From a virus: DNA of 31,085 nt. Position numbers and translations under genes: made by a program. This document shows, piece after piece, positions 1-31,085 of the stretch (positions are counted from its first letter, which is position 1; the number at the start of each line of letters is the position of its first letter). The stretch lies in the IMG/VR virus record IMGVR_UViG_3300007516_000085, positions 1-31,085 of that record; one strand, given 5' to 3'. The notes beneath the pieces were generated by a model. That model was not told where the DNA came from and did no database searches. It saw only the letters and a program-made list of their open reading frames with translations.

Positions 1-71
1 AGTACGGTGGCGACCGCGGGCAGGACAGTGATGTCTGGAACTGCGACGATGATTGGTATTGGGCGTGCCAT
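1..71 (-). CDS. Unknown tail-region protein, N-terminal 23 codons only (runs off the window)
   Basis: An ATG at 71 opens a frame that stays open to the window edge, beginning M-A-R-P-I-P-I-I-V-A-V. It starts three bases after the TAA stop of the upstream fibre-like gene. A GAAGG Shine-Dalgarno-like sequence lies 8 bases before the ATG, inside the end of that gene. Spacing and strand fit continuation of the tail operon. Too little is visible to name a function; genes in this position after baseplate wedge proteins are often fibre or fibre-associated proteins. Confidence 0.6.
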   Translation of the reverse strand, partial: MARPIPIIVAVPDITVLPAVATV

Positions 72-74
72 GGT

Positions 75-1577
75 TTATGCCTTCGTCCCGTAGAAGATGA
101 CTGTGATGTTCGTCCGGGCTCCGTCAGTGTCAAAGTTCAACTCGTTGCCGTACCCCATACTGTAGCCTGAATGGTATGGGGTCAAAACGTAGTTAACCAC
201 GGTACTTCCCGTCATGACCACACTACCTCCCGGGGGGCCGACGGCCTTCCAAGTTAGTAGAGGGACCTCAGTACCTTCCAACAAGCTGTCGAATTTACCT
301 ACGCCGTCAGCTTTCAAGGTGAATGCTGAGTGTACTGCCACCGCGCGTATGACGGCGCCTGTTCCTAGGCCAGTCACTTGTAAGTTAGGTAGTGGTTGGT
401 GGAGTGCTGTGACACCATCTAGTTTAAAGCTGCGCGTAGTGGCTACCACGTTAAATCCAGCCAGGGTGCCGGCGACAACCGTGGACCACGTCTTTGAGTT
501 GCCTTCATAGGTGCAGACCTGCAAGACTCTTGATAACGTCCTGATGGTTGTGTCGACCACCCCCTCTAAGCTGATCGTGTCAGCGACGGCTTCAAGCAGG
601 CGGTCGTTAAGCTCGAGGAAGGTTGCGTTGAAGCTGATCAGTAAGTCATTTATTTCCACTAACCCTCGAGGAGGTGCAGCCATCCAACCGCTCCCTGAAT
701 CAGGCTGGACCACAGAACCGTCAGCATTACGCGTGATAGACGCTGTGCTGTAGTGCTGCGAGAGGATCAACAGGACCCAGTGCATGAGGTCGTACTGAGA
801 AGGGACCGTCGTAGTGGCGCGGAAGCCGCGGGTGCCTCCCTCTTCAAAGGAGGTTAACCCTGTCGGCGCCACTGCCAACTGGGCCCCCGACGTGGTGGGC
901 GGCGTGGACGTTGGGAGGTAGCGAGCGTGTACAGGCTGGATAGGTACGACAGTCGGTCCTGCAGGGTCAGCCCAACTGGAAATGTAGGCAAACTTGAACC
1001 AACCGTTGTTCTCCCCGTAGGTCGAGCCTACTCCGGGGGTGGTCGCGGCCGCGGCGAACTCCACATACTCTTGATCTACTAAGGTGGTGGGAGCTGTGGC
1101 CTCAGCCACCAGTACCTCGTCGAAGTACACAGCGTCATCAAGCTCTACACCTGCGGTCTGCCGCCGGAACAGGAGCCAACAGTTGGTACCGCCCGCGCCG
1201 CCGCCGCCGCCTAGCGCGGTTGGGGCAAGGGCGGTGAGGTCCACGTAGGATGTAGTCTGGGCTGCACGTAGGGTGTCATGAATGACTACGCGGCCCTCTC
1301 GCGCCCCATTGGTGTAGTCGGGGTAGTTAACACCGACCGCTGGCGCCGACGCCAAGAGGATGCAAGTCTTGATGTCGAGCAGCACGCTCGCTGGGGAGCC
1401 TGCAACCACGCGTAAGGTGGGGTCGGGAGTGGAGAGACACCCCCACGCCTGCCCGGCGACGCCACCGATGTGACGCATGATAGTCTCTTGCAACAACTGC
1501 GTTAGGCGGTAGGCTGCTGGCTTATCGAAGCGGTGGTTGGTCAGGTTGAATAGTGGCTTATCGCCTACGCTCGACAT
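75..1577 (-). CDS. Putative tail fibre / baseplate-associated structural protein (500 aa)
   Basis: This gene follows the gpJ-like baseplate gene and one small ORF, where contractile phages usually carry tail fibre or baseplate periphery genes. I do not recognise a named domain. The protein has a short conserved-looking start with a predicted helical segment (about residues 18-36), a Gly-rich stretch near residue 123 encoded by a GCC/GGC run, and long beta-rich Thr/Val/Gly-rich segments towards the C-terminus, as is common in fibres. There is no signal peptide or membrane segment. The ATG at 1577 overlaps the preceding gene by 13 nt and is preceded by an AAGGGG purine tract. The structural role is inferred from position and composition, not from a recognised family. 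Confidence 0.55.
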   Translation of the reverse strand: MSSVGDKPLFNLTNHRFDKPAAYRLTQLLQETIMRHIGGVAGQAWGCLSTPDPTLRVVAGSPASVLLDIKTCILLASAPAVGVNYPDYTNGAREGRVVIHDTLRAAQTTSYVDLTALAPTALGGGGGAGGTNCWLLFRRQTAGVELDDAVYFDEVLVAEATAPTTLVDQEYVEFAAAATTPGVGSTYGENNGWFKFAYISSWADPAGPTVVPIQPVHARYLPTSTPPTTSGAQLAVAPTGLTSFEEGGTRGFRATTTVPSQYDLMHWVLLILSQHYSTASITRNADGSVVQPDSGSGWMAAPPRGLVEINDLLISFNATFLELNDRLLEAVADTISLEGVVDTTIRTLSRVLQVCTYEGNSKTWSTVVAGTLAGFNVVATTRSFKLDGVTALHQPLPNLQVTGLGTGAVIRAVAVHSAFTLKADGVGKFDSLLEGTEVPLLTWKAVGPPGGSVVMTGSTVVNYVLTPYHSGYSMGYGNELNFDTDGARTNITVIFYGTKA

Positions 1578-1888
1578 TTTCTTTTCCCCTTCTTCGTAGG
1601 CGCAACCTGCTGCTCAGGGAGCTGCTCGGGTGGCTCAGGAGCGGCCTTTTGATGCTTGAAGCTATACCAGAAGGGCGGGTAACTACTGGCCCCTCTGCAG
1701 CATGTGATGTCCGTGACAAACCACGATGCCCCTCCCCACGCGTCGTCGCCTTCCATGGGCAGGCGGGCAAGCTCAGTCACCTTGACCACCCTCGAGTCGT
1801 CAGCCGCGAAGGCAATGGCCCACGCAGCTGACTGCTCGTCTTCAATAGGGGTGTAGAAGGTCCTCACAGTCCCGTCGCGCCAACTCAC
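1565..1888 (-). CDS. Small hypothetical protein between baseplate J and fibre-like gene
   Basis: Only the stop at 1565 is firm. The frame is open up to a TTG at 1993, but that start would overlap the gpJ-like gene by 77 nt, unlike the tiny overlaps elsewhere, and has no ribosome site. I place the start at GTG 1888 (TTG 1891 is equally possible); neither has a clear Shine-Dalgarno sequence, so translation may be coupled to the gene before. From that start the product is about 107 residues. It has a mixed alpha/beta core beginning V-S-W-R-D-G and a basic, Gln/Pro-rich tail ending in Lys/Arg residues. I do not recognise the family. The location suggests a tail or baseplate accessory protein. Confidence 0.5.
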   Translation of the reverse strand: MSWRDGTVRTFYTPIEDEQSAAWAIAFAADDSRVVKVTELARLPMEGDDAWGGASWFVTDITCCRGASSYPPFWYSFKHQKAAPEPPEQLPEQQVAPTKKGKRKCRA

Positions 1889-1916
1889 CAAGACGGCGTG
1901 GGTGGCTGTGCGTGCT

Positions 1917-3275
1917 TCAGCGTCCTGTGACGTCGGAGAGTCTGAGGGTGAGCTTGTGGCGAGGAGAGCCTGGGTACAGGTCTGATTGATCAAACGTAAG
2001 ATTTACAACCCCCTGGGCAACGCTCAACGGAGCAATGGCGCGTGTCATCTGATAGATAATCAGTGGGGCGCCGGGAGGTAACCCAGCGACGTAGGCGACA
2101 ATAGCTTGGTTGAGTTGGGTGCGCAAGGCGTTCAAGTCGGAACCGCTCACACTCACCATGTTGTAGGTCAGTGCGATGGCCTGCGACGTTGGCGCCACTA
2201 CGCGAACAGTCACACCGGCGGCGACACACACCACGTTGATATAGCGCTGCAGCTCTGCAATGATGCCAGTATACACCTCGTGGCCTCCTACGCTCCATGC
2301 GTCGCCCGGGGTCACCGTGAACTGAGGTGCCTTGTTAAGGTAGATGACGTTGCGTTCGTGTTGTAGGCGGTAGGAGCTCCGAGGGCGGACCTGCCCTGCC
2401 GTGGTCAACACAGGGGGCGTCGCCACAGGACCGTCGACCGTGAAGGTGTAGCGACTGCCTGTCCCGATGAGGGTGGTCAACTGCCCTGAGTAAGTCTCTG
2501 CTGGGCGGGTGTAACCGATCATGTCCGACCCATCGGACACAACCAACTCGGAGTAGCCTCTCTGGTCGGGGTCGTTCCACATCCGTGCGTGGCGCAGGAC
2601 GACGCCGTCGCTGGCCTGAAAGTTAAGAGCGATGGCCTCGAGTGCCTCGTTCTGAGTCAGTGCGAGCGAGCCTACCCAACGCTCGGCTCGTTGGCGTAGC
2701 TCAGGGTCACGCTCTTTGTCGCTGCCCCCAAGGAGGGGTTGGGTGTTGGTGCATTCAATGACCTCGTTAGGTTTGCGTGAGATGGTGTCGACTGCGCCTA
2801 CCTGCAGGATGTTGCCTGCCGCGCCAGGGGAGAGCGCAACAAAGGCGATAGACACCGCTGTGTAGGAGCCGGGATCGATGGTGAAGGCGGACACGTTGGT
2901 GTACTGGGTGGTGGGTGATGTGCTCACCGAGACCAGCATGGCGCGCGCGGCGACCGTCGTGGTGCCCGTCGAAAGGGACCGGGTCACGCGGAAGGCACCA
3001 CCAACCGCCGGCGTGGATTGGCGCCGCTTGGGGAAGCCTGCGGGGAAGTCATTCAAGCGGCGGTCGAGGTTGACGCCGGTGCCGCGGAAGTAGAAGGCGT
3101 CTACGAACTCTTGGATTCGCCGCTCGACTGCACCGATCTCTTCTGCGACTGACCCCATGAGCGTCCCGAGGACACCGCCTTCAGAGAGGTCAGAGAGGTC
3201 CCGCGAGACTGAGACCACCCGTGCGACGAGCTCAGCCATGATTTCAAAGGGGAGGCGTGGGATGTAAATGGCCAT
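1917..3275 (-). CDS. Baseplate assembly protein, gpJ / T4 gp6-like wedge protein (452 aa)
   Basis: The order gpW/gp25-like gene then this gene matches the W-J pair of P2-like contractile tails. The N-terminus starts with a short peptide containing IPRLPFEIM and a helical segment rich in acidic residues that leads into a V-E-R-R-I-Q-E-F helix. The middle contains the typical gpJ pattern of small beta-rich domains with a P-L-L-G-G-S-D-xE-x-D-x-E-L-R-x-R-A motif near residues 180-195. The C-terminal part has a long helix-rich region ending in beta strands, as in gp6 wedge proteins. The ATG at 3275 follows the previous stop by 2 nt. The protein should form the wedge ring of the baseplate that triggers sheath contraction. 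Family assignment is from motif pattern and context. Confidence 0.85.
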   Translation of the reverse strand: MAIYIPRLPFEIMAELVARVVSVSRDLSDLSEGGVLGTLMGSVAEEIGAVERRIQEFVDAFYFRGTGVNLDRRLNDFPAGFPKRRQSTPAVGGAFRVTRSLSTGTTTVAARAMLVSVSTSPTTQYTNVSAFTIDPGSYTAVSIAFVALSPGAAGNILQVGAVDTISRKPNEVIECTNTQPLLGGSDKERDPELRQRAERWVGSLALTQNEALEAIALNFQASDGVVLRHARMWNDPDQRGYSELVVSDGSDMIGYTRPAETYSGQLTTLIGTGSRYTFTVDGPVATPPVLTTAGQVRPRSSYRLQHERNVIYLNKAPQFTVTPGDAWSVGGHEVYTGIIAELQRYINVVCVAAGVTVRVVAPTSQAIALTYNMVSVSGSDLNALRTQLNQAIVAYVAGLPPGAPLIIYQMTRAIAPLSVAQGVVNLTFDQSDLYPGSPRHKLTLRLSDVTGR

Positions 3276-3277
3276 GT

Positions 3278-5152
3278 TTAACTCGCACTGTAGGTGAAGT
3301 TGATATGCGTTGGTGCAGCGCCCACAGGTTCGACCACTGTGTCTACCTCGACTTTATCCCCGATCTCAGTCAGCGTAAACGAGACGATGCGACTCGTGCG
3401 GTGGTCGGCTAGGAGCTGCGATCGGACGTTGGCTCGTAGATCCCCAGGTACGTCGGAAGTGGCGCGCGCTCCGATGGAGGGGCGCAGCCCATAGCGAGGG
3501 TAGACCTTGTTGCTCCCCTGCTCAGTCCGCATGCGGTGGCGTAGGTTCTGCGTGTAGCAGTCGTAGCCACTGACAGTGGCGATGTCGGTATTTCCGACCG
3601 CTACGAGGTCTCCGTCGCGATGGAGGAGGTCGGTCCCGAAGACGTCACCATTGCGCACGATGGCGCCTACTGCGCGCGGGACAGCGATGACATTCCCTGT
3701 CTCGAAGGGACGTCCGTCACCATGTGTGTAGGCGTCGAGGAAGCTGTTGTATGTGATGAGGTCATCAGCGCGTGACCTGTCCCCATAGACGTTGCCCGCG
3801 ACGTCGTAGAGAGAAGAGTCGCCGCTCGCCACGACGTACTGCTCAGTGGGGACCGGGACACCGGGAATGAAGTTAGACACCATGTTCGCGCGAGAGTTGC
3901 CGCGCTCAGTGTAAAAGCGCATACTTAGTAGGAACTGAAACAGGTTGTATGCTGGGCCAATACACTTCAGGAAGCGTGCACCACTCCCTACTTGCCCTGA
4001 GTTGGCGAGGTCAGCCGCGAACATCAGAGTGTAGAAGTTGTTAATGAAACTAGCCTGGTACATGTGGTAGGGGCGTGTGTTCGCCCACATGCTGAAGCGC
4101 ATTAAGGACGTTGTCCCTGCTGCGACCTCAGGGCACCCCGGAGGGAGTGTAGGGTCAAGGTAGCGGACAGGCACCTTGAAGTTGGGGGCGTCTAGGTCAG
4201 GGATCTCGTTCTGGCTCAGCTTTAAACATGCGTGCTTAAAGCCTGTGTGGTAGCTGTCGCGCTTGTTCTGGAGCAGCGTCAATGCCTTGACGTTGTAAGG
4301 GAGTTGCCACTTGTTCCCGACAGGGGAGTTGGTGACGATGCTCAGGACAAACTCAAAACTATTGGTCGAGCTGCCATGCGCTCGCGTGTAATCGAAGCTG
4401 ATCACATCGCACAGGTAGGCTTCGGCCTCGAAGGGGAAGAAGAGGGCAAGCTGCACGTCGGTACCGCGCACGAGGGCGTTCTTGTTCTTCTTGCTCAACT
4501 CACTATACAGCTGCAGGAAGTTGCGGACCTTCTGGAAGCGCAGCATGTCCAGTGGGGTGTCACCTGACCGCCCGTGTAGTTGGAACGTAGCTTGCATGAA
4601 GCCCTCGTTCTCTTGGTACACTACCCCGTCCATGCCGCGTGTGCGCACGAGTGCGACAGGGTCTGACTTCACGACCTTGAAGATGTAACGAAGCGAGACC
4701 GCGTCGCGCACGCGCTCAGGGTGGTCCTTGTAATCTTCAAAGAGTTCAAGGAAGTACGGGGCCGGGGAGACTGAAGCATCGGGGACATAGTAGTGCCCCG
4801 GCGATGTCAGCTGGCGTGTGGCGATGTCTCCGAACTCTTTACGCTTGGCCGCTCGCGTGTCGTCTTCGTCACGGTCCTCGATGTCATCTGATACAGGGGC
4901 CAGCGGTGCTGCCCCGGCCTGCAGTATGTCAGAAGGGTCTCTTGGCAGCGGAGGCACCGCTGCGTCGTTGGCTGTCATCGGCTGTATAGGGGGCAGCGGC
5001 ATCACGTCTAGGGGTGCGGGCAGTCCTGCCGGGATCCAAAGAGGTGTGAAGCCTAGGCTAAGCGGTGAGTACGCCGGTGTGCTCTGGCCCCATCTATTTG
5101 GGTAGTCTCCCCACAAGGCAGTGCGAGGGTCAGTGTGGTCTGTGAAGCTCAT
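3278..5152 (-). CDS. Baseplate protein with C-terminal gpW/T4 gp25-like domain (624 aa fusion)
   Basis: The last ~120 residues look like the gp25/gpW lysozyme-like baseplate fold: a G-D-L-V-A-V-x-N-T-D turn, a Y-T-Q-N-L-R-H-R-M-R-T-E-Q-G-S motif, Y-P-R-Y-G, and an L-L-A-D-H-R-T-S-R-I helix followed by paired strands. Classical gpW/gp25 proteins are only about 110-150 residues, so about 500 extra residues are fused in front. That N-terminal part has a Pro-rich start (residues 20-80), an acidic linker with D/E-R repeats (about 88-100), and a globular segment with S-F-E-F-V-L-S-I near 270 that may correspond to a gp53 or LysM-type baseplate domain. A GAGGGG site precedes the ATG at 5152. It probably anchors the wedge to the hub and sheath initiator. 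Confidence 0.75.
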   Translation of the reverse strand: MSFTDHTDPRTALWGDYPNRWGQSTPAYSPLSLGFTPLWIPAGLPAPLDVMPLPPIQPMTANDAAVPPLPRDPSDILQAGAAPLAPVSDDIEDRDEDDTRAAKRKEFGDIATRQLTSPGHYYVPDASVSPAPYFLELFEDYKDHPERVRDAVSLRYIFKVVKSDPVALVRTRGMDGVVYQENEGFMQATFQLHGRSGDTPLDMLRFQKVRNFLQLYSELSKKNKNALVRGTDVQLALFFPFEAEAYLCDVISFDYTRAHGSSTNSFEFVLSIVTNSPVGNKWQLPYNVKALTLLQNKRDSYHTGFKHACLKLSQNEIPDLDAPNFKVPVRYLDPTLPPGCPEVAAGTTSLMRFSMWANTRPYHMYQASFINNFYTLMFAADLANSGQVGSGARFLKCIGPAYNLFQFLLSMRFYTERGNSRANMVSNFIPGVPVPTEQYVVASGDSSLYDVAGNVYGDRSRADDLITYNSFLDAYTHGDGRPFETGNVIAVPRAVGAIVRNGDVFGTDLLHRDGDLVAVGNTDIATVSGYDCYTQNLRHRMRTEQGSNKVYPRYGLRPSIGARATSDVPGDLRANVRSQLLADHRTSRIVSFTLTEIGDKVEVDTVVEPVGAAPTHINFTYSAS

Positions 5153-5153
5153 G

Positions 5154-5915
5154 TCACCCCTCTTCGGTTCTCGAGCTGACCTTCATGCAGGCAGCAGTCA
5201 TTGCGCTGCTGTCCACGGCTGGCTCGGCTGTCCCTGTGTAGACTGGCGCTAGCAGTATAGTCAGGGTACCCGTAACAACTCCGCCCGTGGCCGAGACGAG
5301 TCCTGGCGCTAGGATTGTCGGCGCCATTGCTGATTGGATGTCGAGCACAGCTTGGCGCAACTCATTGATGGTGTCGGTCATCGACTGCAGTTTTTCTGCG
5401 AGAGGATCAACCAAAGGGACACGCCCGTCACTGTTATCCCCCTGGGAGATGCGCAGGAACCCGTCAGAGGATAGTTGCGCGTTGAACGTGTCCGCTTGTA
5501 CAACTGCCTTCCCATCGCGACGCAAAGCTAACGTCACGTTGGAGCTACTGGCTACACGGTACTCCTCTAGTTGGGTGAAGGCTAGGTCAACACCTACATC
5601 GCGCACGTCCGCTATACCGCTCGTACTCGTCTCTGTTTCAGAAGCATCGTTAAACAAGATCACGGGGCTGTCCATTGTACCTACGATGATAGCATCCACC
5701 GAGGACAACCTCGCTACCAACACCCGCGGGAGGTAGCGATAATCACTTGGAGACGTATCGCTTTGTAGTGGGATGTACGTTGGCGTTGCTACAGCTGATA
5801 GGATGCCTACCCCATTTATACGTGACCCGTCTCTAAAAAGTATATCAGCCACGCGCCTTCCCGTGGGCGATGTGCGTAAGTTAAAAGCACGTGCAAGGTA
5901 CATCCCGCTTTCCAT
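5154..5915 (-). CDS. Baseplate spike / gpV-like OB-fold protein (253 aa)
   Basis: The first ~100 residues contain a D-G-S-R-I-N-G-V-G turn and a Y-R-Y-L-P-R-V-L-V-A-R-L pattern that resemble the OB-fold of gpV and gp5-type baseplate spike proteins. Near residue 155 there is an S-S-D-G-F-L-R-I-S-Q-G-D motif and then a helix about residues 170-195, which looks like a trimer-forming segment. A beta-rich, Thr-rich tail follows. The ATG at 5915 is chosen because GGAGG sits six bases upstream and because it forms TGATG with the amidase stop, a usual coupling junction; the TTG at 5918 is less likely. Position next to the hub gene supports a spike role. No Pro-Ala-Ala-Arg tip motif was seen. Confidence 0.6.
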   Translation of the reverse strand: MESGMYLARAFNLRTSPTGRRVADILFRDGSRINGVGILSAVATPTYIPLQSDTSPSDYRYLPRVLVARLSSVDAIIVGTMDSPVILFNDASETETSTSGIADVRDVGVDLAFTQLEEYRVASSSNVTLALRRDGKAVVQADTFNAQLSSDGFLRISQGDNSDGRVPLVDPLAEKLQSMTDTINELRQAVLDIQSAMAPTILAPGLVSATGGVVTGTLTILLAPVYTGTAEPAVDSSAMTAACMKVSSRTEEG

Positions 5916-6904
5916 CAATCCCCTCCAGCCCGTTGGGTGCCGCCTGCAAGGACCTCATTTATGCCCAACCCGAAAACATCCACACGGTTGTTCTCCAACT
6001 GGCAGTGGTGAAATACCCCAAGGGTTGGGTCCGTGAACCACTTGTATTTCGGTATGTCATCATTCGCGCGTGTCATAGACCCTGGGTGGTCTGGCAAGGT
6101 TGGTATACCCCGCAGTACCACACCCGTGACTTTTTTAATCGCACGCAGCAGACGAGCAATTGAGTCCTTCTGAGCGTTAGTTGGTGCGTACCTGCGCGGA
6201 AGGGTACTTTTTCTCCGGCCCTCCGTGGCTGTCGTGGACGTAACGTATACAGCGTAGAAGGGAGACAACCGCGGCCACGCACCCGGCGCTGCTAGGTTGG
6301 CCTCATATTGAGCATCAGATAGTGTTTGGTTGAACTCATCGATACCTGTGGTCTTATTTTTAACCTTCACATTGGTCTGCTTAGGAACTAACACCTCTAT
6401 ACTGACAGATAGGTTGTTGTACATACTAGCTACTTGCCGCTCAGTTGCTAGCCTAGCACCCACTACGGCTGCTATCATAGTATCAGGTAATGACGCGTGG
6501 TAGCACAGTACAGCCATGTCGTGGTACTGTGCAATGTTGCCTTGTTTGTCTACTGCGAAGTGTGTTTGGATTGCACTGTTCGCGTCTTTATTCGCGTTCT
6601 GTTGAAAGTGATCCCAATTTTTTGTCAGTGATGTGTCCTGTGCTCCATCATTTGTATGCAGTATCACTTTTGTTATGGCTGTGGACCTATGGCGGCTAAG
6701 CGTGCTTCGCAGAGGAGATGCTATCGGTAGCTGTATGACGGTGCAGTCCACCGGGTGGTAGACCCCTTTATACAGGAGGGACTTCCCGGCTATAATGTCT
6801 TTAGGTGTCAGCGCTTTAGCCCCGAATGGAGAAGGGAGGGTTGTATACGCTTGAGGTACGATGGAAGGGGCCACTACAAACTCAACAAAAGGAAACTCTC
6901 TCAT
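5915..6904 (-). CDS. N-acetylmuramoyl-L-alanine amidase domain protein, baseplate-associated (329 aa)
   Basis: Residues about 75-175 carry the pattern of a type-2 (zinc) peptidoglycan amidase: I-L-H-T-N with His83, a substrate segment Q-T-H-F-A-V-D-K-Q-G-N-I-A-Q-Y, L-C-Y-H-A with His136, and N-N-L-S-V-S-I-E-V with Glu170. A third zinc ligand is less certain; a P-D-H-P segment (His273) and K-x-x-x-x-DP-x-x-x-F region near 287-298 sit where the family's final motif would be. The enzyme would cleave the amide bond between N-acetylmuramate and L-alanine. Its place between the hub gene and the spike gene, with an ATGA overlap to the former, argues for a tail-carried lysin used at infection rather than a lysis endolysin. 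GGAG lies six bases before the ATG. Confidence 0.75.
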   Translation of the reverse strand: MREFPFVEFVVAPSIVPQAYTTLPSPFGAKALTPKDIIAGKSLLYKGVYHPVDCTVIQLPIASPLRSTLSRHRSTAITKVILHTNDGAQDTSLTKNWDHFQQNANKDANSAIQTHFAVDKQGNIAQYHDMAVLCYHASLPDTMIAAVVGARLATERQVASMYNNLSVSIEVLVPKQTNVKVKNKTTGIDEFNQTLSDAQYEANLAAPGAWPRLSPFYAVYVTSTTATEGRRKSTLPRRYAPTNAQKDSIARLLRAIKKVTGVVLRGIPTLPDHPGSMTRANDDIPKYKWFTDPTLGVFHHCQLENNRVDVFGLGINEVLAGGTQRAGGD

Positions 6905-8511
6905 GGTGTGCTCCCGATAGGGATGATGGGGTTCAGCGCCAAGTCACTTCCTCCAAGAGGGACCGAGTGCCCGCGACTGAACTGGATGGTGGTCGTCGCA
7001 GTTTTCTGCCCGTTGATTTGGGTTGTGATGGCGTGTTGGATGGCTTCCACGTACCCCAGGTACTCAGCTTGGTCTCCTAACGATGCGCGAAACCATTGCC
7101 CCGGCTCGAGAGGTAACACAGGTGCGAAGGTGGTCTGCTTCTTCACGGCGTCTTCCGTCATCTGCACTGCCACTGTCGACTTGAGCGTCATAACCCCCTT
7201 CTCTAGAACGTGGTCTTGCATGCTAAACTGCATCACCTGCGCAGCTGCTGCTCGAAAGTAAGAGGGGTCTACGTTACCACTAGGTCCAATGTAAGGCCAG
7301 TTCACTCGGTACATCCGCAGGCCGTGCTTTTCAATTTGGTCGTTGACTAAGATGGGGAGGTCTGACCCTGCTAGAGTATCTATCTCGTCACCCCCCATAG
7401 GGATGAGGCCAACGGTCGCAGCGTTCGTGCGCTGTGCGTCGTCTTGAGTACCGCGGAAGGATGTGATTAGGTTCCTATCAATAGGCACGACATTGCGCAC
7501 GCTGCCCGTGTCTAGTGTGACCTTGTTGAAGAACTTGTCACTGACAAGCAGTTGAGTGGTCTTGTCTCGTGCATCTTGTCTTGCCTCCTTTGCTGCTGCT
7601 GCAAAGAAGCCTACTGCGTCTAAGACTGTCGTCTCGAAGTCTTCCCCGATGTAGCCCGGCTTAGCAACAACGCTATGATAGAGCGGCTCTGCGCGCCAGG
7701 GGCGCACGCGGTACACAAGGACGGGGCGCTTCCCTAATGCTGATGCCAGCTTGCTGTACGGCTCGGTGCCTCCTTCAGCAAAAGCCGGGAAGAGCTCCAT
7801 GATTTTAGATTCAGGGACAAACATGGATGTCAACAGAGAACCAGCCGTTGCTTTCCGTGTCGTGAACATGTTGATGAACTTGTCCGGGGTTAGGTCCCCG
7901 AAGTCCGCTGGTTCGATGTCTTCAAAGAGGGGAGCGTACTTAAGCGCAGAGGCACGGTCATACACCACCGGGATCTCGTCCCCGAAGTACCCTCCTCCAA
8001 GTGATTCAGGCACTTTGATGCGAGCCACCTCCTTGAACATCAGAGACAGGATTTCACCTGGTGGGGTGCCATACATGTTGGTGATGGCTTCTGTGAATTC
8101 GATCCAGTCTTGGAAGGGCCATACGTTCCCGATACGGGAACCCTTCGTCCCGCTGGTGTCCCCGTGGAGCACATGAATCTGTGCCCTCTTGAGAAAGTCC
8201 CACCAACCAGCCGAGCTGGCGTTGTGGGACTGCAGGGTGAGCTCGCCTGTCGCGGCGCGCTGAAGGGTGCGCGTGCGGTTAAGGACGATGCCCCACGACA
8301 CAGGGTACCCCGTGACGTCACGCAGGACCGCATGGTCACCCGGTACGAACAGAGCAGCTGATTCAGCTGCGGTCGCAATGACTGCGAACTGCATGTCGTC
8401 TCGCCCCTCCACGTCACGCACGAACGTAATCGTGGGGACGCGCCCACCCCAGTCAGTAGTGGCTGGGGCCCCGTGGCGATAACGATGCAGCTGAAAAGAA
8501 CCATTCGACAT
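6901..8511 (-). CDS. Baseplate hub protein, gpD / T4 gp27-like candidate (536 aa)
   Basis: This gene directly follows the tape measure gene, where contractile tails encode the hub. The reading frame is open to 8622, but I choose ATG 8511: it lies 20 nt after the tape measure stop, has a GAAGG site at proper spacing, and begins a sensible domain (M-S-N-G-S-F-Q-L-H-R-Y). The first ~110 residues contain a strand-rich segment typical of hub proteins that ends in the phrase W-G-I-V-L-N-R-T. The middle is helical, and the last ~100 residues form a second beta domain with Q-W-F-R-A-S-L-G-D and I-Q-F-S-R-G-H. These proteins form the trimeric hub joining tube and spike. The family is inferred mainly from order and fold pattern. 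Confidence 0.6.
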   Translation of the reverse strand: MSNGSFQLHRYRHGAPATTDWGGRVPTITFVRDVEGRDDMQFAVIATAAESAALFVPGDHAVLRDVTGYPVSWGIVLNRTRTLQRAATGELTLQSHNASSAGWWDFLKRAQIHVLHGDTSGTKGSRIGNVWPFQDWIEFTEAITNMYGTPPGEILSLMFKEVARIKVPESLGGGYFGDEIPVVYDRASALKYAPLFEDIEPADFGDLTPDKFINMFTTRKATAGSLLTSMFVPESKIMELFPAFAEGGTEPYSKLASALGKRPVLVYRVRPWRAEPLYHSVVAKPGYIGEDFETTVLDAVGFFAAAAKEARQDARDKTTQLLVSDKFFNKVTLDTGSVRNVVPIDRNLITSFRGTQDDAQRTNAATVGLIPMGGDEIDTLAGSDLPILVNDQIEKHGLRMYRVNWPYIGPSGNVDPSYFRAAAAQVMQFSMQDHVLEKGVMTLKSTVAVQMTEDAVKKQTTFAPVLPLEPGQWFRASLGDQAEYLGYVEAIQHAITTQINGQKTATTTIQFSRGHSVPLGGSDLALNPIIPIGSTP

Positions 8512-8530
8512 TGGATGACCTTCGTAGCGT

Positions 8531-11293
8531 TTAGGGGATAGCTGAGTCAGCGAGACTGCGGAGAGCGTTGGCAGCTGAGTCAAGCGCCATGCTCCACTTC
8601 TCCCGTGTATCAAGGTCTGCAATTTTACTTTCAGTACCTATGAGCCCGAAAGCTCTCTGAGTCAACGCAGTCCACCGCCCGAAGACGTTGTCTTCAGGCA
8701 CTAACCCTTCATCTGTTGTGGGCGTACCTGCCAAGTTCATCCCACCCATGTTCTTCATGGAGGCTTGGATCGCTTCTGATTCATTGGGGAAGAGGGCCGA
8801 CGCTGCCATTTCTTGCAGCATCGGGTGCATCGAGTTCCACCCCTCTACGAAGCCTTGCATGGAGTCAGACCTCGCATTGTATTTGTTCATGCCCTTCAAT
8901 GTCCCGCCGCCGCGCTTTATAGCATTCATAGTCTGAAAGCCTTGAATCATCTTGCGCATGGGGTCGCCAGTGATGTTGGCGATGTACTCTTGGTTCGATG
9001 CAGCTTGCGCGCGCAGACCGGGGATGGCGGCGTAGCTGACACCGCTCTTGAGCATGGCGTCCAGGCTGTTCGCCCCTACGTTCAGACTGCCACTCAGTCC
9101 TTTGGAGTAGCCTGCCTCGATCTGAGATTGGATGGCTTCGATCACTTGGTGTTGAGGTGTCCCCATGACGCCTCTCCGCGTGAGTGCGGCGATCATAGGG
9201 TTGAGGTCGCCCGACTCGCCAGTGAGGCGCCCAACGCGAATGCCTTGCGCGCTGAGGTTGTCGGTCGCCCCCATCTTGAGCGCGCGGACCATGGCCGCGA
9301 CATCTTGTGACAGGGTGCGCCCTGTCACGCCGTGGCTGCCTGAGAAGCCTTGGTAAGCATCTAAGGCAGCGCCTGTCTCCAAGCCGAACATGCCTAGACG
9401 CTTCAGGGCGTCAAGCGATGCGTTCGCCCGTCGGTTTGCGGAGCCGTGCTCGTCCCGGTAAGCTAAGCTCCCTGAGAGTGCTGCGGTAAAATCGTCTTCA
9501 CTGAACGAACTGGCGTCGATGTAGGTACGTCGTAGCTTAGCGTTACCTAGATAGGTTTCTGTCTTTGCACCCGCCCTCGCAGCAGCGTCCCTGACGCCCT
9601 TGGACGTGTTTATGCCGTGGTGGTCAGCTGCCGCTTTCATGCTCTGGCGTTGGGTTGTACTTATGCCTGCGTCAGCGTCGCGCGCCCTACGGTCAGTTAT
9701 CATCTCTGCTATCAAGCTGTCGGGGATGTTGTCGGCTACACCTAAGCGCAGGTCAGCGCTATACTGCTTCGCTTTCCTGCGTGCCTCACCCTCACTCATC
9801 ACCGCGGTGCCGCCGCCACCCGACTGCACATACAGTTGTCCGATGGATGTAGTTGGTGCGCGCCCTTCGCCGACGTTGAACTGGCGGCCGCGCAGGTCAA
9901 ACAGCGGCTCTGCTGTCGCCATGATCTTGTCCATCTTCGCGGTGTTCTCGTAGCCTCGCGACAGTCCTGCGGTCAATAGCTTGCCTGCGATCATGGCCAC
10001 AGTCCCCACCCCGGACATGCCTAACCCTGCCATGACTCCTAACCCGCCTCCACTTGCACCAGCTCCGGGCGCGCCGCCAGCGGCCAACCGCGCGGCCTCG
10101 ACCTTGGTTGCCTCTGCGCGTGCCGCACCTGCCATCCCTAAACCGCGTGCCTCCAAGAAGGCGCCGGCAGTGTGCAGCGCGCGTCCTGGGATACTGGACA
10201 GGTCGCTGCCTACCATCCCTTGGAGTCCCGTGCTGACACGGCGGTAACCATAGAGCAGGCCCGCTGTCTGGATGAGGGAAGAGTCGCGGTGGGCGGTAGC
10301 GGCTTGCTGTTGCACGGCGCGCGTCTGCTGGGTGACTGCTGACTCTTGCGCCCTGGTCGCCTGCCCATACTCCTTGAGCATGCGCTTGCCTCGCGGGCCT
10401 GCGAGCTCCTCACGCGAGAAGGACGCGAGGTCTGTCTGCAACTTGAGTGCCGTCTTGAACAGCCCTGCTGTGAGGGTGTCCAGCTTGCTTACATCTAACG
10501 CACCTTGCGCGGCGGTCAGACGCGCGCCGACGGACGCGCGCTGCTGGTCACCTGTCTGGAGCCCCTCTTCTCTGGACGCTGCCTTATGTCCTGACGCGAT
10601 GAAACTTTTTGCGCTCCTAAGCGCTGCCTGGCCTCGGGCAGTACCAGGGGAGGATGATGCCTCGCGAAGAGCTTTCTGTGTGTCGGTGAGCCACTCAGCG
10701 TTCATCAGGCCGGGCGTGCCTAGGGCGCCCATGCGAGACCGGAGCGCTTGGAAGTCTTCTGCGACCTCCGGCGAGGCTGACCGCGCTTGGCGCATCTTTC
10801 CTGTCAGGGTGAAGGTGCGCTCGTTTGCTACTCTAGCTGCGACTTTTGCTTTCAGGCGCACATCAGCTAAGGCGCGCTCCTCGCTTGTAAGGCTGGGGTT
10901 GGTGGCGCGGTTTATCAACTGTTGGGCTGACGGGGATACACTCGCCGTGCCTACACTCGCTAGGACATCGCGGGCTCTGTTAACTCTCAGTCGGTCCTGA
11001 ATACGTGCCGTGTTCGCAGCATTGGTCGACTGGACTTTCGCTGACCATCTAAAATTACCTGCTTGGTGGGTGACTCCAGCGTCGTCATAACTGGCAGGCA
11101 CCACTGCGGAGACAGTTACAGGCCCCCCTCGCGCATCCGCGAGAGCACGCCCCTTAGACGCTATGCGTGCCCTGTCAGTGTTGGTCAACGCAGCTTCAGC
11201 TGCAGCAACTGCCGCGAGCCGCTGCCCTACCTCCCTTCGTGTGGCGGTAGCATCTTCGAAGCGTACGTTGACTGAGACGTTGTCATTTGCCAT
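8531..11293 (-). CDS. Tail tape measure protein (920 aa)
   Basis: It is the longest tail gene and sits right after the tail assembly chaperone pair, the standard place of the tape measure gene. The N-terminal ~350 residues are Ala/Arg-rich helices with many charged repeats. A hydrophobic Gly/Ala-rich stretch around residues 400-440 (with M-A-G-L-G-M-S-G-V-G-T-V-A-M) could span or insert into a membrane, a usual feature of tape measures. The C-terminal half is again helical and ends with a short amphipathic helix. The ATG at 11293 overlaps the chaperone extension by 11 nt and has a weak GGGG site. The protein fixes tail length and helps pass DNA across the inner membrane. The length fits a tail of moderate size. 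Confidence 0.85.
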   Translation of the reverse strand: MANDNVSVNVRFEDATATRREVGQRLAAVAAAEAALTNTDRARIASKGRALADARGGPVTVSAVVPASYDDAGVTHQAGNFRWSAKVQSTNAANTARIQDRLRVNRARDVLASVGTASVSPSAQQLINRATNPSLTSEERALADVRLKAKVAARVANERTFTLTGKMRQARSASPEVAEDFQALRSRMGALGTPGLMNAEWLTDTQKALREASSSPGTARGQAALRSAKSFIASGHKAASREEGLQTGDQQRASVGARLTAAQGALDVSKLDTLTAGLFKTALKLQTDLASFSREELAGPRGKRMLKEYGQATRAQESAVTQQTRAVQQQAATAHRDSSLIQTAGLLYGYRRVSTGLQGMVGSDLSSIPGRALHTAGAFLEARGLGMAGAARAEATKVEAARLAAGGAPGAGASGGGLGVMAGLGMSGVGTVAMIAGKLLTAGLSRGYENTAKMDKIMATAEPLFDLRGRQFNVGEGRAPTTSIGQLYVQSGGGGTAVMSEGEARRKAKQYSADLRLGVADNIPDSLIAEMITDRRARDADAGISTTQRQSMKAAADHHGINTSKGVRDAAARAGAKTETYLGNAKLRRTYIDASSFSEDDFTAALSGSLAYRDEHGSANRRANASLDALKRLGMFGLETGAALDAYQGFSGSHGVTGRTLSQDVAAMVRALKMGATDNLSAQGIRVGRLTGESGDLNPMIAALTRRGVMGTPQHQVIEAIQSQIEAGYSKGLSGSLNVGANSLDAMLKSGVSYAAIPGLRAQAASNQEYIANITGDPMRKMIQGFQTMNAIKRGGGTLKGMNKYNARSDSMQGFVEGWNSMHPMLQEMAASALFPNESEAIQASMKNMGGMNLAGTPTTDEGLVPEDNVFGRWTALTQRAFGLIGTESKIADLDTREKWSMALDSAANALRSLADSAIP

Positions 11294-11549
11294 GGGAGCC
11301 CCACTGAGCCATCAGCTTCTTGTCTAGTTCGTCGAGCGCTGGATTACCTGTCTTCATCGGACCACCTGTCCGCAGTGACTGCTGTATTAGCACACGAGAC
11401 CATTCATCGTCGCTGAGGCGTAGGAGCATTGCCTCGTGACAGACCTCTGGAGCCAGTGCAGGCAACAGAGGGTTGATGTCAGACGCGGGGACTGGGGGGA
11501 GAAACAGCCTTACACTCGACCAGAAAGCGCTCAGTCGTATCTTCTCCAC
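11283..11549 (-). CDS. Tail assembly chaperone, T extension reached by ribosomal frameshift
   Basis: This open frame overlaps the end of the upstream chaperone gene and ends 11 nt inside the tape measure gene. It opens at a GTG (11549) without a Shine-Dalgarno site, and its first residues merely mirror the end of gene G in another frame, so independent translation is unlikely. By analogy with lambda G/GT and many tailed phages, the ribosome should shift from the G frame at the C6 run (11499-11494). The frame relation needs +1 or -2. The fusion would join 191 residues of G to 70 residues here, about 261 residues. The T part has an L-L-P-A-L-A-P helix and a basic C-terminal end. It would recruit tape measure and tube subunits. 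Confidence 0.75.
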   Translation of the reverse strand: MEKIRLSAFWSSVRLFLPPVPASDINPLLPALAPEVCHEAMLLRLSDDEWSRVLIQQSLRTGGPMKTGNPALDELDKKLMAQWGSHGK

Positions 11550-12069
11550 CCTCTGGATTGTGCCCCCGAAAGTATCGCTGCGTCAGGGCGTCCACCTCCA
11601 TACTGAGGGCGAGAGCGAAGTCGGGGTCAGTGCGGTACGCAACCTTGAGCCACTCGGGTGCTGTGGCATCTGCGTCCCACTGCACGCGGCAGGTAGCTTC
11701 AGCGACGGCGTCTTGGCGCGCGCGTGGAGCGGAGAACTCCCACACCTCGCCGACTAGGAGCGTGGCGGTCTGAAAGACCAACATGCGGTCCTTGGTCTCG
11801 AGCAGCACTCGAGCCTCTACCTCGCAGCTGCACTCCTTACCCGTCTCAGGGGAGCGCCACCGGATGGCCAGGGGCGCGCGGGCAGGCGCAGGCGGAGCTT
11901 CCAGTATCTTCGGCTTCGCGGGTACGTCTGCCCGTGCCTGGGTGGCCGCCTTGATCTTGGTGAGGAGCCCATCGTCCCCGGACGCCACTGGACTGGGGGT
12001 TGCAGCGAGCGCCTCAGGGGTGGGCGTCTTGAGCTGCTCTGCGGCTTTCATCAGTTCTTGTTCGTTCAT
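11479..12069 (-). CDS. Tail assembly chaperone, G-like (196 aa)
   Basis: It lies between the tail tube gene and the tape measure gene, the conserved place of the G gene, and its 3' end overlaps an out-of-frame ORF just as in G/GT pairs. The first ~65 residues are Ala/Pro/Lys-rich and look flexible. Residues about 68-190 are a compact alpha/beta domain with W-R-S-P-E-T-G, E-V-E-A-R-V-L-L and W-E-F-S-A-P patterns. A good GAGGAA site precedes ATG 12069, just downstream of a hairpin. The chaperone binds the tape measure protein during tail assembly and is usually absent from the finished virion. Function is from gene order and the frameshift signature; the sequence alone is not diagnostic. Confidence 0.75.
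   Translation of the reverse strand: MNEQELMKAAEQLKTPTPEALAATPSPVASGDDGLLTKIKAATQARADVPAKPKILEAPPAPARAPLAIRWRSPETGKECSCEVEARVLLETKDRMLVFQTATLLVGEVWEFSAPRARQDAVAEATCRVQWDADATAPEWLKVAYRTDPDFALALSMEVDALTQRYFRGHNPEGGEDTTERFLVECKAVSPPSPRV
11494..11502 (-). promoter_or_regulatory. Probable programmed frameshift site (+1 or -2) in the tail assembly chaperone gene
   Basis: On the minus strand the G frame reads TCT CCC CCC AGT, then a stop 12 bases on (TGA at 11481-11479). The tail-extension frame reads CTC CCC CCA GTC. A proline tRNA on CCC could slip one base forward onto CCC, or two back, to enter the second frame. C-runs of the CCC-C type are known +1 slippery sites, and phage Mu is reported to use -2. 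No pseudoknot was worked out. Confidence 0.65.
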
Positions 12070-12087
12070 AGGTTCCTCAAACAGTAA

Positions 12088-12109
12088 AGGCCACCTTGTG
12101 TGGTGGCCT
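12088..12109 (-). terminator. Hairpin between tube and chaperone genes (weak terminator or attenuator)
   Basis: A perfect 8-bp stem (AGGCCACC with GGTGGCCT) around a 6-base loop lies 27 nt after the tube gene stop. Outer CAGT/ACTG bases could extend it with a mismatch. On the minus strand it is followed by TTTACTGTTT, a broken T-tract, so it may terminate only partly. This would fit making much more tube than chaperone. It may also protect the 3' end of the tube message. Confidence 0.6.
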
Positions 12110-12135
12110 CACTGTGGACGTACTTCAAGTGTAGG

Positions 12136-12624
12136 TCAAGGCAGAGAAGCGAATAGTCCTTCGAGGGGCGCGGTCGGGGAAACCTCGATCATGCTGCGTG
12201 CCACGAAGGAGCAGTTCTCCATGATCACCGTGTCGGTGGTCACCGAGATGGACCGGTCAGTCGGCGCCCACTGGTTGACGACATATATCGCTTGGCCGGT
12301 GTAAACGTTGTAGAGCTCAAACGTGCTGAGGTACTGACGAATCATCTGGGGCGTAGACGTCTGTGCAGGCCACGGCCGTCCGTCCTGATGGGTCAGGGGC
12401 TTCTTGTAGATGCGGATGGTGTCGAAGGAGCCCGACACGCGCACGCGCACCAACTCGAACTGCTTGGTGAATGCATCACCGAGCACGTCGATAGGGAACT
12501 GGGAGAGGGACTCTTGGATACGCGCGCCCGACGCCCACCCAATGTCCACTACTTTGCCGTCGCGCTGCACCCGGATGCCGCACACGGTCGAGGGAATACC
12601 TCTGTCAAACTCTGGTACGCTCAT
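12136..12624 (-). CDS. Tail tube protein (162 aa)
   Basis: A small, beta-rich protein directly after the sheath gene, in the sheath-tube order found in contractile tails. It contains a G-W-A-S-G-A-R-I-Q-E-S turn near residue 30, an F-E-L-V-R-V-R-V-S-G-S-F-D strand pair, and a C-terminal V-T-T-D-T-V-I-M-E-N-C-S-F strand. The size (about 140-170 residues) suits tube proteins. AGGAG sits 8 bases before ATG 12624. Hexameric rings of this protein form the inner tube through which DNA passes. A hairpin follows the gene. Confidence 0.75.
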   Translation of the reverse strand: MSVPEFDRGIPSTVCGIRVQRDGKVVDIGWASGARIQESLSQFPIDVLGDAFTKQFELVRVRVSGSFDTIRIYKKPLTHQDGRPWPAQTSTPQMIRQYLSTFELYNVYTGQAIYVVNQWAPTDRSISVTTDTVIMENCSFVARSMIEVSPTAPLEGLFASLP

Positions 12625-12636
12625 GTGATGCTCCTA

Positions 12637-14760
12637 TTAGGACGCGCTGGCGGGGACAGTGATGCCCACGAACAAGCGAATGAAGTTGATGTCGATGCGC
12701 ACGATGATGGTGTAACCCACGTCGAGGATGTCACCGTTGCGCGCCACTGTGATGGATTCAGCCTCGAAACCATGGATCAGTGGATTGAGCGAATCGGTCT
12801 GTGCCTCGAGCTGTGCCCTGACCTGTACTTTGAGGGCACCGTCAGTGACCGGGTCTCCCCCTGGAGCAAGGAGACCGTCGAGAGCGATGCGCATCGCCTT
12901 CGTGCTGTCCCGCACCGAGCGGGTGGCTACCACTTCAGTGCGCGCCACGTTGGTGTCCTTCGTCCAGGTCGTCACCTCACGCTCAATGCGCGCGGTGCCT
13001 CCAGGAGGCGTCGTCGTCAGGATGCACCCGGCGCGAAGGAGTTCGTTCACGACCTCATTCGTGTACAGCCCTGCATTACGTTGGGTAGCGGTCACACGCG
13101 TGTTGGCTCGTGTCAGGGTCCCCACCCGGAGGAGGGACGCACTCGCAGCGGCGTGCATCAGTGCGTACCAGTGAGGTGTCTGGCGCTCCACTGCCCCGGT
13201 GAACTGGGGGATGTATGCCGCGTCGATGACGAGGGCGGAACGCTCACTGTTGAAGAGCGCAGCGCGCGCCACCAAGGTGCTGAGCGGGTCCAGGTCCCCA
13301 GCGCCAAACCAGAAGAGGCGCTCGTTGGCACCATCGGCCCACATCGTGTCGCTGTGGGCCTTGAAGTAGGGGAGGATCGTGTCGGCGGCAGGCGCTGTGC
13401 CCGTGGGGTCATAGAAGGCGCAGACATCGTCGACGTCGTACCACCGCAGCTCTTCGAGGGCGTCGGCCCAGTCGAGGGCAGTGACTGCGGACTGGGAACC
13501 TCCAACAAGATAGAAGAAGGTGCCGGCCGTGGGAATAGCGGGCGCGAGGTTACCTGTAGAGGTTAGCACCACCATGATGCTGCTGGCGTTCACCGTCGTG
13601 AGGATCTTCCACTTGTCAGCGGTCAGCGTGAGGCTGAGTGGTGCCGACGCGCTGTAGTCAAGGTCGGCCACATCGATGGACGTGGTCCGGGTGGATGCGG
13701 TCGTGGACGTAAAGCCCGCAGCCGCGTACTGCTCGAGGAACGCGAGGACTTCAGCGATCGTGGTCTGCCCGCCCGCTTCATTGAGTGGAGCAAAGTTGGC
13801 GCCCGCGATGCTGATGGTACCTGTGAAGGTACCTGCTGCCGTGTAGCTGCTCGACACGCTGGTGAGTGAAGACCACGCAGTGGTCGTGGTCTTCACTGCG
13901 CCATCCAAGCACTCGGCCACGGAGAAGGTCAGGACCTCTACAACATTGAGCCCTGTGACGCTGTTGACGCCTGAGCAGGAGACACTGAGGGTGGCCGCTA
14001 CGCTGAGGACACCGCCAGCGATGGTAGCGACATTGAGCACACCGCGGACAGGCCCGCTGGGCAGCCACGATACATGTGCAGCAGCGTCCACGTCCATGGT
14101 GTCTTGGTCGAGCACCTTAGAGAAGGTGAGCTCGACTCCAGAAGCAGTGACCGCGCCTGAAGTTGTGGAGCCTGTGTCATCGAGCCACACACCGAAGCCT
14201 TCGGTGGTGTGTGGGGCGGCGCCGGGGGCACCGGGGATGGCCACAGGATAAGCGTAGGCGATGACCGCTGGTGCAGGCTCAGCAGGCACACGAATGTTTT
14301 CCTGCACACCGTTGTTCGCCACGACTACATCCCAGCCGCCAGACGCGACGTTCGGGACGATGCGGAAGCGGGTCTGGTTACCTTCGGGGCCCCAGACCGC
14401 CGAGCTAACCTTGATGCTGTCGACAGCACCCGCAGAGTACAGGTTGCCGAACGCCTGAGTCGTCGGGACCGTCGAGATCAGGTAGACCTCGGCGGGCGCG
14501 CCGGCGAAGGGGGCGTTGATAAGCGGAGCGTAGATGATGTTCGACATCCGGCGCAGCGTGGCGTTCGCGGGTGCGAGGGCATCGAATGCGCGTTTGGTCG
14601 TGCTGAGGTGAGGTACGTTCTGCTGCAGGAAGGGGAACTCACCTACCACAGCCAGCGACCCGCCCTGCGTCGGAGCGCTGGGGGTCGTGATGTACTTGAA
14701 GCTGGCGTACACACCAGGCCGAGCGACGAAACGCCCGTTGATTACAATGCCACCTGCCAT
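12637..14760 (-). CDS. Tail sheath protein (707 aa)
   Basis: The N-terminus has the sheath signature: a strand followed by R-P-G-V-Y-A-S-F-K-Y near residues 13-22, then S-A-P-T-Q-G-G-S-L-A-V-V-G-E-F. The C-terminal ~200 residues contain the conserved handshake and core region with W-T-K-D-T-N-V-A-R-T-E-V and a last strand-rich segment ending I-N-F-I-R-L-F-V-G-I-T. The middle (about 190-400) is Thr/Ser/Val-rich and beta-like and makes the protein longer than many sheaths; it is probably an inserted surface domain. GGAAG precedes ATG 14760 by six bases. Hexameric rings contract during infection. This gene makes the contractile tail assignment firm. Confidence 0.9.
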   Translation of the reverse strand: MAGGIVINGRFVARPGVYASFKYITTPSAPTQGGSLAVVGEFPFLQQNVPHLSTTKRAFDALAPANATLRRMSNIIYAPLINAPFAGAPAEVYLISTVPTTQAFGNLYSAGAVDSIKVSSAVWGPEGNQTRFRIVPNVASGGWDVVVANNGVQENIRVPAEPAPAVIAYAYPVAIPGAPGAAPHTTEGFGVWLDDTGSTTSGAVTASGVELTFSKVLDQDTMDVDAAAHVSWLPSGPVRGVLNVATIAGGVLSVAATLSVSCSGVNSVTGLNVVEVLTFSVAECLDGAVKTTTTAWSSLTSVSSSYTAAGTFTGTISIAGANFAPLNEAGGQTTIAEVLAFLEQYAAAGFTSTTASTRTTSIDVADLDYSASAPLSLTLTADKWKILTTVNASSIMVVLTSTGNLAPAIPTAGTFFYLVGGSQSAVTALDWADALEELRWYDVDDVCAFYDPTGTAPAADTILPYFKAHSDTMWADGANERLFWFGAGDLDPLSTLVARAALFNSERSALVIDAAYIPQFTGAVERQTPHWYALMHAAASASLLRVGTLTRANTRVTATQRNAGLYTNEVVNELLRAGCILTTTPPGGTARIEREVTTWTKDTNVARTEVVATRSVRDSTKAMRIALDGLLAPGGDPVTDGALKVQVRAQLEAQTDSLNPLIHGFEAESITVARNGDILDVGYTIIVRIDINFIRLFVGITVPASAS

Positions 14761-14781
14761 GGGGTACTTCCTTGCTGTTGG

Positions 14782-15519
14782 TTACTCAGGTGGTTGCCAC
14801 CCGACCGCGCCCTGACTTGTACCATCGAGAGGCGTCATCGTGCGCGCTACTGGGTTAGGTATACTGGTAACTGTCGTCCCTTCTACGTGGACGAGGATTG
14901 CAGTGGGATAGGTCTCGGGCGTTATAACCAGCGGGGTCAACCGCTCCATGGCTTTGAAGGAGAATAGCATCTGGCGCTTGAACTGGACTGCGCGCTCACG
15001 CCCCTCCTTGAAGATGTAAGGCTCGAGGTCCGTCTCCAACACGATCGCAGGTACGGACTCAACACCATGCTTTATGAACCATGGACCTGCACTCATCATC
15101 GCAGTCTTGACAAACCGAGTGACCATGCGGACCACGTCCTTGTTCACGTGGTTTACGTAGATCGCGACTGTGGGCTCCATCATGTACTGGAAGACTTGCC
15201 CTGTCATGGCCTCACCGGATGGCCCAATCCTGTTGGCCCGTGCATAGCCCGTGTTCCCGAGGGCGAAGGCGACGGGTGTTGCACTGTGGAGCCCGACACC
15301 GATGAGGAGGTTGTTGATGTTGGCGATCATCGGGACGTCTGCGGAGCGGACCTGCATACCTCCGTGAGTGACGATGGCTGCATACACGGCGTCAACGGAG
15401 GCTTGGTCGTAGACGTTGTAGTCTTGTGTGCGCCTCCAGGCTGCGAGCCCTTCAGTGGACACAGACCGCCACGCGTGCTTGAGCGCAAGCTCAGTAAGAA
15501 GATCAGGGTCTGCTGCCAT
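14782..15519 (-). CDS. Tail terminator / neck-region structural protein candidate (245 aa)
   Basis: The gene is between a tail-completion-like gene and the sheath gene, where contractile phages encode the protein that ends the tail or joins it to the head. I do not recognise a named family. The product is soluble, with a helical start (A-D-P-D-L-L-T-E-L-A-L-K-H-A-W), a middle stretch containing V-A-I-Y-V-N-H-V-N-K-D and a C-terminal beta segment ending in a flexible Gly/Gln/Pro tail. AGAGG lies 9 bases before ATG 15519. The role is inferred from gene order only. Confidence 0.5.
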   Translation of the reverse strand: MAADPDLLTELALKHAWRSVSTEGLAAWRRTQDYNVYDQASVDAVYAAIVTHGGMQVRSADVPMIANINNLLIGVGLHSATPVAFALGNTGYARANRIGPSGEAMTGQVFQYMMEPTVAIYVNHVNKDVVRMVTRFVKTAMMSAGPWFIKHGVESVPAIVLETDLEPYIFKEGRERAVQFKRQMLFSFKAMERLTPLVITPETYPTAILVHVEGTTVTSIPNPVARTMTPLDGTSQGAVGWQPPE

Positions 15520-15530
15520 CGGACGACCTC

Positions 15531-16559
15531 TTAGCTTTGGCTGGGGCGGCTGCCGTCGGGCGACCGGCCACTGATGACGTTCTTGATGGCGTCGCGCAAC
15601 TTCATTGCGATAGGCGCCTTGGGGCCTGAGATAAGACCTGCGGGCTTGACACCGACAGAGAAGAACGAGCGAGGGTTTGAACCCGCGTTCGGGTCCTCAA
15701 AGATTGTGCGGAACACCTTGAACTTCGTGCGCTTCCCAATCTGCTTGGCGCGCACAGTCTCGTACTCGCCTCTCACCCACTCATGGTCTTCGGGTTTGTT
15801 GTCCTTCATGGCCCGCGCGTTGTGATAGAGCCAGTTGGCATGGGCCGGGTGGGCGCGGGCGTCGACCTTATCCATCTTGACCTGACCCGCCGTGTAGCTC
15901 CCGTCTTTGGACTCTGTGACAGAGTCCTCATAAGAGTCCTGCATGTTGCGTCGCATCTTGGTGAGCAGCTTGCGTTGGTCGTGCTTGGACACGCGCTCGT
16001 GGCGGCTCTCTGCTTGCGCCATATGTGCTTCAAACATCGGCTGTACCAGCGCCTCGATCTGTGCCGCCATTGCTGGGGCGATGAAGCGCAGGTTCCTGTA
16101 GGTCTTGCCTACGTTCTGGTTTCGCTTGCTGTTGCTCTTACCACCTTTGGTCGCACGTCCCTTTACTACTCTAATTGTCCCGAACGAAAATAGCCAAGGA
16201 CGTAAGTCGCGCGCCGTGCCGTCGTAGGTCCCGATGCCGTCGTGGAAGTTGCCAGACAATGGCGGGCTCCACCCGAGCTCGACCATCATGGCGTCTTTCC
16301 CTCTCAGCTCTAGCTTCAGCTGAGAGCCTGCAGAATCGACGTGGATGCCTTTAATGTACTGATTACGGTAGTCCACATTGCGTAGTGCAAAGGATGGCTC
16401 GGAGATCCGGTCGGTGGTCGCCACCTCCCGGCGCCACGCTTCATCGATGTAACGCGCCACGGCCCTCAACTTGCTAGCATTAGGTGTGATAATGTCTGCA
16501 AGGACTGCGGCGATGTGCGCTCCATCTTGTCCACGATAAACCACTTGGTTCCCGTGCAT
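15531..16559 (-). CDS. Tail completion / neck protein candidate, gp10-like by position (342 aa)
   Basis: The frame opens at 16694, but that would overlap the neck gene by 125 nt. Two later ATGs fit better: 16580 (11-nt overlap, no ribosome site) and 16559 (10 nt after the upstream stop, weak AGAG). I use 16559. The N-terminus is followed by helices and a G-W-S-P-P-L-S-G-N-F-H-D-G segment near residue 100. A strongly basic, Lys/Arg/Gln-rich region is at about residues 135-235, and a C-terminal helix carries K-L-R-D-A-I-K-N. HK97 gp10-type tail-completion proteins have a similar gene position but are usually shorter. No membrane segment is present. The function is inferred from context. Confidence 0.5.
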   Translation of the reverse strand: MHGNQVVYRGQDGAHIAAVLADIITPNASKLRAVARYIDEAWRREVATTDRISEPSFALRNVDYRNQYIKGIHVDSAGSQLKLELRGKDAMMVELGWSPPLSGNFHDGIGTYDGTARDLRPWLFSFGTIRVVKGRATKGGKSNSKRNQNVGKTYRNLRFIAPAMAAQIEALVQPMFEAHMAQAESRHERVSKHDQRKLLTKMRRNMQDSYEDSVTESKDGSYTAGQVKMDKVDARAHPAHANWLYHNARAMKDNKPEDHEWVRGEYETVRAKQIGKRTKFKVFRTIFEDPNAGSNPRSFFSVGVKPAGLISGPKAPIAMKLRDAIKNVISGRSPDGSRPSQS

Positions 16560-16569
16560 GATTGTGACT

Positions 16570-17439
16570 CTACGAGGCATAGAGGGGGTAGGTGTCCGGG
16601 TTGGGGGTGACATCAGGCTCAGGCGCGTGCCCGAGGAACTCGGGGCGGAGGTGGACCAAGACTGGTAGGTAGTCAAAGGTCTCGGCCGCCGCACCCCATG
16701 CTTGGGTGAAGGTGTCCCGCCTAAGGAACGGGAAGCCTACGATGGTGAACACAGGGCGGGCGTAGTAGCGCACGGTGTACCACGCTCCCGCGGGTGGTGA
16801 CGTCGTGGCTGTGTCACCGATGGTCCAGTCGATAGCACCTACATCTGTGATGGTGAAGTCGACGCCTTCCAACAGCACTGTGCCGCTGACATTCCCGTCG
16901 GCGTCCGTGGCCCGCATGTAGGCCACGCCGAGCTCTAGGACTGTGCTGCCGGGGGACGAGTCCGCATTTCCCACAGGAAACACGCGGCGCAGTACCGGGT
17001 ACCTCAGGCGCTCCACAGGCCCGGCGCTACGCTGGCGCACCTCGTTCAGTACGCGCGCCCCTGCCTTCAAGGTGAGGCGGTCGTTGCGATCCGGGGTGTG
17101 CTCAGGTGGCATGCTGCACAGGAGGTCACCTTCGGTGTACTGCCCAAAAGGTGTACTGAACTTAGCTGACTCCTTCACATCATGCAGGAGTCCAATGGTG
17201 TCCTGTCCCCCGCTGTGCAGCATACCGCTGCCGTAACAAGCAGGGCAGTTGGCGCGCGGCTCATCAGAGGCTTCCTGCACATAGTCCCGGTCCTGCACCC
17301 GCCGGCAGGGGCAGATGAGGGAGTACTCCCACTTCAAGGGCATCCCATGTTGCAGGAGCACGCGGCGGAACTCGCATGGCTCGTAGTCTACCCGGCCGAT
17401 GTCGAGGTTGAACTCGTTGATGAAAGGGATCAGGCGCAT
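16570..17439 (-). CDS. Neck / head closure protein with Cys-rich zinc-like motif (289 aa)
   Basis: It starts in a TAATG overlap with the connector gene, with GGTGG upstream, so the two are translationally coupled. Residues 43-68 contain C-P-C (Cys43, Cys45) and C-P-A-C-Y-G-S-G (Cys65, Cys68), which looks like a zinc-binding knuckle. Similar CPC/CPxCxGxG motifs occur in neck proteins of some large myophages, as far as I recall. The rest is beta-rich with T-V-L-L-E-G-V-D-F-T-I and F-P-F-L-R-R-D-T-F. Located between connector and tail completion genes, it probably seals the head or connects it to the tail. The family name is uncertain. Confidence 0.55.
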   Translation of the reverse strand: MRLIPFINEFNLDIGRVDYEPCEFRRVLLQHGMPLKWEYSLICPCRRVQDRDYVQEASDEPRANCPACYGSGMLHSGGQDTIGLLHDVKESAKFSTPFGQYTEGDLLCSMPPEHTPDRNDRLTLKAGARVLNEVRQRSAGPVERLRYPVLRRVFPVGNADSSPGSTVLELGVAYMRATDADGNVSGTVLLEGVDFTITDVGAIDWTIGDTATTSPPAGAWYTVRYYARPVFTIVGFPFLRRDTFTQAWGAAAETFDYLPVLVHLRPEFLGHAPEPDVTPNPDTYPLYAS

Positions 17440-18398
17440 TAGATGACCACCATGTTGAACGAGGCATACTTGGCATAGATGGAGGCTTTGGATGCCTCCA
17501 TCTTCTGCGTGAAGGTGTCCGCTAGGTTCGCGAAGGGCCCCCGCGGGTTGATGTTCTTTGACTGGGCGAGGCCATCCAGTTTTAGCGATGTCCCGATAAT
17601 ACCCGCGCCGTAGATGGCAGCGCCGACGACCGCTAGGATTGGGATCACAGCGGCGTAGGAGACATACTGTAGGATGTCTCCTTCGTACGCGTACAGCACA
17701 GCCGGCCCCGCATACGCGGCGGTCGCTACCTTGGTCAGGCGGTAGGTGGCGGAGGACACAGACGCCACTCGGTACAAGATGTCTCCGAGCTTGACGTACT
17801 CCCCTGCCCCAATGAGTCCTTGGAGCACAACGTCGTCATCTAGCCCTGTCACGGTGACCGTGTCTTCTCCGTCCACCACTGTGTGGGTACCGAGTAGGTC
17901 TGACTCAAACCCGGCGGTGTAGCTGATGCCGTAATAGCCAGGGACGAAGTCATCGAAACGAAACAGATTGTAGAACGACGCTTGGTAGCTGACGATCGAA
18001 CCCTGGTCCCCGATGCCTTGTGATGTCGGGATGAGGTACATGACGCCGCCAATCTTGCTGGACACGTACACCCACTGCTTGGGGAGGGTGAACCAACGGA
18101 GGTTGCCTAACTGCACCGAGAGGCTTGTGATCTCTTGGACAGGACGCTTCAGCGAGACAGACAGTTGGTACTGCTCACTTGACCGCTGGTGGATACGCAT
18201 GCGGTCTTCGTTGACCACAAAGCGAGTCTTCCGCAGCGCTAGACCGAACTCGTTCTCGAGGTAGGTCACCGCCTCATCAATCGCTGCCCACAATGCATCG
18301 TCAGAAATGGTCACGCCTGTGCGTGTCATCAGAGGGATGATAGACCCAAGCAGGGTTTGCTTGAGGTAGGTAGGTGTGATGAGGTCGGTGATTGACAT
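17439..18398 (-). CDS. Head-tail connector / adaptor protein candidate (319 aa)
   Basis: The N-terminal ~60 residues form helices with I-D-E-A-V-T-Y-L-E-N-E-F-G-L, the pattern of gp6/gp15-type adaptors that dock below the portal. A beta domain follows (R-P-V-Q-E-I-T-S-L-S-V near 88-98) and then an inserted Gly/Val-rich segment with D-G-E-D-T-V-T-V-T-G-L-D-D-D. Near residues 245-270 is a hydrophobic helix (Y-A-A-V-I-P-I-L-A-V-V-G-A-A-I-Y-G-A-G) that could be buried. The ATG forms TGATG with the previous gene. The protein likely forms the ring beneath the portal. The adaptor fold is suggested by pattern and order, not proven. Confidence 0.65.
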   Translation of the reverse strand: MSITDLITPTYLKQTLLGSIIPLMTRTGVTISDDALWAAIDEAVTYLENEFGLALRKTRFVVNEDRMRIHQRSSEQYQLSVSLKRPVQEITSLSVQLGNLRWFTLPKQWVYVSSKIGGVMYLIPTSQGIGDQGSIVSYQASFYNLFRFDDFVPGYYGISYTAGFESDLLGTHTVVDGEDTVTVTGLDDDVVLQGLIGAGEYVKLGDILYRVASVSSATYRLTKVATAAYAGPAVLYAYEGDILQYVSYAAVIPILAVVGAAIYGAGIIGTSLKLDGLAQSKNINPRGPFANLADTFTQKMEASKASIYAKYASFNMVVI

Positions 18399-18901
18399 CA
18401 GATGTTACCAATGTCCTGGGCGACAAGGAGTGAGACGAGCTCGGCTTGTGCGACGCGCGATGTCTTGATGCCTCGCTCCTTGCAGATTTCTTTGAGCTGC
18501 GTGTAGCTCATGTCTGCATAGTTTCCGTCGGTCCCCTCGCTGTCGGAGGCATCATCGAGATTTTCGACGTCACCAGCGAAGCTCCCGTCCGCGTCTTCAC
18601 TACCGTCTTCATCCTCGTCATCACTGTCGAGGATGCCGCTGAAGTTCGTGGTCGGCTGGGGAGGTAAGGGAGTATCAGGGGTCCAGAAGTCTTGGTCCGC
18701 GGGCTTCTGGGCCTGCGCTGCTGACACGATCGCGACAGCTGGGGGACCTTCCGCGATGGTGAAATAAATCTGGGCTTCGCCAAGCAGGCGCCACTGAGTC
18801 TCAGTCACTTCAGGCGTGACATCACCCTCGGCGTCGACAATGAAACGGCTGCTGCCGATACAGATGGCGGTCTCGCGGGAGTACTTGTGTGTTAGTTTCA
18901 T
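18398..18901 (-). CDS. Small acidic protein with C-terminal SAP/HeH-like motif (167 aa)
   Basis: The frame is open to 18955, but that start lies inside the capsid terminator hairpin. ATG 18901 has GAGGA seven bases upstream and gives a sensible N-terminus (M-K-L-T-H-K-Y-S-R-E-T). Residues 1-60 form a small strand-rich domain. Residues about 88-128 are a very acidic Asp/Glu/Ser linker. The last ~38 residues (from Y-A-D-M-S-Y-T-Q-L-K-E-I-C-K-E-R-G-I-K) match the helix-extension-helix pattern of SAP, HeH/LEM or Rho-N-like motifs, which often bind nucleic acid. In many phages a protein of this build sits between capsid and connector genes. The function is unknown. Confidence 0.7.
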   Translation of the reverse strand: MKLTHKYSRETAICIGSSRFIVDAEGDVTPEVTETQWRLLGEAQIYFTIAEGPPAVAIVSAAQAQKPADQDFWTPDTPLPPQPTTNFSGILDSDDEDEDGSEDADGSFAGDVENLDDASDSEGTDGNYADMSYTQLKEICKERGIKTSRVAQAELVSLLVAQDIGNI

Positions 18902-18917
18902 GCAATCCTCGACAATG

Positions 18918-18948
18918 AAAAAGGGGCATCCCTGCGGATGCCCCCTTT
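18918..18948 (-). terminator. Rho-independent terminator behind the major capsid gene
   Basis: A perfect 9-bp stem (GGGGCATCC with GGATGCCCC), loop of four bases, is followed on the minus strand by TTTTT. It begins 28 nt after the capsid stop and ends just 17 nt before the ATG at 18901. It is the strongest terminator inside the structural cluster and probably sets capsid message apart from the less abundant connector messages. Confidence 0.85.
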
Positions 18949-18975
18949 GTAGCACGCATTAGCGTAGCACTAGTA

Positions 18976-20517
18976 TCAACCAAATCCGACGTTCTTGATG
19001 ACGAACAGCCGTCTCGGGTTGGACACCTTCAGCGCACCGAACATCGTGAGCAGGAACTGCTCTGTGGTCGAGAGGCTGAGGGAGACCGGCCGTTGCGTGA
19101 CAGGAAGGAACTCCTTCCACTCCATCACATCCGACCTGTTGTCGAAGATGATGATAGGCGCCGTGTTCGGGCGCGTCAGGTTGTGGTCGACGAACTTGGT
19201 ACCGCCGCCACCTCCAAGGGTATTGCGGCCATAGCGGCTCACGCGGAAGTAGCTGGAAGGGTCGGTCGGAGCAACAGAATCAGCCGGGTTGGTCGGCGTC
19301 GGGATGGACGCGCGGAAGACCGCGTACGAGCGGATCGACTGCGGACCGGACTCAGTGACCGCACTGTCGGCGAAGTCACCCTGGACTGATTCGCCCGCGA
19401 CAAGCCGGACGGGGCCGACATTGATCGTACGCGTCACACCATTGTCACCTTGCATGATGAAGGTGTAGTAGAAGTCGCGGCCTAAGACGTCAGCTGAACG
19501 CCACTTGCTGGTCGTACCACCTGCGATGACCGAGAGCACCGGGGTGAGTGCAACCGGGGGGGCGTGGCCCTCCACACGCGTAATCGGGTGGTGGATGGGC
19601 TCGAGGAGAGGGACCACCGTGAACGGTACTTTCGGGTTGAGGTGAGACCCCACCGAGATACCGGTCGTTGACAGAGTTAGCCCTTGGTCGCTGGCCAGGT
19701 CACCACGTTTGAATGGAATCAGACTGTTCTGATACCACGTGTAGTGACGCGCGGACATCAGCACCGCTTGCGGGTCGCCGTAGATCGGGGGGCTGACCAA
19801 CATGGCCAAGAAGGATTGAATCTCCTGGCCCGTGATCGTGTTGCCTTCCGCGTCCATGACGTTCTCGGGCGCAAACCGCTCGACGGACGGGATGATACCG
19901 TCAAACTCGAGAGGGTTGATACTGGAGTCCGCATACAGGAGGTTGCGCTCGTGCGCCATCGACAGCTCCATCGAACCAGCGCGTGCCTCTTGGGCGCGCG
20001 CATTGCCGATACCAGACAGGAGGCCCGTCTGGGTGAGCACGTCGGTGAGCTGGCGATGCACCGCCATGTACTTCATCCGAACCACTTGCTTCGTGAAGTG
20101 GGACTGCGTGATTGCCGGGACGCCACCTTCAGCGATGAAGATGGAGGTCTCAGAACCACCCCACTTGCGGAGCTGCGGGTACTCGAAGACAGGTGAGGTC
20201 ACCGACGTCTTCGTGATCAGCTTCTGCAGCACAAGGTGCCGCTCAGACGCGGTAACCACGTCGTAGATCGGCTGGATGGACTGCGGCACCAAGGGCGCGT
20301 AGCCACCACCCGACACGGTGGACGAGTCAGACGGCGTGGCGATCGGATAACCGATGCCTGCCTTCTGAAGACTCGCCGACTGCGCCGACTTGACCATGTT
20401 GTTATGTAGCGCGAGGTTCAGTTCGCGGAGCTCCGCGAGTGGAACTTCTGCACCTGTGGCAGCCGAGCGACCAAGCTGCTCGAGCTGATAAAATAGCATC
20501 TGGTTCGCTGGATCCAC
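18976..20517 (-). CDS. Major capsid protein, HK97-fold (513 aa)
   Basis: The gene follows the protease and scaffold genes and is followed by a strong terminator, as expected for the capsid gene. After an N-terminal arm (1-75), which may be cleaved or act as a delta domain, the typical P-L-V-P-Q-S-I-Q-P-I-Y-D-V segment appears, then an F-E-Y-P-Q-L-x-K-W strand and a T-K-Q-V-V-R-M-K-Y strand before the spine helix, as in large-phage capsids. Residues about 315-440 look like a beta-rich inserted domain (Ig/FN3-like). The C-terminal part has a F-V-D-H-N-L-T-R-P strand. The start is GTG with GAGGT at good spacing. The HK97 fold is inferred from pattern and gene order. Confidence 0.85.
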   Translation of the reverse strand: MDPANQMLFYQLEQLGRSAATGAEVPLAELRELNLALHNNMVKSAQSASLQKAGIGYPIATPSDSSTVSGGGYAPLVPQSIQPIYDVVTASERHLVLQKLITKTSVTSPVFEYPQLRKWGGSETSIFIAEGGVPAITQSHFTKQVVRMKYMAVHRQLTDVLTQTGLLSGIGNARAQEARAGSMELSMAHERNLLYADSSINPLEFDGIIPSVERFAPENVMDAEGNTITGQEIQSFLAMLVSPPIYGDPQAVLMSARHYTWYQNSLIPFKRGDLASDQGLTLSTTGISVGSHLNPKVPFTVVPLLEPIHHPITRVEGHAPPVALTPVLSVIAGGTTSKWRSADVLGRDFYYTFIMQGDNGVTRTINVGPVRLVAGESVQGDFADSAVTESGPQSIRSYAVFRASIPTPTNPADSVAPTDPSSYFRVSRYGRNTLGGGGGTKFVDHNLTRPNTAPIIIFDNRSDVMEWKEFLPVTQRPVSLSLSTTEQFLLTMFGALKVSNPRRLFVIKNVGFG

Positions 20518-20525
20518 AATTTACC

Positions 20526-21269
20526 TCACTTGTATGCTGCGAGAATCTCTGCAGGGGATTTGCCGCCGGTCTGAAGCAGCATGATGTCATTCTGCATGGC
20601 CGCACCGTGCGGGCCCGACTGCTGAAGGGGCTCGAGCCTGTTAATGCTCGAGATGATGAGAGCCTGCGCCTGCTCGAGCTGACCCTTGAAGAGGGCCAAG
20701 TCAGTGGCACCTTGCGTCAAGATGGCCTGGGCATTGTCCGACGGGCTGGCGACAGGGACGCCCGCACTGGTGGCGACGCCGACCGGTTCAACCGGAGCGG
20801 CCATCGACTTCATCAGCTCACCCATCTGGGTGGAGAGACTCTGGACACGCGTCGCGAGGTCGACATAACCTCGGATGCTCTGGCTGTCCGCTTCCGCCAC
20901 GGCAGCGAGGCCCTTGGCCAGTTCGCTCTGCGACTTGAAGAGGGAGCTGACAGCTGCATCCATGTTCTTGCCGAGCTCATTGAGCGCTTCGACAACCTCA
21001 GGTGCGTTCTCAGCGGCCTTGGACTTCGCGAGGCGCTCGGCGCGCTCGTTAGTGGCCGGCTTCTCAAGCTCGGTCGGGAGTGCATTGAGCTTCTCGACAG
21101 CCGCCTGGAGCGCCTTCGCGAGAGTCTCGAAAGCCTCCGACTTGAACATAGGTGCGCCACCACCGAGGTCATCGATGATCTCGCCTTTCTGGATCTGCTC
21201 GGCGATGATGGCGTCTGCGTTCGCAACACCAGCCAGCATAGCCTTGAGCTCACTTGCTTTGATCTTCAT
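20526..21269 (-). CDS. Capsid scaffold protein candidate (247 aa)
   Basis: An Ala/Glu/Leu/Lys-rich, mostly helical protein encoded between the prohead protease and the major capsid gene, where scaffolds are found. It contains no Cys or Trp in its sequence as read. Helical heptad-like segments run from about residue 45 to 145 and again about 180-215, suggesting coiled coil. The C-terminus (S-P-A-E-I-L-A-A-Y-K) is a short amphipathic helix that could bind capsid subunits. AAGGA precedes ATG 21269. The stop is 8 nt before the capsid start. It would guide shell assembly and then be removed by the protease. Inferred from composition and context. Confidence 0.7.
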   Translation of the reverse strand: MKIKASELKAMLAGVANADAIIAEQIQKGEIIDDLGGGAPMFKSEAFETLAKALQAAVEKLNALPTELEKPATNERAERLAKSKAAENAPEVVEALNELGKNMDAAVSSLFKSQSELAKGLAAVAEADSQSIRGYVDLATRVQSLSTQMGELMKSMAAPVEPVGVATSAGVPVASPSDNAQAILTQGATDLALFKGQLEQAQALIISSINRLEPLQQSGPHGAAMQNDIMLLQTGGKSPAEILAAYK

Positions 21270-21294
21270 ACTATACTTCCTTCTGTTGCTGCCA

Positions 21295-22164
21295 TCAGGC
21301 TGGGGTCTGGGACACCATCTTCAGCACTTGCTGTAGAGATTTCACTGCGTCACCCCACGTCATCTGGGGGTACGCCTTACACAGGCGAATGGTGAGCTGC
21401 TCGACGAGGAACGCCGGGTCGTAGGAGTGGTCGTCCTGCAGCTTCGACATGATAACGCCCATCACCATAGAGGTGTGGTCGTTCTCTGCGCCCTCGTGGA
21501 GTCCCGTGGCCGCCATGATTGACTTGGCAATGGGGTCCCACCACGACAGCGGGTTCTTAGGTGCCATTGTAATGGCTAGCCACTTGACAGTGGACTTCTC
21601 GACGACCTTACCGCGGCGTCCCCCGGGCTTGACTGACCCTTCAATGGAGAAACCGTAGCTGCGGTCGCCACCAGCGCGGCGCATGATGCAGGACTTCTCG
21701 AAGATGTCCCGCCCGCGCTTGTCTTCTAGGTACAAGCCAGCTTTGACGTTGGTACCTTTGATGAGGGCGCCGTCGTGTTCCACATCAACTGTTTTAATGC
21801 TGATGGGGTACCCGACGACGTTGTGGTTTCCCACGGGGTGTTCGTCGATGATCAATCCACGCGCCCCTGAGCCGCTTTTCCCTACGAAGTAGGACCAGTC
21901 GATGCCATCCGATTTGATGATGTCGCCATCAGCGTCCGGGGCCTCTGTGGTAGCGATGCCACTGATGATACCGATCTTGGTATCATCAGTCCCTTCACGC
22001 CCTGCCTTGCTGATGACGTCGAACGGTGCCCACATAGAGAACCGGTCGTTGTTATGTAGCAGGCTGGCGTCGAACGCGACCTTCCCCGTACCCTTAGCCA
22101 CCAGCTCGCGGCTGATGTCCACTAGGGACGAGGTGATACGTTCGGCAATGGAAAATCTGCTCAT
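21295..22164 (-). CDS. Prohead protease (289 aa)
   Basis: Residues about 65-200 match phage capsid maturation proteases of the S78/XkdF type: an I-I-S-G-I-A-T-T-E-A-P-D-A-D-G-D-I-I strand-turn, D-E-H-P with His109, G-Y-P-I-S strand, G-L-Y-L-E-D helix entry and G-D-R-S-Y-G-F-S-I-E-G with Ser163. His109 and Ser163 are the likely catalytic pair. A C-terminal helical tail (about 205-289) may bind scaffold. The gene is between portal and scaffold, the normal order. The start at 22164 is 34 nt after the portal stop; its AGGGGA site lies in a small palindrome (GGGGAC-A-GTCCCC) that could tune expression. The enzyme cleaves scaffold and capsid arms during maturation. Confidence 0.85.
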   Translation of the reverse strand: MSRFSIAERITSSLVDISRELVAKGTGKVAFDASLLHNNDRFSMWAPFDVISKAGREGTDDTKIGIISGIATTEAPDADGDIIKSDGIDWSYFVGKSGSGARGLIIDEHPVGNHNVVGYPISIKTVDVEHDGALIKGTNVKAGLYLEDKRGRDIFEKSCIMRRAGGDRSYGFSIEGSVKPGGRRGKVVEKSTVKWLAITMAPKNPLSWWDPIAKSIMAATGLHEGAENDHTSMVMGVIMSKLQDDHSYDPAFLVEQLTIRLCKAYPQMTWGDAVKSLQQVLKMVSQTPA

Positions 22165-22198
22165 GGTGGGGACTGTCCCCTGTAAGACCGTAACCCCA

Positions 22199-23650
22199 TC
22201 AAGCTGACGATGCAGTGGACACCATGCGACGCCCCCCGACGAACGACGAGACGTCGTCGGGGATGATGTCGGGATTGATTGAAGTCCCCTGCTCTACCAA
22301 CTTCTGAAGGTACATTTGGTAGCTTGAGTGCAGTGGACGATTGGACACTGGGTCCTTCCATGCAGGCAAGTTCATCAAGGCGCGCCCCTCGTTCACAGAC
22401 ATGAGGGTTTGCACGCACTTGATAATGTTCTCCTGCTTCTGTGTCTCGGTGACCGAGTCGAAGCCGTAGAACTCGAACTGGTATTCAGGCCAGTGCGGCC
22501 AGATTATGGTGGTGTTGATCTGGTGCGCGATCCAGCGCAGCAGCGGGCGTAGGCTGCGCTCCTTGCTGGCGACGATGCGGTCCTGCGGCGATAGGTCAGA
22601 CTTGGACTTGGATGACTTCTCGTCACCAAACGTGAAGCCTAGTTCGATCGGGTCCATGCCGAACATCGCACAGACAACCTTCGTATTGTAGTTCAACCAG
22701 TTCATGAACTCCATGTCGCTGGCCGTCTTGCCGAATGGGTGGACCTCCACAGACTCATTGAGGTTCGGGTTGAGCTGGATCAGTGGGACTGATTTGTTCT
22801 TCCGCACGCCGGACAGCATCGCTTGGAAGGACTCTTCAACCCGCTTGAAACGCTCTGGCCCCATGAGTGACTTGATGGTGGCGAAGTTGTTCCCAAGGTA
22901 GCCTGTGGTGTACAACTGTGCGTTGTGGGTGTGCGCGTTGAGGAGCGCCGCGATGGACCCGACGAGCATGGCCAACTCTGGCATACCATAGCCAAAAGCT
23001 GTGACGCCTGGGAGGGCGTTGCGTGTTGACCATGACAGTTCATTGCGCTTGAAGCGTGCAGTCTCACGCCCGTGCATGTACTGAACTAGTTCAGCCTTAG
23101 AGAAGTCGAACTCCCCTTTGTCTGAGACGTGTTCTGTCGGGATGAGTAGGCGGATAGTTTGCGGATCCAACAGCCGGAACGCGACAGGCTTACCTAGTCG
23201 CGACAAGATTGGTTGGATGTGTGCTTGGTCCACTGCCAGTGTATAGAAGGTCAGCGACCGCAAGAACTGCTCGAACCCTCCTGTCTGCCACTCACCACCC
23301 GCAGTCTCGATGATCGCTGCGATGTGTTCCATCCTGTAGCGGTCGGTGCTGGATGGGATGGCGTGCTGCTGACGCAAACGGATAGTCCACCCATTCATGT
23401 GCTGGGTTGTCAGGCGCTTGCTGAAGTCGACGACTTGGTTTTGCCTTGTGCCGATGACTGACGCCACGATGGACGTGCGCGCCATGGCGTACAAGCTGTG
23501 GTAGGTGAGCGGCGGTACACCAATGTGCGTACCGTATGCGCCTGTGCTGATGGCGCGTGCGGTCTCAACTAGGGTGTGGTCGACGTTCGACCCTAGAGGT
23601 GCGACGACTGCCACCCCTCGTGCGACAGTTTTAGCTTTACGTCGTACCAT
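22199..23650 (-). CDS. Portal protein (483 aa)
   Basis: The protein shows the portal pattern: an N-terminal region with a substrate-like Y-A-M-A-R-T-S-I-V-A-S-V-I segment, a central R-L-L-D-P-Q-T-I-R motif, the conserved Y-G-M-P-E-L-A-M-L-V-G-S-I-A-A-L-L-N-A-H helix near residues 220-240, and W-L-N-Y-N-T-K-V-V-C-A-M-F-G-M-D-P-I-E-L-G-F followed by helices. The length fits portals of siphovirus and myovirus type. GAGG precedes ATG 23650, which overlaps the previous ORF by 14 nt. Twelve copies form the DNA entry ring at one capsid vertex and dock the terminase during packaging. Confidence 0.9.
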   Translation of the reverse strand: MVRRKAKTVARGVAVVAPLGSNVDHTLVETARAISTGAYGTHIGVPPLTYHSLYAMARTSIVASVIGTRQNQVVDFSKRLTTQHMNGWTIRLRQQHAIPSSTDRYRMEHIAAIIETAGGEWQTGGFEQFLRSLTFYTLAVDQAHIQPILSRLGKPVAFRLLDPQTIRLLIPTEHVSDKGEFDFSKAELVQYMHGRETARFKRNELSWSTRNALPGVTAFGYGMPELAMLVGSIAALLNAHTHNAQLYTTGYLGNNFATIKSLMGPERFKRVEESFQAMLSGVRKNKSVPLIQLNPNLNESVEVHPFGKTASDMEFMNWLNYNTKVVCAMFGMDPIELGFTFGDEKSSKSKSDLSPQDRIVASKERSLRPLLRWIAHQINTTIIWPHWPEYQFEFYGFDSVTETQKQENIIKCVQTLMSVNEGRALMNLPAWKDPVSNRPLHSSYQMYLQKLVEQGTSINPDIIPDDVSSFVGGRRMVSTASSA

Positions 23651-26096
23651 TGCGGACCTCTTGCATGATAGATGCTAGTGTAGTCAGCGTTGCAGCATAA
23701 CCTTTCATGATCAGCATAGTCTTTAGCTCAGTGGCGGGTGGGCCACCGTCTGCGACTGCGCGCTGAATGTAGTCGCTCGGTGTGAGTACCTTGCGAATGT
23801 CGTAGTGGTCTGTCTCACGGATGTAAGAGCTAATCGCTGCGGTACACACAGTGTCGTCACGCCGCATGTGAGTCACGGACATGTAACTCTTGACTATCAC
23901 CTCAGGCACGACTGCTGCCTGCACGTCTGCGGCCTCAGATTCTGCCACGACTTGCTGCCAGGCACTGAGATGTGTAGTGACGATGACGTCGAGTGCGCCG
24001 AGCTCGTCGTCGACTTCAGCCGACAGCGACTTTGCCACCTTGCTGGCAAGCGTCTGTCTGATGGACATCTTGACTGCGGTCAAGTTCTTCACCACTTGGG
24101 CGCGCTGGGTTGTGGATGACGCTGACTTCCACGACGCGCGCAGCTGCTTCAGCCGTTGGCGGAGCGCCTGCACGCGCGCGGACGTGGTCTGTTTTTGCTT
24201 CTCTGGCTGCTTCTTCTTCTTGCCAGTCCCGCCGACACGCTCCCACTGCCCGTTGCCTACCTTGCGCCAGCGACTGCCATCACCGTGGACAGCGACCTGT
24301 CCGAGGGGGTCGCCCCGCGTACCTGCCACGGAGCCTGACTTTTGAAAGCTCGCCACCTCTGAGATGAACGTGGTGACTTCGGCGAGGAAGAGCGCTGTGG
24401 TCTCTTCGTCCTTCACCGCGGTGAAGACCTCAGTGAAGAACTGGATGCCGCTTGGTGCGATTAACCCACTCACCCCCTTGAGGAGGAGTTGGGCATACAG
24501 CGGGGCGCAACCGGCACGGACGTCAGAAGCCGCGAGACTGTTGGAGTGCCGGAAGGATGGGGTAGACATCGCCTGCTTCGGCGTAGAGGTCCCCGTCGTC
24601 GAGCACCACGGGAGATCCTGGTTTAGGCCAGGCGTATCCGATGGATTTTGAGTAGAGGTCAGCCCCTCGGTCGGTAAACCCTGTGGTTGTGACCTCGTGG
24701 TTGTGCTGGTACTGGTAGGGCTGGGCTCCGGGCTGGCGCTCTGCGGGGTCGGGGGTTGGCTCGGCGTACCCAGCATCGTCTGCGGTGTAGACTGGGGGAG
24801 GAACTTCTCCGTCTCCAAGGTCTCCACCGTCGTCGCCGATGTCGCCTCCTCCGTCGAGCTCGCCGGTGGGGTCGTCGAGGTCGTCGTCGCTCCCTTCCCC
24901 AAGGGCGTCGAGCTCTGACTCAACTGAATCGAAGTCGGGTTCAGCACCAGCTTCTCGTACAGTGTCCTCACCAGCCGCGGGATCTCGCCCTGCGGAATCT
25001 CCTTCGGGACGGACTTTAGGACTTGATCCTCGGCGTGTTGCCATAGCGACTCCTCCTGTGGAGTATGAACTGCGCCCTTGTTCAGGGCACCGAAGGTATT
25101 CTTAAAGATGGAACCGCCACCACAGCTCTCGAGGAACGAGGCTTGGACGTGGGGCGGGACGTAGCTCATGTCTGCGGGGCTTTGTCTGTGCCCGTAGAAC
25201 TCCGCCATGACTTGACTCGCCTCAGCGATCGACCCGCGGACCTTGTCGATGCCCGAGCCCATCGAGTCGATGCGTACTCGCTTGGTCTTAGACAGGAGAT
25301 CGACCGCCATCTTGGCTTGGGCGTGCGCGCGGATGGTCGGGACCGGGACGTCACCTAGACCTACCTCGCTGAGCGCGGAGCTGATGCAGTCCGGCCCACA
25401 ATGGAACAAGGGCCCAGTGGGGCTCTGAGAGCTGCGGGCGGTTACGTGGGCTTTGAGCTCAGGAGATTTTGACTCCCAGGTGAACTGGCGCCCCGACGCA
25501 TGGTTCAGTAGGATCGGCAGGCCGCCGCGGCCCTTGCGCACGGAGGTGCCGACGTGGCCTCGCTGGATAGAGAGCACCTGTTCTACGCTGTGCCCGTGCT
25601 CAGCCACGATGTGCGCAGCAAGGTAGCGGTCCTTGTCGCCGTCGGGTGCCTCGTTGTAAAGGCGGAGCAACTCGCTGGGGGCGTACGACAGCGCCACCTT
25701 GTTCTGTTGCATTGCAGCGAAGGTGTGGCGGTGCTTGCGCTGATGAAAGTTCTTAGAATACGACCGGTTGGCGTTTCCTTCCTCGTCGTCCCACGTGGCC
25801 ACTGCCTTTCCGTCCATGTCCCCGTCGGTGTCTACGGAGACGTGGGATGGGTGGATGGCGTCACTAGGACTGAACCCGTCGAGGTCGTACTTCGAAGCAA
25901 GTAGGCGGTTGCCTAAGGTGTTGGCGTCGGCGGCTCCCCCCACACCTTCAACCTGGGCCGGGCGCGCTTCGCTCTGTGGCGGCTTGTCCCCGTCCTTGAT
26001 TTGCTTCCAGTTCTTAGCGTCAGGTGATGCCGGTTTTTGCCAAACCGAGCCATCTGCGCGCTGTGTCTGAACCCCGGATGGTAGTTGCTTGCTCAT
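23637..26096 (-). CDS. Topoisomerase IB-like domain protein with long low-complexity linker and C-terminal head-region domain (819 aa)
   Basis: Numbered from ATG 26096 (the TTG at 26105 is less likely). Residues about 80-318 resemble the catalytic domain of poxvirus-type DNA topoisomerase IB: a W-D-D-E-E-G-N-A-N-R-S-Y turn, K-G-R-G-G (Lys188), T-I-R-A-H (Arg256, His258) and S-Y-V-P-P with Tyr312 as the probable nucleophile. This family nicks and rejoins one DNA strand. Residues about 390-530 read as a Ser/Thr/Pro-rich linker, but there the -1 frame codes a convincing separate gene. From about 530 a new domain follows, with G-D-G-S-R-W-R-K-V, a Lys-rich stretch and long helices. An internal ATG at 24569 could start that part alone. 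It ends 14 nt inside the portal start. It may be one fusion or two genes lacking a stop between them. Confidence 0.65.
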   Translation of the reverse strand: MSKQLPSGVQTQRADGSVWQKPASPDAKNWKQIKDGDKPPQSEARPAQVEGVGGAADANTLGNRLLASKYDLDGFSPSDAIHPSHVSVDTDGDMDGKAVATWDDEEGNANRSYSKNFHQRKHRHTFAAMQQNKVALSYAPSELLRLYNEAPDGDKDRYLAAHIVAEHGHSVEQVLSIQRGHVGTSVRKGRGGLPILLNHASGRQFTWESKSPELKAHVTARSSQSPTGPLFHCGPDCISSALSEVGLGDVPVPTIRAHAQAKMAVDLLSKTKRVRIDSMGSGIDKVRGSIAEASQVMAEFYGHRQSPADMSYVPPHVQASFLESCGGGSIFKNTFGALNKGAVHTPQEESLWQHAEDQVLKSVPKEIPQGEIPRLVRTLYEKLVLNPTSIQLSQSSTPLGKGATTTSTTPPASSTEEATSATTVETLETEKFLPQSTPQTMLGTPSQPPTPQSASPEPSPTSTSTTTRSQPQGLPTEGLTSTQNPSDTPGLNQDLPWCSTTGTSTPKQAMSTPSFRHSNSLAASDVRAGCAPLYAQLLLKGVSGLIAPSGIQFFTEVFTAVKDEETTALFLAEVTTFISEVASFQKSGSVAGTRGDPLGQVAVHGDGSRWRKVGNGQWERVGGTGKKKKQPEKQKQTTSARVQALRQRLKQLRASWKSASSTTQRAQVVKNLTAVKMSIRQTLASKVAKSLSAEVDDELGALDVIVTTHLSAWQQVVAESEAADVQAAVVPEVIVKSYMSVTHMRRDDTVCTAAISSYIRETDHYDIRKVLTPSDYIQRAVADGGPPATELKTMLIMKGYAATLTTLASIMQEVRNGTT
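24523..25044 (-). CDS. Gene nested inside the topoisomerase IB-like ORF in the -1 frame (173 aa, acidic)
   Basis: ATG 25044 is preceded by AGGAGGAG at ideal spacing, the best ribosome site in the neighbourhood. The whole 174-codon frame lies within the longer ORF, shifted by -1. Its codons show the G-rich first position usual for this phage (many GAC, GGC, GAG, GCC), while the containing ORF reads here as repetitive Ser/Thr/Pro. The product is acidic at residues 30-80 (D-D-D-L-D-D and G-D-I-G-D-D-G-G-D), then Pro/Tyr/Gln-rich, and ends in a folded-looking stretch with Y-S-K-S-I-G-Y-A-W-P-K-P-G-S-P-V-V-L-D-D-G-D. I do not recognise a family. A small head decoration or scaffold-like role is conceivable from position only. 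Confidence 0.7.
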   Translation of the reverse strand: MATRRGSSPKVRPEGDSAGRDPAAGEDTVREAGAEPDFDSVESELDALGEGSDDDLDDPTGELDGGGDIGDDGGDLGDGEVPPPVYTADDAGYAEPTPDPAERQPGAQPYQYQHNHEVTTTGFTDRGADLYSKSIGYAWPKPGSPVVLDDGDLYAEAGDVYPILPALQQSRGF

Positions 26097-26194
26097 GAGC
26101 GGCAAGCTACTAGGCAGCGGCGTAACCCAATACGGTGTTATGTTTTAGCGGGATGCGCGCAGCTTATAAAATAAACTAGCAGCGTTTAGTCAGC

Positions 26195-27013
26195 TCACCC
26201 ACGCAACACGTCCTCGAGTGCTGCCCTGCTAAATGCCTGCTCAGTCAGGGGCTCCCCGTCTAGTGTGAGGGTCGCCAAGGTATCAGGGAAGTGGACACCA
26301 CGCCCGTTGAGCACGACCACGAATGCTGACTGGGTGTTCACGAAGGTCACCGCCCACGAGCGGGTCTCGCCCGTGGCGCTGTCGCCCATCAACATCAGCG
26401 AGGGGACCCACCCGTCTTCATCGGTCACTGTCGTGCTGCGTGCGATCGTGGTGGATGCCATCTGCACGCGCACATCGGCGAGCCATGCGAGCAGCGGCTT
26501 TAGGATGGCAGTGTTTAGTTTGTTACGGAAGATGCGCACGTAGAGGTGGTGGGTGCTCCGCGCGTCGCGCACGACCTCGGAGTCCTCTGAGGGCTGGAAG
26601 CTGTCCATGCCCCCACCGACTGTGCCGTCCTGCTGCCAAGGGTCACGCGCCTCGTTGCGCAGGATGTCGTAGGTGATGTCGATGTCATCGTCGTCTCCCC
26701 AGAACCGCACGATGGCGATGTGCATCAGCCTGCGTGCCTCACGCTCGCGGTACTGGGGAGGGATGGCGCGAAGGCCGGACTTGCCTAGCTGGTACGCAAG
26801 CCATGCGATGGGCTTCTTCTGGAAGAACTCGTAACCCTTCGGACCGATCAAGGGCGGCACGTGCTCCGCACGCGCCTTTACCCCTGGGATTTTTGCGCAC
26901 GTCGTGCAGAGGCAGGAGGCAAGGAGCGACCGTGATGAAGTGTTGCTCTGACAGTGAGGGCAGCAAGGGACTGCGGGGTACCACTGGCGGGCAAAGGGAT
27001 CAGGTGTGGGCAA
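26195..27013 (-). CDS. Hypothetical protein with N-terminal zinc-ribbon-like cysteines (272 aa)
   Basis: The frame opens at GTG 27130, but the first 39 codons cross an AT-rich promoter-like segment and have no ribosome site. TTG 27013 has GGAGG five bases upstream, so I use it. Residues 17-39 carry C-C-P-H-C and C-L-C-T-T-C, two CxxC pairs (Cys18/21 and 36/39) like a zinc ribbon. The rest is helical, with R-E-R-E-A-R-R-L-M-H, an F-W-G-D-D-D-D-I-D acidic patch near 115-125, and a C-terminal beta segment. It is the first gene of the head operon after the repeat-rich non-coding region. I do not recognise it; a DNA-binding or packaging-related role is only a guess. No terminase motor motifs were seen. 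Confidence 0.6.
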   Translation of the reverse strand: MPTPDPFARQWYPAVPCCPHCQSNTSSRSLLASCLCTTCAKIPGVKARAEHVPPLIGPKGYEFFQKKPIAWLAYQLGKSGLRAIPPQYREREARRLMHIAIVRFWGDDDDIDITYDILRNEARDPWQQDGTVGGGMDSFQPSEDSEVVRDARSTHHLYVRIFRNKLNTAILKPLLAWLADVRVQMASTTIARSTTVTDEDGWVPSLMLMGDSATGETRSWAVTFVNTQSAFVVVLNGRGVHFPDTLATLTLDGEPLTEQAFSRAALEDVLRG

Positions 27014-27061
27014 GGTGGCCTCCGGGGCGGTGTCTCCGACACCGTGCCTGAAGGTGGAAGA

Positions 27062-27101
27062 ATCCGCAAGAGTTAAAATAGTTAAAATCTTACAAAACTT
27101 A
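27062..27101 (-). promoter_or_regulatory. AT-rich possible promoter for the head operon
   Basis: On the minus strand GTTAAG is followed after 17 bases by TATTTT, a poor -35 and fair -10 match, within an AT-rich run containing two TTTTAACT words. It lies about 50-90 bases before the TTG start at 27013. The fit to consensus is weak, so it is only a candidate. Confidence 0.3.
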
Positions 27102-27264
27102 ACAGTGCGTCTGAGGTAGGTGGTAGCCACGGGCGGACGCCGCGTGGAAACCGTGTTCTTTGGTACCTTCCCTGCGTCGCGTGGTCCGAGGAATGCCGTG
27201 GTACCTGTGAGGGGTGGAGGATGCGCGAGACAGTGTGCTGCGACCGCCTCAGAGAAGGTTAAAG

Positions 27265-27316
27265 ACCGTGGTTAAGGTGGGAGGGTTTAAAACCGTGGCT
27301 TGGGTTGGGAGGGTTT
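27265..27316. repeat. Two imperfect direct repeats, 27-bp spacing
   Basis: ACCGTGGTTAAGGTGGGAGG (27265 onward) and ACCGTGGCTTGGGTTGGGAG (27292 onward) share ACCGTGG at the start and a GGGAGGGTTT end. They start 27 bp apart. The purine-rich GGGAGGG core echoes the GGGGGAG core of the 21-bp repeats further on. Confidence 0.75.
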
Positions 27317-27476
27317 GAAAGGGGTTACCGCAGGGAAGCCCTTTGCGTTTGTTTGTCTTGATGCGCGACCGAAGGGAGCAAAGCATCAAGAGCATTGCAT
27401 TACATTTCATACTCATATCATGTGTATTTTGGATCTGACCTAACCTTATGAAATCATTCAAATCTAAAAAGAACTT

Positions 27477-27572
27477 AAGGGGGAGTTCAGGCGATATAAG
27501 GGGGAGTTCAGGCGATATAAGGGGGAGTTCAGGCGATATAAGGGGGAGTTCAGGCGATATAAGGGGGAGTTC
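27477..27572. repeat. Tandem array of a perfect 21-bp repeat, four full copies plus 12 bases
   Basis: The unit starts AAGGGGGAGTTC and ends AGGCGATAT. Copies occupy 27477-27497, 27498-27518, 27519-27539, 27540-27560, and a partial copy 27561-27572. They are identical and contiguous. Twenty-one bp is two helical turns, so bound proteins would sit on one face of the DNA, as with replication iterons. Confidence 0.95.
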
Positions 27573-27626
27573 GTTTTGAGGGAATCATTGAGCTTTTTAA
27601 CTTTGACCTTAAACGCCTCAGGCACG

Positions 27627-27666
27627 GACTTAAAATATAAGGAGGGCTGACTTAAAATATAAGGAG
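27627..27666. repeat. Two copies of an 18-bp AT-rich repeat, 22-bp spacing
   Basis: GACTTAAAATATAAGGAG occurs at 27627-27644 and 27649-27666. Within it CTTA and TAAG form a small inverted repeat. The end ATATAAGGAG is like GATATAAGGGGGAG in the 21-bp array, so the two families may bind the same factor. The AT-rich character would suit a DNA unwinding element. Confidence 0.85.
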
Positions 27667-27683
27667 CTTTAGGGGCGACATCT

Positions 27684-27714
27684 AAAAAAAAAACGACACC
27701 AAAGTGGTGTCGTT
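27684..27714 (-). terminator. Strong Rho-independent terminator of the two-gene control operon
   Basis: A 9-bp stem (AACGACACC with GGTGTCGTT, loop of five) is followed on the minus strand by a run of ten T. It lies 41 bases after the stop of the 543-residue gene and cuts that operon off from the repeat region. The plus-strand side has only TTCTTCTC, so it could act weakly in that direction too. Confidence 0.9.
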
Positions 27715-27754
27715 CTTCTCAGTGCATTCATGTCCTACCTGGCTGCCTCGTCAC

Positions 27755-29386
27755 CTATTTCTTGCGCCATCGTTTAGCGCCCGCGACTCTATTTTCCTGT
27801 CGCTTGTCTCTGCGCCAACACCCTCCCTTCAGTATAAAGGCCATGTCATCTTTGTGCGCGTCGGCCAATAACCAGTGGTCCTCCCGCACACCTTCCTTGA
27901 TAAAGGGAGGGGTGCTTGCATCACCAGCCTGCCACGCAGCAAGGATACAGGGCAGCGCCTTCATGTGAAGCCGAGCGCTGACAGCCAGATCTCTCCAGTG
28001 TTCTGGCGTGACCAAGAGCCCGCCGGCATCAACTACACTGACTGCCCTGTCGACAAACTCAAGGACCAACAGGCGCGCCAACGCCATGGCTGCTGCCGTG
28101 CCACGAGTCTTGGGTAGGGGTATTGCAGCTTCAAGTGTCGGGATGAGGATGCGTGCACCATATGAAGGTAGCTCCCCGCCAGTGTCCAAGGCAGCTGCCA
28201 TTCCGACCTGGAGGGCAGGGCTAAGCGTGAAGGTGATAGAGGGGCTCCTCACACATGCCATCTTGGTCTCCTTGCACGTCCATAATACACCCCCATCCCA
28301 GCCTGCGGAGGCACGCCATTTGAGAGCTTCCCCCGCTGCGACGACATCCCGCAGAACGGACATGTCCCTCTTCCCTGGTTGGAGGATGTTGGACAGCTCT
28401 GCCCACCCCCCAGGGAAACGCACCTTCCCCTGTTGGCGGTTGACCAAGGTCGTACCGCTCGGGTCCTCTGAGATGACCCAGCTCCGACAAACCAACAGGT
28501 CAACCAACCTTGAGGCCACGACCCCGCTCAAGCGTGCGACCCCCCTAAGTACCATAGCAGTTGCATCTTCTTTAGACGCAGTGCGTGCGAGCAGCGGGGC
28601 ACTTATACAGATAGACCCCACCTCAGTCTTCTCTCCATCATGGCCGCAGGAGAAGACCGCGCCAGCCTCACCAACGGTGAGCTCCGTTGTCTGCATCAGC
28701 AGCACTGAGTTCAGCAACACGGCGCGCGTCAAGGCTGGGCGTGACCGCTCGGCACGAGGTGCGCTTACGCTCTGCGCCGGCCCGGCCATGGCGAGCAAGC
28801 GGCCCCTGGCTGGAGGTGCCTTGTCCGTGGTAACCTCCGTCTCCGCCGCGCTGGATACAGGCACCTTGGGGGGTGCAGCGGTGACAGGGCTCAAGAGGAT
28901 AGTGAGTGCTGTCACGGCGAAGGCACGCGCAACCATCGAAGCCCTCCCTGCCTGAGCCACTAGTGCCTTGTTCCCAGCCCACCGGACGTCGGCGCGGGCA
29001 GCGAGCAGGTCAGCGTGCCCTGCGCCGAAGGACTCTATGCGCTTCATCGCTGCGAGGTAGACAGCAGTGAGGTCTTCGACTGGGGTCGTTGGTTGCATCT
29101 GCACAGGTCGAACAAGGAACCTGTGCATCTGGGCGGTCACCAAAACTAGAGCCTGGGCGCTTATCTTGTGAGAGACAGCTCCTGGGTGTGCAACCTGCCT
29201 TGCGCTTAATGCTTCCGCGATGCCGGCCGCCGCATCTTTGGTTACGTTGTCTGTCAGGTGCGCGTACCAGTCTATGCCGGTGTGCGAAGGAACGTACGGG
29301 ACCGGTGCGGGTGAGGTAGACTGTTGGGTGGTGGGTGCATCGCCCAGATCCTGCTGCCCCTCTTCAGGGCCTACGAGCCTTAACAT
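27755..29386 (-). CDS. Hypothetical protein, possible replication initiator (543 aa)
   Basis: I do not recognise a family with confidence. The N-terminus (1-35) is Gln/Pro/Ser-rich; helices follow. A hydrophobic stretch about residues 150-170 (A-F-A-V-T-A-L-T-I-L-L-S-P-V) could be a buried helix or membrane segment. Residues 240-540 alternate helices and strands and contain L-V-T-P-E-H-W-R-D-L-A near 460 and, at the end, D-H-W-L-L-A-D-A-H-K-D-D-M-A-F-I-L-K-G-G followed by a very basic tail. This ending resembles winged-helix plasmid-type initiators, but only loosely. The ATG overlaps the upstream gene by 7 nt (translational coupling). The repeat array just downstream of its terminator supports, without proving, a replication role. 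Confidence 0.55.
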   Translation of the reverse strand: MLRLVGPEEGQQDLGDAPTTQQSTSPAPVPYVPSHTGIDWYAHLTDNVTKDAAAGIAEALSARQVAHPGAVSHKISAQALVLVTAQMHRFLVRPVQMQPTTPVEDLTAVYLAAMKRIESFGAGHADLLAARADVRWAGNKALVAQAGRASMVARAFAVTALTILLSPVTAAPPKVPVSSAAETEVTTDKAPPARGRLLAMAGPAQSVSAPRAERSRPALTRAVLLNSVLLMQTTELTVGEAGAVFSCGHDGEKTEVGSICISAPLLARTASKEDATAMVLRGVARLSGVVASRLVDLLVCRSWVISEDPSGTTLVNRQQGKVRFPGGWAELSNILQPGKRDMSVLRDVVAAGEALKWRASAGWDGGVLWTCKETKMACVRSPSITFTLSPALQVGMAAALDTGGELPSYGARILIPTLEAAIPLPKTRGTAAAMALARLLVLEFVDRAVSVVDAGGLLVTPEHWRDLAVSARLHMKALPCILAAWQAGDASTPPFIKEGVREDHWLLADAHKDDMAFILKGGCWRRDKRQENRVAGAKRWRKK

Positions 29387-29850
29387 CCTTCACACTCGCA
29401 TGTCCCCCACTCACATGTCATCGCCGCACAGGTCTTCCCTTCACATGCCCCACACTCACATCCGCACTCACAGGGGTCAGTCTCCCCTTCGTTATAGCCA
29501 CCTGACCGCATGCGCCAGTCCCGCGCATCTTCAGCTGCCTCTTGCGCTGCGTAGTGTGCTAGGAACTGGTCGTAGGTAAGGTGCCACCCGTCGGGGTCAT
29601 CCTTCCAGGCTCGCACGCCCTGCCCATCTGAGTGCAGGTACAGGCACGCACCAGTAGGTGACACGTAAGACGGTGTGACCAAGTCGTGTACGCGCCACTT
29701 GACAAGATCTGCTTCAGGTACACCGAGGTGACGCGAGAACTCAACAGGCGTGAAGAGACCGAAGGCTACCTTCTCCCGCGTGGAGCGCTCCCAATCTGAA
29801 GGAAGCGGGGAAGGAAGGTGCATATCACTTGCAATAGTCAGGGCTACCAT
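29380..29850 (-). CDS. Small helix-turn-helix-like protein with ten-cysteine C-terminal tail (156 aa)
   Basis: Residues about 30-75 resemble a MerR/excisionase-type winged helix: G-L-F-T-P-V-E-F-S-R-H-L-G-V-P then V-K-W-R, and V-T-P-S-Y-V-S-P-T-G before a wing. A helical middle with many acidic and Ala residues follows (95-115). The last 30 residues hold ten Cys in the pattern CxCxCxCxxCx4Cx4Cx4CxCxxC, metallothionein-like and suited to binding zinc, copper or an iron-sulfur cluster, or to disulfide sensing. The ATG at 29850 has an AGAAG site and lies some 15 bases after a predicted promoter with two palindromic operators, so autoregulation is plausible. It is the first gene of the operon with the 543-residue protein. 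Function is unknown. Confidence 0.7.
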   Translation of the reverse strand: MVALTIASDMHLPSPLPSDWERSTREKVAFGLFTPVEFSRHLGVPEADLVKWRVHDLVTPSYVSPTGACLYLHSDGQGVRAWKDDPDGWHLTYDQFLAHYAAQEAAEDARDWRMRSGGYNEGETDPCECGCECGACEGKTCAAMTCEWGTCECEGC

Positions 29851-29864
29851 CTATCTTCTGCTTT

Positions 29865-29884
29865 CCGAGCTTATCACTCGGTGT
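29865..29884. promoter_or_regulatory. Operator copy 1 (inverted repeat CCGAG-N7-CTCGG), overlapping the -10 box
   Basis: CCGAGCTTATCACTCGGTGT, with 5-bp inverted arms, covers the -10 hexamer of the promoter that serves the HTH gene. A bound dimer here would block RNA polymerase. It differs by one base from copy 2. Confidence 0.75.
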
Positions 29885-29898
29885 TTCAGAGTTGTCAT
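29870..29898 (-). promoter_or_regulatory. Predicted promoter for the HTH/Cys-rich operon
   Basis: On the minus strand ATGACA (29898-29893, five of six matches to the -35 consensus) is followed after exactly 17 bases by GATAAG (29875-29870, four of six to the -10 consensus). Transcription would start near 29863, giving a short leader of about a dozen bases before ATG 29850. The position between and over the two operators strengthens the call. Confidence 0.6.
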
Positions 29899-29899
29899 C

Positions 29900-29919
29900 C
29901 CGAGCTAATCACTCGGTGT
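29900..29919. promoter_or_regulatory. Operator copy 2 (inverted repeat CCGAG-N7-CTCGG), just upstream of the -35 box
   Basis: CCGAGCTAATCACTCGGTGT is almost identical to copy 1 and starts 35 bp from it. It abuts the -35 box. Two near-identical palindromes around one promoter are typical of repressor control by a dimeric DNA-binding protein; the HTH-like product of the first gene is the natural candidate. Confidence 0.75.
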
Positions 29920-29957
29920 ATAGCTTGTGGGTTGTTAGGGTTGTGGTGGCCCGGGTG

Positions 29958-29993
29958 AGGCCCGTCTCTTGTGGAGGCGGGCCTTTTCTTTTT
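29958..29993 (+). terminator. Strong terminator oriented on the plus strand
   Basis: AGGCCCG and CGGGCCT form the stem base; the inner T-CTC / GAG-G adds four more pairs (one G-U), giving 11 pairs around a five-base loop, followed by TTTTCTTTTT on the plus strand. The minus-strand side has no T-run. No plus-strand gene precedes it, so it would end antisense transcription running over the two-gene operon towards the endonuclease gene. Confidence 0.8.
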
Positions 29994-30001
29994 GGGCTGC
30001 A

Positions 30002-31084
30002 TCACACACCACCTTTCCACCGGTTGTCGTCGCGGCACAGCATCTGGCAGTTCTTGGCTTCTGTCTTCCCACCAGCGTGCCACGGTGTAATGTGGTCGGC
30101 TTCCATCGCATCAATGGCGAAGCTCCCCTGACACACTGAGCACTTACCTCTTTGGCGCTCGTAAGCCTCGCGCCTTTGGTTGGGGCTGAACATTCTGATG
30201 TTCAAGTGCTTCTCTTGTTTGTTGAGCACATACGGGTAAATACCCTTCTTCTTAGACACGTCCTCGTCGACCATGAGGGCGCTGACCTGATGACCGATCT
30301 TGACCGAGTCCCACTCTGCGGCGCTGAACTCGTTGTAGAGCACTCCCCACGCTACCCCTTTCATTTCGCTGCGGTACTGGGGGAACGTCGTAGCCACCCA
30401 GGCAATCACGCGCTGGAAGTACAACCACAGCTCGTTCGCATTGGGCTTGTGTTGGTGCTTCGCCATGTAGCCTACAACGTCGCCTCCGTTGATCCAATCA
30501 AGGGCCGTCTCTAGGTAGTCCTGGCGGATAGGTGAGCCCGTCACGTACTTGCTGCCGATGTTGTAGGCTGCGCAGCCGCCCTTGCTGAAGTGGCGCTTGG
30601 CGTCGGCCAACCAAGGGCCGGCGTAGACTGCGTTGCGGAGCTCCTGCTCGGTGAGCTTCTCGCCCGCGATGTTGATCGTGCGGAACCACTCCAGCTTCTC
30701 GCTATCCGTCCCACTGCACAGATAGACCATGAGCGGATAGTCGAGAATCAACTCCTGCTTGTCGGCGGTGAGGTTGTGGAAGAACAGGCCGTCGAGCGAG
30801 AAGGCCCCCGAGACGTACTGGCAAATGGAGATGGTGCGCTGTTGTCCATCGACCACCTCGAAGCTGCCAACGTCCCGCACAGCCCAGTACATTACATTGA
30901 GCGGGAAGCGCTTCATGACCGTGGTAATGACCGCGTCACGCTGCTTGTCCTTGTAGATGAACTCGCGCTGGTAGGCTGGGCGAATGTCGAGCTTGCCTGA
31001 GTAGCCCACGACGCCGGTGTTGGGGTCGTCCTGGTAGCCTGCGGTGAGGGCGCGGACAGTGACCGCGAGCAGTTCGACTTTCAT
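30002..31084 (-). CDS. DUF262 domain protein with C-terminal HNH endonuclease (360 aa)
   Basis: Residues about 10-220 match the DUF262 (GmrS-N/ParB-like) fold, with I-R-P-A-Y-Q-R-E-F, then F-E-V-V-D-G-Q-Q-R-T (Asp79-Arg83), the signature loop of this family, which is linked to nucleotide hydrolysis in some members. Residues 310-360 form an HNH nuclease: C-S-V-C (Cys315, Cys318), E-A-D-H-I-T-P-W (Asp330, His331), Asn345, Cys350 and D-D-N. Length and N-terminus (M-K-V-E-L-L-A-V-T-V-R) fit full-length relatives I remember, so the ATG at 31084 is likely the true start although it is one base from the window edge. Related proteins cleave DNA, some sensing modified bases. In a phage it may act against competitors or in host takeover. 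The next gene is separated by a plus-oriented terminator. Confidence 0.85.
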   Translation of the reverse strand: MKVELLAVTVRALTAGYQDDPNTGVVGYSGKLDIRPAYQREFIYKDKQRDAVITTVMKRFPLNVMYWAVRDVGSFEVVDGQQRTISICQYVSGAFSLDGLFFHNLTADKQELILDYPLMVYLCSGTDSEKLEWFRTINIAGEKLTEQELRNAVYAGPWLADAKRHFSKGGCAAYNIGSKYVTGSPIRQDYLETALDWINGGDVVGYMAKHQHKPNANELWLYFQRVIAWVATTFPQYRSEMKGVAWGVLYNEFSAAEWDSVKIGHQVSALMVDEDVSKKKGIYPYVLNKQEKHLNIRMFSPNQRREAYERQRGKCSVCQGSFAIDAMEADHITPWHAGGKTEAKNCQMLCRDDNRWKGGV

Positions 31085-31085
31085 G

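Follow-up and report, generated by a model that had tools for sequence, protein, structure and literature searches.

A conserved gene almost certainly nested out of frame within a two-domain gene of the head cluster of an uncultured contractile-tailed phage

The window analysed in this study is a complete IMG/VR entry of 31,085 bases, a fragment of the genome of an uncultured contractile-tailed phage. Profile matches identified genes for a portal (PF04860), a head protease, a major head protein and a tail sheath, all on the minus strand. The portal gene, whose closest counterparts among annotated phages are SPO1-like (about 29% identical), lies directly downstream of a long open reading frame (the outer ORF) and overlaps it by 14 nt, so that the locus falls within the cluster of head genes. 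The outer ORF comprises two conserved domains, A and C, with a Ser/Thr/Pro linker between them, and is 42% identical along its length to positions 1761-4661 of an independent contig, L094 (IMGVR 3300044646_000627). A second ORF, gene B, lies inside it in another frame of the same strand. The features of the locus are as follows.

22199-23650, minus strand: portal gene (PF04860 8e-17, phrog_12 1.6e-28)
23637-26105, minus strand: outer ORF, 822 aa if started at TTG, 819 aa if started at the ATG at 26096
25047-26096, minus strand: outer part A, the N-terminal domain, 47% identical to L094
24525-25046, minus strand: outer linker across the nested gene; its first about 35 residues resemble the end of A and the remainder is Ser/Thr/Pro-rich
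23637-24521, minus strand: outer part C, a basic domain (pI 9.5) with the top coding score of the outer ORF and the second copy of a DGS-W-K motif
25057-25050, minus strand: Shine-Dalgarno sequence AGGAGGAG, 5 nt before the nested ATG (25044-25042)
25042-25046, minus strand: nested start, straddling two outer codons, of which the first contributes its final base (CTA-TGG, Leu-Trp; ATA-TGG in L094)
24523-25044, minus strand: nested gene B, 173 aa plus stop, pI about 4.1, in the -1 (+2) frame relative to the outer ORF

Elsewhere, the window carries two tandem arrays in an intergenic stretch of lower GC content (27131-27754), one with a 21-nt unit repeated 4.6 times with 100% matches (27476-27572) and the other with a 28-nt unit repeated 2.2 times (27259-27320). 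A protein at the contig edge (30002-31084, minus strand) combines a GmrSD N-terminal domain with an HNH endonuclease domain.

A sequence-only reading of the window had placed a nested gene at these coordinates, in the -1 frame, behind a Shine-Dalgarno site and wholly inside an ORF of about 820 codons, and all of this proved accurate. Between the stop at 25104 and the TGA at 24525 the nested frame contains no stop codon. By eye, its ribosome site is the strongest among the gene starts listed for the window, and in L094 the nested ATG has GGAGG 10 nt upstream; the outer start has no ribosome site or a weak one in both phages. Of the codons that make the nested start, CTA accounts for 48 of the 454 Leu codons in the window (11%) and ATA for a single one of the 43 Ile codons in L094. 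The B protein is acidic, with 39 Asp+Glu against 11 Lys+Arg. Its N-terminal half is acidic, variable and of low complexity and is followed by a conserved EPDFD-VES-L segment; the C-terminal 85 aa are conserved and Tyr/Pro-rich. The N-terminus (MATRRGSSPKVRP) is charged, and inspection of the translation revealed neither a hydrophobic stretch there nor a Cys anywhere in the protein.

Searches with B and its relatives gave no match in Pfam, PHROG or NCBIfam and no convincing one in the PDB, and no homologue outside the window clade that would show its function was found. The AlphaFold2 models were poor (pLDDT 41 and 49); that of B, built from 3 sequences, had a mean pLDDT of 49, leaving the folded-looking C-terminus proposed earlier unconfirmed. 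Nor did the earlier label "topoisomerase IB-like" find confirmation for the outer ORF: there was no match to PF01028 (DNA topoisomerase IB) in the window at E<=10, part A gave no Pfam, NCBIfam or PDB-sequence match, and the L094 protein was also without a Pfam or PDB match. Arg182, Arg259, His306 and Tyr315 of the outer ORF, which may correspond to members of the Arg-Lys-Arg-His-Tyr catalytic set of topoisomerase IB, are kept in L094, and the Lys is not clearly aligned. The C part of the L094 outer protein includes a domain of the phrog_2859 kind (residues about 758-883) that is absent from the window's C, an apparent loss or gain between the two. Domains of this kind occur in many phages and in many portal-bearing contigs (L013-L091).

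Portal alignment revealed three contigs with portals 67% identical to that of the window. One of them, L094, shares the architecture of the locus, with a nested ATG ORF at 2828-3445 in the same relative frame, and the nested proteins of the two phages are 52% identical over the aligned part. L096 is a partial homologue covering the 3'-terminal 105 codons of the nested gene; L095 starts just past it. A further contig, L001, was rejected as an informative relative, being nearly identical to the window (6 differences in 11.7 kb). Only two independent lineages are known, all of them from uncultured contigs. In the portal relatives L013-L091, with about 30-37% portal identity, homologues of A, B or C were undetectable. 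Alignment of the nested gene against IMG/VR gave matches limited to contigs of the window clade, and against genomes the outer ORF had no match and the portal matched distant MAG loci only.

Comparison of both frames across relatives had been proposed, and a test of this kind was run with the window and L094. At four-fold codons of the portal and protease genes, 48 were identical against 48.3 expected from independent usage, indicating that synonymous positions are saturated between the two phages and that shared ancestry does not explain the identity of their nested proteins. Simulation of selection on the outer protein alone, in which that protein was held fixed and synonymous codons were redrawn, predicted 34.2±4.6 nested identities, while 86 of 166 were observed, an excess of 11 SD that was reached in 0 of 3000 simulations. 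A shuffle restricted to the synonymous codons of each gene itself gave 39.3±4.4 with a maximum of 53. At the level of sequence, these results put selection on the nested protein beyond reasonable doubt. Differences within the overlap also track the nested codon (n1 0.32, n2 0.32, n3 0.515).

The converse test asked how many outer identities would be expected from B alone. The 61 observed compare with 48.0±4.7 under general codon usage (P=0.004), 49.6±4.1 under the own-codon shuffle (P=0.0035) and 56.1±4.8 under major-capsid codon usage (P=0.18). That the outer frame is open across the overlap in both phages had P=0.022, or P=0.10 with major-capsid codon usage. Within the overlap, then, the outer frame appears only modestly constrained; that the linker is under constraint is probable but falls short of proof. 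Of the 9 sites at which L094 and L096 differ in the conserved part of B (L094 3176-3445), none alters both proteins; the low divergence between these contigs late in the overlap could stem from recombination (mosaic divergence), and this comparison was not used as proof. Sharp blocks of near-identity and of high divergence between L094 and L096 (L094 6100-8800 and elsewhere) suggest recombination in the head gene region.

The natural codon pattern claimed for the nested frame was borne out. Under a model built from the window's other genes, it scored a log-likelihood ratio (LLR) of +0.11 per codon, whereas the 247 length-matched out-of-frame windows, taken in both shifted frames, all fell below -0.06. 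A scan of all frames found three strong same-strand second or unlisted frames, namely the nested gene (LLR 0.185) and small ORFs at 1565-1993 and 11283-11549; the best score beyond these was -0.013. The two small ORFs, both on the minus strand, have strong coding-like codon usage and are probable small genes that either overlap larger ones or sit between them. Positive scores were common among antisense frames, including over the nested gene, and were left out as evidence. Within the overlap the signal is not uniform. Over the first 40 nested codons the nested frame is poor and the outer frame outscores it; between about 24930 and 24523 it is the nested frame that outscores the outer, which sinks to about zero and, past the nested stop, climbs to its top coding scores. 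Over the nested bases the outer frame is 47% Ser/Thr/Pro, compared with 21% in other window proteins, a shift in composition that had been read correctly from the single sequence.

It might be argued that the nested ORF is only a chance open frame in a GC-rich stretch coding for a Ser/Thr/Pro linker, with the outer protein alone being made. The overlap is indeed GC-rich, and a single sequence gives a P of about 0.006 to 0.05 for openness: when the outer protein was held fixed and synonymous codons were redrawn, the probability that the nested frame stayed open was 0.006 for the window and 0.010 for L094, and a gentler variant, the own-codon shuffle, gave 0.05 and 0.009. However, the nested protein shares 52% identity with that of L094, where about 20-24% would be expected, its start occupies a homologous position in both phages, made from an uncommon codon in one and a rare codon in the other and preceded by a strong ribosome site, and its codon usage is gene-like. 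The identity simulation described above (86 against 34.2±4.6) in our view refutes a chance frame, which we regard as scarcely credible. Programmed -1 frameshifting from the outer into the nested frame, yielding A with an acidic, Tyr-rich tail and no separate B, would agree with the -1 position of the nested frame and with a coding score that comes mainly from about 24930 on and not at the ATG. A scan of 25104 to 24523, however, found no slippery heptamer upstream of the nested signal, the sole XXXYYYZ heptamer (GGGTTTA at 24681) lying after its onset, and the nested ATG and ribosome site are homologously placed in both phages, with the first residues aligning. Frameshifting is accordingly very improbable as an account of these data. 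The nested ORF, we conclude, is almost certainly a genuine gene, one that automatic annotation would probably miss.

A different reading concerns the outer frame. B could be the sole working protein across the overlap, with A and C made as separate proteins, translation of C beginning at an internal site, and the 822-aa reading a dispensable by-product. This accords with the weak outer constraint within the overlap, with an ATG for C just past the nested stop in L094 (3471) and L095, and with the small DGS-W-K motif common to A and C (P=0.023 in the window; 0 of 2000 shuffles in L094). Nevertheless, the outer frame is stop-free between 26105 and 23639, and in all three sequences that cover the overlap (the window, L094 and L096) it is open through it and continues into the conserved C domain, so A cannot end as a separate protein and translation must enter C. 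The starts of C are not conserved either: the window has TAT at the site of the L094 ATG, its own ATG at 24569 is without a counterpart and is not homologous to the ATG at 3471, several GTG codons are likewise unconserved, and all these candidates have weak ribosome sites. Separate production of A and C is therefore unlikely, and the "two separate outer genes" suggested by the sequence-only reading fail as a present-day account, although they are likely as a history, the genes having later been fused.

The stronger nested coding signal between about 24930 and 24523 makes the outer linker look newer there; over that stretch the linker is probably the newcomer and the nested frame the older. The earlier suggestion of true overprinting thus holds for the overlap of two genes, the nested one being conserved beyond outer expectation, while along most of the overlap the direction was probably the opposite of the one it implied, nested over outer. 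The simplest history, and a likely one, starts from ancestral tandem genes A-B-C. Loss of the stop of A would have let translation run through B's shifted frame into C; the shifted reading of B would have been kept as a disordered linker, and the N-terminus of B may have come to overlie the end of A. The linker contains 47-53% Ser/Thr/Pro, against 38-42% predicted from the B protein alone under general codon usage. Such a fusion through a living gene, in which loss of a stop joined the flanking genes and the middle gene continued to be made while its shifted frame became the linker of a two-domain head-cluster protein, is a proposal to which we give an even chance. In line with such a fusion, A and C share the DGS-W-K motif and no start of C is conserved, and in L013, a distant relative, two separate tandem genes lie upstream of the portal; these two also have a motif in common, though not detectably the same one as DGS-W-K. 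Variable enzyme-like proteins adjoin the portals of distant relatives (L013 7012-8301 and 8270-9736; L014 11308-14967). By eye these include an acetyltransferase-like protein and a helicase-like one of 1219 aa; a basic/aromatic motif is often present close to the N-terminus, and the proteins are possibly packaged cargo.

As judged from the sequences compared, B encodes a conserved protein, both outer domains, A and C, are likewise conserved, and no stop interrupts the outer frame across B in any of three sequences. In the explanation that we favour, two same-strand proteins would be made from the same bases. Ribosomes starting near 26096 would read the outer frame to give one protein of about 820 aa, consisting of A, the Ser/Thr/Pro linker and C; those loading at the Shine-Dalgarno sequence at 25057-25050 would start at the ATG at 25044 and produce a separate, acidic B of 173 aa in the -1 frame. 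Given the strong ribosome site of B and the absent or weak one of the outer gene, B may be the more abundant product. Because of its position in the head operon and its charge, opposite to that of the basic outer C, B might act as an acidic accessory protein of head assembly or of the virion, perhaps as a partner of the C domain; this is the least certain step, and we put it forward only tentatively. We consider the explanation of two proteins made from the same bases, B by internal initiation, to have a good probability of being correct.

The proposed mechanism, internal initiation, is ordinary; the architecture, in which a tailed phage carries a long out-of-frame nested gene among its head genes, is uncommon, and the comparative evidence for it is good. 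Outside lysis cassettes, annotations of dsDNA tailed phages rarely include long out-of-frame nested genes, since gene finders disfavour them, and the present case passes a quantitative test using uncultured contigs alone. It also suggests a route to overlaps, namely gene fusion across an intervening gene, in which the linker and not the nested gene is the new coding sequence. The combination of a strong internal ribosome site, a low-complexity outer segment and a gene-like second frame may serve as a template for finding others.

Among known systems, the C/Nu3 pair of phage lambda is a head-operon example: the scaffold gene Nu3 is nested within the larger gene C, near the portal, and is expressed by internal initiation. 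B is likewise predicted to be a second, smaller head-operon protein made by internal initiation; however, Nu3 is in frame with C, whereas B is out of frame and has no protein sequence in common with the outer protein. The embedded Rz/Rz1 spanins of lambda and T7 resemble B in being complete genes inside another gene, on the same strand and in a shifted frame, and gene finders often miss them. In a survey of spanins, o-spanins were found in both +1 and -1 frames, and in one envisioned route to embedding the upstream gene loses its stop and comes to reach beyond the gene that follows it (PMC6139136), the same step as in the fusion proposed here. B differs from these spanins in lacking, by inspection, a lipobox or signal sequence, in its location, which is among head genes and outside any lysis cassette, and in having an outer frame that runs on to a second conserved domain rather than ending near the nested stop. 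An Rz1-like identity for B was rejected, since it has no lipoprotein signal, a charged N-terminus and no Cys. Overlaps in DNA viruses are typically short, with a median of 15.6 nt (PMC8903798), whereas the overlap described here covers 522 nt in a dsDNA tailed phage. The birth of viral overlapping genes by overprinting has been reviewed (PMC8227390), and in overprinted genes one frame is enriched for residues that are of high degeneracy and promote disorder, Ser and Pro among them (PMC6195259). The outer linker shows the same Ser/Pro enrichment, but over most of this overlap it is the linker, and not the nested gene, that is the probable newcomer.
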